DNA from: Acidimicrobiaceae bacterium
Lineage (GTDB): Bacteria; Actinomycetota; Acidimicrobiia; Acidimicrobiales; RAAP-2
Direction: 5' to 3'
NCBI GenBank assembly: GCA_003132305.1
Contig: PKXJ01000032.1
Location: 185,358-249,357 of the forward strand
DNA: 64,000 nt
The translations under genes and the position numbers were made by a program. Positions 1 through 64,000 of the stretch are shown piece after piece; positions within the stretch are counted from its first letter, which is position 1, and each line of letters starts with the position of its first letter. Below the pieces are notes generated by a model, which was not told the origin of the DNA, made no database searches, and saw nothing but the letters and a program-made list of their open reading frames with translations.

Positions 1-197
1 GAACAGCCGTGGCCGGTCAGTTTGATGTCCACGAGGACGCCGTCTCGAACGTCGAGGTACACGACGACTTCGTCACCACACAGCGGGTTGAAGCCCTCGA
101 CCCGGTGCGCGGGGGGCGTCGCCAGTTCACCGCGATTGCGCGGCGAGCGGTAGTGATCGAGAATGATTTCGCGATAGAGGTCTTCTAAGTTCGACAC
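1..197 (-). CDS. sufU: SufU/IscU-like Fe-S cluster scaffold protein, partial (3' end beyond window)
   Basis: Reverse-complement translation VSNLEDLYREIILDHYRSPRNRGELATPPAHRVEGFNPLCGDEVVVYLDVRDGVLVDIKLTGHGC; typical SufU N-terminus with N-P-x-CGD; directly downstream of sufS. Confidence 0.9.
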   Translation of the reverse strand, partial: MSNLEDLYREIILDHYRSPRNRGELATPPAHRVEGFNPLCGDEVVVYLDVRDGVLVDIKLTGHGC

Positions 198-200
198 GAT

Positions 201-1432
201 CTAGCCAAACAGTTTAAGGGCGTGTTCGAGCGCCTCGAGGAGTACGTCGGTGTCCTTCGTCAGTGAGTAGGGACCGAAGGACGCGCGCGCTGTCGCGGCC
301 AGTTCAAAGCGGCGCATGAGGGGCTTCGCGCAGTGGTGTCCCGGTCGAACGCAGACGCCAAACTGGTCGAGGACTTGGGCGACGTCGTGGGGGTGCACGC
401 CCTCGACGTCGAGGCTGATCACGCCCCCGCGATCTGTCGTGTCGGGTGGCCCGATGACGCGCACGCGGCTATCGAACGTCAACTCCAAGCGCGTGAGCGC
501 GTCCTCGGTGAGGAAACGTTCGTGGGCGGCGACGTGGTCCATGCCGAGTCCTTCGAGGTACCGCACGGCGGCGTGGAGCCCGACCGCTTCAGCGATGGGT
601 GGCGTGCCGGCTTCAAAGCGCGCGACGCCCTTGGCGGGCGTGTAACCGTCGACTCTGACGTCGGCGATCATGCCGCCACCACCGAGAAAGGGCGGCATGG
701 TGTCGAGCACGCGCTCGCGCGTCCAGAGAACGCCAATGCCCGTGGGTCCGAGCATCTTGTGTCCCGAGAAGGCAACGAAGTCGACGTCGAGTTCGTCGAC
801 GTCGGTCGGACCGTGGGCGACCATCTGCGCGCCGTCGATGGCAATGAGCGCACCCACGTCGTGGGCGGCCCGCGCGAGATCTTTCACGGGAGGCTTCGTC
901 CCGAGCACGTTGGACATTCCCGTAACCGAAAGAAGTTTGACGCCCGTTAAGAGTTCGTCGAGGTTGGAAAGGTCGAGGCGAAAGTCGTCGCCGACGGGAA
1001 TGAAGCGAACCTCAATACCCGTGGACTCACGAAGTTGGAACCACGGCACGATGTTGGCGTGGTGTTCCATCTCGCTCAACAGGACCACGTCGCCGCTCGT
1101 GAGGTTGGCGGCGCCCCAACTCTTCGCCACGAGGTTGAGCGACTCGGTCGTGTTCTTGGTAAAGACCACTTCGTTCTCGCCGCCCGGCGCGTTAATGAAG
1201 CGCGCGACGGCGTTGCGAGAACCCTCGTAGGCCTCGGTGGCCTCATTCGCGGTCTGGTAAACGCCGCGGTGGACGTTGGCGTGTCGCAGGGCGTAGTACT
1301 GGCTCATGGCGTCAATGACCGCTCGCGGTTGCAGCGAACTCGCGCCCGAGTCGAGGTAGGTGATCGTTCGGCCGTTGACGACGCGCGTCAGCTGGGGAGT
1401 GTCCGCGCGAACTCGCTGGGCGCTAAAGCTGG

Positions 1433-1436
<4 letters not shown>
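201..1436 (-). CDS. sufS: Cysteine desulfurase SufS
   Basis: GTG start at 1436 (VTSFSAQRVRADTPQLTRVVNGRTITYLDSGASSLQP); PLP lysine motif FSGHKMLGPTGIGVLW; RPGHHCAKP. The longer ORF in the track has a non-homologous N-terminal extension antisense to sufC. Confidence 0.93.
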
Positions 1437-2191
<755 letters not shown>

Positions 2192-2232
2192 GCAGTGAGC
2201 CTACTGGTCAACGATGAATCGTTGACCAGCTC

Positions 2233-2850
2233 TCACCAGCCCCGCTGCACCCACTCATCGAGATGGGGACGTTCTTCGCCGATCGAGGACGACGCGCCGT
2301 GACCGGGCCAGATCGTTGTCTCGTCGTGGTAGACGCGAAAGATTCGCTCGTCGATCGACGAGATGATCGTCGCGAAGTCACCACCTTCAAAGGTGGTGTT
2401 ACCCGGGCCACCGGGAAACAACGTGTCGCCGGTGAACAGCAGCGGCGTGTCCTCGAGTGCGAAGCAGATGCTGCCCGGCGTGTGGCCCGGCGTGTGCACC
2501 GTTCGCAGTCGGAGGTCTCCCACCGAGTGGACCACGTCGTCCTGGAGGAGGTGATCGTAACTCGGAAGCATCGCCGCGTCCTCCGTGCGTACCCAGACGT
2601 CGATCCCCGCGTCGCGCACTTGGGTCACGGCGCCAATGTGATCCCAGTGGCCGTGCGTCTCGAGGACCGACGTCACGCCGAGGCGCGTCGCGACGCGCAG
2701 TAACCGGTCGTGCTCGTTGGCGGCGTCGAGCAGCGTCGCTTCGCCGGTCCGTCGGCACCGCACCACGTACACGTTGTTGTCGATCGGTCCCACCACGAAG
2801 CGGTGGACCTCAGCTAGAGCGTTTGACCAGACCAGTTCCACGTTGTCCAC
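2233..2850 (-). CDS. MBL-fold metallo-hydrolase (glyoxalase II-like)
   Basis: THGHWDHIGA (HxHxDH), HTPGHTPGS, FTGDTLF, WPGHG. Confidence 0.88.
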   Translation of the reverse strand: MDNVELVWSNALAEVHRFVVGPIDNNVYVVRCRRTGEATLLDAANEHDRLLRVATRLGVTSVLETHGHWDHIGAVTQVRDAGIDVWVRTEDAAMLPSYDHLLQDDVVHSVGDLRLRTVHTPGHTPGSICFALEDTPLLFTGDTLFPGGPGNTTFEGGDFATIISSIDERIFRVYHDETTIWPGHGASSSIGEERPHLDEWVQRGW

Positions 2851-2937
2851 GTCCCCAGAATGGCACGAAATACCGTGCCGCCGAGATTGACTAATCTCAA
2901 CCTTGGCGCCCTACGCGCAGAGAGGAAGAGGCTCGTA

Positions 2938-4053
2938 ATGAACTTTGGCTTTAGCGAAGAGCAGGAAGAACTTCGCAAAATGGTGCGCCGCTTCTTAGAA
3001 GAGAAGTCGCCCGAGAGCGAAGTTCGCCGTCTCATGGCTACGGCCGAGGGCTACGACCCGGCCGTCTGGGCGCAGATGGCGAACGAACTCGCCCTGCAGG
3101 GACTCGGCATTCCCGAAGAGTTCGGCGGCCAGGGCTTCGGCCCGGTCGAACTCTACGTTGTCTTTGAAGAGATGGGCGCGGCGTTACTCTGCTCGCCGTA
3201 CTTCTCGACCGTGGCGCTCGCCGCGAACGCCCTGCTCTTTGTGGGCAGCGACGAGGACAAGGCCGCGTTCCTACCCGGCATTGCTTCCGGTGAGACCATC
3301 GCGACCCTGGCCGTGACCGACGACGCCGGTCAGTGGGACTTCACGAAAACGTCCACCACAGCGACGCGATCGGGTGACAACTTCGTACTCAACGGCGTAC
3401 GGAGTTACGTCACCGACGGCTCCACGGCCACGCTGCTGCTCACTCCCGCGATGACCGACAAGGGACTTTCACTTTTCGCCGTTGACGGCGACGCGAAGGG
3501 CGTCACGCGCGAGTCTCTTTCGACCATGGACCAGACGCGTAAACAGAGTCGCCTTGAGTTCAAGGACGCCCCCGCCACGCTCGTTGGCGACGAGGGCGGC
3601 GCGCTTTGCGGGCTTGAAGAGACGCTGCAGGTCGCCGAGGCGGCTCTCGCCGCGGAGCAGGTCGGTGGCGCGCAGCGCGTCCTCGACGCATCGGTCGAGT
3701 ACGCCAAGAATCGCGTGCAGTTCGGTCGACCCATCGGGTCGTTCCAGGCCATCAAACACAAGTGCGCCGACATGTTACTCGACGTCGAGTCCGCCAAGTC
3801 CGCCGCCTACTACGCGGCGTGGGCCGCGCAAGAGCGCAACGACGAGTTGCCCATCGCGGCGAGTCTCGCCAAGTCGTTCTGTTCCGAGGCCTACTTCCAC
3901 TGCGCGGCGGAGAACATTCAGATTCACGGCGGCATCGGCTTCACCTGGGAACACCCGGCGCACCTCTACTTCAAGCGCGCCAAGAGTTCGGAACTGTTCT
4001 TAGGGGACCCGGCGTACCACCGCGAGCTCCTGGCGCAACGCCTAGGTATCTAG
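2938..4053 (+). CDS. Acyl-CoA dehydrogenase family protein
   Basis: MNFGFSEEQEELRKMVRRFLEEK; RVQFGRPIGSFQAIKHKCADM; IQIHGGIGFTWEHPAHLYFKRA. Purine-rich RBS before ATG 2938. Confidence 0.92.
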   Translation: MNFGFSEEQEELRKMVRRFLEEKSPESEVRRLMATAEGYDPAVWAQMANELALQGLGIPEEFGGQGFGPVELYVVFEEMGAALLCSPYFSTVALAANALLFVGSDEDKAAFLPGIASGETIATLAVTDDAGQWDFTKTSTTATRSGDNFVLNGVRSYVTDGSTATLLLTPAMTDKGLSLFAVDGDAKGVTRESLSTMDQTRKQSRLEFKDAPATLVGDEGGALCGLEETLQVAEAALAAEQVGGAQRVLDASVEYAKNRVQFGRPIGSFQAIKHKCADMLLDVESAKSAAYYAAWAAQERNDELPIAASLAKSFCSEAYFHCAAENIQIHGGIGFTWEHPAHLYFKRAKSSELFLGDPAYHRELLAQRLGI

Positions 4054-4059
4054 TCGCCA

Positions 4060-4806
4060 GTGCTCGCCCACGAGCAGCTCCAAAGCGGCGGGTCAATTCT
4101 CGACCTACGAATTTCTGACTCGGGCGCTCGTGCCGTCGATGGTCACGTGCTCGTTCTCGTGCACGGTCTGCCCCGCTTGGTCGGCATGGGACGTCAAGCG
4201 GCGGGCCTTTTACCGGAGTTGGCCGAGCACGTCGCGAACGAGTCGGGATGGTTGGTCGTGTCGGGAACCTTGTCGGGCGTCGGAGGAAGCACCGGCACCT
4301 TTTCGGCTTCCAAGTGGCGCGAGGACCTGTCGCACATCCTCAATCGCGTGGCCAAAGGTGACCGCCGGGTCTCCCTGGCGGGATTTGGCTTTGGCGGATC
4401 GCTCGCGTTGGCGGTCGCGGCGAACGACGATCGAGTTCGAGGCGTCGCCACCTTCGCCGCGCCCGCGCACCTGGGGCCGTGGAGCGGGTCCGCGAAGGAG
4501 CTTCACCGAGCGGTGCAGGTTGCCGGCGTCGTGGGCGACGAGCGAGAGCTTCTCGGACCCGAAGAGCTCTACCTCGATCTCCTGGCCATCGATCCGATGC
4601 ACGCGATCGCCGAGATACCACCTCGGCGGCTCCTCATTGGTCACGGCACCGACGACATCGAAGTGCCCGCTTCTGACGCGCGAGATCTCGTCGCCGCCGC
4701 CGAGGGCCGCGCCGAACTTCGCCTCATCCAAGGGGCGGGCCACCAGCTGCGCGCCGATCCACGGATGGTGGCGACGTTGTTAGGTTGGCTCGACCGGCAC
4801 CGCTGA
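4060..4806 (+). CDS. Alpha/beta hydrolase
   Basis: LVLVHGLPRLVG, LAGFGFGGSLAL nucleophile-elbow-like GxGxGG, LIGHGTDDIEVP, GAGHQLRADP. Confidence 0.75.
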   Translation: MLAHEQLQSGGSILDLRISDSGARAVDGHVLVLVHGLPRLVGMGRQAAGLLPELAEHVANESGWLVVSGTLSGVGGSTGTFSASKWREDLSHILNRVAKGDRRVSLAGFGFGGSLALAVAANDDRVRGVATFAAPAHLGPWSGSAKELHRAVQVAGVVGDERELLGPEELYLDLLAIDPMHAIAEIPPRRLLIGHGTDDIEVPASDARDLVAAAEGRAELRLIQGAGHQLRADPRMVATLLGWLDRHR

Positions 4807-5430
4807 GAGCGCTTCGTCGAGGGCCCGGCGAATCTCGCGGGCCTCGCTCTCGGGACTACTCGCCTCGGTGAGAGCGCGCACTACGACGAAGTGGCGAAGA
4901 CCGGCCGCGACGAGCGAGGCGACGTTGGTGGCGTTGACGCCGCCCGTCACGAAGACGGGACGAGCACTGCGGGCTTGGCTCGAAACGGCGTAGCGCACCC
5001 CGGTACCGGCGCGCCCAATCTTGGTGGGCGTCGGGACGATCGGACCCGCGCTGAAGTACGTCGCGTCTTCACCCAGCGCCTCGTCGAACTCTTCGCTCGA
5101 GTGCGTCGAGAGTCCGATAATTGCTGTTAGTCCCAGTAACTCACGACACCGTTCGACGCTCACGTCCTCTTGGCCCACGTGCACACCGTCGGCGCGGGCC
5201 TCGAGGGCGATCTCGGGTGAGTCGTTCAAAATAAAGGGAACGTTGAACTCTTGACAGATCGCGACCATGAGACGGGCCTGGTCGAGTTGAATCGCCCCGG
5301 GCAGGACCTTTTCTCTCAGTTGTACGACGTCGACGCCGCCACGAAGGACGGCCGGGAGAAAGGTGGCCATGTCGTCGCGAACGCCCACGCAGAGGTAGAG
5401 GCGGCGCATGGCAATGTCGAACACGTCGAC
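4780..5430 (-). CDS. thiE: Thiamine-phosphate synthase ThiE
   Basis: RLYLCVGVRDD, VQLREK, FILNDSPEIALEARADGVHVGQEDV, FVTGGVNATNVASLVAAG. Start taken as GTG near 5430 (alternative ATG at 5409). Confidence 0.88.
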   Translation of the reverse strand, partial: VDVFDIAMRRLYLCVGVRDDMATFLPAVLRGGVDVVQLREKVLPGAIQLDQARLMVAICQEFNVPFILNDSPEIALEARADGVHVGQEDVSVERCRELLGLTAIIGLSTHSSEEFDEALGEDATYFSAGPIVPTPTKIGRAGTGVRYAVSSQARSARPVFVTGGVNATNVASLVAAGLRHFVVVRALTEASSPESEAREIRRALDEALSAVPVEPT

Positions 5431-5491
5431 CACCTTAGAAGTTGGCGTACGGCGTTCCATCCCCGACAACACGGTGGGGCAGAATGGGGTC

Positions 5492-5950
5492 ATGCAGATT
5501 CCCGCCAAGGCCGATTACGCCATTCGTGCGCTCTTGACGTTGGCGGCGAGTGACGTCTCGGTGAGCGCCGATCACCTGGCGCACGAGCAAGAGCTACCCG
5601 CCAAGTTTCTCGGCGCGATTCTCTCCGATCTGCGCCGCGGGGGACTCGTGACCAGTCAGCGCGGACCCGAGGGTGGCTTCAAATTGGCCCGTGACCCCGA
5701 TCAGATAACGATCGCCGACATTTTGCGCGTGGTGAGTGGACCGATGGCGGGCGTGAGAGGCATGCGTCCCGAGACGCTCGTGTACGAGGGCGAGGCCACG
5801 CATCTACGTGACGTGTGGGTCGCCGTTCGCGGGACGCTCCGTGAAGTGCTCGAACACGTGACGCTCGGTCAAGTGCTGCGCGGCGATCTGCCCCCGGCCG
5901 TCAAGCGCTTCACCGATGACCCGGACGCCTGGATAACTCGGATCATATGA
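5492..5950 (+). CDS. Rrf2/BadM-family transcriptional regulator
   Basis: MQIPAKADYAIRALLTLA, AHEQELPAKFLGAILSDLRRGGLVTSQRGPEGGFKLARDPDQITIADILRVV. No Cys triad present. Confidence 0.9.
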   Translation: MQIPAKADYAIRALLTLAASDVSVSADHLAHEQELPAKFLGAILSDLRRGGLVTSQRGPEGGFKLARDPDQITIADILRVVSGPMAGVRGMRPETLVYEGEATHLRDVWVAVRGTLREVLEHVTLGQVLRGDLPPAVKRFTDDPDAWITRII

Positions 5951-6384
5951 TCCGCATCCACACCGACGGCGCCTGCCGTGGCAATCCCGGACCGGGGGGT
6001 TGGGCGTGGGCGAGTGGTCGCGAAGAGTTCGCGAGTGGTGCCGAACCCCACACCACTAATCAGCGCATGGAACTTCTCGCGGTCATTGAAGCACTCCGCG
6101 AGCACCCCGACGGGCCCCTGGAGATCGTGAGCGACTCGAACTACGTCGTGAAATGTTTTCACGACAAGTGGTACGTCGGCTGGCTGCGTCGGAACTGGAA
6201 GAACGCCAAGGGACAGAGTGTGGCGAACCGTGACCTCTGGGAGACGCTGATCCCACTGGTCCTCGAGAGCGGTCGCGACGTGTCGTTTTCGTGGGTGAAG
6301 GGACACTCGGGCGACCTCATGAACGACTTCGTGGACGAACTAGCGACCGCGGCCGCCGACACGCAGCGCGGCGGACACTCTTAA
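5947..6384 (+). CDS. rnhA: Ribonuclease HI
   Basis: IRIHTDGACRGNPGPGGWAW, NQRMELLAVIEAL, VSDSNYVVKC, SWVKGHSGDLMND. Confidence 0.93.
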   Translation: MIRIHTDGACRGNPGPGGWAWASGREEFASGAEPHTTNQRMELLAVIEALREHPDGPLEIVSDSNYVVKCFHDKWYVGWLRRNWKNAKGQSVANRDLWETLIPLVLESGRDVSFSWVKGHSGDLMNDFVDELATAAADTQRGGHS

Positions 6385-6449
6385 CTCGAGCGTGTTTTCC
6401 TTCGGCTTCGGGTGGCGCCACGGCGACGTTCACCGCTAGGGTTTTGCGC

Positions 6450-8465
6450 GTGAGCGATGGCCCTGACTTCCTTGTCTTTCCTAATCGCGAGCACGCGTGG
6501 ACGGACTTCGTGTCGCGACGTTTCGAGGACGCTTTGGCCCGGGCCCGCGACCTTGTCGATCGGATGAGGGACGGATCGTCGCGAGATTCCGCCACGGTGA
6601 TCGATCTATGGAACGGCGTCGAGGTCGCGCTGCGTGAAGGCGAATGGCTGGTCGCATTCCTCGCTGAGGTGCATCCGGAAAGGTCGGTGCGCACGCTCGC
6701 GGAAGAAGGATATCTGCGGGTGCAGAGCTACGCAAACGCGCTCAAGCAGGACGCCTCGCTTTACGGGGTCCTACTCGCCGCGCAGCAGGGGCTGGGCGAA
6801 GGGATGGCGTCCTCGCTCGACGTCGAAGGTGTGGAGGCACCTGACGCGCGACTACTGCGATTGACGCTGCGCGATTTTCGTCGCGCGGGCGTGGAACTTG
6901 ATGAGGTCACGCGCGAGCGCCTGAGTTGGCTGGTGGATCGAGAGACCGAGCTCGGACAGGACTTCTCACGCGTCATTCGCGAGGACGTGCGCTCCATCCA
7001 CGTGGCACCGAGCAGACTCGGTGGTCTGCCCACGGACTACGTCGCTGACCACGCGCCGGGACCGGATGGTCTCGTGGCGATCACCACCGATTACCCCGAC
7101 TACGTTCCCTTTAGCCAGTTCTGCGATGACGCCGACGCCCGTCGCGAACTGACGAGTGCCTTTTTGAATCGTGGTTGGCCCGAGAACGAAGCGACCCTGC
7201 GCGAGCTGCTGGCCGCGCGCAACGAACGGGCACGGCTTCTCGGCTACGCCGGTTGGCCTGACTACGCCGCCGAGGACAAGATGTTGAGTACCGGGAAGGG
7301 CGTGGCCGACTTCATTGACCGGGTCGCGGCGTTGGCGAGGGCAAGTGGCGAACGTGATCGCGACGAGTTGCTCGAGCGTCTTCGAAGGGATCGCCCTGAC
7401 GCGACGGGTATCGACAGCGCGGATCGGGGGTACTACAGCGAGTTGCTGCGCCGAGAGGTGTACGACGTCGACGCCCAGCTCGTTCGACAGTACTTCGACT
7501 TCGAGGCGGTACGGGCGGGCTTGCTTGACGTGACGGGTCGGCTCTTTGGGTTGCGCTACGAACCGGTCGTCTCGACGACCTGGCACGAGGATGTCGTGAC
7601 CTACGACGTGTATCGCCTCGCCGTGAAAACTGGGGGCGCCGACGAACTGGCGGGTCGAATTCACCTCGACCTCTTTCCTCGAGACGGAAAGTTCAAACAC
7701 GCAGCCCAGTTCCCGCTCGTCGTCGGCGTGAACGCGAGCCAGGGAGCCGTGGCGCGAGTCCTGCCCGAAGGGGCGCTCGCGTGCAACTTTTCTCGCGGTC
7801 TGATGGAGCACTCCGACGTGGTCACGTTGTTCCACGAGTTTGGTCACCTGATCCACGACGTTCTGGCAGGAAACCAGGATTTCGCACGGTTCTCCGGCGT
7901 GGCAACGGAGTGGGACTTCGTGGAGGCGCCGTCGCAGATGCTCGAGGAGTGGGCGTGGAGCTCGGACGTGCTGAGGTTGTTCGCGCTCAATGAGGACGGC
8001 CAGCCGATCCCGGTCGAGCTGGTGCGACGTCTCAACGCCGCCAAAGATTTCGGCAAGTCCGCCGACGTGTGTACACAGATGTTCTACGCCGCCGTTTCCT
8101 ACTACTTGCACGCGCGCGACACGGACGACATCACGACGACGGTACGCGAACTACGGGCCCGCTACGACGTCTTCGACGACATCGCCACTACCCACTTTCA
8201 TACGTCGTTCGGACATCTGGAGGGGTACTCCTCGGTCTACTACACGTACATGTGGAGTCTGGTGATCGCGAAGGACCTGTTCTCCTCCTTCGACCCGCTG
8301 AACCTGTTCGACACCGCGGTGTCTTATAGGTATCGTGATGACGTTCTCGCGCGAGGAGGCGTTCGAGACGCCGCCGACCTCGTCGCGGACTTTCTCGGGC
8401 GTCCCTACGACTTCTCAGCGTTCGCCGATTGGTTGAAGGTCGATTCGACGCCAATTTCGTCCTAG
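6450..8465 (+). CDS. M3-family oligoendopeptidase / Zn metallopeptidase
   Basis: HEFGH zinc motif in LFHEFGHLIHDVLAG; QMLEEWAW; C-terminal M3 family pattern. GTG start at 6450. Confidence 0.88.
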   Translation: MSDGPDFLVFPNREHAWTDFVSRRFEDALARARDLVDRMRDGSSRDSATVIDLWNGVEVALREGEWLVAFLAEVHPERSVRTLAEEGYLRVQSYANALKQDASLYGVLLAAQQGLGEGMASSLDVEGVEAPDARLLRLTLRDFRRAGVELDEVTRERLSWLVDRETELGQDFSRVIREDVRSIHVAPSRLGGLPTDYVADHAPGPDGLVAITTDYPDYVPFSQFCDDADARRELTSAFLNRGWPENEATLRELLAARNERARLLGYAGWPDYAAEDKMLSTGKGVADFIDRVAALARASGERDRDELLERLRRDRPDATGIDSADRGYYSELLRREVYDVDAQLVRQYFDFEAVRAGLLDVTGRLFGLRYEPVVSTTWHEDVVTYDVYRLAVKTGGADELAGRIHLDLFPRDGKFKHAAQFPLVVGVNASQGAVARVLPEGALACNFSRGLMEHSDVVTLFHEFGHLIHDVLAGNQDFARFSGVATEWDFVEAPSQMLEEWAWSSDVLRLFALNEDGQPIPVELVRRLNAAKDFGKSADVCTQMFYAAVSYYLHARDTDDITTTVRELRARYDVFDDIATTHFHTSFGHLEGYSSVYYTYMWSLVIAKDLFSSFDPLNLFDTAVSYRYRDDVLARGGVRDAADLVADFLGRPYDFSAFADWLKVDSTPISS

Positions 8466-8607
8466 TCGCGCGCAACGAGGCGCTTGACGTTTTGGCCCCT
8501 CCCGTCGACGCGCGACGAAGCCGACACTCGTAGTCGTCCTTGTGTGAGAAGAAGCAGAAAAACATTAGGATTTCCTTCTGGGGGATGGCGCCGTACTACC
8601 GAAGGGA

Positions 8608-10029
8608 ATGACCGTGGTTAACGAGGTCCAGCAGTTCGATGTCGTCGTCATCGGAGGAGGACCCGGTGGCTACGCCGCCGCCCTCTACGGCGCCGCGGCC
8701 GGTCTCAACGTCGCCATTGTCGAACGCGACAAGGTCGGCGGAACCTGTCTTCACCGTGGCTGCGTACCCGCGAAGGAGTTCTTGGAGACCGCGCACGTTC
8801 ATCGCACGGTCGAGCACTCGTCGGACTTTGGGATCAACGCGACGGGCGTGTCGGTGGATTTCGCGGTGAGCCAGGCGCGCAAGAACGAGATCGTGGAGCG
8901 TCTCTACAAGGGTCTCTCGGGTCTGTTGAAGGGGCGAAAGGTCACCATCTTTGCAGGGACCGGTCGACTCGAGAAGGACCTCAGCGTGAGCGTGCTCGAC
9001 GGCGCCGACGCCGGCGTGGTCGCCAAGGGCGCCGACGTGATCTTGGCCGCGGGCTCCGTGCCGCGCACGCTGCCCGGTTTTGACGTCGACGGAAAGATCG
9101 TCGTGACGTCGGACGAGTTTCTCGACCTCAACGTACTGCCCGAACGAGCGACCGTCATTGGCGGCGGCGCCATCGGCTGCGAGTTCGCTTCCCTGCTCTC
9201 GGACATGGGCTCTCAGGTGACGATTCTCGAATTTCTCCCGTCCATCTTGGCGGGTTGTGACACTGAAGTCGCGAGCGTCGTGCAGCGCTCCTTTAAGAAG
9301 CGCGGCATCGAGATCCGCGTGGGCGCGAAGATCACCGGGCATACTCCCAAGAAGGGTTCGACCACCATCGCCGTCGAAGGCGAAGAGAGCGTCGTCGCCG
9401 ATATGGTCGTCATGTCGGTGGGTCGTCGCCCGCGTACCGAGGGACTGTTGGCTGAGGGCACTGGTGTCGTGATCAACGAGCGGGGCTTCGTCGTGGCCGA
9501 CGGCTATCAGCGCACCGCGGCGCCGCACGTCTTTGCCGTGGGCGACGTCGTCGCCGACGCGCCCCAACTCGCGCACGTGGGCTTCGCCGAAGCCATCGTC
9601 GCGATCAAGACCATCCTCGGCGAGCCCGTCGTGCCCGTGGACTTCGACCGGGTGCCCTGGGCGATCTACTCGAACCCCGAAGTCGCCTTCTGTGGTCTCA
9701 CCGAAGCAGCCGCCAAGGAAAAGGGCTACGACGTCGTCGTGAAGAAGGACCCCTTTGGTGGTAACTCGCGCGCACAGATCATTGGCGACACCGAAGGCGT
9801 CGTCAAGATCATCGCGGAGAAGCGCGCGGACGGCACCGGTGGACAGATTCTTGGCGTGCACATGGCGGGCCCGTGGGTCACCGAACAGTTAGGCGCGGGA
9901 TACTTTGCCGTGAACTGGGAAGCGACCGCCGAAGAAGCGGCCGCGTTAATCCAGCCGCACCCTTCGCTCTCGGAGACCTTTGGCGAAACGCTCCTCGCGT
10001 TGGCCGGGCGTGGGTTGCACGTTGGCTGA
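8608..10029 (+). CDS. lpdA: Dihydrolipoyl dehydrogenase (E3)
   Basis: VIGGGPGGYAAALYGAAAGL; GGTCLHRGCVPAKEFLE redox motif; IGGGAIGCEFA; HPSLSETF. Confidence 0.95.
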   Translation: MTVVNEVQQFDVVVIGGGPGGYAAALYGAAAGLNVAIVERDKVGGTCLHRGCVPAKEFLETAHVHRTVEHSSDFGINATGVSVDFAVSQARKNEIVERLYKGLSGLLKGRKVTIFAGTGRLEKDLSVSVLDGADAGVVAKGADVILAAGSVPRTLPGFDVDGKIVVTSDEFLDLNVLPERATVIGGGAIGCEFASLLSDMGSQVTILEFLPSILAGCDTEVASVVQRSFKKRGIEIRVGAKITGHTPKKGSTTIAVEGEESVVADMVVMSVGRRPRTEGLLAEGTGVVINERGFVVADGYQRTAAPHVFAVGDVVADAPQLAHVGFAEAIVAIKTILGEPVVPVDFDRVPWAIYSNPEVAFCGLTEAAAKEKGYDVVVKKDPFGGNSRAQIIGDTEGVVKIIAEKRADGTGGQILGVHMAGPWVTEQLGAGYFAVNWEATAEEAAALIQPHPSLSETFGETLLALAGRGLHVG

Positions 10030-11209
10030 CGTCACGCTGCCGTCGTTAGGTGAGTCGGTCACCGAAGGAATCATTACGCAGTGGTTCAAGAAGGTGGGCG
10101 ACGTCGTGGCTCGAGACGAGCCGCTCTTTGAAGTCTCCACCGACAAGGTGGACTCCGAGATGCCTTCTCCCGCCGCCGGGGTGCTGGTCGAGATTCTCGC
10201 GGGCGAAGGCGATACCGTCAAAACCGGTGCTCGGGTCGCGGTCATCGATGAAAAAGCTGACCCCGGCACTATCGCACCGGCGCCGAGCGAATCTTCGCCA
10301 GCTCCCGCACCGCCTCCGGTCGCCTCTGCCGCCACCGCCCCGGCGCTGAGCAGACCGCTCGACGAATCGCCCAACGGCGTCGTGGTTTCGCCAGTCGTGC
10401 GACGCATTCTCAACGACGGCGGCGTCGAAGCCGCCGCCGTTCAAGGCACCGGACCCGGCGGAGCAATAACGCGCCGTGACGCCGAGCGCGCGGTCGCTCC
10501 AGGTCCGAGCGAAGAGGTGGTGGTGTCGCTCAGTAACGGACGACGTCGTATGGGCCAGCACATGTCGGTCTCGAGTCAGAGCACGCCACACGGATTCGTG
10601 GCCGTGGAAGTCGACGGCGCGATCTTTGGCAAGCTCGAAACCCTCGGTCGCGTCACCCGCGACGGGGAACCGATCAGTGACGAGATGGTCGTGAGCTTGG
10701 CGGCCGTTCGCGCCCTGGCCGAGTTTGAGTTCCTCAACGCCACGTACTCGGGCGATGAGTTTGTGCTTCACCGCACCGTCAACCTGGGCGTCGTTCGAGC
10801 GATCGCCGACGACGGCATGTTGGTGCCGGTCGTACACGCGGCCGCGGGACTGACGTTACGCGCCTTGGCCCGACGAATCAACGAACTCGACGGTCGCCTG
10901 AGCTCGCGTCAACTGACCACCGACGACCTTATGGGGGGCACCTTTACCGTCGCGGGCGCGCCCAGTGAACACGTCCTCTGGGCTACACCCATCATCATTC
11001 AGCCCGAAGTCGCGATTCTCTCCATGGGGGCCGTTCGTTTGGTGCCGGTGGTGAACGTCAGCGGTGGATCGCCAAGCATTGAGGTCGGTCGTCGATTGGT
11101 GTTGGGGCTGTCCTTCGATCATAGAGTCTGTGAGCCGGTGGGCGCGGCAAACTACTTAGAACGAGTGGCCGAACTGCTCGCCGGGATGGACTTGGAGAGC
11201 GAGCGTTAG
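10022..11209 (+). CDS. 2-oxo acid dehydrogenase E2 (lipoyl + peripheral-subunit-binding + acyltransferase-like domain)
   Basis: TTG start LADVTLPSLGESVTEGI; lipoyl TDKVDSEMPSP; PSBD SPVVRRILNDGGVEAAAVQGTGPGGAITRRD; C-terminal DHRVCEPVGAANYL (motif degenerate, see findings). Confidence 0.9.
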   Translation: MADVTLPSLGESVTEGIITQWFKKVGDVVARDEPLFEVSTDKVDSEMPSPAAGVLVEILAGEGDTVKTGARVAVIDEKADPGTIAPAPSESSPAPAPPPVASAATAPALSRPLDESPNGVVVSPVVRRILNDGGVEAAAVQGTGPGGAITRRDAERAVAPGPSEEVVVSLSNGRRRMGQHMSVSSQSTPHGFVAVEVDGAIFGKLETLGRVTRDGEPISDEMVVSLAAVRALAEFEFLNATYSGDEFVLHRTVNLGVVRAIADDGMLVPVVHAAAGLTLRALARRINELDGRLSSRQLTTDDLMGGTFTVAGAPSEHVLWATPIIIQPEVAILSMGAVRLVPVVNVSGGSPSIEVGRRLVLGLSFDHRVCEPVGAANYLERVAELLAGMDLESER

Positions 11210-12835
11210 ATGTTGCGCCGACGGCACTTAGGGAGAGTCTCGTTCGCCGAGGCGAACGATCTGCAGCGAGCCTTGCTCCAAACGAGCGACGACTACGTGT
11301 TGTTGTTCGAACATCCACCCACCTACACGCGGGGTGTACGAACGCTCGAGGAGCACTTTATCATTCCGCCCTCACAGCTGAACGCGGTCGTCATCGACGC
11401 CGACCGAGGTGGCGACGTGACGTATCACGCGCCGGGCCAAGTAGTGGCGTGGGCCATCGTGAGTGTCGACGACGATCCCGCGGCCGGCAAGGCGCACGTT
11501 CGAAAGCTCGAAGACGCCGTCATTGGTGCGGTGCGTCGCGCCGATGCTGAGGGCCTCTTGGGCAAAGTCGGACGCCTCGAGGGATATCCGGGCGTCTGGG
11601 CCGACCTCGACGGTACTCCCTCGAAGATCGCCGCGGTGGGTGTCAGGACGGAACGGAACGAAGCCGGTCAACGACGCACGCTGCACGGGGTGGCGTTGAA
11701 CGTTGAAATTGATCTCGAGGGATTTAGGGCCATTGTGCCCTGCGGCATTCGCGACAAGCCCGTCGCCTCGCTCAACTCGTTGGGCCTCACCGTCACCACC
11801 ATTGACGTTGAGAACCTATTGGGTGAGGAGCTCGAACGCCAGTTGGGCGGAGAGTCGCGGGTCGCTCGAGTGGACCGCAGCGTCGCGACGACGTCAGCGG
11901 AACGTCCGCTCATTCGACGCCTTAGGAAAGCTGGTGTCGATCCCGACGCGGGACTCCCGCTAAACGTTCGCAAGCCCGAGTGGCTTCGAATTGAAGCGCA
12001 CATGGGAACCGAGTTTCAGTCGCTGCGAAAGTTGACCGAGGATCTGCGTTTAGTCACCGTGTGCGAAGAGGCCGGCTGTCCAAACATCTTCGAGTGTTGG
12101 TCCGCGGGAACCGCGACGTTCATGGTGAACGGGGAGCGTTGCACGAGGGCTTGTGGATTCTGTCTCGTCGACACCCGCAAACCCCTGCCGCTCGACCCCA
12201 CCGAACCGGAGCGCGTCGCCGAAGCCGTCGTTCGCCTTAACTTGGCCCACGCGGTCATTACCTGCGTGGCGCGAGACGATCTCGCCGACGGGGGAGCCGG
12301 CGCCCTGGCGCAGAGCGTGCGGGCAATTCGCGAACGATCGCCCGGCACGAACGTGGAAGTGCTGACCAGTGACTTGAAGGGGGATCCCGACTCGCTGCAG
12401 CTACTCATCGACGCCCGTCCCCACGTCATGAATCACAACATTGAGACCGTCGCTCGCCTGCAGCGGGCCGTTCGCCCGAGTGCTGGCTACTTGCGTTCGT
12501 TGACGGTGCTCGCGCGCAGCGCCCAGGCCGGTCTCACGACGAAGTCGGGTCTCATGGTGGGACTCGGCGAGACGGTGGACGAAGTCGAAGAGACCTTGGC
12601 CGATCTCGCGGCCGTCGGCGTGCAGATCGCCACTATTGGACAGTATCTTCGCCCGAGCGAACGCCACCTCCCGGTCGCTCGCTTTTGGGAGCCGGCGGAG
12701 TTCGATGACCTCGCGGAGCGTGGTCGACGGCTCGGACTTCGTCACGTCCAGTCGTCGCCGCTGACGCGCTCGAGTTATCACGCCCGTGAAGCATTGAGTG
12801 AGGCCACGCCCGTCGCGACTCCGTCGTGGCGATAG
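11210..12835 (+). CDS. lipB-lipA: LipB-LipA fusion: lipoyl(octanoyl) transferase + lipoyl synthase
   Basis: Continuous 541-codon ORF. N-terminal LipB motifs RGGDVTYHAPGQ, SKIAAVGV, IVPCGIRDKPVASL; C-terminal LipA motifs CEEAGCPNIFECW, radical-SAM CTRACGFC, MVGLGET, IGQYLRPS, SPLTRSSYHA. Confidence 0.93.
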   Translation: MLRRRHLGRVSFAEANDLQRALLQTSDDYVLLFEHPPTYTRGVRTLEEHFIIPPSQLNAVVIDADRGGDVTYHAPGQVVAWAIVSVDDDPAAGKAHVRKLEDAVIGAVRRADAEGLLGKVGRLEGYPGVWADLDGTPSKIAAVGVRTERNEAGQRRTLHGVALNVEIDLEGFRAIVPCGIRDKPVASLNSLGLTVTTIDVENLLGEELERQLGGESRVARVDRSVATTSAERPLIRRLRKAGVDPDAGLPLNVRKPEWLRIEAHMGTEFQSLRKLTEDLRLVTVCEEAGCPNIFECWSAGTATFMVNGERCTRACGFCLVDTRKPLPLDPTEPERVAEAVVRLNLAHAVITCVARDDLADGGAGALAQSVRAIRERSPGTNVEVLTSDLKGDPDSLQLLIDARPHVMNHNIETVARLQRAVRPSAGYLRSLTVLARSAQAGLTTKSGLMVGLGETVDEVEETLADLAAVGVQIATIGQYLRPSERHLPVARFWEPAEFDDLAERGRRLGLRHVQSSPLTRSSYHAREALSEATPVATPSWR

Positions 12836-12852
12836 TAAAACTCGCCGGCGCG

Positions 12853-15800
12853 TTAGGCCACGAAGTACTTGGCCTTGGGATGATGACAGATCACGGCGTC
12901 CGTGGTCTGTTCGGGATGGAGCTGGAAGCCCTCGGACACCGACACGCCGATTCGTTCGGACTCGAGTAGTGCCGCCACTTTCGCGTTGTCGCTGAGGTCG
13001 GGACAGGCCGGGTAGCCCCACGAGTAACGACCGCCGCGGTACTGCTGGCGAAAGAGTCCCGTCAACGTCGGACCGTCTTCCTGCACGTAGCCGAGTTCTT
13101 CACGGATTCTCTTGTGCCAGAGTTCGGCGAGCGCCTCGGCCATCTCCACGCCGAGCCCGTGCAACATCAAGTAGTCGCTGTAGCGATTCTCCGAGAAGAG
13201 TTGGTGGGTGCGCTCGGAGACCCGACTGCCCATCGTGACCAGCATGAAGCTGGCGTAGTCGTGATCGGGACTCTCGTGAGATCGAAAGAAGTCGGCGATG
13301 CAGAGGTGGGGCGCGTCGTGCTGGCGAGGAAAGTGAAAGCGCGTGATTTCGCTGTCGCGCGATTCGTCGGAGTAGATAACGAGATCGTTGCCGTCGGAGG
13401 CGGCGGGGTAGTGTCCCCAGACCACCTGGGGCACCAGCAGGTTCTCCTCTTTGGCGATGCTCATCTGTTCGCGCAACGTCGAGCTGACGCGTTCCTTAAA
13501 GGCCTTGTCGTCCTCGCCGTTCTCGGGTCGAAAGCCCCACTGATTTCTAAAGAGTGCCGTTAAGTTCAAGAACTCACTGATCTCGTCGAGGGACATGCCC
13601 TTCGCGACGCGACTACCGAGAAAGGGCGGCACGAAGAGCGGGTTGTCGCCTTCGACCTCGGGACTGCGAGGGGGCAGGCTCGAGTCTGGTCCGGGCGCGG
13701 GATCGCGAAAGCGCCGTTGGACCTTCTTCTGCGAGAGCTCGCGCCCGAAGTTTGGATCGTCGGCGCCGCCACGTCGGATGTCACCGAGTTGGTCCAACAC
13801 GCGAAGCCCCTCGAAGGCGTCCTTTCCGTAGAAGAGACGACCGCCGTAGATCTCTCGAAGATCTCGCTCCACGTAGGTGCGCGTAAGAGCGGCGCCGCCC
13901 AGCAGGACGGGCACGTCGGACATCGATCGCTCGTTCATGATCTCGAGATTCTCGCGCATGATGAGCGTCGACTTCACCAAGAGTCCGCTCATGCCCAGCG
14001 CGTCGGCCTTGTGTTCTTCGACGGCGCTCAGCATCTCGTTCACGCCTACCTTGATACCGAGGTTGATGACCTCGTAGCCGTTATTGGTCAAGATGATGTC
14101 CACGAGGTTCTTGCCAATGTCGTGGACGTCGCCCTTCACGGTCGCCAGGACGACGCGTCCGCGTCCGCCCTGGTCGCTCTTTTCCATTAGCGGTTCGAGG
14201 TGCGACACCGCGGTCTTCATCGTCTCCGCACTCTGCAAGACGAACGGCAACTGCATCTCACCGCTGGCGAAGAGATCGCCGACGACGCGCATCCCATCCA
14301 AGAGAATCTCGTTCACGATCTGGAGCGGCTTCGCGCCTCCGTCCATCGCGGCGTTGAGGTCGTCCTCGAGACCGACGCGCGCACCATCGATGATGCGACG
14401 CTTCAGGCGCTCGTTGAGGGGCAGGTCGTCAAGGGCGGGACCTTGGTTGCTCGAGGTCGTCGCGCCTTCGAAGAGTCGAAGTAGTTCGCTCAAGGGGTCG
14501 TAGTCGTCGCGGCGGCGATCGTAGATGAGGTCCAAGCAGACCTGGCGGGCCTCTTCTTCAATTCGATGCAGGGGGAGAATCTTGGAAGCGTGCACGATGG
14601 CGGCGTCGAGGCCGGCCTCGGCGGCCTCGTGAAGGAAGACACTGTTGAGGACCTGACGAGCCGCGGGATTTAGGCCAAAGGAGATGTTGGAGAGACCGAG
14701 AATCGTGCGAACCCCTGGCATCTCGGTCTTGATACGACGAATCGCGTCGAGCGTTTCAATGCCGTCACGGCGCGACTCGATCATGCCGGTAGAGAGCGGA
14801 AGAGCGAGCGTGTCAATAAAGATGTCGTGAGGATCGAGTCCGTAGCGTGACACCGCGAGATCGGTGATTGCCTTCGCGGCGCGAACTTTCCAGTCGGCGT
14901 CTCGAGCTTGGCCGTCTTCGTCGATGCACGTCGCGACGATGGCGGCGCCGAACTCGGCGGCGAGGGAGAGAAAACTGTCGAGACGAGTGCCCGGCGCGTC
15001 GCCCTCTTCGAGATTCACGGAGTTGAGCAGGGGCTTGCCCCCGAGCCAGGTAAGGGCCTGGCGCGCGACGGGCGCTTCAGTGGTGTCGATCATGACCGGC
15101 ACCGAGGACTGGGTCGAGAGTCGGCTCATGAGTTCGTTCATGTCAGCAACCCCGTCGGCGCCGGTGTAGTCCACGCAGACGTCCAGTACGTGCGCGCCCT
15201 CTTTGATCTGTTCGCGCCCGATCTCCACGCACGTGTCCCAGTCTCCTTCGAGCATGGCGTCGCGGAACTTCTTCGAGCCGTTGGCGTTGGTTCGTTCCCC
15301 CACCAACAGGACCGATCGGTCCTGTTGGTAACTGACCGGCGAGTAGATTGACGCCACCGCGTGTTCGACGACGGGCGAGCGGGTGGCCGCAACGAGCGGC
15401 CGCACCGTCTCGATCACTCGCGCCAAGTGCTCGGGCGTCGTGCCACAACAGCCCCCGATCACCTGGACGCCGCACTCGGTGACGAACTTCGCGAGGTGCT
15501 CGGCGAGCGCGTCGGGGGTGAGGTCGTAGTGCATCTTCCCCTCCACCACGCTGGGCAGACCGGCGTTGGGCATGCACGACAAGGGCATCGGCGCGCTGTC
15601 CGAGAGGGTGCGCAGTGGCTCGTACATCTCGACTGGTCCCGTCGCGCAGTTCAGACCGATGATGTCGATGCCGAGCGGTGACAGCGCGGCGACGGCGGCT
15701 CCGATCTCGGTGCCCGGCAGCATCCTTCCGGTGAGTTCAATGGTCACCTGCACTTGGATGGGCACGATTCGCCCGTGCCGGGCCATGGCGCGGTGACACG

Positions 15801-16359
15801 CGGCAATAGCGGCCTTACCCGAGAGCAGATCGAACATGGTCTCCACGAGCAAGAGATCGACGCCACCTTCTAAGAGGCCGTAGGCCAGCTCCTCGTAGCT
15901 CGCGGAGAGATTGTCGTAGGTGATCTGGCCCAGCGTGGGGAACTTCGTGCCCGGACCCATGGAACCGGCGACGAACTTTGGTTCGTGGGTGCTGGCGTAA
16001 CTATCGGCGACGCGCCGCGCGATCTGGGCCGAAGCGAGGGCGAGTTCGTGTGTTCGCTCGGCGATCCCGTACTCCGCTAAAACCACGGAGAACGTCCCGA
16101 AAGAGTCAGTCTCCACGGCGTCCACCCCCACGTCAAAGAATGACCGGTGCAGGGATTCGACGACGTCGGGTCGCGTAATACTCAGTATCTCGTTGCAGCC
16201 CTCCAAGGCTGCACCCCCGAAGTCGTCCGCACTCAGGTTTTGGAGTTGGAGATTCGTACCCATCGCGCCGTCAAAGATCACCACGCGCTCCTTGAGGGCC
16301 CTCAGATACGGGTCGTCGGCACTCGGACGAGCGAATGGCGGGCGAAGGGTTGGCTCCAT
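12853..16359 (-). CDS. metH: Cobalamin-dependent methionine synthase
   Basis: 1168 aa; N-terminal Hcy-binding (GGCCGT), pterin-binding VGERTNANGSKKF, B12-binding DVHDIGKNLVDIILTNNGYEVINLG, activation domain SWGYPACPD. Confidence 0.95.
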   Translation of the reverse strand: MEPTLRPPFARPSADDPYLRALKERVVIFDGAMGTNLQLQNLSADDFGGAALEGCNEILSITRPDVVESLHRSFFDVGVDAVETDSFGTFSVVLAEYGIAERTHELALASAQIARRVADSYASTHEPKFVAGSMGPGTKFPTLGQITYDNLSASYEELAYGLLEGGVDLLLVETMFDLLSGKAAIAACHRAMARHGRIVPIQVQVTIELTGRMLPGTEIGAAVAALSPLGIDIIGLNCATGPVEMYEPLRTLSDSAPMPLSCMPNAGLPSVVEGKMHYDLTPDALAEHLAKFVTECGVQVIGGCCGTTPEHLARVIETVRPLVAATRSPVVEHAVASIYSPVSYQQDRSVLLVGERTNANGSKKFRDAMLEGDWDTCVEIGREQIKEGAHVLDVCVDYTGADGVADMNELMSRLSTQSSVPVMIDTTEAPVARQALTWLGGKPLLNSVNLEEGDAPGTRLDSFLSLAAEFGAAIVATCIDEDGQARDADWKVRAAKAITDLAVSRYGLDPHDIFIDTLALPLSTGMIESRRDGIETLDAIRRIKTEMPGVRTILGLSNISFGLNPAARQVLNSVFLHEAAEAGLDAAIVHASKILPLHRIEEEARQVCLDLIYDRRRDDYDPLSELLRLFEGATTSSNQGPALDDLPLNERLKRRIIDGARVGLEDDLNAAMDGGAKPLQIVNEILLDGMRVVGDLFASGEMQLPFVLQSAETMKTAVSHLEPLMEKSDQGGRGRVVLATVKGDVHDIGKNLVDIILTNNGYEVINLGIKVGVNEMLSAVEEHKADALGMSGLLVKSTLIMRENLEIMNERSMSDVPVLLGGAALTRTYVERDLREIYGGRLFYGKDAFEGLRVLDQLGDIRRGGADDPNFGRELSQKKVQRRFRDPAPGPDSSLPPRSPEVEGDNPLFVPPFLGSRVAKGMSLDEISEFLNLTALFRNQWGFRPENGEDDKAFKERVSSTLREQMSIAKEENLLVPQVVWGHYPAASDGNDLVIYSDESRDSEITRFHFPRQHDAPHLCIADFFRSHESPDHDYASFMLVTMGSRVSERTHQLFSENRYSDYLMLHGLGVEMAEALAELWHKRIREELGYVQEDGPTLTGLFRQQYRGGRYSWGYPACPDLSDNAKVAALLESERIGVSVSEGFQLHPEQTTDAVICHHPKAKYFVA

Positions 16360-16406
16360 TGGTTCATCAGGTTACTGGCCATGCTTCGGTTCACTACGCT
16401 GGCGTC

Positions 16407-16949
16407 GTGAAGATCTACACGCGGGGGGGAGACGACGGCACCACGGGGCTCTACTTCGGCGGCCGAGTCGCGAAGTCGGCCGAGCCGGTTGAAGTCAACG
16501 GCGCGGTTGACGAAGCACAAGCGGCTCTCGGGTGGGCGAGGTCACTGAGTGAGTCCGAATCGAGATTGAACGAGCTCCTGATCACGCTCGAGCGTGATCT
16601 CTGGGTTCTCATGGCCGAAGTCGCGACGCTGCCCGCGAATCGTCACAAGTTGGTGGCGGAGAAGTCGCTCGTGACGAGCGCGATGATCGAGCGACTAGAA
16701 AACGAGATTGACGCACTCTCGGAAGAAATCGAAATGCCTAAGGAGTTCGTGGTACCGGGAGAGACGCAACTCTCGGCCGCGCTCGACGTGGCGCGTACGG
16801 TCATTCGGCGAGCCGAGCGCGTCGCCGTTGGCTACTCACTCGACAGCTCCTTCGTCAACGCCTATCTCAATCGAATCAGCGATCTCGTGTGGACGATGGC
16901 CCGTTGGGCCGAGGGACCACATCACCGAACCGCTCGGGTTCACGACTAG
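16407..16949 (+). CDS. Cob(I)alamin adenosyltransferase, PduO type
   Basis: VKIYTRGGDDGTTGLYFGGRVAK; VARTVIRRAERVAVGY; FVNAYLNRISDLVWTMARW. Confidence 0.9.
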   Translation: MKIYTRGGDDGTTGLYFGGRVAKSAEPVEVNGAVDEAQAALGWARSLSESESRLNELLITLERDLWVLMAEVATLPANRHKLVAEKSLVTSAMIERLENEIDALSEEIEMPKEFVVPGETQLSAALDVARTVIRRAERVAVGYSLDSSFVNAYLNRISDLVWTMARWAEGPHHRTARVHD

Positions 16950-16961
16950 GAAAAGGCTGCC

Positions 16962-18467
16962 ATGGCACGAACGGCACGAATCACTTCGATCAAAGACGCA
17001 CTGACGCAGTTGACGATCGCGGTGCCCGTCATCTTTCGCGACGGTGTCGGACGTATTAGTGAGGGGGTGCCGCCGACTCTAGGGGGCAACGATGTCCCGC
17101 GCACCTTGACCAAAGTGTGGTGCGCTCGCCAAGGTTTGAAGGACGACCCGGGAAGTTCAATCGTGCTGCGCTCGCTGCAGGGTCCGAACGTCGCCTTCGT
17201 GTCTCTGGGCGAGAGTGATCAGGACACCAACGCCTATCGACTCGCCGGTGCGGGCGCTCTTCGAGCCTCGGGCGAGGGATCGGTCGCTTTTCTTCTGCCC
17301 ACGGAGGGACTCGGCGATCCCTCAGGTGTCGCCCAAGCCTTAACGGAAGGCGCGTTGCTCTCGACCTACAGTTTCAAAGATCAGAGCGCCGCCGCGACGT
17401 TTGACGTCGCGCCCGTGGGGATGCCGCTGCCCACGGTGGCGGTGCACGACGCCGTCACGAATGGCGTGCTGCGAGGCGCACTCGTCGCCGAGGCCGTTAA
17501 CTGGGCCAAGTACCTCGTGGACTCTCCGGCGGGATACCTGCCCCCCAAAGCGCTCGCGAACGAGATCGAAGAGCGGCTCGAGGAGGACGAACACGTCAAC
17601 GTCGACGTATGGTTCGAGGCCAAGATCAAAGAAGAGCGCTTGGGCGGACTACTTGGCGTTGGTCAAGGCTCCGCTCAACCGACGCGGCTGGTCTACGCGA
17701 CCTACGACCCCCAACCGGGCGTCGCGATTCCCCACGTCGCGCTCGTTGGCAAGGGCGTGACCTTTGACTCTGGGGGGCTCTCCATTAAGTCCGCGGACGG
17801 CATGACGACCATGAAGACCGACATGACGGGCGCGGCCGTCGTGATGGCCGTCCTATCGCTCGCCAGCCGACTGAGTCTGAAGGTCCGCGTGACCGCCATC
17901 GCGCCGTTGACCGAGAATCTCGTCGGTGATAAGGCCACGAAGCCCGGTGACGTGTTGACGATTCGTAACGGCATGACGATTGAGGTACTCAACACCGACG
18001 CCGAGGGCCGATTGATTTTAGCCGACGGACTCAGTCTCGCCGCCGAAGTGAGTCCCGACGTCATTATTGACGTCGCCACCTTGACGGGATCTCAAAACGT
18101 CGCACTGGGTGACGAAGTGGGGGCGATGTTCGTTTCGAACGATGAACTTGCGCAGCGCTTGGCCGAGGCGAGTGAACGAAGCGGCGAAGCATTGTGGCGC
18201 CTGCCCCTCGTTGGTAGTTACGAATCGCACATTGAATCCGACGTCGCGGACATGAAGAACCAGGGCAAACCGCCGAAGGCCGGTGCGATCGTCGCGGCGC
18301 TGTTGCTACGCCGCTTCACGGACGGAAAATCGTGGGCACATCTCGACATTGCCGGACCCGCCCGAGCCGACGCGGCGCGAGGGTACGTCACCAAAGGAGC
18401 GACGGCGTTCTCCACTCGAACCTTGGTGGAGTACCTCGTGGCGCTTTCCAACGGCGCGAACGCTTAA
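16962..18467 (+). CDS. pepA: Leucyl aminopeptidase (M17)
   Basis: VGKGVTFDSGGLSIKSADGMTTMKTDMTGAA; NTDAEGRLILADGL. Confidence 0.95.
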   Translation: MARTARITSIKDALTQLTIAVPVIFRDGVGRISEGVPPTLGGNDVPRTLTKVWCARQGLKDDPGSSIVLRSLQGPNVAFVSLGESDQDTNAYRLAGAGALRASGEGSVAFLLPTEGLGDPSGVAQALTEGALLSTYSFKDQSAAATFDVAPVGMPLPTVAVHDAVTNGVLRGALVAEAVNWAKYLVDSPAGYLPPKALANEIEERLEEDEHVNVDVWFEAKIKEERLGGLLGVGQGSAQPTRLVYATYDPQPGVAIPHVALVGKGVTFDSGGLSIKSADGMTTMKTDMTGAAVVMAVLSLASRLSLKVRVTAIAPLTENLVGDKATKPGDVLTIRNGMTIEVLNTDAEGRLILADGLSLAAEVSPDVIIDVATLTGSQNVALGDEVGAMFVSNDELAQRLAEASERSGEALWRLPLVGSYESHIESDVADMKNQGKPPKAGAIVAALLLRRFTDGKSWAHLDIAGPARADAARGYVTKGATAFSTRTLVEYLVALSNGANA

Positions 18468-19060
18468 GGGGTCAGTCGATGGACTCTCTCGTGGCGCGAG
18501 GGAACCTCGCGGCCCAGCGAACTCGACGCCACGTCGTTGCCGTCGCCTCGGCCTATCAAGATGGCGGCAAAGAGTTCCTCGTCGTTAATGCCGGCCCAGT
18601 CCAAGACGATACCGTCGTTTCGAAAGTTCCCCCAGATCGTGGCCCGCCAGTTGCTCTCTTCGAGCAGGAGGAGCAGCGCCATCGTCGTCATCGCCGCGTC
18701 GGTGTGCCAGTAGGGGAGTGGCCAGTTCGACCGATCGCTCAGACCAGACGCGACCTTGTCAGCTTCTGCGTAGCGTTCGAGGTAGTCCTGGGGGCGCGAG
18801 GTGACCAAGACCACTGCGCCCGCTCGAAGAAGTCCTTCGACGCGACGCGAACTTTCTCGCCACTTCTCGTCGGTCGCCACGTCGATGTACGCCGCGACGT
18901 ACTCGGCGCTGAGCGTGTACAGACGTACGCCCGCGCTGTTGCCGGCGGTGGGTGACCACAGGGCCTCGGCGCAGAGCTCGTCGAGCCACTCGTCGTCAAC
19001 GGGCGTCCCGTCAAAGGACCGCGTCATACGTCGACGGGCCAGTAGTTCACGAAGTTCCAC
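18464..19060 (-). CDS. Nitroreductase-family protein
   Basis: MELRELLARRRMTRSFDGTPVDDEWLDELCAEALWSPTAGNSAG. Confidence 0.85.
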   Translation of the reverse strand: MELRELLARRRMTRSFDGTPVDDEWLDELCAEALWSPTAGNSAGVRLYTLSAEYVAAYIDVATDEKWRESSRRVEGLLRAGAVVLVTSRPQDYLERYAEADKVASGLSDRSNWPLPYWHTDAAMTTMALLLLLEESNWRATIWGNFRNDGIVLDWAGINDEELFAAILIGRGDGNDVASSSLGREVPSRHERVHRLTP

Positions 19061-19137
19061 GCGACGGGTCTAGCAGGTGGACCGGCGTGCAATGTTGACC
19101 AAGCAGGTAGGGTTTAACCACCGAAAAGGAGCGTCCC

Positions 19138-20301
19138 TTGTCATCACCGCGAGACTTACTGAACGCCGCCAAGGCCGAGATCCACGAGATTGACCCCCAG
19201 GAGCTCGCCGCGCGTCTCGACGACTACACGCTGCTCGACGTGCGCGAACCCGACGAGTACGAACAAGGTGCGCTACCAGGCGCGGTGCACGTGCCCCGGG
19301 GACAGCTCGAGTTTTCTGTGGAGGGTCGCCTTCGCGACAAGGACGCGCCCGTTGCGGTCTACTGCGCCGGGGGTACGCGAAGCGCCTTCGCGGCCAAGAC
19401 GCTCCAAGACCTCGGCTACCGCGACGTCGTGTCCGTGAGTGGAGGCTTTAACAAGTGGAAGGACGACGGTCTTCCGTGGAGTACGCCACGCACCATGACC
19501 CAAGACCAGCGCGTTCGCTACGCCCGGCACCTGCTCTTGCCCGAAGTGGGCGAAGAGGGCCAGTTAAAGCTGCTCGACGCCAAGATTCTGGTGCTCGGTG
19601 CGGGAGGACTCGGTTCACCGGCCGCCCTCTACTTCGCCGCCGCGGGCGTGGGGACCCTGGGCATCATCGACATGGACGTTGTGGACTCGTCCAACCTTCA
19701 GCGCCAGATTCTTCACACGATGGACCGCGTCGGCATGCGAAAAGTCGACAGCGCCAAGAAGACCATTACGGCAATGAACCCCGACGTCAAGGTTCTCACC
19801 TACGACGTGCGACTGAGTGCGGACAACATCTTGGACATCATCGACGGCTACGACGTCATCGTGGACGGCACCGACAACTTTCCCACGCGGTACTTGGTGA
19901 ACGACGCCACACTGTTAAAGCGCATTCCGGTCGTGCACGGCTCCATCTTTCGCTTCGACGGCCAAGTGACGGTGTTCAAGCCCTACGTGGGTCCTTGCTA
20001 TCGCTGCATGATTCCCGAGCCACCACCCGCCGAACTCGCGCCGAGTTGCGCAGAAGCGGGCGTGCTCGGGGTGTTGCCCGGCATCATTGGCTCGCTCCAG
20101 GCCGTCGAAGCCATCAAGTTGATTCTGGGCCTCGGAGAACCTCTGGTGGGTCGACTACTCACCTACGACGCGCTCGAAGAGTCCTTTCGAACGTTCAAGG
20201 TTCGTCGCGACCCGGAGTGCCCGGCCTGTGGCGACAACGCGGGACCGATTCAGATCGCCGAGTACGACGATCTGTGCATGCCCCACCCGGTGCACGCTTA
20301 G
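19138..20301 (+). CDS. moeB: MoeB/ThiF-type adenylyltransferase with N-terminal rhodanese domain
   Basis: Rhodanese: LLDVREPDEYEQGALPGAVHVPRGQ, VYCAGGTRSAFAAKTL. ThiF/MoeB: GAGGLGSPAALYFAAAGVGTLGIIDMDVVDSSNLQRQILH; CxxC zinc pairs CYRCM / CPACG. TTG start. Confidence 0.92.
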   Translation: MSSPRDLLNAAKAEIHEIDPQELAARLDDYTLLDVREPDEYEQGALPGAVHVPRGQLEFSVEGRLRDKDAPVAVYCAGGTRSAFAAKTLQDLGYRDVVSVSGGFNKWKDDGLPWSTPRTMTQDQRVRYARHLLLPEVGEEGQLKLLDAKILVLGAGGLGSPAALYFAAAGVGTLGIIDMDVVDSSNLQRQILHTMDRVGMRKVDSAKKTITAMNPDVKVLTYDVRLSADNILDIIDGYDVIVDGTDNFPTRYLVNDATLLKRIPVVHGSIFRFDGQVTVFKPYVGPCYRCMIPEPPPAELAPSCAEAGVLGVLPGIIGSLQAVEAIKLILGLGEPLVGRLLTYDALEESFRTFKVRRDPECPACGDNAGPIQIAEYDDLCMPHPVHA

Positions 20302-20834
20302 GCCATCACCACGATCGTGCTCGCGAACTTGTCGTGCAGCGTCTGACGTCGTGGATCGATGAGCAGGTAGAGATTGTCGATGAGTGAGATCGCCAGGACC
20401 ACGTAGGCCCAATGGGCCCCCGCGAGCGCCAGAGCGCCGTACGTCGTCACAAAGCCCCATCGCATACACGCTTGATGAAACGTAATGACCGTCCCGATTC
20501 GAGAGTCGCGCACTCGAGTGCTCGCGACGCGCCCACCGAGCGTCTGGCCTCGGGGTCCGCGGAGAAACGAGATCACGTACACACCCGTGAACGCGAAGAA
20601 GGCGATCCAGCCGGTCGCGACGTTGGCCACGGCCGCGAAGAAGACGAAGACGACGACCCCGGGGATAAGGAGCAAGAGGTCGTCGGCCACTCGTGAGCCC
20701 ACCCGTCGCCAGAACCCCGCGAGCACCAGCCCGGTCACGTAGTCGTCGCGACCACTCGCCGACTGCGTGCGACTGCCACCACAGGCCAAGCACGTCATCG
20801 TCTTTTTCACCGAGCCGCAGTTCGAGCAGTACAT
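20298..20834 (-). CDS. Zinc-ribbon + RDD-family membrane protein
   Basis: MYCSNCGS...CLACGGSR ribbon; hydrophobic RDD-like [40 protein letters not shown]. Confidence 0.78.
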
Positions 20835-20938
20835 CTCACTATCTTGCTCGCCGGCGCGCGGCCAACTTGACTTTTCGTTCGTTGAGGGACTTCTCGTTGG
20901 CCCACGCGCCTCGACACCCAACGCCTAGCCTTGGTTTC

Positions 20939-22519
20939 GTGAGTACCGACGAGCGTTTCACCGATTCGGGAATCGAAATCAAGACGGTCTATCGTGGCGC
21001 CGATCTGAAGGACTTCAACGAGTCAACGCAGCTCGGTGAACCCGGTTCGTACCCCTTTACCCGAGGGGTCCAGGAGACGATGTACCGAGGGAAACTCTGG
21101 ACCATGCGCCAGTACGCGGGTTTCGGTACGGCCGAAGCCACCAACGAGCGTTTCAAGTTTCTCTTGGGCGCCGGTCAGACGGGCCTGTCGTGCGCCTTTG
21201 ACCTGCCCACGCAGATGGGCTTCGACGCCGATCACGCGCGCGCGGAAGGGGAAGTCGGAAAGGTGGGCGTCGCCATCTCGTCGCTCGAGGACATGCGCCT
21301 CTTATTGAAAGGTCTGCCCCTCGACGAGGTGACGACATCGATGACCATCAACTCAACGGCCGCGACGCTGTTGTTGTTCTACCAGTTGGTCGCCGAAGAG
21401 CAGGGTGTCCCGGGCGCCAATTTGCGCGGCACCATCCAGAACGACATCTTGAAAGAGTACGTCGCGCGCGGCACGTACATCTACCCACCGCGTCCCTCGA
21501 TGCGACTCGTGGTGGACACGTTCGCGTACTGCGCCAAGGAGTTGCCGAATTGGAACACCATCTCGATCTCGGGCTATCACATTCGCGAAGCCGGCTCAAC
21601 GGCCGTTCAAGAGATCGCCTTCACGCTCGCCAACGGCATTGCCTACGTGGAAGCCGCGCTGGCCGCGGGCCTGGCACTCGACGTGTTCGCCCCGCGGTTG
21701 AGTTTCTTCTTCAACGCGCACAACAACCTCTTCGAGGAGGTGGCGAAGTACCGAGCGGCGCGGCGCCTCTGGGCCTCAATCATGCGCGAACGCTTCGGCT
21801 CGACCGATCCCAAGTCCACGATGTTGCGCTTTCACACCCAGACCGGTGGTTCGACGCTCACCGCCCAGCAGCCGGAGAACAACATCGTGCGCGTCACCAT
21901 CCAGGGACTCGCCGCGGCGCTCGGTGGTACGCAGAGTTTGCACACGAACGGCTTTGACGAGGCGCTCGGACTACCGACCGAGCGCGCGGCCAAACTCGCG
22001 CTGCGTACCCAGCAAGTTCTCGGTTACGAGTCGGGCGTCACCGACACGGTGGATCCCTTGGCCGGTTCGTACTTCGTCGAGTCGTTGACCGACGAGGTCG
22101 AGCAACGAGCGAGAGAGTACATCGAAAGAATCGATCAGATGGGCGGCTCCGTGGCCGCGATCGAAGCGCACTACCTGCAGGACGAGATCGACGCCGCGGC
22201 GTACGAATTCGCGAGAAACGTCGAACGTGGCGAGAAGGTGGTCGTAGGCGTCAACCGGTTCGTCGAGGACGACGCGGTCAAGGCCGACGTCTTTCCCATC
22301 GACGAGTTGCAACAACAAGTCCAAGTCGCCAGAGTGCGCCAACTCAAAGTGTCGCGCGACAACGACGCGGTGCGCGCGGCACTCGACGAACTCTCAGTGG
22401 CCGCGCGAGGATCGGCGAATCTGCTCTATCCGATGAAGACGGCGCTGTCGCGTCTCGCGACGTTAGGCGAAGTCGCTGACGTCCTGCGCGACGAATTCGG
22501 CGTCTATCAAGCCAACTAG
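20939..22519 (+). CDS. Methylmalonyl-CoA mutase family large subunit, catalytic domain only
   Basis: [98 protein letters not shown]; ends before any B12-binding domain. Confidence 0.93.
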
Positions 22520-22809
22520 CGCGCGAGCGGCTCGTGAAAGTGCGTGACGCGGGGTGATTCGCTGTAGTAATGGTGGGTGAGCGCGCGCCACGAAGCAAAG
22601 AGTTCCGTCTCTCGAAACGCGAGATGCGCGTCAATCGACGCCCATCGAACGAGCAAGAGGTAGATCGAACCGTCTTCGGCCTGGCGGCGCACTTCGGCGC
22701 CGTAGCAGCCTTCGGCCGACTCAATGATCGGCAGTGCCCGACGCATGGAGATTTCGAAGGCGGCCTCTTCGCCCGCGGTCACTAACAAGAGGGCGTGTTC
22801 GAGCATCAC
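22516..22809 (-). CDS. Antibiotic biosynthesis monooxygenase (ABM)-like small protein
   Basis: [67 protein letters not shown]. Confidence 0.75.
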
Positions 22810-23963
22810 GAGCGCGTGACGAGTCTTTCGCGAAGTGACTTGTCCCCGGCGATACCAACAACGGTGCTGGCGAGGGCTACCGCGCCGTCGATAACGGCCT
22901 GATCGGCCGCGGTCGTCACGCAGGCCGCGCTGAACCCGGGCTGATGGTTGACGGCGCCGTTCGTCGGGATCATGAGGAGGGGGTGAATGGACGGCACGAC
23001 GAGTGAGACGTTGGCCATGTCCGTGGAGATGGTGGGTCGGGGCGCACCTTCGTCGTCGAGACGAAAGCTTCGACCAACGGCTTCGGCCGCGCGGCGGTAG
23101 TGCGCGAGGATCTCGGGGTCGGAGACCATGTGCGAGAAGGGGTGGCCCAACTCTTCGATGACGAGCGTCGTGCCGCTCGCGAGCGCGCCGGCCTCGAAAC
23201 AGGCGTTGACCCGTTCACGCAGTTCGCCCAACCTCGTAGCCGTCGACGAGCGGGCCATAAAGCGCCCGACGGCTCGACTCGCGATGATGTTGGCGGCCGA
23301 GCCTCCTTCGGTGACGATTCCGTGAATCTGATCGTCGGGACGAAATTGCTGGCGCAACAGTCCGAGCGCGACTTGGGCGATCGTCAGCGCGTCGAGCGCG
23401 TTAGCCCCCTCCCACGGCGCCGCCGAGGCGTGGGCCTCTTTGCCCGTGAAAATGACGTCAAAGTGATCGACCGCGAGACACGTCGCTTCGAGTCGCTCGC
23501 TCGGAAAAGGGTGGATCATTAACGCGGCGTGCGCGTCGTCAAAGTAACCGGCGTTGATGAGATCTATTTTGCCGCCGCCGCCTTCTTCCGAGGGCGTGCC
23601 GAGCAGCGTCACCGTAAGACCCAGCTCGTCGGCGACCGCACCCAGTCCGAGGGCCGCACCGAGAGAAGAAGCCGCGATGATGTTGTGGCCGCAGGCGTGA
23701 CCCACGTCGGGCAGGGCGTCGTACTCGGCGCAGTACACCACGTGAAAGTCACCGGTGCCCGTCGTCGCGCGAAAGGCCGTGGGTAGCTCAGCAATGCCGC
23801 GCTCGACGTGAAAGCCCCGCGCTTCCGCGGCGCTCGCGACCGCCTCGGAGGATTCGAACTCGAGGTAGCCGAGTTCGGGGTGGGCGTGAATGAAGTGACT
23901 CAGCGACACGAGTTCGCCGCGAGCCTTCTCGATCGTGTCGACGACGCGTTCTTGTAGCGTCAT
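22806..23963 (-). CDS. M20-family amidohydrolase/peptidase
   Basis: HPELGYLEFESS, CAEYDALPDVGHACGHNIIAAS, GTPSEEGGGGK, GKEAHASAAPWEGANALDA. Confidence 0.9.
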   Translation of the reverse strand: MTLQERVVDTIEKARGELVSLSHFIHAHPELGYLEFESSEAVASAAEARGFHVERGIAELPTAFRATTGTGDFHVVYCAEYDALPDVGHACGHNIIAASSLGAALGLGAVADELGLTVTLLGTPSEEGGGGKIDLINAGYFDDAHAALMIHPFPSERLEATCLAVDHFDVIFTGKEAHASAAPWEGANALDALTIAQVALGLLRQQFRPDDQIHGIVTEGGSAANIIASRAVGRFMARSSTATRLGELRERVNACFEAGALASGTTLVIEELGHPFSHMVSDPEILAHYRRAAEAVGRSFRLDDEGAPRPTISTDMANVSLVVPSIHPLLMIPTNGAVNHQPGFSAACVTTAADQAVIDGAVALASTVVGIAGDKSLRERLVTRS

Positions 23964-25714
23964 TCAATCTCCACGACGACGTCGCCGGCACTGACCGAGT
24001 CACCCGTCGCGACGCTGATGGTCTTCACGACGCCCGACTTTTCCGCGTTGACCGTGTTCTCCATCTTCATTGCTTCGAGAATGACGACCGTCTCGCCGGC
24101 TTCGACCGACTGGCCAACTTCAACGCTCACTTTTACTATGGTGCCCTGCATCGGCACCGTGACCTTGCCCGAGCCGCTGCCCAGCACGCCAGAGTGATGC
24201 TCCCGCCGGGGTTTGAGCGCGGTGCTCTGGGGGCGGGCCAAGAGATCGTCCTCGGACTCGGGTACCCAGAGGGCGACGGTGACGCGCCGTCCGTTGACTT
24301 CGGCCGTGACGTCTTTGCGCACGCCTCCTTCGCCAATCGACAGCGCCGCCAGCACCGGCGCTGGCAGGGTGGAGAAGTCGAGTTTGGTCTCCACCCACTT
24401 TGTGGAGTGGGTGCCGTTCACGAACTCTTCGCTCGAGAGAATCACCACGTCCGCGGCGAGCGTCGTGGCGACGCCTTCGATGGTGGTCTCTTCGATCGCG
24501 CGCAGCATCCGTCGGCGAGCCTTTTCGCGGTTCGACGCCCACACGACGAGCTTGCCGATGAGATTGTCGTAGTACGGCGAGACGGTGTCGCCGACGCCGT
24601 ATCCGGCGTCGAGACGAACGCCCGGACCAGCGGGCTGATCGAATCGAGTGATCGTGCCGGGCGACGGCGTGAAGCGCCCACCGGACGGATCTTCGGCGTT
24701 GATGCGAATCTCGATGGCGTGACCGTTTCGCTGCACGTCGTCTTGAGAGATGTCCAGGCGCTCACCAGCGGCGATGCGCAGTTGCCACTCCACCAGGTCG
24801 AGGCCCGTGACGAGCTCGGTGACCGGATGTTCGACCTGGAGTCGCGTGTTCATCTCGAGAAAGAAGAAGGCCCCGTCTTGGTAGAGAAACTCCACCGTCC
24901 CCGCGTTCACGTAGCCACAGGCTCTGGAGACCTTGACGGCGGCTTCGCCCATCGCGAGGCGCAGGTCATTGGGAAAGTTCGCGGCCGGCGACTCTTCGAC
25001 CAACTTTTGGTGGCGCCGCTGCGCGGAGCAGTCGCGCTCACCGAGCCAGAGCGTGTTGCCGTGCGCGTCCGCGAGCACTTGCATCTCAATGTGGCGCGGC
25101 CACGTGAGGTATTGCTCGACGTAACACTCGTCACGTCCGAAGTAACTGAGCGCTTCGCGCTTCGCGCTCTCGAAGGCGGCCTCGGCTTCGTCGGGGGTGT
25201 TCACCACTTTCATGCCGCGACCGCCGCCTCCGAAGGCGGCCTTGATCGCGACGGGCCAACCGAACTCGTTGCCGAAGGCGACGACTTCCTTGGCCTTCTT
25301 CAGGGCCTCGCTACGACCCGGCACGCCGGCGACGCCCGCCGCCTCGGCGGCGAGCCGTGAGGAGATCTTGTCGCCCATCACCTCGATGGCTTCGGGGGGA
25401 GGACCAACGAAGATCACCCCGCGCGAGGTGATGGCCCGAGCAAAGTCGACGTTCTCGGAGAAGAATCCGTAACCCGGGTGTACGGAGTCGGCGCCCGAGC
25501 GTTCGATGACGTCCAAGATCGCCTCGGTGTTGAGGTAGCTCTCGGCCGCTGTTTGACCCCCGAGGGCGTGGGCCTCGTCGGCCAGTCGTACGTGCAGCGC
25601 GTTGCGGTCGAGGTCGGAGTACACGGCGACGGTCGTAATGCCCATTTCGCGACAGGTCCTGATCACGCGCACCGCGATCTCGCCGCGGTTGGCGATTAGG
25701 ACTTTCTTTAACAC
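23960..25714 (-). CDS. Acyl-CoA carboxylase alpha subunit (biotin carboxylase + BCCP)
   Basis: VLKKVLIANRGEIAVRVIRTCREMG; KAAFGGGGRGMK; MNTRLQVEHPVTE; biotinyl motif EAMKMENTV. GTG start 25714. Confidence 0.94.
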   Translation of the reverse strand: MLKKVLIANRGEIAVRVIRTCREMGITTVAVYSDLDRNALHVRLADEAHALGGQTAAESYLNTEAILDVIERSGADSVHPGYGFFSENVDFARAITSRGVIFVGPPPEAIEVMGDKISSRLAAEAAGVAGVPGRSEALKKAKEVVAFGNEFGWPVAIKAAFGGGGRGMKVVNTPDEAEAAFESAKREALSYFGRDECYVEQYLTWPRHIEMQVLADAHGNTLWLGERDCSAQRRHQKLVEESPAANFPNDLRLAMGEAAVKVSRACGYVNAGTVEFLYQDGAFFFLEMNTRLQVEHPVTELVTGLDLVEWQLRIAAGERLDISQDDVQRNGHAIEIRINAEDPSGGRFTPSPGTITRFDQPAGPGVRLDAGYGVGDTVSPYYDNLIGKLVVWASNREKARRRMLRAIEETTIEGVATTLAADVVILSSEEFVNGTHSTKWVETKLDFSTLPAPVLAALSIGEGGVRKDVTAEVNGRRVTVALWVPESEDDLLARPQSTALKPRREHHSGVLGSGSGKVTVPMQGTIVKVSVEVGQSVEAGETVVILEAMKMENTVNAEKSGVVKTISVATGDSVSAGDVVVEIE

Positions 25715-25777
25715 GCGAACCTCCGTATCGAGCCTGATATTTTCTAGCACTCGTCCCCTAAACCCTAATGTTTGGGT

Positions 25778-26530
25778 GTGAGTCCCATTGTCTGGCGCGT
25801 TGAACACTTCGACGAGATCGATTCGACCAACACGTACCTTAAAGAGCAGGTGGGCGAGGAGGAAGCCGAAGGGTTGGTCGCGCTGGCCGACTTTCAAAGT
25901 TCGGGGCGGGGAAGGCTGGACCGCGAGTGGGTTTCGCCGCCGCGGGCGTCGCTACTCTGCTCGATTCTCCTGCGTCCGCGCCTCGACGCCAGTCAACTGC
26001 AGTTGGTCGTGGCCGCCGTGGCGCTCGCGACTCGAACGGCGCTCGAGCGACTTTGTGGCCTGCGTCCTCAGGTGAAGTGGCCGAACGACCTCGTGGTGGG
26101 CGAAAACAAACTCGCCGGTCTCCTCGCCGAAGTTGTTGAGACCAGTAGTGGATTTGCTGTCGTCGTGGGCCTGGGGGTCAATCTCACCTACGAGGGACCC
26201 GAGGGAGTGCGGGCCACGTCCGTTCGTTCAGAGACTGGCGTTACGATCGTCGCCCGTGCGCTGCTCGATATCGTGCTCGAGGAGATTGAGCCGCGCCGCG
26301 CGCAACTCGATTCGAACGAGGGCCGCGCCACTTTGCGCGGTGAGTACACGCGCGCTCTCGCCACGCTCGGCCACTCGGTTCGCGTCGAACAACATAACGC
26401 TTCACTGGTGGGCGTCGCGCGGGGCGTCGACGACGCGGGCCAGCTCCTCGTTGAAGTTGACGGTGTCGTGCGAACCTTTGGTGTTGGTGACGTGGTGCAC
26501 GTTCGACCAAGTGAAGTTGGCCGGCGGTGA
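25778..26530 (+). CDS. birA: Biotin--[acetyl-CoA-carboxylase] ligase
   Basis: DEIDSTNTYLKEQ, SSGRGRLDREWVSP, VKWPNDLVVGENKLAGLLAEV, VVGLGVNL. Confidence 0.92.
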   Translation: MSPIVWRVEHFDEIDSTNTYLKEQVGEEEAEGLVALADFQSSGRGRLDREWVSPPRASLLCSILLRPRLDASQLQLVVAAVALATRTALERLCGLRPQVKWPNDLVVGENKLAGLLAEVVETSSGFAVVVGLGVNLTYEGPEGVRATSVRSETGVTIVARALLDIVLEEIEPRRAQLDSNEGRATLRGEYTRALATLGHSVRVEQHNASLVGVARGVDDAGQLLVEVDGVVRTFGVGDVVHVRPSEVGRR

Positions 26531-27456
26531 GTCGCGCGACGCGCGTCCTCGTCACGGGCGCGGCCGGTCAAGTCGGTGTTGATCTTCAGGACACCCTTCG
26601 AGGCGTGACGCCGCTTGGGGGTGACGCGTCCTTTCAACCTGATGGAAGGCCCGTCGGAGAACACGAGTTTGAAGTGTTGGGACTCAACCGACGCGACCTC
26701 GACGTCACTGATCGTGACGCGGTTCTTCGTTCATTGCACGCCGCGCGTCCCGACGTGGTCGTCCACCTGGCGGCCTACACGGCCGTCGACCGAGCGGAAG
26801 AGGACGTCGAGAACTGCTTTAACGTCAACGAGCAAGGTACGGCGTTGATGTCCCTCGGCGCGAGTGAGATCGGCGCCCATCTCATCACCATCTCCACCGA
26901 CTACGTGTTTGACGGCACCAAGGGTGCCGCGTACCTCGAATTCGACGAACCACGACCACTGAGCGTCTACGGCGCTTCGAAACGTGAGGGGGAACGCCAC
27001 TGCACCCCCGGGGACACGATCGTTCGCACGTCGTGGGTTATGGGCGTGCGGGGTAATAACGTCGTGCACGTGATTGCTGAGCGCGCCGCGTCGGGCGCCA
27101 ACGTTCGCTTCGTGGACGATCAGATGGGCACCGTGACGGCCGCGAGCGATCTGGCGAGGTCTCTCGTGAGCTTGGTGCGTGCGCGACCCGGTGGCGTCTG
27201 GCACGTGGCGAACAGCGGAGCCACGACCTGGTTCGACGTGGCGGCCCACGTGGGTGATCTGCTCAATCGTGGCGAAGAGTTCGCGACGCCCATTTCGACT
27301 AGTGAACTGTCGCCGCCGCCACTGGCGACGCGGCCCGCGAGGAGCGATCTCGACACCAATAAGTTCACGTCGAGCTTCGGTGAACTGCCCCCGTGGCGAG
27401 ACGCGGTCGCGAGGCTGGTCTTCGATCGACCCCGACGTGGAGAGGTCCCCTCGTGA
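26527..27456 (+). CDS. rmlD: dTDP-4-dehydrorhamnose reductase-like
   Basis: TRVLVTGAAGQVGVDLQ, VVHLAAYTAVDRAEED, ISTDYVFDGTKG, YGASKREGE. Confidence 0.9.
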   Translation: MSRATRVLVTGAAGQVGVDLQDTLRGVTPLGGDASFQPDGRPVGEHEFEVLGLNRRDLDVTDRDAVLRSLHAARPDVVVHLAAYTAVDRAEEDVENCFNVNEQGTALMSLGASEIGAHLITISTDYVFDGTKGAAYLEFDEPRPLSVYGASKREGERHCTPGDTIVRTSWVMGVRGNNVVHVIAERAASGANVRFVDDQMGTVTAASDLARSLVSLVRARPGGVWHVANSGATTWFDVAAHVGDLLNRGEEFATPISTSELSPPPLATRPARSDLDTNKFTSSFGELPPWRDAVARLVFDRPRRGEVPS

Positions 27457-28292
27457 TCGACGTGGCCAACGACGTGGTCGCGGTGATCGTGGACTACCAC
27501 GCTGACCAGGTGTTGGTGGAATGCGTGGACTCACTCTTTGACAACGACGTCGAAGCGATTGTCGTCGTAGAAAATGGAGAGGTGGGCTCGGTGCCCACGT
27601 CGTTGCTCGAGCCGGGAATTGTGCTCGTGTCACCGGGAGTGAATCTCGGTTACGGGCGTGGTGTCAATCGAGGCGTTGCCGCCGCGCGCCGGTCCAAGTA
27701 CGTGCTCGTCTCCAATCCCGACGTCGTGGTGCACGAGGGGGGCGTGCGGGCCCTCGCGGAGTACCTCGAGAGTCACCGCGAGGTCGCGCTCGTTGGCCCC
27801 TTGATACTTCGACCCGACGGCACGGTCTACCCCTCGAAACGAGTGTTCCCCAACGTCTGGCTCGCGGGTCTGCACGCGATACTGGCGCCGCTGTGGCCGA
27901 CGAATCCCGCGACGAAGCGGTACCGCTCAACGAGAAGTGACGGCACCGTGGACTGGGTGTCGGGTGCCTGTTTTCTCGTTCGCCGTGCGGCTTTTGAAAA
28001 GGTGGGCGGATTTGACGAGCGCTACTTCATGTTCGCCGAAGATATGGCGCTCTGCTGGCAGTTACGAGAGCACGGCTATCAGGTGGCCGCGACGAGCGAC
28101 GCGGTGGTCACCCACATTGAAGGCGTGTCGCGCTCGAGGGTGTCGCGCGAAATGCTGATCGCGCACCACCAAAGTGCCCTTCGCTTCGAGATGCAGACCG
28201 CTCGGGGATGGCGCCGCGCGCTCGTGCCCGTGGCGAGCCTGGTCCTTAGCCTGCGCCTCGTTCTCGTGCTCCTCGCGCGCCCTAAGACCTAA
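27453..28292 (+). CDS. GT2-family glycosyltransferase (WbbL/rhamnosyltransferase-like)
   Basis: GVNLGYGRGVNRGVAAARRSKYVLVSNPDVVVHEGGV; VSGACFLVRRAAFEKVGGFDERYFMFAEDMALCWQLREHGY. Confidence 0.88.
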   Translation: MIDVANDVVAVIVDYHADQVLVECVDSLFDNDVEAIVVVENGEVGSVPTSLLEPGIVLVSPGVNLGYGRGVNRGVAAARRSKYVLVSNPDVVVHEGGVRALAEYLESHREVALVGPLILRPDGTVYPSKRVFPNVWLAGLHAILAPLWPTNPATKRYRSTRSDGTVDWVSGACFLVRRAAFEKVGGFDERYFMFAEDMALCWQLREHGYQVAATSDAVVTHIEGVSRSRVSREMLIAHHQSALRFEMQTARGWRRALVPVASLVLSLRLVLVLLARPKT

Positions 28293-28305
28293 GGGTCCCA
28301 TCGCG

Positions 28306-28311
28306 TAGAAT
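28306..28311 (+). promoter_or_regulatory. Putative -10 element (TAGAAT) upstream of structured RNA
   Basis: TAGAAT at 28306-28311, 7 nt before the first G of the long-range stem at 28319; weak -35-like AAGACC with about 16-nt spacing. Confidence 0.4.
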
Positions 28312-28318
28312 ATCTCGT

Positions 28319-28567
28319 GGGCTACGAGTGGTCTGTGGTTGAAAGTCGATGCCAGTCGCGGGCGAAACGACCCACGTAAGGCGTCTTGTTGACGCTGAGC
28401 ATGGCGCGGTTTAGAAGTAAGTCCTGCCCCGGGGCGATCATCGTGATCGTCGAGGGAGCCGGTGAAGTGTGCGAGAACACACTGGGAGAGCGCAAGCTGC
28501 CCAGGGTACGCACGGACACCGCCGCAGGCAGGTGTGGGGTCAAAGACCAGGTCAGCACTCGTAGCCC
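28319..28567 (+). ncRNA. Candidate structured RNA (about 249 nt) upstream of secA
   Basis: Perfect 12-bp closing stem GGGCTACGAGTG (28319-28330) / CACTCGTAGCCC (28556-28567); internal hairpins GCGTC-TTGTT-GACGC (28381-28395), CGATCA-TCG-TGATCG (28435-28449), AGTGTG-CGAGAA-CACACT (28466-28483), AGC-GCAA-GCT within CTGGG/CCCAG (28482-28504), GGTC-AAA-GACC (28538-28548). No convincing ORF on either strand. Confidence 0.72.
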
Positions 28568-28606
28568 TCTTGATGTCCCCGTTCGACCGGTAGGGTGAAG
28601 CACGAT

Positions 28607-31294
28607 ATGAGCGTATTACAGAAGATTTTGAAGGCCGGCGAGGGCAAGCGAGTTCGCCAACTCGCGGAGTTAGTCCCGCCAATTAACGAGCTCGCCGGCG
28701 AGATGGCGGCCCTAACGGACGCCGAACTGCGCGCAAAGACCGACGTCTTTCGTGAGCGTCTCATCGAAGGCGAAACCCTCGACGACCTGTTGATCGAGGC
28801 CTTTGCCGTGGTCCGAGAGGCCGCGACGCGCGTGCTCGGTCAGCGCCACTACGACGTGCAACTCATGGGCGGGATGGCGTTGCACTTTGGCTGGATCGCT
28901 GAAATGAAGACCGGTGAGGGAAAGACCCTCGTGTCGACGTTGCCGGTCTACTTGAACGCGCTCGCCGGTAACGGTGTCCACGTCGTGACGGTGAACGACT
29001 ACCTCGCCACGCGCGACGCGAACTGGATGGGCGAACTCCACCGGTTCCTGGGCCTCACGGTCGGTCGCGTGGGACCGGACCTCCAAGAGTTCGACGAAAA
29101 GCGCGAGGCCTACGCCGCGGACGTGACCTACGGCACGAACACCGAGTTCGGCTTCGACTACCTTCGCGACAACATGGCCCGACGCGCCGAGCACATGGTC
29201 CAGCGCGGACACCGCTACGCCATTGTCGACGAGGTCGACTCGATTTTGATCGACGAGGCGCGAACGCCACTCATCATCTCGGGGCCGGCCTCTGACGTCA
29301 CCAAGCTCTACTACCAGTTCGCGTCCATCGCTCGCTCGCTCACCCGCGACACTGACTACGAGGTGGACGAGGAGAAGAAGACGGTCATGCCCACGGAAGC
29401 CGGTATTGAGAAGGTCGAGCGTCAACTCGGCGTGACCAACCTCTACGACGCGGTGGCGACGAACTACGTGCACCAACTCGGCCAGGCGCTGCGGGCCAAG
29501 GAACTCTTCCACCGCGACAAGGACTACCTGGTCGACGCCGGTGAGGTGAAGATCGTCGACGAGTTCACCGGGCGCACCCTCGAGGGTCGTCGCTGGAGCG
29601 ACGGTCTGCACCAGGCCGTCGAGGCCAAGGAGCGCGTGCGTATCCAAGAGGAGAATCACACGTGGGCGACGGTCACCCTGCAGAACTACTTCCGTCTCTA
29701 CGAGAAGCTCGCCGGCATGACGGGTACCGCCGAAACGGAAGCCGCGGAGTTTGGTAACACGTACAAGCTCTCGGTCGTGCCGATTCCCACCAATGAACCG
29801 GCGATTCGCGATGACAAGGCCGATCTCATCTACAAGACCGAGGCCGCGAAGTTCTCAGCCATCGTGGACGACGTGCGCGAGCGTTCCGACTTGGGACAAC
29901 CCATTCTGCTCGGTACCGCGTCGGTCGAGAAGTCCGAGCTGTTGAGCCGCGAACTCTCCAAGGCCGGCATCACGCACGAGGTCTTGAACGCGAAGCAACA
30001 CTTTCGCGAGGCCGAGATTGTCGCCCAAGCCGGACGCAAGGGCGCCGTCACGGTGGCGACGAACATGGCCGGTCGAGGCGTCGACGTGATTCTCGGAGGC
30101 AACTTCGAAGGACTCGCGGTGCGTGACGCCGCCGCTCAAGGCTTCGCGCCCGGAAGTGAGGAGTACGAGGCGGCCTATCAAAAGGCGTGCGCCAAGTGGA
30201 AGCCGGTCACGCAAAGCGACGGGGATCAGGTGCGGGCCCTCGGGGGACTGTACGTGCTCGGCACCGAGCGGCACGACTCGCGACGCATTGACAATCAGTT
30301 ACGGGGTCGTTCGGGGCGCCAGGGCGACCCCGGCGAAAGTCGCTTCTACCTCTCGCTCGAAGACGAACTCCTGCGAGTGTTCGCGACCGGCGCGGTGTCG
30401 TGGGTCATGGATCGCACCATGCCCGAGGACGAGGCGATTGAGGCAAAAATGGTGTCGAAGGCGATTGAGCGCGCGCAGAACACCGTCGAAGCGCGCAACG
30501 CCGAAATTCGTAAGGACGTCCTTAAGTACGACGAAGTCATGAACGAACAGCGCAAGGTCATCTACGGCCGTCGTCAGCAGGTTATCGACGGTGAGGATAT
30601 TCACGACGCGACCCTCGAGATGCTCGAAGAAAAGCTCACCGAAGCCATTGACGCTCAACTCGGCAACGGCTTCGTCGAAGAGTGGGATCTGAACGCCCTG
30701 GTCTTGGATCTTCAGTCGCTCTATCCGACCGAACAAACCGTCGAGTCGCTGCGCGCCTACAGCGACGTCGACGACGTCGTGGCCCTCGTCGTCGACGAAG
30801 CCGTTGGTCAGTACGAAAAGAAGTCGGAGAACTTTCCCGGAGGTCTCGACACCGCCAAGGAGATAGAGCGTGACGTCATGCTCCAAATTCTGGACCAGCG
30901 TTGGCGTGATCATCTCTCGGACATGGACTATCTGCGAGACGGTATCCACCTTCGCCAGGTCGCCCAACAAGACCCCTTGAACGCGTGGCAAAAAGAGGGG
31001 TACTTGATGTTCGAGCACCTGCTCGACGCCGTCGATGTTGACTACGTTCGCTACATCACCCACGTCGAGGCCGCGATCGAGCCGGCCGCGGCCGGTGACG
31101 AGGACGAGGGGCTCGAGGGCGCACTGACGAACGCCGACGCCGTGGCGCCCGGCGCGACCGAACTGCCCGCGCAGGAAGCCGCGCCCAAGGGCGCGCCCAA
31201 AGCTGGCGCCAAGCACACGGAAAAGATCGGTCGAAACGATCCCTGCTGGTGTGGCTCGAAACGCAAGTTCAAGCAGTGCCATGGCCGACCCTAA
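28607..31294 (+). CDS. secA: Preprotein translocase SecA
   Basis: MKTGEGKTLVSTLPVYLNAL; DEVDSILIDEARTPLIISG; GRGVDVILGG; C-terminal SEC-C GRNDPCWCGSKRKFKQCHG. Confidence 0.96.
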   Translation: MSVLQKILKAGEGKRVRQLAELVPPINELAGEMAALTDAELRAKTDVFRERLIEGETLDDLLIEAFAVVREAATRVLGQRHYDVQLMGGMALHFGWIAEMKTGEGKTLVSTLPVYLNALAGNGVHVVTVNDYLATRDANWMGELHRFLGLTVGRVGPDLQEFDEKREAYAADVTYGTNTEFGFDYLRDNMARRAEHMVQRGHRYAIVDEVDSILIDEARTPLIISGPASDVTKLYYQFASIARSLTRDTDYEVDEEKKTVMPTEAGIEKVERQLGVTNLYDAVATNYVHQLGQALRAKELFHRDKDYLVDAGEVKIVDEFTGRTLEGRRWSDGLHQAVEAKERVRIQEENHTWATVTLQNYFRLYEKLAGMTGTAETEAAEFGNTYKLSVVPIPTNEPAIRDDKADLIYKTEAAKFSAIVDDVRERSDLGQPILLGTASVEKSELLSRELSKAGITHEVLNAKQHFREAEIVAQAGRKGAVTVATNMAGRGVDVILGGNFEGLAVRDAAAQGFAPGSEEYEAAYQKACAKWKPVTQSDGDQVRALGGLYVLGTERHDSRRIDNQLRGRSGRQGDPGESRFYLSLEDELLRVFATGAVSWVMDRTMPEDEAIEAKMVSKAIERAQNTVEARNAEIRKDVLKYDEVMNEQRKVIYGRRQQVIDGEDIHDATLEMLEEKLTEAIDAQLGNGFVEEWDLNALVLDLQSLYPTEQTVESLRAYSDVDDVVALVVDEAVGQYEKKSENFPGGLDTAKEIERDVMLQILDQRWRDHLSDMDYLRDGIHLRQVAQQDPLNAWQKEGYLMFEHLLDAVDVDYVRYITHVEAAIEPAAAGDEDEGLEGALTNADAVAPGATELPAQEAAPKGAPKAGAKHTEKIGRNDPCWCGSKRKFKQCHGRP

Positions 31295-32426
31295 AGCGGA
31301 GAACGCACTTCGTAACGCCCTGGTCACGATCGAAGAGCTCGAGACCAGGTGGGACGCGGCGCGTGACTACCTAAAGATCGACGCCAGTCGGGACCGCCAC
31401 GCCGTGCTGAGAGATCTCGCGGCCGACCCTAATCTCTGGGACGACCAGGAGAACGCGCGCAAAGTCACGACCGAATTGGGTCGGCTGACGAACGATCTTG
31501 AATCCTTTGACGCCCTTCGCCGCTTGCTCGACGACGTCGTGGTGCTGGCCGAGTTCGCCCGCGAGTCGCTGAGTGCCGGTGACGCCGACTGGTCGCTCTT
31601 TGACGAACTCGCGAGCAGCGTCGAGGCACTCGGTCACGCCATCGCCGCCCTCGAAACGCAGAGTCTCTTCAGTGGTCCCTACGACGAGAACGACGCGATC
31701 GTGGAACTGCACGCCGGTGCCGGCGGCACTGACGCGCAGGACTGGACCGAGATGCTGCTTCGCATGTACTCGCGTTGGGCGGAGCGTCGAGGGTTCGGCG
31801 TGGAGATCGATGAAGCGACCGAGGGTCAAGAGGCCGGCCTCCTCTCGGCCACCTTCATCGTGAAGGGTCGCTTCGCCTACGGTTGGCTCTCGGTGGAACG
31901 TGGCGTGCACCGACTAGTGCGCATGAGCCCCTTCGACTCACAAGCGCGACGACAAACGAGCTTCGCCAGTTTGGACGTGACGCCACTGCTCGAAGACAGC
32001 GCGGCCGAGGTGGAGATCGACGAGAAGGAGTTACGCGTCGACACCTATCGCTCGTCGGGGGCGGGGGGACAGCACGTCAACAAAACGGACTCGGCGATTC
32101 GCCTGACGCACTTGCCCACGGGCGTCGTGGTGAGCTGTCAGAACGAACGCTCGCAGCACCAGAACCGGGCGCGCGCGATGCAGATCCTCGAAGCGAAGTT
32201 GGCCGAACTCGCGCGCAAGCAACGACAGGCGGAAATGGACGCGCTCAGTGGCAATCGCAGTGACAACGCCTGGGGTTCGCAGATTCGTAGCTACGTCCAG
32301 GCGCCCTATCAACTCGTGAAGGATCACCGCAGTGACTTCGAGACGGGCAACGTCGAAGCCGTCTTGGACGGAGACCTCGACGGCTTCATGGAGGCCGAGC
32401 TGCGTCGTCAACGTTCCACTTCATAA
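31281..32426 (+). CDS. prfB: Peptide chain release factor 2
   Basis: ELHAGAGGTDAQDWTEML; YRSSGAGGQHVNKTDSAIRLTHLPTG (GGQ); no in-frame stop/frameshift site. Confidence 0.94.
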   Translation: MADPKAENALRNALVTIEELETRWDAARDYLKIDASRDRHAVLRDLAADPNLWDDQENARKVTTELGRLTNDLESFDALRRLLDDVVVLAEFARESLSAGDADWSLFDELASSVEALGHAIAALETQSLFSGPYDENDAIVELHAGAGGTDAQDWTEMLLRMYSRWAERRGFGVEIDEATEGQEAGLLSATFIVKGRFAYGWLSVERGVHRLVRMSPFDSQARRQTSFASLDVTPLLEDSAAEVEIDEKELRVDTYRSSGAGGQHVNKTDSAIRLTHLPTGVVVSCQNERSQHQNRARAMQILEAKLAELARKQRQAEMDALSGNRSDNAWGSQIRSYVQAPYQLVKDHRSDFETGNVEAVLDGDLDGFMEAELRRQRSTS

Positions 32427-32551
32427 AAATCCGGTTATGCGACAAATGCTTGACTTTCGTGGTCCAACGACGCGTGGTGGTCAAACTAGAATGGACGTGG
32501 CACTGCGCCCGTGTGTCGCACAACTACCAGTAAGCCCGAGGGGGTGTTGCC

Positions 32552-33250
32552 GTGATTCGATTCGAGAATGTCTCCAAGACTTATAAGAACGGCACGTCGG
32601 CCCTCAAGAACATCTCGCTCGATATTGAAAAGGGCGAATTCGTCTTCTTGGTGGGCGCCTCGGGATCGGGCAAGACGACCTTCTTGCGACTGCTGCTTCG
32701 AGAGGAGCATCCCGACCAGGGTCGAATCCTCGAAGCGGGCCGCGACATTGGCGATCTGCCCAAGTGGCGTGTGCCCTACCTGCGACGCAATATTGGCTGC
32801 GTCTTCCAGGACTTTCGACTGCTGCCCAATAAGAGCGTCTTCGAAAACGTGGCCTTCGCCCTCGAAGTGATTGGTCGGCCCCGCTCGACGGTCGAGTCCC
32901 AAGTTCCTCAAATATTGGAGTTGGTGGGTCTTACGGATAAGTCGAAGAACCTGCCCCACGAACTTTCTGGTGGCGAGCAGCAGCGCGTGGCGGTGGCGCG
33001 AGCCTTCGTGAATCGCCCGCTCATTCTCTTGGCCGACGAACCCACGGGCAACCTTGACCCGTCGAACTCCGAGTCCATCATGGCGCTCCTCGAACGAATC
33101 AATCGTACCGGCACGACGGTCGTCATGGCCACGCACGACAAGGTCCTGGTGGACCGGATGCGCCGTCGCGTGGTGGAGCTCGATCGCGGTGAGATGATCC
33201 GTGACCAGGTGCGCGGGGTGTACGGCATTGACGAGGGAGTCACCATCTAA
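32552..33250 (+). CDS. ftsE: Cell division ATP-binding protein FtsE
   Basis: [40 protein letters not shown]; followed by ftsX. Confidence 0.94.
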
Positions 33251-34104
33251 TGCGCGTGTACTTTCGTTACGCCTTGAAGGAAACCATCAGTAACCTCTGG
33301 CGCAATCGCATGATGACGATCGCGGCCGTACTGACCGTCGCGGTCTCGTTGTCACTGGTCGGCTCGGCGCTGCTCTTGAAACAGAGTGCCGCGCAGGCGT
33401 CCGTCGTGTGGCAGCAGGGAACGCGGGTGTCGGTCTGGATGCAGCCCACGGCCTCCACGAGTGAGATCAGTGGCGTGCGCAGCCAGCTCGCGGATCTGCC
33501 GATCGTGAAGAACTGCGTCTACTACACCCAGGCCCAGGATCTCAAAGAAGCGAAGCAGTTGCTGCCCCAGAACGAGTGGGGCGTACTCACCGTTTCGACG
33601 ATGCCCTCGTCGTTCAGTTGCGTGCCTACGGTCCCGTCGGACGCGTTCGTCGTCATCAATACGTTCGAAAAACTGCCAGGGGTCTATCAGGTCACGGCGC
33701 CCGGACAACAGATCCGTGAGATGAATAAGGTGATTCGCGTTTTGCAGATCGTTTTCTTGGCGCTGGCGGCGGTGCTGTTGCTCTCGGCGTCGGTACTGAT
33801 TCTCAACACCATTCGAATGGCGATCTTCGCGAGGCGACGTGAAGTCTCGGTGATGAAGTTGGTCGGCGCGACGAACTGGTTTATTCGCATTCCCTACATC
33901 ATCGAAGGTTTCATTCAGGGCCTCTTGGGCGCGGCGGTCGCCATCGTCGCGGTGACCGCGTTGCACATCTGGTACCCGTTGCACAACGAGTTCCAACTCA
34001 ATACGTCGGCACTGCTGGGCACGAACGCGGTGGTCTTGGTCGTCGGCGTAGCGATTGGATCGGTCGGCTCGGCGATCGCCATTCGCCGATTCCTCGACGT
34101 TTAG
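33250..34104 (+). CDS. ftsX: Cell division protein FtsX
   Basis: [63 protein letters not shown]. Confidence 0.93.
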   Translation: MRVYFRYALKETISNLWRNRMMTIAAVLTVAVSLSLVGSALLLKQSAAQASVVWQQGTRVSVWMQPTASTSEISGVRSQLADLPIVKNCVYYTQAQDLKEAKQLLPQNEWGVLTVSTMPSSFSCVPTVPSDAFVVINTFEKLPGVYQVTAPGQQIREMNKVIRVLQIVFLALAAVLLLSASVLILNTIRMAIFARRREVSVMKLVGATNWFIRIPYIIEGFIQGLLGAAVAIVAVTALHIWYPLHNEFQLNTSALLGTNAVVLVVGVAIGSVGSAIAIRRFLDV

Positions 34105-34499
34105 CTCTTCGACTCGTCGAAGTCAATGGCGAGGGAGTTCACGCAGTAGCGAAGTCCACTCGGCGTTGGTCCGTCGTTAAAGACGTGTCCCAAGTGGCCG
34201 CCGCACTTCGAACAGAGAATCTCGGTTCGTTCGCGAGAGAGTGAGCAGTCTCGTTCTTCGATGACGGTACCGGGCTCGCAGGCGTCAAAACTCGGCCAGC
34301 CGCAACCCGAGTCAAACTTTTGGGCGCTGGTAAAGAGTGTCTGACCACAGCCCCCGCAAGTAAAGACACCGTCGGCGTCGACGTGCAGCAGGGACCCCGT
34401 GAAGGGCGCCTCGGTCGCGGCCCCTCTAAGTACCGCGTACCGATCGGGGGAGAGTTCGTCTTTCCACTCGGCATCGGTCTGTTCGATCTCGTAGGGCAC
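34101..34499 (-). CDS. msrB: Peptide methionine-(R)-S-oxide reductase
   Basis: CGGCGQTLFTSAQKFDSGCGWPSF; CSKCGGHLGHVFNDGPTPSGLRYCVNSLAIDF. Confidence 0.95.
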   Translation of the reverse strand: MPYEIEQTDAEWKDELSPDRYAVLRGAATEAPFTGSLLHVDADGVFTCGGCGQTLFTSAQKFDSGCGWPSFDACEPGTVIEERDCSLSRERTEILCSKCGGHLGHVFNDGPTPSGLRYCVNSLAIDFDESKS

Positions 34500-34537
34500 G
34501 ACGCCATTGTACCGACGTGCGCTCTTGGGGCGATCGC

Positions 34538-36463
34538 TCAGAAGTAGTTGGGGTGGGGCGCTTCGGGCAATACTCGGAGAGACTCGGACTGGCCAGCGAG
34601 TAGTCGGGTGAAGGCCTGGGCGAGTCCCTCGGGGTCAAGTCCGAGTTCGCCCAGAAGTTCATCGGGGTGGTGGTGCTCGAGGTAGGCGCGCGGCACGCCC
34701 AAGATGCGCGTCGTGGGAAAGGGGCGTTCGAGCTCTTGAGCTCGGAAGCGAATCGCCGAGACCATGAGGGTGCCGGCACCGCCGTGGCGCGTCCCGTCTT
34801 CGACGGTGATGATTCGTTCGTGGCTGAGGGCGTCGTCGATCATCTGAGGGTCGGGCGGCAGCACGCGCACGTCGTAGAGCGTCACGCGCGAGGCCTCTTC
34901 GCCCATCAGTTCGAGTGCTCGGTACGCGGACGGCGCCATCTTGCCGACGGCCAAGATACAAAGTGCTCCGTCGCCACGAATGACTTCACGCGCGTTGAGA
35001 CCCGCGCCGACCTGACCGTCGAAAGGTTTGGGGAGCGTCTTGGGGTAGCGCAGCGCGGTCGGTGTCGACATGTTGAGCGCGCTCTCGAGCATGACGGGCA
35101 CCTCTTCGGCCGACGAGGGCGCGAAGACGGTCATGTTGGGAATGGCCAAGCAGAGGGCTATGTCGAGCAGCCCATGGTGGCTCGGTCCGTCGTCACCGGT
35201 GATCCCCGCGCGATCGAAGACAAAGACCACTGGCAGATTCAAGAGGCCGACGTCGAGGTGGGCCTGATCGAACGCTCGAGAAAAGAAGGTGGCGTACACG
35301 GCGACGACGGGCTTCAGACCACCCATCGCCATGCCGGCCGCGGCCGTGACGGCGTGCTGCTCGGCAATTCCCACGTCAAAGAATCGGTCGGGGAACTTTG
35401 ACTGGAAGTTCAAGAGCCCGGTAGGGCCCGCCATCGCGGCAGTGATCGCCACAATGCGCTCATCGTCGCTCGCGAGCGCGACGAGTGAATCAGAGAAGGC
35501 CTGGGAGAAGGAGTTCGAGGCCACCGTGTCGTCGTTCACGAGCGGCGGGAGTTTGTAGTCGTGCATCTTGAGGTCGTCGCTGACGGCGGGCCCGTAGCCT
35601 CGACCCTTTTGGGTGAGCGCGTGAACGACAATGGGACCGTCCCACTCGGCGGCCGACTTCAACGCCCGCTCGAGCACCTCGATGTTGTGACCGTCAATCG
35701 GGCCCACGTAACGAACGCCGAGATTTTCAAAGAAGGTGTGAGGCGTCACCATCTCGCGGACCACCGACGTGAAACCGTCGATGCCCAGGTAGGCGGCTTT
35801 ACCGACGCGAGGTAGTCGAGGGACCAATCGCCGAACGCGTTCGCGAAGGGTGAGGTACGTGCGATTAAGGCGCAACGCCGTCAGGGACTCCGAAAGCTTG
35901 GAGATGGTCGGTGCGTAGCTTCGCCCATTGTCGTTCAAGACAATCACGACGCGAGAGTTCGAGTGACCCAAGTTATTCAGCGCTTCGTAGGCCATGCCAC
36001 CGGTCAACGATCCGTCACCCACGATCGCGACCACGTGTCGTCTCCCGCCACGACCGACGAGTTCCTTACGCTGTTCGAGCGCCACGCTCAGGCCGTGCGC
36101 GTACGACAGGGCGGTCGAGGCGTGGCTCGACTCAATCCAGTCGTGCTGGCTCTCAGAACGATTGGGATAGCCCGAGAGGCCGCCGCGTTGGCGGAGGTTC
36201 TTAAAGCCGTAGCGTCGTCCGGTCAGCAACTTGTGCACGTAGGCCTGATGTCCAGTGTCCCAGAGCAGGATGTCCTTGGGCGACTCGAAGACGCGATGCA
36301 AAGCCAGCGTCAGTTCGACGACACCGAGATTTGATCCGAGGTGGCCGCCGGTCTTCGTAACGCTCTCGATGATGAAATCGCGGATCTCTTGACTGAGACT
36401 TTGTAACTGTTCGTAAGAGAGAGGTTGAAGGTCGGCGGGCGTTTCGATCGACGGCAGAATCAC
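34538..36463 (-). CDS. dxs: 1-deoxy-D-xylulose-5-phosphate synthase
   Basis: GGHLGSNLGVVELTLALHRVF; WDTGHQAYVHKLLTGR; VGDGSLTGGMAYEALNN; DGPSHHGLLD. Confidence 0.96.
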   Translation of the reverse strand: MILPSIETPADLQPLSYEQLQSLSQEIRDFIIESVTKTGGHLGSNLGVVELTLALHRVFESPKDILLWDTGHQAYVHKLLTGRRYGFKNLRQRGGLSGYPNRSESQHDWIESSHASTALSYAHGLSVALEQRKELVGRGGRRHVVAIVGDGSLTGGMAYEALNNLGHSNSRVVIVLNDNGRSYAPTISKLSESLTALRLNRTYLTLRERVRRLVPRLPRVGKAAYLGIDGFTSVVREMVTPHTFFENLGVRYVGPIDGHNIEVLERALKSAAEWDGPIVVHALTQKGRGYGPAVSDDLKMHDYKLPPLVNDDTVASNSFSQAFSDSLVALASDDERIVAITAAMAGPTGLLNFQSKFPDRFFDVGIAEQHAVTAAAGMAMGGLKPVVAVYATFFSRAFDQAHLDVGLLNLPVVFVFDRAGITGDDGPSHHGLLDIALCLAIPNMTVFAPSSAEEVPVMLESALNMSTPTALRYPKTLPKPFDGQVGAGLNAREVIRGDGALCILAVGKMAPSAYRALELMGEEASRVTLYDVRVLPPDPQMIDDALSHERIITVEDGTRHGGAGTLMVSAIRFRAQELERPFPTTRILGVPRAYLEHHHPDELLGELGLDPEGLAQAFTRLLAGQSESLRVLPEAPHPNYF

Positions 36464-36530
36464 GATATCTAGCCTACTGGCGAGCGTCGTGCGTACTGAG
36501 ACACGAGGATCGGCCTATAGCCTGAGTTTT

Positions 36531-37928
36531 ATGAGTACTCAACTGGCAGATAGTGACGTGCTGCAGCGCACGATCGACGAGGCGTTGAGCCGTGGTGGGG
36601 AGTTCGCTGAAGTCTTCGTGGAAGACCGCGCGACGTCGTCGGCGATGCTCGATCAGCGTCGCGTCGAGCAGTTGAGCTCCGGTCGCGACCGAGGGGCGGG
36701 AATTCGCGTGGTTATCGGCGAGACGACGGGCTTCGCGCACACCGCCGATCTCAGTGAGAAGGGTCTCCTTAGCGCCGCACGCGCCGCCGCGGCCGTGGCC
36801 CGAGAGGGCGGCGACGGCGTTCGTGAAGTGGCGCTCGAGCGACTGCGCAACTATCCCTCGTCCGCCGAGATCGAACCGAGCGACGTCGAAAAGTCCAAGA
36901 AGATTGAGATGCTGCTCCAGGCCGACGACGTGGCGCGTTCCGAAGGGTCGTCCATCACCCAGGTCCAAGTGGCGCTCGGCGACTCCACTCGTCGCTTCGT
37001 GGTCGCGAACTCCGAGGGCGTGTTCGCGAGCGATCACCAAGTACGCACCCGTTTCAACGTGGCCTGTATCGCCACAGGCGACACGGGGATGCAGACGGGT
37101 TATCGCCCCATCGCGGCGACGAGGGGCTTTGAACTCTTAAACCCCGACGTCATCGAAGAGGCCGCTCGCGGGGCCGCTCGCCAAGCCATCACGAAACTCG
37201 AAGCTCGCCCCGCCCCGTCGGGCGACCTTCCTGTCGTACTCGCGAGTGGTTCTGGAGGGATTCTCTTTCACGAGGCCTGCGGACACGGTCTCGAGGCCGA
37301 CGCCATCATGAAGCAGGCCTCGGTCTACGCCGGCAAGGTGGGCCAACAGGTCGCGAGTCCGCTGGTCACCCTGGTCGACGACGGCACGGTGGCCGGTGAG
37401 TGGGGGTACCTCGCCATCGACGACGAGGGCCACGAGAGTTCGCGCAACGTGTTGATCGAAAACGGCGTGTTGACCGACTACATGTGGGACTACCTGCGCG
37501 CGCGAAAAGAGGGGCGTCGCGGTTCCGCGAACGGTCGCCGACAGAGCTACCAGTATCTGCCAATGGTTCGAATGACCAACACCTATCTCTTAGAGGGCGA
37601 ATCCGACGCTGACGAAATCGTGGCGCAGACGCCCTACGGCGTGTACGTCGCGCAACTGGGCGGTGGACAGGTCAACACCGCTACTGGTGACTTCGTCTTT
37701 GGTATGACGGCCGCGTTCTTGATCGAAGACGGAAAGATCACCGCGCCGCTTCGCGACTGCAACCTCATCGGCAACGGTCCCGAGATTCTCCAACGCGTCG
37801 ACGCCGTGGGCCGGGACTTTTCGATGATGCCCGGCACGTGTGGCAAGGATGGACAACAGGTGCCCGTGGGCTGTGGTCAGGCCACGATGCGCCTGAGTGC
37901 GATCACCATCGGCGGCGCAGCGGCGTGA
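36531..37928 (+). CDS. tldD: TldD-family metalloprotease
   Basis: GSGGILFHEACGHGLEADAI; MRMTNTYLLEGESDADEIVAQTPYGVYVAQLGGGQVNTATGDFVFGM. Confidence 0.93.
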   Translation: MSTQLADSDVLQRTIDEALSRGGEFAEVFVEDRATSSAMLDQRRVEQLSSGRDRGAGIRVVIGETTGFAHTADLSEKGLLSAARAAAAVAREGGDGVREVALERLRNYPSSAEIEPSDVEKSKKIEMLLQADDVARSEGSSITQVQVALGDSTRRFVVANSEGVFASDHQVRTRFNVACIATGDTGMQTGYRPIAATRGFELLNPDVIEEAARGAARQAITKLEARPAPSGDLPVVLASGSGGILFHEACGHGLEADAIMKQASVYAGKVGQQVASPLVTLVDDGTVAGEWGYLAIDDEGHESSRNVLIENGVLTDYMWDYLRARKEGRRGSANGRRQSYQYLPMVRMTNTYLLEGESDADEIVAQTPYGVYVAQLGGGQVNTATGDFVFGMTAAFLIEDGKITAPLRDCNLIGNGPEILQRVDAVGRDFSMMPGTCGKDGQQVPVGCGQATMRLSAITIGGAAA

Positions 37929-39280
37929 GTGACCTTCTCAATCAGGCCGAGCGACTTCTCGAGTCCGCCAAGGGCACCGAAGAGATAGAGATCTACGTTT
38001 CCAGTGGCGTCGAGACCGAGGTTCGCGCCTACCAAGGTGAGATCGAAAACCTCTCGAGCGCGAGCTCTTCGGGTATTGGTATTCGTGTCCTCGTCGACGG
38101 CGCGAGTGGCGCCCAAGTGGGCACGGCCTGGGCCGGATCGCTCGACGACGAAGCCATGCGTGACGCCCTTCGTGAAGCCCGTGACAACGTTCGCTTCGCC
38201 TCCGAGGATGAGTTCGTGGCCCTTGCCCGTCCCGACGGCGTGGACGCGGTGGCGCTGTCGCTGCGCGACGAATCGGTGCTGACGACCCCCCTCGACGAAA
38301 AGATCGCCATGGCGATCGAACTCGAGCGACGGGTCCGTGACGGCGACGCGCGAATACGTCAAGTCGACTGCGCGAACTACTCGGACTACGTCGCCGAAGC
38401 GGCGATCGTGTCCTCGACGGGCATTCGAGCGTCCTACGCGCGGTCGGGGGCGTGCCTCTCGGTCGAAGCCATCGCGAGTGACGGCGGCGGCGACCAGACC
38501 GGTTGGGGACTAAGTGCCGGGCGTGCACCGGGTGAGTTGGACCTCGAGCTCGCGGCCAACGACGCCATCACGCGCGCGACGCGCATGCTCGGCGCCGTAA
38601 AGCCCTCGTCGATGAGGTGCACCGCGGTCTTCGATCCACGTACCGCGGCGACGCTGCTCGCCATTATCGGCGGCGCGCTGAGCGGTGACGCGGTCGTTCG
38701 AGGCCGCTCCTTCTTCGCGAATCGAGTCGGCGAAATGGTGGCGTCGCCGCTCTTCAGTCTGCTCGACGATCCGACCGACTCCCGACACTTCGCCGCGAGT
38801 TCGCACGACGGCGAGGGACTGGCTTGTCGTCGTAACGTCCTGATTAGCAACGGTCAACTTCAAGGGTTTGTCTACGACACCTACTCCGCGCGAAGGGCCG
38901 GCACCGCCTCCACGGGGAGTGCCCTTCGCGGGGGTATCGCCGGCTCGCCGTCGGCCGGATGTCGCGCGTTACAGCTCGAGCCCGGGGGCGAGGACCAAGC
39001 CACGATTCTCAAGAACGTCGGCTACGGCGTGTACGTCGAATCGATCATGGGCGTGCACTCGGGCGTCAATCCCATCTCCGGAGACTTTTCCGTCGGCGTG
39101 ACCGGTCTCATGATCCGAGACGGCCAGTTGGCTGAGCCTGTGCGCGAGCTCACGGTCGCTTCGACGCTGCAACGAATGTTGCTCGACCTCAGTCACGTGG
39201 GCAACGACGTGGAGTGGTTGCCCGGCAGCGCGGCTGGCCAAACGCTCGCGATCGACGGGATCGCGGTTTCGGGTTCTTAG
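37925..39280 (+). CDS. tldE: TldE/PmbA-family metalloprotease partner
   Basis: GTG start 37925; EIYVSSGVETEVRAYQGEIENLSSASSSGIGIRVLVDG; FVYDTYSARRAGTASTGSA; GVNPISGDFSVGVTG. Confidence 0.92.
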   Translation: MSDLLNQAERLLESAKGTEEIEIYVSSGVETEVRAYQGEIENLSSASSSGIGIRVLVDGASGAQVGTAWAGSLDDEAMRDALREARDNVRFASEDEFVALARPDGVDAVALSLRDESVLTTPLDEKIAMAIELERRVRDGDARIRQVDCANYSDYVAEAAIVSSTGIRASYARSGACLSVEAIASDGGGDQTGWGLSAGRAPGELDLELAANDAITRATRMLGAVKPSSMRCTAVFDPRTAATLLAIIGGALSGDAVVRGRSFFANRVGEMVASPLFSLLDDPTDSRHFAASSHDGEGLACRRNVLISNGQLQGFVYDTYSARRAGTASTGSALRGGIAGSPSAGCRALQLEPGGEDQATILKNVGYGVYVESIMGVHSGVNPISGDFSVGVTGLMIRDGQLAEPVRELTVASTLQRMLLDLSHVGNDVEWLPGSAAGQTLAIDGIAVSGS

Positions 39281-39594
39281 TTCGAACTGGTGGTCGACGA
39301 AGCCGGAGTGCTCGGGCTCGGACTGGCGGACGGCGTCGCGGTGGACGCCGGCGCCGGCGTTGAAGCGGCGGCGGTGTCTGAACTGGGACTCGGCGTCGTG
39401 GTCGTCTTGGGCTTTGACCCGCGACTGTCGTTCTTGTAGAAGCCGCTTCCCTTAAAGACGATGCCGACCGCGGAGAAGATTTTGCGGAGTTCACCACCGC
39501 ACAGCGGGCAGACGCTGAGCGTCGGATCCGTAAACTTTTGGACGGCCTCGACCCTTTCGTGGCACTGCTCGCACTCGTATTCGTAGGTGGGCAT
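39277..39594 (-). CDS. FmdB-type zinc-ribbon protein
   Basis: MPTYEYECEQCHERVEAVQKFTDPTLSVCPLCGGELRKIFSAVGIVFKGSGFYKND; Ser/Thr/Ala/Pro-rich tail. Confidence 0.92.
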   Translation of the reverse strand: MPTYEYECEQCHERVEAVQKFTDPTLSVCPLCGGELRKIFSAVGIVFKGSGFYKNDSRGSKPKTTTTPSPSSDTAAASTPAPASTATPSASPSPSTPASSTTSSN

Positions 39595-39674
39595 GAAGTA
39601 CTCCGGCTGGACAACGTAACTAGAGCAGTGTACCGGGCAGGGAAGAATCGTCGATCGTGACGTAGCATGGCGCG

Positions 39675-40181
39675 GTGGACGACTTCCACCAACTACGACG
39701 CGGGCCAGCTGGCGCAGCGTTTCCCCGTGACGTAGGACCCACGGAGGTCAGTGCGCGACGCGCGCTGGCCCGCTGTCGCGTCACGATGCTCGCCTCGACG
39801 ACGGCCGCCGTGGCGGCGAATACCTTGAATAAGGGCGACGTGCTCGCGACGGCTCGCGTGGCGGGCATTCAGGCCGCGAAGCAGGCGTCGTCGCTCTTAC
39901 CCACGTCGCACCCGGTGCTCGTGGGCAACGTCTACGTGAACTTCACGATCGCCGATACTTATATCGACCTCGAAGCCGGTGTCGACACCATTGATCGCAC
40001 GGGCGTGGAGATGGAAGCGCTGACCGCGGTGACGGTCGCGGCCCTGACGATCTACGACATGTGTAAGTCGAGTGACCGAACGATGACGATCGAACACGTG
40101 GCCCTCTGGGAGAAGTCGGGCGGGCGCTCTGGTTCGTGGCGTCGCGAGGAACCACCGGGAAACGACTCCCTAGAGGCGTAA
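39675..40181 (+). CDS. moaC: Cyclic pyranopterin monophosphate synthase MoaC (divergent)
   Basis: AGIQAAKQASSLLPTSHPVLVGNVYVNF; GVEMEALTAVTVAALTIYDMCKSSDRTMTIEHVALWEKSGGRSG. Confidence 0.85.
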   Translation: MDDFHQLRRGPAGAAFPRDVGPTEVSARRALARCRVTMLASTTAAVAANTLNKGDVLATARVAGIQAAKQASSLLPTSHPVLVGNVYVNFTIADTYIDLEAGVDTIDRTGVEMEALTAVTVAALTIYDMCKSSDRTMTIEHVALWEKSGGRSGSWRREEPPGNDSLEA

Positions 40182-40255
40182 CGTGGCGTCACCCGTTTCG
40201 CTCTGGCAGAACGGCGCCGCCCGCTACCCTCGTGTCAGGCAAGAACGGGAGTTTG

Positions 40256-42211
40256 ATGAGTACCATTCGAGGAGGAGTCGAGCAGAGTCGTGAACGACTC
40301 GTGGCCCTCGTGTTACTCCTCCAGCGTGCGTGGCAGTACGGGGCGCTCACGCAAGAAGAGATACTGCGCGATCTGAAGATCGACGAGTACCCCGCGGCGG
40401 CGAAGGGTCCTCGAAAGATTCGCGCCTACGAAGGCTTAGAGAGCACCGTTCGCCAGAAGTTCGAGCGCGACAAGGCTCGAATACGAGACCTCGGATTCGA
40501 GATTGAGACCGTCACCAACGACGACGGCTCGGTGGGGTACAAGATTGACCCGAAAAGTGGCTACGCCCCCCAGATCTACTTCAGCCCCGAGGAAGAACGC
40601 GTGGTCAAACTGGCGTTGTCGTTCTGTGGATTTGGTAAGTCCGGCGCCTTCAGCGTCTTTAACGACGTTCCGGCCAGTGACGGGGGACTCGAGGCGTCGA
40701 ACTACTACACCCCCGTCCTGCGCGCCTTGAATCTGCGTCGCGCGCTGGCCTTTGAGTACTTGTCCGCCACGAACAAACCGCGTCTCGTCGAGCCGCTCGT
40801 CATCGATGTCTTTGGCGGCGCCAGTTACCTCGTGGCTCGGGTCAAGGACACCAGCGAGATCAAGGGCTATCGCTTCACGCGCATGACCTCGATGCCCGTC
40901 GTGCTGCCCGACACCTTCGAGGTCGATAGCGACACGGCGTTCATCGCGCGCGCGTGGCGTCCCGAGTACGCGAAGGCGCCGCGGCCCCTCGACGTGGTCG
41001 TCTCGACCAACGAGAACTACGCCGAACTCTTGGTGCGTCAGTATCCGAACGCGCTGAGCGCCACGAAGAGCAACGGCACCGTCGAGGTCGGCGTTACCTT
41101 TGAAAGTCCGCGCGCGGCGCTTCGCCTACTACTCGACAGCGCCGATCGCGTACGACTCCAGTCGCCCAAGTCACTGAAGAACGAGCTCGCCGCGTGGCTG
41201 AAGGACGTCAACCGGGGTAAGACGCCCGACGTCACGACCCTGTCGTTCGACGTGGTGCCCACGAACGACGTGCTGGGCCAGACACTGCAACTACTTCACG
41301 CGGTGTACGTTAGTGAAGACGGCCTACGGATAAGTGAACTTTCGAAGCGTTTTTCCCTCACACCCGAGCACGTTCGTCTCATCATGGACCGCCTGGTGTC
41401 GCTCGAACCAATGGCCGAATCGACCGACGGAACCGATGCGTTTCCCGCCCACGTCCTCAAGGAGTGCGACGACTGGGACGACGAGTCGAACGATGACTCG
41501 ACCTATCGCGCGGACTTCTCCGATCTTCCCGAGGGCGCCGACGATCCCTCGCCCTTCATGTGGCGTGACCTCTTTGAACTGAATATCGCCCTTCGTGAGG
41601 CGTCACGTATCTACAACGACGAGGCCATCTTTTCAGCCATTGAAAAGATTGAGGACGCCACGAGGGCGCCGGTGCAGATCGAAATGGCCATGAACGAGGC
41701 GTTGCTCGCCCAAGTCGAGAGCGCCATTGAAAGTCATTCGCAGATCAAGATCGAGTACACGTCGGGCGTGAGCGGCGAGTCCCACGCTCGCGCCATCGAG
41801 CCCCGCGAGATGAAGGTCTTGAACGGTCACACCTACGTGCGCGCGTACTGCACCACGCGCGAAGCATGGCGGACGTTTCGCGTGGACCGCATCAACGCGG
41901 TCCTCGCGACGTCGCCCGTCCCCGAGACCCGCCCGCTCGACACGGTGTCGAACTGGCTGACCCAGGTGGGCGAAGAGGGCGACGAGGTCGTCGTGGTGGT
42001 GGAGGCGCCCAATCGTTGGCTCTTCGAGCCCCTGCCCGGCGCCCAGTGGCTGGTGCTCGGCGACGGCCGCCACGCCGTCAAGTTCCGGGTCTCGGACGCT
42101 CGTTTCGTCGACTATCTCATGTTGCGCGCCGGCCCGGGTGCCGTGGTCGCGACGCCCAAGTACGCCAAGGCGGGTCACGAACTCGCCAAGAGGATCGCCG
42201 CGCAGCTCTAG
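40256..42211 (+). CDS. Fused PafB-PafC-type regulator (two HTH/WYL modules)
   Basis: 651 aa: RGGVEQSRERLVALVLLLQRAWQYGALTQEEILRDLKI; second module VLGQTLQLLHAVYVSEDGLRISELSKRFSLTPEHVRLIMDRL; C-terminal WYL-like KIEYTSGVSGESHARAIEPREMKVLNGHTYVRAYCTTREAWRTFRVDRI. Confidence 0.85.
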   Translation: MSTIRGGVEQSRERLVALVLLLQRAWQYGALTQEEILRDLKIDEYPAAAKGPRKIRAYEGLESTVRQKFERDKARIRDLGFEIETVTNDDGSVGYKIDPKSGYAPQIYFSPEEERVVKLALSFCGFGKSGAFSVFNDVPASDGGLEASNYYTPVLRALNLRRALAFEYLSATNKPRLVEPLVIDVFGGASYLVARVKDTSEIKGYRFTRMTSMPVVLPDTFEVDSDTAFIARAWRPEYAKAPRPLDVVVSTNENYAELLVRQYPNALSATKSNGTVEVGVTFESPRAALRLLLDSADRVRLQSPKSLKNELAAWLKDVNRGKTPDVTTLSFDVVPTNDVLGQTLQLLHAVYVSEDGLRISELSKRFSLTPEHVRLIMDRLVSLEPMAESTDGTDAFPAHVLKECDDWDDESNDDSTYRADFSDLPEGADDPSPFMWRDLFELNIALREASRIYNDEAIFSAIEKIEDATRAPVQIEMAMNEALLAQVESAIESHSQIKIEYTSGVSGESHARAIEPREMKVLNGHTYVRAYCTTREAWRTFRVDRINAVLATSPVPETRPLDTVSNWLTQVGEEGDEVVVVVEAPNRWLFEPLPGAQWLVLGDGRHAVKFRVSDARFVDYLMLRAGPGAVVATPKYAKAGHELAKRIAAQL

Positions 42212-42242
42212 GCGACCGTTGGGCCCTTCGAAAGAGGTGCCC

Positions 42243-43319
42243 GTGATTCGTCTCATGCCCCGGCGTTCGAACGACGTCACGTACTTCACGAACGACCCCG
42301 CGCTCGAACTCGACGGTCTTCGCGAAGGGGGACCCGGCTGGTGGCTGCGCGGCGGCGGCGATGCGAGGGAACCGTCGGACGTGTCGAGCGTCTTGGTGAC
42401 GAGCGAACGCTCCAGAGTGCGGGGCTACGACGTGGTTATCGCCGCGCCGCGACCGATCTCGATCTTGCTCGCTGTCGATCCCGATCACGCGAGGGGCGTC
42501 GTCGCGGCACACCGGGCCTCGGTGCAGGCGTCGATCGACTACTTGGAAGATCGCGCGCTGGTCGTTCGCGAGCGGGGTGGTGGCGTCGAACGCGATTCGG
42601 CGGGTCGGTGGCAAAGTGTCGTGAGCTTCACGCACGGACTGAACCGACACGGAGAGCCGCACCTGCACGACCACGTACTCGTCGGCGCGAGACCTGAGGG
42701 TCACCGTAACGTCCTCGATTCGCGCGCACTCTACGCGCACGCGCTAGCGGCGGACGCCCTCTACCGCGCGTCGTTGCGCCACGAGCTGGCCGAGCGCACG
42801 CCGTGGTCGGCGTGGCGCTCGTTCGAAGGCGTCGAACGCGTGGTCGGTCTCGACGAAGGGTATCGCGCGCTCTGGAGTGGTCACCAGCGAGACCGCGGCG
42901 AAAAACTCTCGTGGAGTCGAGACGAGACCCTTTCGTCGTGGTCTCGTGACCACGCGCGCTACGAATCCCTGGGCGTCGCCAAAGCGCCGCAGAACAGTCG
43001 TCACCTCCTGGACGAACATCGATTCGCGGGCGCCCTCGAGGGACGTCACGACGTCGCGCGTCGTCACCTGCTCGCCGCCTGGGCCGACGCGGCGAGCTTC
43101 GGACAAGATCCGAGGAACATATCTCGAGCGATCGACGACCTCTACCCTGGTCTCCAAGGCGGGAGGGGAGTGTACGAACCCACCATCGGCGTGCACGAAG
43201 CGCGCATGATCGGTTCCGTGCGCGTGATTGGTCCGCGTCCCCTCGACCGAAGCCAGTTTGACGACTGGCGTCAACGATCTCGAGAAGTGGTTCGCTCCCG
43301 TGAGGGGCGTTCGAGGTAG
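42243..43319 (+). CDS. MobF/TrwC-type relaxase domain protein (no helicase domain)
   Basis: NDVTYFTNDPALELDGLREGGPGWWLRG; RGYDVVIAAPRPISILLAVDP (cf. GFDxxxSAPKSVSxL); HUH-type HGLNRHGEPHLHDHVLVGAR. Starts 31 nt after the pafBC stop on the same strand. Confidence 0.72.
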   Translation: MIRLMPRRSNDVTYFTNDPALELDGLREGGPGWWLRGGGDAREPSDVSSVLVTSERSRVRGYDVVIAAPRPISILLAVDPDHARGVVAAHRASVQASIDYLEDRALVVRERGGGVERDSAGRWQSVVSFTHGLNRHGEPHLHDHVLVGARPEGHRNVLDSRALYAHALAADALYRASLRHELAERTPWSAWRSFEGVERVVGLDEGYRALWSGHQRDRGEKLSWSRDETLSSWSRDHARYESLGVAKAPQNSRHLLDEHRFAGALEGRHDVARRHLLAAWADAASFGQDPRNISRAIDDLYPGLQGGRGVYEPTIGVHEARMIGSVRVIGPRPLDRSQFDDWRQRSREVVRSREGRSR

Positions 43320-44569
43320 GAGCGGAACCGCGCGTCACGGTAGACGGGCGTCAGCTCCACCCATTTGAGATGGTTCCGCGCGTCGAGGCCCAACGCGCGT
43401 CCCTCTCGCCCCTGGGCCAGCTCACTCATCGTGACGCGATCTCGCTCCACCCAGCTGGTCGAATGCCCGAGGGTTCGACCCCTCGAGTCGCGTTGCACGC
43501 TAGGAGAAGACGTCAACTCACGCCCCGCCAGGTGCCGGAGCATTTCGAGCGTGGTGCGGTCGGCGATCCCGGGCAGAACCAGGGTCGTTGGAAAGAGGGA
43601 GAGGAAGCCCTCCGCCGAAGCTCCCCATCGACTGCGGGCTTGGCTGAGGTCTTGCAGGCACGCGAGGGTCAGGACCCCCTGGCCCCCGCCCTCGGACACG
43701 ATGCTCGCGAGACGCGGTAGCGGAGCGACGTTCGCGAGTTCGTCGAGGGCGAGCAAGAGCCGAGCCCCTTCGTGGTGGCGATCGTAGGTCGCGTGCACGA
43801 GCTCTTCCACGAGACCAACCACGAGCGGTATGGTCACGGCTTGATGTCGACTGGGTGCCACGACGTGCAGTTGGTGCGGGCCCCTTAAGAACTCGTCGAC
43901 GTCGAGCGGCGCTTCTCGGGCCGAAGCGCGAGCGGCCTCGGTGCGCACGCCCGCGAAAAGCCCGGCGGTCGTGGACCAGATACTCGATCGTTCACGCTCT
44001 TCGGTGGCTAAAACGCCTCGAAGCAACGTTACGGCTGGATGACGATCTCCGTGACGTTCGCTCAGTTCGTGAAGGAGATCGTCACACTTTCTTTCGTCGA
44101 CACGAGAGGCGAGTTGGCCGAGCGACTCGTGTCGAAGCGCGCTCGCGTGCATCAGCGGCGCGACGAGAGCACCCGCTCGTTCGCTCCAGTGGTCGTCGCC
44201 GCGATCACCTCGACCACGTCGCGCGACGTCCAGCAAGCTCCGAGAAGCCAAAACTGCGCCGTCCCAAGATAAGGATTGTCTTAAAGGTGAATATCCAACG
44301 CGATGCACTCCCGGTGGTGTAACGACCGTTCCCGACGGATCAAAGAGAAGTGTCACGCCGTCGTGACGTGTTCGCGCCATGAGTGTGAGCACGTCACTCT
44401 TCGTCGACGTAATGACGCATGAATCCGATGTCATCAGGAGATTTGGAACAATGATTGACGTTGTCTTTCCACTTCGCGTTGGACCTAACACGAGTGCGGA
44501 ACGTTCGCGACCACTCATCGCGTCGCCGTTTGTACCGCGTCCTAAGTAGACGCCGGAGTCAGATAGCAC
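43271..44569 (-). CDS. VirD4/TraG-type coupling-protein-like ATPase
   Basis: Walker A LVLGPTRSGKTTSIIVPNLL; Walker B LLLALDELANVAPLPRLASIVSEGGGQGVLTLACLQDLSQARSRWG. Start uncertain (GTG 44569 chosen; GTG 44668 and ATG 44518 also possible). The ORF-track N-terminus is antisense to the Lys-rich repeat gene. Confidence 0.75.
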   Translation of the reverse strand: MLSDSGVYLGRGTNGDAMSGRERSALVLGPTRSGKTTSIIVPNLLMTSDSCVITSTKSDVLTLMARTRHDGVTLLFDPSGTVVTPPGVHRVGYSPLRQSLSWDGAVLASRSLLDVARRGRGDRGDDHWSERAGALVAPLMHASALRHESLGQLASRVDERKCDDLLHELSERHGDRHPAVTLLRGVLATEERERSSIWSTTAGLFAGVRTEAARASAREAPLDVDEFLRGPHQLHVVAPSRHQAVTIPLVVGLVEELVHATYDRHHEGARLLLALDELANVAPLPRLASIVSEGGGQGVLTLACLQDLSQARSRWGASAEGFLSLFPTTLVLPGIADRTTLEMLRHLAGRELTSSPSVQRDSRGRTLGHSTSWVERDRVTMSELAQGREGRALGLDARNHLKWVELTPVYRDARFRSYLERPSRERTTSRDR

Positions 44570-44864
44570 GTTGTACCATCGGTCGAAATAAATCTCGAAA
44601 TACTTGACATTGGTGTGAATAACGACTGGACTTTTAGATGTCCTTCTGCGGAGGAGGTACACGTTGTTCACTACGTTGCTTGCAACGTTACGAAGAGCGC
44701 TTCTTCGCGTAGGACCGTGCACTGCGATCAGTCGCCGCACAGCCGGGAGGTTGGGTGGTACATGGCCGAGTTCATGAGATATCAATGCGGTGCCTGAAGT
44801 GAGTACACCAGTACGGTGCCTCGAGGTCCCAATTTGAATCAACGTTGAGTCCCAAGGAGGGAAT

Positions 44865-45125
44865 GTGGCACCAGCCGCGAAGAAGAGGGCTGCAGCCAAA
44901 AAGGCTCCAGCCAAGAAGCGTCCTGCAGCGAAGAAGGCCGCGAAGAAGCGTCCTGCTGCGAAGAAGGCCGCGAAGAAGCGTCCAGCCGCGAAGAAGGCCG
45001 CGAAGAAGCGTCCTGCGAAGAAGGCTGCGAAGAAGCGTCCTGCTGCGAAGAAGGCCGCGAAGAAGCGCCCTGCGAAGAAGGCTGCGAAGAAGCGTGCTCC
45101 AGCCAAGAGGGCCGCAAAGAAGTAG
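44865..45125 (+). CDS. Lys/Ala/Pro-repeat basic protein (histone H1-like / HupB-tail-like)
   Basis: GTG start with strong SD AAGGAGG; MAPAAKKRAAAKKAPAKKRPAAKKAAKKRPAAKK... 86 aa; followed by tandem hairpins. Confidence 0.82.
   Translation: MAPAAKKRAAAKKAPAKKRPAAKKAAKKRPAAKKAAKKRPAAKKAAKKRPAKKAAKKRPAAKKAAKKRPAKKAAKKRAPAKRAAKK
44929..45095 (+). repeat. Tandem coding repeat, 30-bp (and 27-bp variant) units encoding AAKKAAKKRP
   Basis: Repeated GCGAAGAAGGCCGCGAAGAAGCGTCCT(GCT) with minor variants read directly. Confidence 0.85.
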
Positions 45126-45127
45126 TC

Positions 45128-45177
45128 GATTCTCCACGGAGAATCTGTTCTCGAGGGGGCCGCAAGGCCCCCTCGAG
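45128..45177. terminator. Tandem hairpins / bidirectional terminator between basic-protein gene and cofC
   Basis: GATTCTC-CACG-GAGAATC (45128-45145) followed by perfect 12-bp CTCGAGGGGGCC-GCAA-GGCCCCCTCGAG (45150-45177). Confidence 0.8.
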
Positions 45178-45183
45178 TGCTGT

Positions 45184-45729
45184 CTAGGCGGTGTCGAGAT
45201 CGTTTGGTTCGTCGACGTCGAAGCGCCAGGGGCTCGTGGTGACGACGCGGTAGCTGGCGTCGACGCGTTTCGCCTCAGCGACGTGACGGCCTAGGGAGTC
45301 ACTCCCGTAGGCGAAGTGAAAGTCGAGTCCCGTAGGGATGACCAAAACGTTGGTTCCTTCTTCGTGATGATCGGCAAAGAGAGTGATGCCCGGCTCGAAC
45401 GCGAAGGTGCCGAGTCCTTCGGGAAAACGCAGGTCGCCGTGGACGATGATGAGTTGATCGAAGCGGCCTCTCAGCCCCTCGTAGACGCCCTGTACGGCTT
45501 CGTTGAGGTTCGAAGCCGTGGACGTCCATACTTCGGCGCCCATCGACGTGGCGAAGCGCGCGACGTCGGGGTCTTCACTCGCGACGATGACGGTGCGCGG
45601 CTGAGAACTGATGAGAACACCTCGAGCGAGATCTTGGGCGAAGCGCGCGACGTCGAGGTCAGTGCCCTGGCGAAGTCGTTCCTTAGCTCGGTCAAAGCGT
45701 TTGAGGGGAACGACGATGGCCTCAGTCAT
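45184..45729 (-). CDS. cofC: 2-phospho-L-lactate guanylyltransferase-like (F420 biosynthesis)
   Basis: MTEAIVVPLKRFDRAKERL; VIVASEDPDVARFATSMGAEVW; LIIVHGDLRFP; ITLFADHHEEGTNVLVIP; FAYGSDSLGRHVAEAKR; DVDEPNDLD. Confidence 0.87.
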   Translation of the reverse strand: MTEAIVVPLKRFDRAKERLRQGTDLDVARFAQDLARGVLISSQPRTVIVASEDPDVARFATSMGAEVWTSTASNLNEAVQGVYEGLRGRFDQLIIVHGDLRFPEGLGTFAFEPGITLFADHHEEGTNVLVIPTGLDFHFAYGSDSLGRHVAEAKRVDASYRVVTTSPWRFDVDEPNDLDTA

Positions 45730-45773
45730 AGAGATGCATGTTACGTGGCGAGGAGCTCAGTACCGTTGGTTAG

Positions 45774-46460
45774 GTGAAGGCCCCGCCCCTCGATCTCCTC
45801 GAGTACGAACGAGCGCTACTCGATCGAGGTGAAGTCGTCGTGGGCATCGATGAGGTCGGACGGGGAGCGCTCGCCGGACCCCTGACCGTGGGTGCCGTCG
45901 TGATAAAAGAAGTGCTTGCGCCGCCAGAAGGGCTCAACGACTCCAAGCTCTTAACGCCCGCGCAACGTACGTCACTCGTGGGTCCGCTCTCACGTTGGGC
46001 CTTCGAGTGGTCGCTCGGTTCCGTGAGTGCCTTTGAGATTGACGAGTGGGGACTGCGCCTCGCGCTGGCGGTGGCGGCGACTCGTGCACTCAACGCTCTC
46101 ACGTCGTCGCCAACGCACGCACTCATCGACGGGTCGATCAACCTCCTTCACAGCCCTTTGCACGTGCGTTTCGGGGCCAGTACGCCACCACCGCTTTGCT
46201 ATGGCGCGCTACGGGTGACGACCATCGTGAAGGGCGACCAGCGATGCGCCACCATCGCTGCCGCGTCGGTACTGGCGAAGGTGCATCGCGACGCACTCAT
46301 GGTTTCCCTGCACGAGGAGTTCCACGAGTACCAGTGGGCCCGCAACAAGGGCTACGGAGCTCCCGAGCACCTGGAAGCCCTGCGGCGGCGCGGCGCCAGT
46401 GAGCACCATCGAAAGTCGTGGAATCTGCCCAAAGTCACCCCGGCCCACGGAGCGACGTAG
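45774..46460 (+). CDS. rnhB: Ribonuclease HII
   Basis: VVGIDEVGRGALAGPLTVGAVVI; LNDSKLLTPAQR; HALIDGS; DQRCATIAAASVLAKVHRD; NKGYGAPEHLEAL. Confidence 0.93.
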   Translation: MKAPPLDLLEYERALLDRGEVVVGIDEVGRGALAGPLTVGAVVIKEVLAPPEGLNDSKLLTPAQRTSLVGPLSRWAFEWSLGSVSAFEIDEWGLRLALAVAATRALNALTSSPTHALIDGSINLLHSPLHVRFGASTPPPLCYGALRVTTIVKGDQRCATIAAASVLAKVHRDALMVSLHEEFHEYQWARNKGYGAPEHLEALRRRGASEHHRKSWNLPKVTPAHGAT

Positions 46461-46522
46461 GCGCGAAAGATTGGGGACGGTGAATCGGCGAATTCCGGCC
46501 AAAAGACTAGGATTGTGCAGTT

Positions 46523-48559
<2,037 letters not shown>

Positions 48560-48568
48560 AAAGCTCCG

Positions 48569-48595
48569 CCTCCAACCCCTCGCGAGGGATGGAGG
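48569..48595. terminator. Hairpin between convergent dppDF and dppC
   Basis: CCTCCA-A-CCCCT-CGCG-AGGG-A-TGGAGG. Confidence 0.55.
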
Positions 48596-49516
48596 TTAGC
48601 GCTCGAGGAGGCGAACCTCAAAGGCGTCACGCAGGGCGTCGCCGATGTAGTTGATTGAGACGATCACGAGAATGAAGATCGCGCCGAGGGGGTAGACCTC
48701 CCACCAGTAGCCGTTCTGCAGCTGTGCGGCGCCGTATTGCAGCATCGTGCCCCAGTCGGTCTGCGGGGCACGGATGCCGAGTCCCAGGAACCCCAGCGCC
48801 GACAGGGCGAGGATGGCGTCCGCCACCGAGAAGGTCGCGACCGTGACGATGTTGCTGATGGAGTTGGGAAAGACGTGGCGACGGATAATGTGCCACTTAC
48901 TCGCCCCCATGGAGGTAGCGGCCTGCGAGTACTCAAGTTTTCGAATCAATAGCGCGTCACCGCGGATAATGCGGGCGTTGCCAAACCAGCCGGTGACGCC
49001 CACGACGATGATGAGAAAAGGTGTGCTGCGCCCAAAGATCGTGATGAGCGTGATGAGCAAGAAGTAGAAGGGGATCGAAAGCATCGCGTCGATGATTCGC
49101 ATCATGACGGTGTCCGTGATGCCGCCGATGAAGCCCGCGACCATACCGTAAATCGTGCCGACGACGATGGTGATGAAGCCCGCGAGGAATCCCAGCGTCA
49201 TCGAGTACTCACCGCCGTAGAAGATGCGACCGAGCTCGTCGAACCCCGAGCTCTCGGTGCCGAGCCAGTGGTGAATCGAGGGACGTGCGTTCCACGTCGT
49301 GCCGAAGGTCAGCGCCTGGTTGGTCTGATTGCCGGGAACGACGTGCGGCACGATGTAGCACGCCGCCGTTATCAACACCAGGTAGACCAGCGACACCACG
49401 GCCAACTTGTTGTGAGCGAAGATTCTCATTCGCTGGCGCCACACGGGCGTTGGGTTGTCGCCGCTCTGCTGAACGACCACCGGTTCGCTAATCACTGGAT
49501 CGCTGGTTAAGGTCAT
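48596..49516 (-). CDS. Peptide ABC transporter permease, DppC-like
   Basis: VVGTIYGMVAGFIGGITDTVMMRIIDAMLSIPFYFLLITLITIFG; SNIVTVATFSVADAILALSALGFLGLGIRAPQTDWGTML. Confidence 0.93.
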   Translation of the reverse strand: MTLTSDPVISEPVVVQQSGDNPTPVWRQRMRIFAHNKLAVVSLVYLVLITAACYIVPHVVPGNQTNQALTFGTTWNARPSIHHWLGTESSGFDELGRIFYGGEYSMTLGFLAGFITIVVGTIYGMVAGFIGGITDTVMMRIIDAMLSIPFYFLLITLITIFGRSTPFLIIVVGVTGWFGNARIIRGDALLIRKLEYSQAATSMGASKWHIIRRHVFPNSISNIVTVATFSVADAILALSALGFLGLGIRAPQTDWGTMLQYGAAQLQNGYWWEVYPLGAIFILVIVSINYIGDALRDAFEVRLLER

Positions 49517-50484
49517 CGTCCGGTTCCCTCTACACGAATTCGGGGGTTCACTACGCCGAGCATGATGTCGGCGATGAGGTTTCCCGCGAGCGTCAGAATT
49601 GAGACCAGCAACGTGATGCCCAAGATGACGGGTATGTCGAGGTTGATCGCCGCGGCGACGGTTTGAATGCCGAGGCCGCCGTAGTTAAAGACCGTCTCCA
49701 CGATGAGTGCGCCACCTAACAGGCCCGGAATCGAGAGGCCGAGGATCACGACGATAGGACCAAGGGCGTTGCGAAAAGCGTGGCGCACGAGTGTTTGCGT
49801 CGTGGAGCAGCCCTTCGCCCTGGCCGTTCGCATGTAGTCCTGGACGAGAACTTCCAGTACCGCGCCGCGCATGAATCGACTGAGGAAGGCCAGCGACAAC
49901 AGGGTCAGACAGCCGACGGGAAGGATGAATCCTACGGGATTGGTAAATATTGCCCACGGCGCGACGCCGGCGGGCGGTTGACTCGGCAGGTGGGGCCAGT
50001 GGAAGCTGAATAGGTCAAGGGCCAACTGGCAGAGGAGAAACGAAGGAACGCCGTAAAGAACAAAGGCGACGCCCGTCGCCGAGTAGTCGAACGAGGTATT
50101 GCGCTTCTGAGCTTGGGCTACGCCAATGGGAATGGCGATAATGGTCGTCAAGAGCAGCGACGAGAGCGCCAGCCAGATCGTGCGCGGTACGTAGAGCGAA
50201 ATGATCTGCCAGACGGACATGTTCTGTTTGTACGAGTGACCCAAATTGAAGTGGAAAAAGATCTGAGTGATGTAGGTCCAGAAGCGCACGAAGTAGGGGT
50301 GATTCATGCCGTGTTCGATTCCCCAGAGCCGGACGTTGCCCGGTGTCGCGTGCGTGCCCAGCACCGTGTAGGCCGGGCCGTAAATACCGTGCGCTTGAAA
50401 ATAGGGGAGTGTAAAGGTCACCAACAAGACGATGAGCAGAACGATGAACGACTGCACGATTCGCCTAATTATGTAGGTAAACAC
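49513..50484 (-). CDS. Peptide ABC transporter permease, DppB-like
   Basis: MFTYIIRRIVQSFIVLLIVLLVTF; MRGAVLEVLVQDYMRTARAKGCSTTQTLVRHAFRNALGPIVVILG. Confidence 0.93.
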   Translation of the reverse strand: MFTYIIRRIVQSFIVLLIVLLVTFTLPYFQAHGIYGPAYTVLGTHATPGNVRLWGIEHGMNHPYFVRFWTYITQIFFHFNLGHSYKQNMSVWQIISLYVPRTIWLALSSLLLTTIIAIPIGVAQAQKRNTSFDYSATGVAFVLYGVPSFLLCQLALDLFSFHWPHLPSQPPAGVAPWAIFTNPVGFILPVGCLTLLSLAFLSRFMRGAVLEVLVQDYMRTARAKGCSTTQTLVRHAFRNALGPIVVILGLSIPGLLGGALIVETVFNYGGLGIQTVAAAINLDIPVILGITLLVSILTLAGNLIADIMLGVVNPRIRVEGTGR

Positions 50485-50547
50485 GCGGAAAGTCTATCAG
50501 TGGTCGTACCGGCGTTGGGTTGCAGATAGCCGCGACGGAGCGTAGAT

Positions 50548-50581
50548 ACAACGAGGCCCCCCTTGCGGGGGGCCTCGTTGT
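50548..50581. terminator. Strong intercistronic hairpin between dppA and dppB
   Basis: Perfect 15-bp stem ACAACGAGGCCCCCC / GGGGGGCCTCGTTGT around loop TTGC. Confidence 0.75.
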
Positions 50582-50613
50582 TAACGACTAGAGAGTCGCT
50601 TCCAATACTTGCT

Positions 50614-52428
50614 TTAGTAGTGGAAATACTCCGGCATGAAGTTGCCTAGTGGGTTTGGCGTCATGCCGATGGTGCTCTTCAACGTCTTGATAATTTCACC
50701 GGCCCCATTCGCCTGCGGCTGGTACAGCACCGGCAGGTTCTTGGCCGCGTAACTGGCGAACGCTGTCAACTTCGCGGTACCAAAGGTGGTGCCGTTGATC
50801 AACGTGGTCATCGCGGTGCTGTTGTAGCTGCCGACGTTGAATCCACCCTTAGGCGTGAACAGCGTCTCGCCCGATGGGTAGTAGTCAGGCGCGTACGTCC
50901 AGCCACCGCCCCACGAGCAGATCTCGTAACCAGCCGCGCTGTTGCAGTCGGCAATGACGTTGTTGAACGTGTCCTCGGAGGTGGCGAACTTGATACCAAT
51001 CGAGTTCCAGTTAGCGACCTCGGCGTTAAACGTGTCGTCCAAGGCCGGTGAACCGCTGGCCCACACAATCTTGAAGTTCAACGTGTAGCCCTGGGCGATG
51101 TCGGCGCCGCACTGCGTGGCACCGGTTCCCGGGGACGTACAAGCCATGACGCCGCCCGTTTCAGTCCAACCGTGCGAGGTGAGAAGCGCCTTCGCGTTGG
51201 CGATGCTGAAGGGATACGGGTTCGGCACGGCTCCACTAACGGACGAGGGCGTGTTGGGAGGCAGCGGGCTGTAAATCGGGAACCCGTAGCCCTTGTCCAC
51301 GTTGGTGATAATGCCCTGTTGGTCGACGGCCGTCTGGAGCGCCTGGCGGATGTACAGCTGGTTAATCGCCGCGAACTTCGGGTCGTTGGTACTGAAGTTG
51401 AACGGTGCGTAGTTGAAGTTCCACAGTGAACCGGTCGTGATGTTGTAGCGACTCGCGAGCTGGCCCCAGTTCGGGCCAGCTTTTCCAGGCGAGGGTGCTG
51501 GCGCCGTCAGAATCGTCGGGTCGACAAAGCCAAGGTCAATCGCGCCGGCCTGCAGCTGGTTCTCTTCGGCTTGGGTCGAGGTGAAAGCAACTTCCTTGAC
51601 AACACTGACCTGCGCCTTCTGAGGGCCGGAGTACTTGGTGTTCGGGTGGAACGTCGCGTTGCCGAGGCTGTCAAAGGCGGTCAACTTCCAGGGACCGTCA
51701 ACACCGCTCTGCCACATTGCGTTGGTGTACGTGCTCGTCTTAGACGACTGAGCGTCGAGGTAGGTTTCAACGGCCTTACACGCAGCGTCGGTCGACTTGG
51801 CACCGTAGTGGCCCGTCGCGCAGGTGGCGTGAGCAGAAGAAGCTGTCCGGTCCCACGTGTTGGGCATTGGGGTGATCTCTGACAAGTAGTTGTAGAGAAT
51901 CCAGCCGGGGTTCACCGAGGTCTTGAAGTTGATCACGACGGTGTTACCAGAGCCGTGAGCGCTCGTTACCTGGTCAGGAATACCGTAGCCACCGTTGTAG
52001 CCGCAGTACGCCGTGGGGTCGGCCTTGTACATGTTCAAGAAGAACATGACCGACTCGGCGTTCACGACCTGGCCGTCGGCGAACTTCCAGCCCTTCATTT
52101 TGACGGTAATGGTCTTGTTTCCGTGGCTATAGGCCGGTGGGTTACCGGCCGAGAGCTTCGGGACTTCGGCACTAGAACCGCCGAGACCGAACCAATACAG
52201 TGGGCGGTACATCATTGTTTGAAACTGGTTGATGTTGTCCACGGAAAAGAACTGGCAACCCATGTACGGGAAGATGTAGTTCGGGTTGGCGCCCGGCCCT
52301 TCCGCAAAGGTAATAGTTCCCGATGGCGCGGCAGCGCCACTGATGGTCGGAGCAATGAGACCTACTGACAACGAACTGGCTACCGCGCCAATTGTTATCG
52401 CAAGTCGAAGTTTGCGCCCAAGTTGCAT
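50614..52428 (-). CDS. Peptide ABC transporter substrate-binding protein, DppA-like (SBP family 5)
   Basis: Signal peptide MQLGRKLRLAITIGAVASSLSVGLIAPTISGAAA; VNAESVMFFLNMY; LYIRQALQTAVDQQGI; SD GGGAGG upstream of ATG 52428. Confidence 0.92.
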   Translation of the reverse strand: MQLGRKLRLAITIGAVASSLSVGLIAPTISGAAAPSGTITFAEGPGANPNYIFPYMGCQFFSVDNINQFQTMMYRPLYWFGLGGSSAEVPKLSAGNPPAYSHGNKTITVKMKGWKFADGQVVNAESVMFFLNMYKADPTAYCGYNGGYGIPDQVTSAHGSGNTVVINFKTSVNPGWILYNYLSEITPMPNTWDRTASSAHATCATGHYGAKSTDAACKAVETYLDAQSSKTSTYTNAMWQSGVDGPWKLTAFDSLGNATFHPNTKYSGPQKAQVSVVKEVAFTSTQAEENQLQAGAIDLGFVDPTILTAPAPSPGKAGPNWGQLASRYNITTGSLWNFNYAPFNFSTNDPKFAAINQLYIRQALQTAVDQQGIITNVDKGYGFPIYSPLPPNTPSSVSGAVPNPYPFSIANAKALLTSHGWTETGGVMACTSPGTGATQCGADIAQGYTLNFKIVWASGSPALDDTFNAEVANWNSIGIKFATSEDTFNNVIADCNSAAGYEICSWGGGWTYAPDYYPSGETLFTPKGGFNVGSYNSTAMTTLINGTTFGTAKLTAFASYAAKNLPVLYQPQANGAGEIIKTLKSTIGMTPNPLGNFMPEYFHY

Positions 52429-52444
52429 ATTGAATTGCCTCCCA

Positions 52445-52463
52445 GTGTCCCCGAAGTGGACAC
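52445..52463 (-). promoter_or_regulatory. UUCG-loop hairpin in dppA 5' UTR, just upstream of the SD
   Basis: Minus-strand RNA GUGUCC-A-C(UUCG)G-GGACAC followed by GGGAGG SD and ATG 52428. Confidence 0.55.
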
Positions 52464-52623
52464 AATTATTTTGCTTACCCATCACTGATGGACTCAGCGC
52501 AACTGTACTGGAGGGTTTAGGGGTCAACAAGTTCACCCCAGTGCATTATTTTGCAGAAAATTTGGTGAGTTTGGGTCCAAACGACCTACCTCAGACGAAA
52601 CCCCTTATTTTTCTTCGTTTTTC

Positions 52624-53538
52624 TCACTTTCGCGACGAGATCGCCCAGTGCAACGTCGTCGCGGCGTCGGGATGTTGGAAGGTGAAGCCGGAGTCGATGA
52701 GTACCGTGGGCACCACTCTTTGACTCGACAGGACCAGTTCGTTCGCCATCTCGGTGCCAAGTACGACCCGGAGCGCGGATCTGGGGACGGCGAAGATCGC
52801 CGGTCGATGAAGTTCGAGGGCGAGTTGACGCGTGAACGCCTTGTTGGTGAGCGGACTCGGCGCGGTGAGGTTCACTGGTCCCGTGACGTCGTGGTCCACG
52901 ACCCAAAGGATGGCTCGCACTTCATCGACGAGTGAGATGGGACTCATCCACTGGCCGCCTGAAGAGTACCGACCACCGAGTCCGAGACGAAAGAGCGGGA
53001 GTTGCGCTTTCATGACGCCGCCCTGGGTACTCACGACGATGCCCGTCCGCAGATACGCAACCCTCGCGTGATCTTGATGGGCCGACGCGGCGTTTTCCCA
53101 CGCTGCACACACGTCCGACAAGAATCCGTCACCCTTCGATGACGATTCGTCGAGACGTTCATTTGCGCGTGACCCGTACCATCCGATCGCCGACGCGCTC
53201 GCGAGGCACTTGACGCCGTTGGGCAGTTCGCCGAGCGCCCGAACGAGGAGCGACGTCGACTGGACGCGCGACGAGAGAATCCCCGCCTTGCGTGACGGGG
53301 ACCATCGGCGATCGCCGATGCCCGCACCGGCCAGATGTACGACGGCGTCAAAACCACTGACGCGTTGAAGGTCCTCGTCGTCCACGAGTGCGCGTTCCGG
53401 GTCCCAGCGCACGACTTCTCCCTCGTGGTTCGTCGTCGCAGGACGAACGAAGGTGATCACCGTATCGCCACGTTCTCGTAGCGCCGCTACGAGCGAACGG
53501 CCCACGAGACCCGACGCGCCCGTTACGCCGACGCGCAC
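52624..53538 (-). CDS. TIGR01777-type NAD-dependent epimerase/dehydratase
   Basis: MRVGVTGASGLVGRSLVAALRERG; VVHLAGAGIGDRRWSPSRKAGILSSRVQST; SASAIGWYGSR; GGRYSSGGQWMSPISLVDEV. Confidence 0.92.
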   Translation of the reverse strand: MRVGVTGASGLVGRSLVAALRERGDTVITFVRPATTNHEGEVVRWDPERALVDDEDLQRVSGFDAVVHLAGAGIGDRRWSPSRKAGILSSRVQSTSLLVRALGELPNGVKCLASASAIGWYGSRANERLDESSSKGDGFLSDVCAAWENAASAHQDHARVAYLRTGIVVSTQGGVMKAQLPLFRLGLGGRYSSGGQWMSPISLVDEVRAILWVVDHDVTGPVNLTAPSPLTNKAFTRQLALELHRPAIFAVPRSALRVVLGTEMANELVLSSQRVVPTVLIDSGFTFQHPDAATTLHWAISSRK

Positions 53539-54335
53539 AGCTGGTCCCAGCGTTGATGAACTATCGCGGCGAGTTGGTCGGAGTTTTTGAGATGCGCGCC
53601 GTGACTCGCGTGCTCGATCTCTAACGTCTCAATGGAGGGGTTGACCTCTAAGAGTTCGACCGCGAGTGCGCGGTAGTAGCTGGCCGAGTCGCCGTCGCCG
53701 TAGGCGTAGGTCGCCGGGACGCGCAACTTGGCGAGATCGAAGGGCGAGTGGCCTCGTTGAATGGTCGCGAGGTCTCGAAGAAGTGCCGGCCCGTCCTGAC
53801 GGCGTGATTCGCGCTGGGGTTCGCTGAGTCGGTCCCACGCTTTGTCCGAGACGACGCGACGAAAGAATCGTTCGGCTTCGCTCCTCGTGTCGTCACTCAA
53901 CGGCGGACGAGAATGCGCGCGACGCAAGATCCACGGCAGCGGTGACTCGAAGTTCACGACCAAACCTATCGATGACGGCTCACGCAGGGCGGCGGCGAAG
54001 GTGACGACGCCGCCGAAGCTGTGGCCAAAGAGAATGACGGGCAGGTGCTCGACTTCACGGGCGACTAATGCGCGCAGGTCTTCGACGTGATGATCGAGGT
54101 CCACGGGCCTTAGGTCGCGCGAACCCTGGTAGCCCCGCCGGTCGTAGACCACGACGTCGAAGGTCTCGAGTCGTCGAACGAGACGCACGAAGGATCCGCC
54201 GCGATCGAGCGCACCGTGAACACAAATAACGCACGCCCGTGGATTCGCCACACGGCGTTCGGCGACGGCCAAGCCCTTGACGGGCGAGTTGGTGATGAAG
54301 TGCAGTCGCGCGGACTTCGTGCTCGGGGAGGTCAC
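53523..54335 (-). CDS. Alpha/beta hydrolase
   Basis: VICVHGALDRGGSFVRLVRRL; VILFGHSFGGVVTFAAAL; YAYGDGDSASYY; EHASHGAHLKNS. Confidence 0.87.
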   Translation of the reverse strand: MTSPSTKSARLHFITNSPVKGLAVAERRVANPRACVICVHGALDRGGSFVRLVRRLETFDVVVYDRRGYQGSRDLRPVDLDHHVEDLRALVAREVEHLPVILFGHSFGGVVTFAAALREPSSIGLVVNFESPLPWILRRAHSRPPLSDDTRSEAERFFRRVVSDKAWDRLSEPQRESRRQDGPALLRDLATIQRGHSPFDLAKLRVPATYAYGDGDSASYYRALAVELLEVNPSIETLEIEHASHGAHLKNSDQLAAIVHQRWDQLCASA

Positions 54336-54407
54336 GAAGAAAACTTACCGGGGATCATCGTGTCGCCGGCCCATCGAATGACGGGTGACGGCCCCTAGGC
54401 TGGAAGG

Positions 54408-57400
54408 GTGACTACGCCCCAGGAATCATCGTCGACGCGCCAAGCACACGGCTCGTTTGGGCCCAACGCCTGGCTCGTCGATGACATGTACGACCGCTTT
54501 GTGGCTGACCCGTCGTCGGTGGCCGAGAGTTGGCGCGAGTTCTTCGCCGACTACCATCGCTCGACGTTGCCCGCGGTCGCGACGGCGACCACAGTGGCGC
54601 CCACGACACCCGTGACGCCCGTGACGATCGACGCCGAGGCCACGCCCCTTCGGGGGGCGGCGGCGCGCATCGTCACCAACATGAACGCCAGTCTCAGCGT
54701 GCCGACGGCGACGAGCGTTCGTACCGTCGCCGCTCGACTCTTGGAGATCAACCGCACCGTGCTTAACGATTCGCTCGCGAGGTCGAGTGGTGCCAAGGTT
54801 TCGTTCACCCATCTCATCGCCTACGCCATCTTGAAAGGTCTGCGTGAGATTCCTGCGATGAACGCCACGTTTATCGACGCCGTCGACGAGAAGGGGACGC
54901 CCGGCGTTCGACGCCACGATCACGTGGGTCTCGGTCTGGCCGTGGACGTGCAGAAGAAGGACGGCACGCGCACGCTCTTGGTCCCGGTCATTCGAGACGC
55001 CGACACGATGGACTTTCGCGCGTTCCTCTTGGCCTACGAAGATCTCGTGCGAAAGGTGCACGGCGCCTCGTACGGTGCGGACGACCTCGCGGGCGCGACG
55101 GTGTCGATCACCAACCCCGGCACGCTCGGCACGGTGCAGTCCGTGCCGCGCCTGATGCCCGGCCAGGGCGCGATCTTTGGCGTGGGGGCGCTAGCGTGGC
55201 CGGCCGGCTTTGAAGCGGCCGATCCGCGCGCGCTCGCCAATCTCGGCGTGGGCAAGGTGTTGACTCTGACCTCGACCTACGACCACCGAATCATCCAGGG
55301 CGCCGAGTCGGGACTGTTCTTGAAGTACGTGGCGGAGTGCTTGACCGGGGGACACGGGTTCTACGACGAGGTCTTCGCGTCGCTCGGCATGCCCTACGAA
55401 CCGGCCCGGTGGGCCAAAGACTCGAATCCTTCGACCCACGAAGCCGAGGCCGAGCGAATTCTGAAGCAGATCCGCGTGCAGGCCCTTATAAATATGTATC
55501 GGGTGCGCGGGCATCTGAACGCCCACCTCGATCCACTCAGCAGCGAACCACCGCCCCTTCACGCGGAGTTGGACCTGGCGTCCTACGGGCTGACCATCTG
55601 GGACTTGCAGCGCTCCTTCGTGGTGGACGGCCTCGCCGGGCTGCACGAAGCGCCCCTCGAGAAGATCTTGGCGATCCTGCGCGACGCCTACTGTCGCACG
55701 ATCGGCATCGAGTACGGCCACATCATGGATCCCGTCCAGAAACGTTGGATTCAAGAGCGCGTCGAGGGCGTCGACTCTTCGACGAGCTTGGAAGAACAGC
55801 GCCGGATCCTCAATATCTTGAGTGAGGCCGAAGTCTTTGAGCGGTTCTTGCACACGCGCTACGTCGGGCAAAAGCGATTCGGTCTCGAAGGCGCCGAATC
55901 CAGCATCGTCGCGTTGCAGACCGTGCTCGACGAAGCCGCCGACCGCGGCGTGAAGGAGGCCGTCATTGGCATGGCGCACCGCGGACGACTCAACGTGCTG
56001 GCGAACATTGTCGGCAAGTCCTACAGCGACATCTTTTCTGAGTTCGAGGGCAACCTCGATCCCGAAAGCGTCCAAGGTAGTGGGGACGTTAAGTATCACA
56101 AGGGAGCACGCGGTGTCTTCAAGAACCCCCGCGGCGTCACGATCGACGTCTCGATGGCGTCCAATCCCTCGCACCTCGAAGCGGTGAGTCCCGTGGTTGA
56201 AGGCATCGTGCGTGCGAAACAAGATCTCGTGATTCGCCCGAACGACGTGGCGTCCAAGGATCAACCCTTCGTCGAGCACCCGTATCTGGCTGTGCTGATT
56301 CACGGTGACGCGGCCTTCGCCGGTCAGGGCGTCGTCGCCGAGACCCTGAATCTGTCACAGCTCTCGGGTTATCACGTGGGCGGCGCCATTCACCTTGTCG
56401 TGAACAACCAAGTGGGCTTTACCACGGCGCCCGAGTCGGCTCGTTCGAGTTTTTACCCGACCGACGTCGCCAAGATGATTCAGGCACCGATCTTTCACGT
56501 GAACGGTGACGACCCCGAGGCCTGCGCCCGCGCGGCGCGACTCGCCTTTGACTATCGCGAAACCTTCCAGCGCGACGTGGTGTTGGACATTGTCTGCTAT
56601 CGCCGATACGGACACAACGAGGGCGACGACCCGAGCTACACCCAACCCCAGATGTACAAGATCATCGATCAGATGCGCTCGGTGCGCAAGCTCTACACCG
56701 AAACGCTGGTTCGTCGGGGCGATATCTCCATCGACGAAGCCGAGACCGCCCTCAACGAGTTCAACGCCCGACTGCAAAACGTGCTCGACGAAGTTCGAAC
56801 CGTCCCGGTACCCGAACTCGACCGCGTGCCGGTCGTTGAGACACCGATCGATCGATCGGCCCCGGAGACGGGCGTCGAGCGAGCAACGCTCCTGGAGATC
56901 GCCCGAGCCACGGTCAGCGCGCCCGAGGGATTCGCTATTCACCCCAAGCTCGAACGCCAGTTCGCACAGCGCCTGGCGCTGCTCGAGTCGGGCGAGGTCG
57001 ACTGGGCCTTTGGTGAAGCGCTGGCGTTGGGCTCTCTCGTCAAGGCCGGCTCGAACGTCCGCCTTACCGGTCAGGACACTCGTCGCGGCACCTTCTCGCA
57101 TCGCCACGCGGCATTGATTGACTACGACAACGGCGCGCAGTTCGTGCCGCTCGCGAGCATGGGCGCGCCGGGATTTTTCACCGTGCGTGACTCGTTCCTC
57201 TCGGAGTACGCGGCCCTCGGTTTCGAGTACGGGTACTCGGTCGAGGCGTCGAACACGCTGGTGGCTTGGGAGGCACAGTTCGGGGACTTCGCCAACGGTG
57301 CCGAAATCATCATTGACAACTTCTTGGTCGCCGCCGAAGACAAGTGGGGTCAGCACGCGACCCTCGTGATGCTGCTGCCGCACGGCTACGAAGGACAAGG

Positions 57401-58013
57401 TCCCGAACACTCCAGCGGCCGCCTGGAGCGGTTCTTGACCCTTAGCGCACGCAACAACATTCGCGTCGCCCAGCCGACCTCGGCCGCGCAGTACTTTCAC
57501 CTCCTTCGTAGCCAAGTGCTTCGCGAACGTCCCACGCCGCTCATCGTCTTCACCCCGAAGTCGATGTTGCGCGCCGTGCAGACGCGTTCGCCCTTGGTCG
57601 AGTTCGAACACGGTTCATTCCAAACCGTCTTAGACGATCACGTCGACGACGCGGGTTCGATTACTCGCGTGGTACTGGCGTCGGGCAAGGTGGCGCACGA
57701 AGCGCTCGGCCATCGTGACTCGATCGCGGCGAATCACTTGGCGGTCGTGCGCGTCGAGCAGCTCTACCCGTGGCCCGAAGCGGAGATTGAACGCGTGCTC
57801 GCGAACTATCCCAACCTCGCGGAGGTCGTGTGGCTGCAAGAAGAGCCCGAGAACATGGGGGCGTGGCCCTTCGTGCACCTGCGCATGCACGACCACCTGC
57901 GCCACGTTCAGGTGTCGCACGTGGCGCGCGCGGAGTCGGCGAGCCCCGCGACGGGCAGTGGACTGGTGCACGCCGCGGAACAGGCGGACCTCTTGGTTCG
58001 AGCTATCAGGTGA
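54408..58013 (+). CDS. kgd: Multifunctional 2-oxoglutarate decarboxylase/dehydrogenase E1 (Kgd/OdhA-like, E2-like N-terminus)
   Basis: 1201 aa; FGPNAWLVDDMYDRFVADPSSVAESWREFF; E2-like TYDHRIIQGAESGLFL; E1 core GMAHRGRLNVLANIVGKSYSDIFSEFEG; GDAAFAGQGVVAETLNLSQL; RYGHNEGDDPSYTQP. Confidence 0.96.
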   Translation: MTTPQESSSTRQAHGSFGPNAWLVDDMYDRFVADPSSVAESWREFFADYHRSTLPAVATATTVAPTTPVTPVTIDAEATPLRGAAARIVTNMNASLSVPTATSVRTVAARLLEINRTVLNDSLARSSGAKVSFTHLIAYAILKGLREIPAMNATFIDAVDEKGTPGVRRHDHVGLGLAVDVQKKDGTRTLLVPVIRDADTMDFRAFLLAYEDLVRKVHGASYGADDLAGATVSITNPGTLGTVQSVPRLMPGQGAIFGVGALAWPAGFEAADPRALANLGVGKVLTLTSTYDHRIIQGAESGLFLKYVAECLTGGHGFYDEVFASLGMPYEPARWAKDSNPSTHEAEAERILKQIRVQALINMYRVRGHLNAHLDPLSSEPPPLHAELDLASYGLTIWDLQRSFVVDGLAGLHEAPLEKILAILRDAYCRTIGIEYGHIMDPVQKRWIQERVEGVDSSTSLEEQRRILNILSEAEVFERFLHTRYVGQKRFGLEGAESSIVALQTVLDEAADRGVKEAVIGMAHRGRLNVLANIVGKSYSDIFSEFEGNLDPESVQGSGDVKYHKGARGVFKNPRGVTIDVSMASNPSHLEAVSPVVEGIVRAKQDLVIRPNDVASKDQPFVEHPYLAVLIHGDAAFAGQGVVAETLNLSQLSGYHVGGAIHLVVNNQVGFTTAPESARSSFYPTDVAKMIQAPIFHVNGDDPEACARAARLAFDYRETFQRDVVLDIVCYRRYGHNEGDDPSYTQPQMYKIIDQMRSVRKLYTETLVRRGDISIDEAETALNEFNARLQNVLDEVRTVPVPELDRVPVVETPIDRSAPETGVERATLLEIARATVSAPEGFAIHPKLERQFAQRLALLESGEVDWAFGEALALGSLVKAGSNVRLTGQDTRRGTFSHRHAALIDYDNGAQFVPLASMGAPGFFTVRDSFLSEYAALGFEYGYSVEASNTLVAWEAQFGDFANGAEIIIDNFLVAAEDKWGQHATLVMLLPHGYEGQGPEHSSGRLERFLTLSARNNIRVAQPTSAAQYFHLLRSQVLRERPTPLIVFTPKSMLRAVQTRSPLVEFEHGSFQTVLDDHVDDAGSITRVVLASGKVAHEALGHRDSIAANHLAVVRVEQLYPWPEAEIERVLANYPNLAEVVWLQEEPENMGAWPFVHLRMHDHLRHVQVSHVARAESASPATGSGLVHAAEQADLLVRAIR

Positions 58014-59065
58014 GTCCCGCGAAGAGTCCTCGGCTGCGTGTCGTGGTCGATGGTTCGAACCTCGCCACCGAAGGACGCGTCACGCCGAGTCTCTCCCAGC
58101 TCGACGAAGCGGTGAGCGCCTTTAGCGAAGAGAACCCGTCGGCAGAGATCATCGTCGTGGTCGACGCGACGTTCGAGCATCGCGCCGCCACCCACGAACG
58201 AAGTCGCTTCAACGAGGCGGTGCTCGCGGGCGAGATCGTCACCCCGCCCGCGGGGGCCGTCGGACGAGGCGACGCCTTCATTTTGAAGATCGCCGACCGC
58301 ATTGACGGCGTGGTCCTTAGTAACGACTCGTTTCAAGAGTTTCAAGACGAGTACCCCTGGCTCTTCGAGGTCGCCCGACTTATCGGCGGTAAGCCGGTGC
58401 GCGGCGTCGGCTGGGTCTTCACGCCTCGGGTACCGGTGCGAAACGTCAAGGTCGCGCGCAAGGTCAAGAAGTTGGCCGTCACGTTGCCCAGCGGCGCGAA
58501 GCCGACTATTGGCACGACGCTGACGCCCGTCAAGGCCCCGAAGAAAGCGTCGCCGACGAGGAAGTCGGCGACCAAGCCCGAGAAGTCGCCAGAGAAAGTA
58601 GTCGAAAAATCGCTGGCCAAGACGCCCACCCGCGCCCGCAAGAAAGTGGCGAAGGCGGTTGAGGCTCTAAAGAAGTCCCCGGTGAAAAAGACCGCGGTCA
58701 AGGTTCCCGCGACCAAGGTCGCGAAGAAGGTCACCAAGGCGTCGCCGCTCGCACCCGCGCCGGCGGTCGCGCTTCGACGCGGACGCCAGCCCGTCAATCC
58801 CGAAGCCGACTTCACGCTCTTTAAGAGCACGTACCGCGTGGGATCGCGGGTGCCGGGTGAGGTGACGGCCTTTACGTCGCACGGGGCCGTTATCAAAGTG
58901 CAACTAAAGGGTGGCAAGCAAGTCGAGTGCTACGCCCCGACGACGTCACTGGGCACACCCGCGCCGGCGCGAGCGCGCGACGTACTAATGCGCGGCGACC
59001 AGCGGACGTTTCGACTGGTCACCGTCGACAGTGAACGACGTATCGCGGAGCTGGCCCTGCTGTGA
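58010..59065 (+). CDS. NYN/Zc3h12a-like ribonuclease domain + Lys/Ala/Pro-rich linker + S1-like C-terminal domain
   Basis: N-term LRVVVDGSNLATEGR...EIIVVVDATFEHR...GRGDAFILKIADRIDGVVLSNDSFQEFQDEYPWL; middle KKSPVKKTAVKVPATKVAKKVTKASP; C-term GSRVPGEVTAFTSHGAVIKVQLKGGKQVECYAPTTSL...VDSERRIAELAL. GTG overlaps kgd stop. Confidence 0.75.
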   Translation: MSPAKSPRLRVVVDGSNLATEGRVTPSLSQLDEAVSAFSEENPSAEIIVVVDATFEHRAATHERSRFNEAVLAGEIVTPPAGAVGRGDAFILKIADRIDGVVLSNDSFQEFQDEYPWLFEVARLIGGKPVRGVGWVFTPRVPVRNVKVARKVKKLAVTLPSGAKPTIGTTLTPVKAPKKASPTRKSATKPEKSPEKVVEKSLAKTPTRARKKVAKAVEALKKSPVKKTAVKVPATKVAKKVTKASPLAPAPAVALRRGRQPVNPEADFTLFKSTYRVGSRVPGEVTAFTSHGAVIKVQLKGGKQVECYAPTTSLGTPAPARARDVLMRGDQRTFRLVTVDSERRIAELALL

Positions 59066-59496
59066 GCAACGATTCTCTCGACCCGCGGGACTGGTTGCCG
59101 CACCGGCCCCCCTTCTTGTTCCTCGACGCGTTGATCGCCATCGAACCGGGAGTTCGCGCGAGCGGCGAGTGGACCCCTCGCGGCGACGAGTGGTTCTTTG
59201 GGGGGCACTTTCCCGGTCGTCCGACGACGCCGGGCGTGCTGCTCCTCGAATCGATCGCCCAGTGCGGCGCCGTTGTCGTGTTGGCCGATCCTCGCTACGT
59301 GGGACGCCTACCCCTCTTTGGCGGGGTGGAGAAGGCCCGCTTTCGTCGCCAGGTTCTACCCGGCGACACGGTGCTCGTGGAGTGCGAGATGACCAAGCTC
59401 TCGGCGCGCGGCGGTAAGGGCTTCGGTCGCGCGAGCGTGCATGGAAAAGTTGCCGCCGAGACCGAAATCTTCTTCGTTCTCGCTGACTTTTCGTGA
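59062..59496 (+). CDS. FabZ/FabA-like beta-hydroxyacyl dehydratase
   Basis: LPHRPPFLFLDAL; FFGGHFPGRPTTPGVLLLESIAQCGAVV. Confidence 0.88.
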   Translation: MSNDSLDPRDWLPHRPPFLFLDALIAIEPGVRASGEWTPRGDEWFFGGHFPGRPTTPGVLLLESIAQCGAVVVLADPRYVGRLPLFGGVEKARFRRQVLPGDTVLVECEMTKLSARGGKGFGRASVHGKVAAETEIFFVLADFS

Positions 59497-60254
59497 AGGT
59501 CGCGACCTGGAACGTTAATTCGCTGACCGCTCGCTGGCCCCGTGTCGAGGCGTGGCTCGTAGAAAATAGTCCCGACGTCGTGCTCATCCAAGAAACAAAA
59601 CAGACCGAGGCGAAGTTTCCTTTTTTCGAACTGGACAAACTGGGTTACGAGGCCGCTCACTACGGCCAGGGTCAGTGGAACGGCGTCGCGATCCTTTCCC
59701 AGGTCGGTCTGAGTGACGTGACGCGAGGTTTTGGTGACGACGACCCCGAGGCTCGCGTGATCGGTGCGCGCTGTGGCGGCGTGCAGGTCTACTCGTGCTA
59801 CGTGCCCAACGGTCGAGCCCTCGATAATCCCCACTATCAGTACAAGTTACGTTGGCTGCAATCGCTGGCCGATTTGCTCGCGCGTCGTGACCGCTCGATC
59901 CACGTGGTCGTCGGGGGCGATTTCAACGTCGCGCCTCAAGATATTGACGTCTACGACCCGAGCGTCTTGGAAGGTCTTACGCACGTGAGCGAACCCGAGA
60001 GAAAGGCGCTGCGCTCGATCGAGGCTACGGGTCTCGTTGATCTCACGCGACGACTCCATCCCGACGAACCGTGCTTTTCGTGGTGGGACTACCGCAACGG
60101 ATCGTTTCGACGAGGGTGGGGACTGCGAATTGACCTCCTCTTCGTCGACGAGGCACTCGCCGAGGCGGCGACGGCGAGCTACGTCGATCGCGACGCGCGC
60201 AAGGGCGAAAAACCCTCGGACCACGCGCCGGTCGTGGGAGAGTTCTCGCTCTAG
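59493..60254 (+). CDS. xthA: Exodeoxyribonuclease III
   Basis: MKVATWNVNSLTARWPRVEAWL; DVVLIQETKQTEAKFP; VGGDFNVAPQDIDVYDP; FSWWDYRNGSFRRGWGLRIDLLF; SDHAPVVGEF. Confidence 0.95.
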   Translation: MKVATWNVNSLTARWPRVEAWLVENSPDVVLIQETKQTEAKFPFFELDKLGYEAAHYGQGQWNGVAILSQVGLSDVTRGFGDDDPEARVIGARCGGVQVYSCYVPNGRALDNPHYQYKLRWLQSLADLLARRDRSIHVVVGGDFNVAPQDIDVYDPSVLEGLTHVSEPERKALRSIEATGLVDLTRRLHPDEPCFSWWDYRNGSFRRGWGLRIDLLFVDEALAEAATASYVDRDARKGEKPSDHAPVVGEFSL

Positions 60255-61807
60255 CGCAAGCCCTTGGGCAACATCGCTTCGATGAACATCGGTCCAGGCG
60301 TTGCGTAGGAGCGCTCGAGGGCTAGGACGAGTTCGTCCGCGCTCGTCACGCGTACGCCCGGCACGCCCTGGGCGCTCGCGAGCTGGCTGAGATCGAGCGT
60401 GGGATCATCGAGTTCGAGCATGCGCGCACTGGCGGCGCCGTCGGGTACTGCACCGACGCGCGTCAGCTCCACGTTGAGCACGGCGTAACTGCGATTGGAG
60501 AGTCCCACGACCGTCACGTCGAGTCCCTCGCGCGCCATGGTCCACAGGGCTTGGAGCGTGTACATCATGGAGCCGTCGGATTCCAGGGCGAGCACTCGTT
60601 GTTTGGACGCCACCGCCGCGCCCAGGGCGACGGGCAGTCCGTAACCAATGGCGCCCCCGGTGAGGGTCATCCACTGGTGATCGGGCGCGAAACGAGTGGC
60701 GCCAAAGAGCTGGATGCCACTGGTGATGGATTCGTCGACGACGATGAGGCCTTCTTTCAACGTGGCACCCACGGCCGCCGAAAAAGAGTGCGTGGTCAGT
60801 TCGCCCGTCGGGCGAGCCGCAGGCTCCCCACGTTCGATCGGCACGAGGGGCGCGTGGAGAGCCTCGACGAGTGACTGAAGTGCGCCGAGCGTGTCGCTGC
60901 CGGGTGGGGCGAGGTCGATGATGTCGCAACCCTCGGGCGCGAGGCGACTGGGCACGTTGGGGTACGCGAAGAAGCCGACGGGCTCGCGAGAGCCCAGCAG
61001 GATTATCGCCTCGGACTCCTTTAACTGGTCGACGGCGAACTCACTGAGATAGATGAGCCGTTCCGGACTCGCCACGCCCGCCCCGCGATCCATCTTCGTG
61101 GCGAACGTCTCCATCATGAACCGAGACGACGTCGTTGACGCGACGCTTTGGGCGAGACGCAGCTGCTCTTTGGAGAGTGCACTACCCCCCAGAAAGACGG
61201 TGCAACGTTTCGTTCGAAGGGCCTTCAGTGCTCGCTCGAACGTGGTCTCGTCGATCGCGAGTGATGACGGACGATCGGCGCGGGGCCACGCTGCGGGAAC
61301 GGCGCCGACGTCGCTCCACGACACGTCGGCGGGAAGGACCAGCGTGGCGACGCGACCGGGAGGACCGAACGCGCCGGCCACGGCGTCAGCCGCGTCACGA
61401 GCCAGCTGATCCGACGACGTGGTGCGGCGGTACCAGCCCTCGAGCGCGTCAGCGAGAAGTTCGATATTGCTCTGCAAGGGAGCGTCGAAGCGCGAATGGT
61501 ACGTCGCGTGGTCGCCCACAACGTTGAGCACGGGCACGTGCGCGCGTCGCGCGTTGTGAAGATTGGCCCAACCGTTCGCGAGTCCCGGTCCGAGGTGCAT
61601 CAGCGTGGCCGCGGGAGTTCCCTTCACGCGGGCGTAGCCGTCGGCGGCTCCGGTGGCGACGCCTTCGAAGAGACAGAGGATGCCGCGCATGCCGGGCGCG
61701 TCGTCGAGCGCGGCGACGAAGTGCATCTCCGTGGTACCGGGATTGGAGAAGCAGACCGAGACGTCGTTGGCCCCCAGCGTGGCGAGTAACGCGTGTGCAC
61801 CGTTCAT
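60251..61807 (-). CDS. Thiamine-pyrophosphate enzyme (acetolactate synthase large subunit / decarboxylase-like)
   Basis: CFSNPGTTEMHFVAALD; ALESDGSMMYTLQALWTMAREGLDVTVVGLSNRSYAVLNVEL TPP-binding GDG-like motif. Confidence 0.88.
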   Translation of the reverse strand: MNGAHALLATLGANDVSVCFSNPGTTEMHFVAALDDAPGMRGILCLFEGVATGAADGYARVKGTPAATLMHLGPGLANGWANLHNARRAHVPVLNVVGDHATYHSRFDAPLQSNIELLADALEGWYRRTTSSDQLARDAADAVAGAFGPPGRVATLVLPADVSWSDVGAVPAAWPRADRPSSLAIDETTFERALKALRTKRCTVFLGGSALSKEQLRLAQSVASTTSSRFMMETFATKMDRGAGVASPERLIYLSEFAVDQLKESEAIILLGSREPVGFFAYPNVPSRLAPEGCDIIDLAPPGSDTLGALQSLVEALHAPLVPIERGEPAARPTGELTTHSFSAAVGATLKEGLIVVDESITSGIQLFGATRFAPDHQWMTLTGGAIGYGLPVALGAAVASKQRVLALESDGSMMYTLQALWTMAREGLDVTVVGLSNRSYAVLNVELTRVGAVPDGAASARMLELDDPTLDLSQLASAQGVPGVRVTSADELVLALERSYATPGPMFIEAMLPKGLR

Positions 61808-61870
61808 CGTCGTGGCCTCTTTCGTGGAACTCTTACGTCACTAGCTGCGAACTATACCCGTGACGTTTCG

Positions 61871-63481
61871 TCACTTCAAAGGGGCGGCGTCTCTCTCGAT
61901 CTGTTCGAGGCTCTCGGTGAGTGACGCGCGTATGGCGTCGAGACGGGCCTTACGAGCGTCGCCGACGAGTGGCGCGTTTCGCGCGTCAACTTCGCCAATG
62001 ACCTCTTCGATGGGCGCGAGAAACCGTGACGGTGAGCGGTCTGGGTAGCGCGGGTCGTTTCGCCCACGGCTCCACGTGATGAGTAGTGAGTGTTCGGCTC
62101 GACTGAGCGCCACGTAGGCCAGGCGTTGCTCTTCGGCCAACTGCTCTGGCGTCGAGGCGTTGTAGTTCGGCAACTGACCTTCGGCCCATCCGATCGCCGC
62201 CACGTGTTGAAACTCGAGTCCCTTCGCGCGGTGAATCGTGGAGAGCGCGACGGCGTCTCGATCGACTTCATCCAGGCGCCGCGAGGAGAGTTCCGGGGCC
62301 ATAAGGTCCGAGGCCGGAGAGTGTTCCGGCCCGCGTCGTTCGTTGGGGATGTCAACGGCGTCCAGATAGCTCGCGACGAGTTCTAGTTGCGCGTTCGTGC
62401 GGGCCAACACCGCCATTGACTTCCATGGGCTGCCCGGTTGATGTCTTGCCCCGAGCCAGGTGGCGACGTGTTCGGCCTCTTCTTCGTCAGTGTTGTAACT
62501 GCGAACTAGGGGCACCTCACCCTCGTCCTTGGCGGGTATGATCCCGCGGGCCCCCTCTTCGAGCAGCGTGTTCGCGACGGCGATGATGTTCGCTGTCGAA
62601 CGGTGATTTCTCGTGAGGTCCAGGACGACCGTGTCGGGCCACGTGGCCAGCAGTTCGTTGATGAGGGTCGGATTCGCGCCGTTGAAGCCGTAGATGGACT
62701 GATTCGGGTCACCTACGCAAAAGAGATCGGGATCGTCGCCGGCCATTTGGCGCAACAACATCAACTGCAGGGGATTCATGTCTTGGGTCTCGTCAACGTA
62801 GAGCGAGCGGTTGCGATAGCGAAACGACGCCAGCACGTCGGGTTCGTCTTTCAGCAACGTGATGGCTTCACTGAGGAGAAGGTCGAAGTCCAATACGCCA
62901 CGGCTGCGACAGAGTCCGACGTAGCGGTCGAGCACGTCGGCCAGTTGGGCGGGTGGAAGCGGCGCGTCACGACGAAGGCGACGCGCGCTCTTCGCGTAGA
63001 GCGTGCCGTTGAATCCCTGACTGAGCGCCCATCCGATCTCTTGTTCGAGTCTCGGCAGTTGCCAGTCTTCAAGCTTGAGTTCGCCGCTTTCTTTTAGTTG
63101 CTTCGCTAACGCGCTCACGAGTTTTCGTCGATTGGGCTCGAGGGTCAGGGGTCGCAAGTGGTGATCCTCACGGTACTGCGTCACCAGATTCAGTGCGGCT
63201 CGATGGAACGTGCCCGCGCGCACGTCACGCACGCCGGCGCGAAAGAGTCGTCGGCGCAGTTCATCGCCGGCCTTGCGAGTAAAGGTCATGGCTAGTATCT
63301 GGTCGGGCGCGACTTCTTCGTCGCTGACGCGACGTTGGATTCGAAGGGTCAGGACGTGCGTTTTACCAGAACCGGCGGTGGCGCGAATGAGGAGTCGACG
63401 CGCGGGTGACATCACGGCCTCGCGCTGCTCGGGCGTGAGGCCAACGAGCAGTTCGTTAGAGAATGTCGTCTCGTCACTCAT
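61871..63481 (-). CDS. SF1 DNA helicase, UvrD/PcrA-like
   Basis: LTPEQREAVMSPARRLLIRATAGSGKTHVLTLRI; FTRKAGDELRRRL; YVDETQDMNPLQLMLLRQM; GDPNQSIYGFNGA; LSTIHRAKGLEFQHVAAIG; YVALSRAEHSLLITW. Confidence 0.93.
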   Translation of the reverse strand: MSDETTFSNELLVGLTPEQREAVMSPARRLLIRATAGSGKTHVLTLRIQRRVSDEEVAPDQILAMTFTRKAGDELRRRLFRAGVRDVRAGTFHRAALNLVTQYREDHHLRPLTLEPNRRKLVSALAKQLKESGELKLEDWQLPRLEQEIGWALSQGFNGTLYAKSARRLRRDAPLPPAQLADVLDRYVGLCRSRGVLDFDLLLSEAITLLKDEPDVLASFRYRNRSLYVDETQDMNPLQLMLLRQMAGDDPDLFCVGDPNQSIYGFNGANPTLINELLATWPDTVVLDLTRNHRSTANIIAVANTLLEEGARGIIPAKDEGEVPLVRSYNTDEEEAEHVATWLGARHQPGSPWKSMAVLARTNAQLELVASYLDAVDIPNERRGPEHSPASDLMAPELSSRRLDEVDRDAVALSTIHRAKGLEFQHVAAIGWAEGQLPNYNASTPEQLAEEQRLAYVALSRAEHSLLITWSRGRNDPRYPDRSPSRFLAPIEEVIGEVDARNAPLVGDARKARLDAIRASLTESLEQIERDAAPLK

Positions 63482-63553
63482 GATGCCTACGACGCTACCG
63501 GGGGACCGTGACGTGGTTTCGGGTGCGGGTACTGCCTCACTAACCTGAAGGAC

Positions 63554-64000
63554 GTGCTTCGTAGCTACGGCGACTCGACTCTCTTTGGAGAGTCCTACGG
63601 TGAAGGTCCCGTTCGAGTGGTGTGGCTACACGGCTGGGGGCGCCGCGCCGAGGACTTTAGTGTCGCGGCCCGCTCCTTGGCCGAGCGCGGCGTGGCGTCG
63701 GTGGCGCTCGATCTACCCGGTTTTGGCACGTCGCCGATGCCGAGGGTGTCCGGGGGCCCACGTCACTACGCCGAGTTGATTCTTCCCGCCTTGGAAGAGA
63801 TCGCCGACGAGCCGTTGGTCCTCGTCGGACACTCCTTCGGGGGAAGCGTGGCCACGGTCGTGGCGAGCGCGCACCCCAAAGTCGTGCGGGCGTTGGTGCT
63901 CTCTGGCGCGCCGCTCCTTCGTCTGACGGCCCCGACGAGTGCCCCCTTGGCGTACCGCGCGCGGCGGTGGCTTCACGCGAGGGCTCTCTTGAGCGACGCG
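63554..64000 (+). CDS. Alpha/beta hydrolase, partial (runs off window)
   Basis: VRVVWLHGWGRRAEDFSVAARSL; VLVGHSFGGSVATVVASAHPKVVRALVLSG. Confidence 0.85.
   Translation, partial: MLRSYGDSTLFGESYGEGPVRVVWLHGWGRRAEDFSVAARSLAERGVASVALDLPGFGTSPMPRVSGGPRHYAELILPALEEIADEPLVLVGHSFGGSVATVVASAHPKVVRALVLSGAPLLRLTAPTSAPLAYRARRWLHARALLSDA

Follow-up and report, generated by a model that had tools for sequence, protein, structure and literature searches.

The window, i.e., the whole stretch of DNA that was analyzed (64,000 nt), contains on its plus strand a gene for a family-2 glycosyltransferase (GT2), a structured RNA of the raiA (ModT) family, and secA, in this order. The coordinates of the genes, the RNA helices, and the putative promoter boxes are listed in Table 1. 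Genomes of the genus carry, in order, accC (divergent), a birA-like gene, rmlD, GT2, the RNA, secA, and prfB, with insertions in a few of them, and the RNA is separated from the secA ATG by approximately 40 nt in most of the genus. The mechanical open reading frame of secA started at a GTG (28595) inside a promoter box, and the start was placed at the conserved ATG. The closest named relatives, as judged by SecA, were uncultured Acidimicrobiaceae metagenome bins, the best being isolate 'palsa_458' with 93% SecA identity.

Table 1. Coordinates and evidence for the features of the raiA RNA locus in the window
Feature	Position	Strand	Evidence or remark
GT2, 5' neighbor	27393..28292	+	Unrelated genes at this place in other genera
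-10 box TAGAAT of the putative own promoter of the RNA	28306..28311	+	TANNNT type, no recognizable -35; direct reading and conservation
raiA (ModT) RNA, full length with extended P1	28319..28567	+	Rfam RF03072 match at 28322-28564
P1a, 5' strand	28319..28330	+	Pairs with 28556-28567; 11/12 pairs changed on both sides, 96.9% of cells paired
P1b/P1c, 5' strand, CUGUGGUU	28333..28340	+	Pairs with 28545-28549 and 28553-28555; Rfam alignment; 100% paired, nearly invariant
7-nt strand AGUCGCG	28354..28360	+	Pairs with CGCGGUU 28405-28411; 99.4% of cells paired, 2 double-change pairs
P5 hairpin GGCGUC-UUGUU-GACGCU	28380..28396	+	5/6 pairs with double changes, 99.5% paired
P6, 5' strand, CCUGC	28423..28427	+	Pairs with GCAGG 28524-28528; 98.9% paired, 2 double-change pairs
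P7/P8 variable region	28429..28523	+	Variants of 181-184 nt within the genus have one uninterrupted P6-P7 hairpin instead
P1a, 3' strand	28556..28567	+	Covariation as for the P1a 5' strand
-10 box TAGGGT of the putative own promoter of secA	28591..28596	+	10 nt before the ATG; TANNNT conserved
secA	28607..31294	+	Pfam SecA domains; ATG 28607 conserved in relatives

Family membership and neighborhood of the RNA

The whole window was searched against Rfam 15 with cmscan. The raiA RNA model (RF03072) gave the sole match above the gathering score (152.3 bits vs 101.3), and the match covered model positions 1-209, complete and untruncated. RNase P, tmRNA, 6S, and the other Rfam families gave nothing above threshold in the whole window; the sole further match at E ≤ 10 was to a miRNA model on the minus strand and was dismissed as chance. 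One copy of the raiA RNA was found in the genome. With high confidence, 28319-28567 is a member of the raiA/ModT family. The preliminary description of this DNA had proposed a structured noncoding RNA some 249 nt long and had named the raiA class as one hypothesis; the full-length match and the covariation (see below) bear out both.

The features that define raiA RNAs were also recovered among relatives. The single-stranded core was strongly conserved, with 74 alignment columns invariant in 72 sequences and many of these outside helices, and P1, P1b/c, P3/pk-1, P5, and P6 were conserved with covariation. Frequent neighbors of raiA RNAs are comFC and raiA/hpf, which adjoin 74% and 66% of the copies, respectively, as cited in PMC11706538; GT2 and secA stand in their place here. 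This is no bar to membership, as such neighbors are typical, non-essential, and not structurally defining, and C. difficile likewise has no raiA gene beside the RNA (PMC11706538).

Compared with the raiA/ModT RNAs of Clostridium (C. difficile and C. acetobutylicum), the RNA is alike in its full-length model match, its conserved P1, P3/pk-1, P5, and P6, its own promoter signature, and its position alone between neighbors. It differs in lying directly 5' of secA in a genome without HPF, and some relatives in the window's genus are wholly without P8. The arrangement comFC - raiA RNA - raiA/hpf is paralleled in an order-level relative (locus L037), where a Pribosyltran (ComFC-like) gene, the RNA, and hpf follow one another with secA further on, whereas the window's genus has neither a comFC-like gene nor hpf at the locus.

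The gene 5' of the RNA varied among relatives (Pribosyltran [ComFC-like], phosphoglucose isomerase C-terminal domain, AdoHcyase, ATP-grasp, MFS, or GT2). Adjacent HPF genes were located by tblastn with trimmed HPF queries; where present, they lay 37-179 nt 3' of the RNA and in the same orientation, with secA coming next in most of the loci reaching it. As far as the sequences tell, the RNA and its predicted promoter stay while the neighbors change. No phage matches were found; the two 'plasmid' matches, located on replicons of 2.6 and 11.9 Mb, were weak and partial, covering 37-39% of the query, and gave no evidence for a mobile copy.

Fold, covariation, and variants without P8

The segments GGGCTACGAGTG (28319-28330) and CACTCGTAGCCC (28556-28567) are exact reverse complements, as had been reported for the perfect 12-bp long-range stem. 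When the 249 nt were shuffled 20,000 times, such a stem arose by chance in only 36 cases. The plus-strand fold had an energy of -115.6 kcal/mol (z -4.1 vs shuffles), and the minus-strand fold was nearly as far below its own shuffles (z -3.65), so folding energy alone identifies neither strand nor function and is no proof of an RNA. The RNA was established by the covariation and the Rfam match.

For covariation, RNAs from 72 related loci were aligned, and 43 pairs of the Rfam-derived structure were tested. Standard pairs made up 98.1% of the cells, and 22 of the 43 pairs were changed on both sides, including 11 of the 12 in P1a; this is strongly the opposite of the missing conservation and missing stem covariation that had been named beforehand as evidence against a structured RNA. 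Double-change cells numbered 284 in a count test with no phylogeny model; shuffling gave 71.6 on average, and sliding the partners gave no more than 32. In the slid control, which keeps relatedness, pairing collapsed to 32-46%.

The helix formed by the 7-nt strand (Table 1), nested in Rfam, is equated here with pk-1 of the cryo-EM models on the basis of its position and its length of 7 pairs; pk-1, pk-2, and non-canonical tertiary contacts have been described in the cryo-EM structures of raiA RNA (PMC11751092). A match between CCTGCC (28423-28428) and GGCAGG (28527-28532) had been suggested as a possible switch or pseudoknot. Both strings are present in the window, but the conserved P6 pairing of the relatives uses another register (Table 1), and the proposed switch or pseudoknot was rejected as the constitutive P6 read off-register. 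The window reads GCAGGCAGG by chance; the relatives have mostly GCAGGCGAG or GCAGGCAAG. Similarly, the GCAA loop pointed out earlier does occur in the window, but most other members of the genus differ in sequence there.

At loci L103, L106, L107, L111, L113, L114, and L115, alignment and folds revealed RNAs that measured 181-184 nt, lacked P8, and had P6 and P7 fused in one hairpin. By match length, P8-less short forms were present in approximately 16 genomes of the genus. Because variation of P5, P7, and P8 has been reported before for raiA RNA (PMC11706538), these variants are an incremental addition; they suggest a minimal construct for biochemistry.

Predicted promoters of the RNA and secA

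The TAGAAT box, described earlier as -10-like, sits 7 nt 5' of the stem, and its conservation strengthens that description: a TANNNT ending 4-10 nt (mostly 5-7) before the first base of P1 was found in 71 of the 79 non-redundant relatives, and in 0-5 relatives in each of six control windows of equal width. In M. tuberculosis, the main promoter form is TANNNT with no conserved -35, centered 7-12 bp before the start (PMC3898074). A sigma-70 consensus scan gave nothing, the E. coli-type two-hexamer pattern being the wrong model for TANNNT promoters. Judging from the TANNNT spacing, the +1 of the RNA would coincide with the first base of P1 or lie close to it, and the signatures predict that the RNA is an autonomous transcription unit.

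A second TANNNT box precedes secA. It was found 8-11 nt before the secA ATG at 52 of the 53 loci with the RNA beside secA, and within 7-12 nt of the ATG at 47 of the 48 loci with intervening genes or no RNA seen; Shine-Dalgarno-like sites were present at 2/53 and 4/48 of these loci, respectively. In high-GC bacteria, TAnnnT approximately 12 bp before the start codon marks leaderless genes (PMC3160421). A near-leaderless transcript of its own is probable for secA, whose predicted promoter would occupy the approximately 40 nt that follow the RNA. Across the class, secA had the TANNNT box at 99 of 101 loci and almost no Shine-Dalgarno sites, and has the look of a leaderless or almost leaderless gene.

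A scan of 28200-28700 detected no intrinsic terminator separating the RNA from secA, so read-through into secA or 3' processing of the RNA is likely. This differs from C. difficile ModT, for which an intrinsic terminator and two isoforms have been proposed (PMC11706538).

The missing terminator, the short distance to the secA ATG seen in most members of the genus, and the Rfam type of RF03072 ('Cis-reg; riboswitch') would fit control of secA by a cis-acting leader or riboswitch. Such a role is nevertheless quite unlikely, because secA keeps its start-proximal TANNNT box with or without the RNA and is mostly without a Shine-Dalgarno site, so that its main transcript would start 3' of the RNA. 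A cis-regulatory riboswitch lies in a 5' UTR with an expression platform, and no such platform or terminator-like site was visible in 28200-28700. Furthermore, hpf rather than secA comes next after the RNA in many relatives, and trans-complementation in clostridia ruled out a cis role there (PMC11706538). The preliminary description had left an independent RNA and a secA leader side by side; the TAGAAT signature favors the former, and the latter is disfavored by the box that secA has for itself.

In C. difficile, ModT is abundant and complements in trans (PMC11706538), and trans-complementation of the raiA RNA of C. acetobutylicum is cited in the same report. For the present RNA, we infer transcription, abundance, and action in trans, which others have demonstrated in clostridia only. 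It is very probable that the locus encodes a raiA/ModT RNA of approximately 249 nt that is independently transcribed from its own TANNNT promoter, has the conserved raiA core, and is trans-acting.

Occurrence without HPF and c-di-GMP enzymes

No raiA/HPF gene was found in this genome with PF02482, a model that gave matches in 11 of 14 control genomes. Of 247 genomes sampled from the class, 23 had the RNA and 134 had HPF. In the family (173 genomes), 154 genomes had the RNA and 31 had a PF02482 match: 124 carried the RNA only, 30 both, one HPF only, and 18 neither, with gene absences, here and below, resting on draft assemblies. Within the genus, the RNA was present in 95 of 100 genomes, and the five without it were 70-84% complete. 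None of the 95 RNA-bearing genomes had a credible HPF gene by PF02482 and the family HPF query. The sole PF02482 match in the genus (genome G318), also obtained by the family HPF query, was rejected, its contig being read as an assembly chimera.

As the RNA lies shortly upstream of HPF in the relatives having that gene and this genus is without it, the RNA might be taken for a decaying regulatory element of a lost hpf/raiA gene. That is extremely improbable: no decay was seen in the 52 sequences without adjacent HPF (98.6% standard pairs, 21 double-change pairs) or in the genus alone (98.9% and 17), and the RNA promoter signature is kept. The comparison indicates that selection on the fold continues without HPF.

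Deletion of ModT raises c-di-GMP in C. difficile (PMC11706538), and seven GGDEF matches were found in this genome; both would suit an RNA that acts mainly via c-di-GMP turnover. The c-di-GMP gene search covered GGDEF and EAL domains. By this search, 20 of the 100 genus genomes had no GGDEF match, and all 20 carried the RNA. EAL was also absent in 18 of the 20, leaving 18 RNA-bearing genomes without detectable GGDEF, EAL, and HPF; 12 of the 18 were at least 90% complete (G102, G383, G392, G395, G165, G399, G063, G400, G401, G130, G055, and G235). Apparently, c-di-GMP turnover was lost within one genus, other members of which have up to 18 GGDEF matches. The RNA carriers free of GGDEF and EAL speak against a conserved function in c-di-GMP turnover, although a lineage-specific link would be compatible with them, and a main action via c-di-GMP turnover is considered quite unlikely.

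raiA/ModT is a widely conserved bacterial RNA with solved structures, and neither PMC11751092 nor PMC11706538 gives a molecular activity for it. Its name and neighbors hint at ribosome hibernation, and the clostridial phenotype at c-di-GMP. What is added here is comparative: relatives have kept the RNA after the loss of HPF and, in some, of c-di-GMP enzymes. The best reading of these sequences is that the conserved role would not need HPF and probably not c-di-GMP. Given a whole genus in which the RNA persists in the absence of HPF, with GGDEF and EAL lost as well from some of its members, we consider it probable that raiA/ModT function is independent of the raiA/HPF protein and of c-di-GMP synthesis, with a dispensable P8 arm and a natural minimal RNA of approximately 181 nt.

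In the proposed mechanism, transcription would begin at or near the first P1 base from the RNA's own TANNNT promoter, and the RNA would fold into the conserved raiA core and act in trans. The compact core would most likely have a housekeeping role in growth-phase transition, exerted either by catalysis or through binding of a partner (protein, RNA, or ligand) that is itself widely conserved. Adjacency to HPF would then be functional clustering, and the c-di-GMP effect in C. difficile would be downstream or lineage-specific. If true, the two main clues that context offers to function would both be secondary, and the true partner would best be sought in these genomes. Carriers without either system narrow the search, as partners obtained from pulldown or phylogenetic profiling should occur there too.

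Neither raiA RNA nor HPF was found in the 8 genomes of genera g3 and g128, which belong to the same family; these are possible natural deletions for phylogenetic profiling. Low-scoring raiA matches in five genomes of the window's genus (G333, G335, G340, G354, and G334) may be contig ends or degenerate copies.

Two contigs, those of loci L077 (G318:C116) and L061 (G268:C130), were apparently chimeric exactly at the raiA RNA core, with flanks from different lineages. At L077, the 5' flank was 83% identical to the genus locus L068, the 3' flank resembled a distant family, and pairing of the two P1 strands failed. The raiA core, being very conserved, seems to act as a trap for assemblers, and a P1 that fails to pair can serve as a simple chimera detector.

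Follow-up and report, generated by a model that had tools for sequence, protein, structure and literature searches.

In a stretch of 64,000 nucleotides of an Acidimicrobiaceae genome (hereafter the window), we found a relaxase gene and a coupling ATPase gene, convergent and partly overlapping, which judged by sequence comparison form a genuine and intact pair, kept under purifying selection and domesticated on the chromosome, rather than the remnant of an integrative and conjugative element (ICE). Relaxases and coupling proteins are usually treated as signatures of mobile elements. The intact pair described here behaves as a core chromosomal locus, lies beside a PafBC-like regulator and appears to be co-inherited with a stripped operon of type IV secretion system (T4SS) kind.

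Organisation of the locus

All four open reading frames of the preliminary description were present where it had placed them. On the plus strand, a gene for a fused PafBC-like WYL/WCX transcription factor of 651 aa (positions 40256 to 42211; assigned by Pfam, a PDB profile and synteny) is followed on the same strand, after a gap of 31 nt, by a gene for a MOB_F (TrwC-like) HUH relaxase of 358 aa consisting of the relaxase domain alone (mobF, 42243 to 43319; Pfam, PDB profile and Foldseek). The minus strand carries the gene of a VirD4/TrwB-type coupling ATPase of 432 aa (t4cp, 43271 to 44569; Pfam, Foldseek, Walker motifs and hydropathy). From the ORF coordinates, the two convergent genes overlap tail to tail by 49 nt (43271 to 43319); across 41 loci the overlap was of 40-121 nt, and of exactly 49 nt in 24 of them. 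The C-terminal tails of both proteins are rich in Arg, Ser, Asp and Glu. Beyond the ATPase gene there are a covarying hairpin of 61 nt (44716 to 44776, plus strand) and a gene for a Lys/Ala-repeat protein of 86 aa (44865 to 45125, plus strand), and then cofC (45184 to 45729, minus strand) and rnhB (45774 to 46460, plus strand), two flanking syntenic anchors whose names were taken over from the preliminary description. No tRNA gene was found within the 64-kb window and no integrase among the flanking ORFs that were read.

The relaxase and the coupling ATPase

The relaxase matched the Pfam TrwC family (PF08751) with an E value of 1.4e-26, above the curated cut-off, and its NCBIfam MobF score was 84.6 bits, under the cut-off of 100. 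A profile built from 41 orthologues retrieved only TrwC and TraI structures from the PDB, and an AlphaFold model computed from the orthologue alignment (pLDDT 89) was matched by Foldseek to TrwC/TraI relaxases with E values down to 7e-10 and to nothing else below 0.001; the relaxase fold that had been put forward for this protein is upheld. The HUH motif HGLNRHGEPHLHDH (42633 to 42674, plus strand) contains His131, His142 and His144 (His142-x-His144), which were invariant in the 41 relaxases and aligned with the motif histidines of TrwC at the same spacing. Tyr14 (codon at 42282 to 42284, plus strand) was also invariant in the 41 orthologues, yet it lies outside the HMMER-aligned segment, and we consider it the candidate catalytic residue. 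The domain and the HUH motif read previously from the sequence were recovered. Pfam gave TrwC alone and no helicase domain in the 358 aa, so that strand displacement would need another enzyme. Taken together, the domain searches, the alignment and the model identify the 42243-43319 product as a genuine, intact MOB_F protein of the relaxase domain only, which would be expected to nick DNA.

In the ATPase, Pfam detected T4SS-DNA_transf (2e-20) and TraG-D_C (1.5e-15). The Walker A (GPTRSGKT) and Walker B (LLLALDE) motifs were conserved in the orthologues, with the Walker A Thr replaced by Ser in part of them, and a model obtained from the orthologue alignment (pLDDT 74) was matched by Foldseek to Cagbeta and TrwB. 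This agreement of domains, motifs and fold bears out the earlier reading of a VirD4/TraG-like ATPase. Hydropathy revealed a transmembrane segment in none of 98 orthologue rows, some loci being counted twice. The 43271-44569 product is, by these sequence features, a VirD4/TrwB-type coupling ATPase predicted to lack the usual N-terminal membrane anchor.

The PafBC-like regulator

Two WYL domains and one WCX domain were recognised by Pfam in the PafBC-like protein, which also matched the PDB structure of PafBC (6sj9) with an E value of 1.6e-11; the Pfam PafC HTH was not detected in the protein of the window. The pafBC gene was found directly upstream of mobF throughout the genus and likewise at loci in several other families, so its linkage to the relaxase gene, noticed at first in this one locus, is real and recurring. 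In mycobacteria, PafBC exerts a DNA-damage control that is activated by ssDNA (PMC11804915). Upstream of pafBC or of the ATPase gene, no RecA-NDp-like site was found with up to 3 mismatches allowed to the mycobacterial consensus, which is frequently matched by chance, and a PafBC promoter of that type at the locus was rejected.

The Lys/Ala-repeat protein and a conserved hairpin

The Lys/Ala protein was kept in the genus with a variable length, and in other families the same slot was occupied by an HU gene or by a gene for a longer basic protein. No HU domain was found in the 44865-45125 protein, which has a Lys/Ala tail alone, and a separate HU gene is located elsewhere in the same genome. 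The preliminary description had counted the basic repeat protein as part of the module; this is unlikely, because the gene occupies the position of hupB in a hupB-cofC neighbourhood, a slot that HU genes fill elsewhere, and its product is probably a nucleoid-type neighbour outside the module.

The stretch from the ATPase gene to the Lys/Ala gene includes a strongly conserved block with the 61-nt hairpin, present in one copy per genome. In the alignment 98.1% of the cells were paired, and double changes occurred in 42 cells versus 10 in shuffles, far above slid controls. The hairpin had no match in Rfam; the scan of the whole window with Rfam returned a raiA RNA alone, far from the locus. No oriT was identified, the hairpin having been considered for that role. 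Although it is single-copy and well placed, the pairing of its plus strand depends on G-U at many positions, where the opposite strand would set A against C; this fits an RNA of the plus strand better than an oriT. The hairpin is thus probably a plus-strand RNA and a candidate neighbour of the module.

Conservation, selection and inheritance in the genus

A relaxase orthologue was present in all 37 congeneric genomes, a single copy in each exceeding the search threshold, and the congener relaxases were 43-84% identical (own genome excluded) and had no internal stops. The ATPase orthologue was found in about 95 of 99 genus genomes, the four without it being fragmented metagenome-assembled genomes (MAGs). 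Most genomes were MAGs or drafts, and calls of absence depend on thresholds. Among 49 MAG loci, mostly from palsa, bog and fen according to their titles, the order dxs-(tldD-tldE)-fmdB-moaC-pafBC-mobF><t4cp-cofC-rnhB-ABC was conserved as far as the contigs reached, with minor local variation such as some loci without tldD-tldE. The block of three genes (pafBC, mobF and t4cp) was kept genus-wide, far above chance. Intact genes were seen at 45 of 49 relaxase loci and 42 of 46 ATPase loci, the rest running into a contig end, a gap or an apparent frameshift.

The dN/dS values of closest pairs were about 0.08-0.17 for MobF and mostly 0.04-0.10 for the ATPase. Ten to 13 well-supported splits were common to the MobF, ATPase, PafBC and dxs trees, and conflicting well-supported splits appeared in every pair of trees, including that of PafBC and dxs; this pattern indicates inheritance that is mainly vertical, with some recombination or noise. 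The nearest plasmid relatives were less than 40% identical. Instead of a sporadic distribution, integrases alongside or frameshifted orthologues, we found a fixed site across the whole genus, and the proposal that the locus is domesticated and not a degraded ICE has held; on these comparisons its domestication is very probable.

The locus in other families

Order-wide profile searches, regional retrieval and HMM mapping yielded 60 ATPase loci outside the genus, in 19 families (labelled by f-numbers) including the window's own family, f1. A MobF gene convergent to the ATPase gene was found at 20 of these loci, in seven families (f1, f21, f22, f31, f47, f48 and f60), and PafBC was upstream of MobF at 16. 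A divergent HU gene adjoined the ATPase at 21 of the 60 and cofC was present at 21; the full order PafBC-MobF><T4CP-HU-cofC-rnhB was observed at loci L170 and L171. In f1 and f21, MobF is a short open frame (about 360-440 codons), and it is usually longer elsewhere: at L171 and L168 it has 725-833 aa and no recognised helicase, and at L182, with its genes in tandem, 1008 aa with a helicase. Several families (e.g. f16, f32, f50 and f61) have the ATPase at other sites, without these neighbours. In a sample spanning the phylum, just a single genome from outside the order reached the 1e-55 threshold. Our comparisons place the origin of the synteny before that of the family, in a locus that appears old and mainly vertically inherited, and suggest that the relaxase was trimmed in the lineage of the window.

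A second, unlinked locus

Contig C18 of the same genome carries a chromosomal operon, here called locus B, flanked by a serS/two-component pair on one side and a ROK gene on the other. It encodes a membrane protein resembling VirB6, a protein similar to the SCO6880 family (scoring below the family cut-off), an ATPase of VirB4 type and a VirD4 paralogue. Its order was kept in congeners, and it was beside serS, the histidine kinase and the response regulator at loci of about ten families. Among 298 genomes of the order, VirB4 was present in 78 of 84 ATPase-positive and in 27 of 214 ATPase-negative genomes, an odds ratio of 90 that is phylogenetically confounded and whose p-value is overstated because the genomes are not independent. 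VirB4 was under the threshold in the 6 other ATPase-positive genomes, and it was not detected in 6 of 26 genomes of the family that were checked. The absence of a T4SS channel gene reported for this DNA is correct for the locus itself and not for the genome, and the idea of a minimal system without a T4SS has to be abandoned, since a separate syntenic operon of channel type co-occurs with it across the order. This co-occurrence is what points to a functional link between the two loci; the ATPase of the window need not serve locus B, because locus B has a VirD4 of its own.

Discussion

The reading that we favour, as slightly more likely than not, is that the locus represents half of a split conjugation apparatus, old, domesticated and passed on vertically, which would feed ssDNA to an ATPase and a channel. 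MobF would nick one strand at a chromosomal site and remain bound to the 5' end; the soluble coupling ATPase would dock the relaxase-ssDNA complex and pump it towards a membrane channel, which may be supplied by the unlinked locus B (VirB6, SCO6880-like, VirB4 and VirD4 beside serS). In this way the cell would export its own chromosomal ssDNA or donate it to another cell, and the upstream PafBC could tie the expression of the relaxase to ssDNA or DNA damage. Taken by itself, a function of the pair in transfer or export has about an even chance.

The main rival is a role inside the cell, in which the relaxase would resolve or process ssDNA at replication or repair intermediates and the ATPase would act as a DNA translocase, with PafBC marking a setting of DNA maintenance. 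An ATPase with no membrane anchor, a MobF with no helicase, the conserved coupling to a PafBC-like regulator, the genus-wide retention as a core gene and the persistence of the ATPase in several families without a nearby MobF would all suit such a role. It would, however, leave the retention of an apparently full relaxase active site and of a TraG-type recognition domain to be accounted for, and it offers no obvious reason for the strong co-occurrence with the VirB6/VirB4/VirD4 operon; we regard it as rather unlikely. Less probable still, and by a good distance, is that the resident relaxase and ATPase process incoming plasmids and ICEs or mobilise elements in trans. The same genome does hold an ICE-like region (integrase, T4CP pieces and a long MobF) as well as another long MobF, but vertical inheritance at a single locus with fixed synteny is unlike most defence systems, and the pair was also kept by genomes with no other detectable T4CP. 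Both proteins belong to families typical of mobile elements, which might suggest a degraded ICE or IME, or a recent insertion; distribution, synteny and selection effectively exclude this, as the pair occurs throughout the genus at a single site, its synteny extends past the family and its dN/dS is well below 1, and the window has no tRNA and the flanking ORFs read no integrase.

For a split conjugation apparatus, known systems give partial parallels. MobF of the window shares with TrwC of R388 and TraI of F the TrwC Pfam domain, the spacing of the three histidines, the relaxase fold and a candidate N-terminal tyrosine; it differs from them in being a chromosomal core gene product of 358 aa without a helicase and under the NCBIfam MobF cut-off. 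The ATPase resembles VirD4, TrwB and Cagbeta in its Walker motifs, TraG-D_C domain, all-alpha insertion and fold, whereas it is anchorless, encoded convergently to the relaxase and unlinked to the channel operon. A chromosomal relaxase with a coupling protein is also found in the ssDNA secretion of the Gonococcal Genetic Island (GGI) and in Hfr (PMC12857230), to which the proposed export of chromosomal ssDNA can be compared. The GGI, however, constitutes an island, its F-like T4SS is linked and its relaxase belongs to MOB_H (PMC12857230), in contrast to the split, vertically inherited loci with a MOB_F relaxase described here. TdtA of Thermus thermophilus is likewise a hexameric ATPase that has no secretion signal and drives chromosomal DNA out of the cell (PMC5365140); it is, however, HerA-like and not VirD4-like, is encoded on a mobile element, acts together with NurA and a restriction enzyme and probably pumps dsDNA (PMC5365140). 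Locus B is similar in kind to cmdABCDEF of Streptomyces coelicolor, with no orthology implied, which comprises a chromosomal VirB4-like ATPase and membrane proteins (PMC2782261); no relaxase or VirD4 is described there, and that cluster affects differentiation (PMC2782261). We found no paper on a locus such as that of the window, within an incomplete coverage of the literature.

The fixed chromosomal pair of a relaxase and a motor suggests that these bacteria have a built-in means to cut, move and perhaps export their own DNA. If the pair transfers or exports DNA, uncultivated actinobacteria of soil and peat would have a vertically inherited route for exchanging chromosomal genes; if the pair does not, an HUH relaxase would have a new cellular job. 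In such genomes, the number of ICEs would be overestimated by counts of relaxases or coupling proteins. More tentatively, many families of the Acidimicrobiales might possess an inherited, ssDNA-responsive and PafBC-controlled machine for chromosomal donation distributed over two core loci, in which case conjugation or export would be a trait of the lineage and not a service of plasmids or ICEs.

Organisation of the mobF-t4cp region

The relaxase gene (mobF) and the convergent VirD4/TrwB-type coupling ATPase gene (t4cp) overlapped tail to tail by 49 nt (window positions 43271-43319), a length found in 24 of the 41 loci, and the overlap encoded Arg/Ser/Asp/Glu-rich tails on either strand. Between the ATPase and Lys/Ala genes we found a conserved block (44591-44864) containing a TTGACA motif and a covarying 61-nt hairpin (44716-44776); this intergenic block was about 295 nt long in most loci of the genus, and block and hairpin were present as a single copy in each genome. 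A search for an Rfam match to the hairpin returned no family, and it probably represents a leader or a small RNA of the plus strand. The protein encoded downstream (44865-45125) occupied the HU slot and, across the genus, consisted of the Lys/Ala tail alone; in other families the same slot held HU genes with a DNA-binding domain.

Five records (L091, L097, L099, L114 and L092) were titled Acidobacteria or Saccharibacteria, yet their locus was the same as in Acidimicrobiales MAGs, and these titles are probably wrong.

Elsewhere in the window, a raiA RNA motif (28322-28564, 152 bits) lay immediately upstream of a large ORF (28595-31294), whose translation reads as SecA.

Other conjugation-type genes of the genome

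An ICE-like region on contig C7 (L116/L117) carried an integrase, T4CP pieces, a VirB4-like ORF, a restriction subunit and a MobF relaxase of 1183 aa, and a second long MobF (1201 aa) was located near an RHS/RCC1 protein on contig C28 (L115). A chromosomal VirB6/SCO6880-like/VirB4/VirD4 operon on contig C18 (L118:7909-12389) adjoined serS and a two-component system, and its synteny extended to loci from about ten families of the order.
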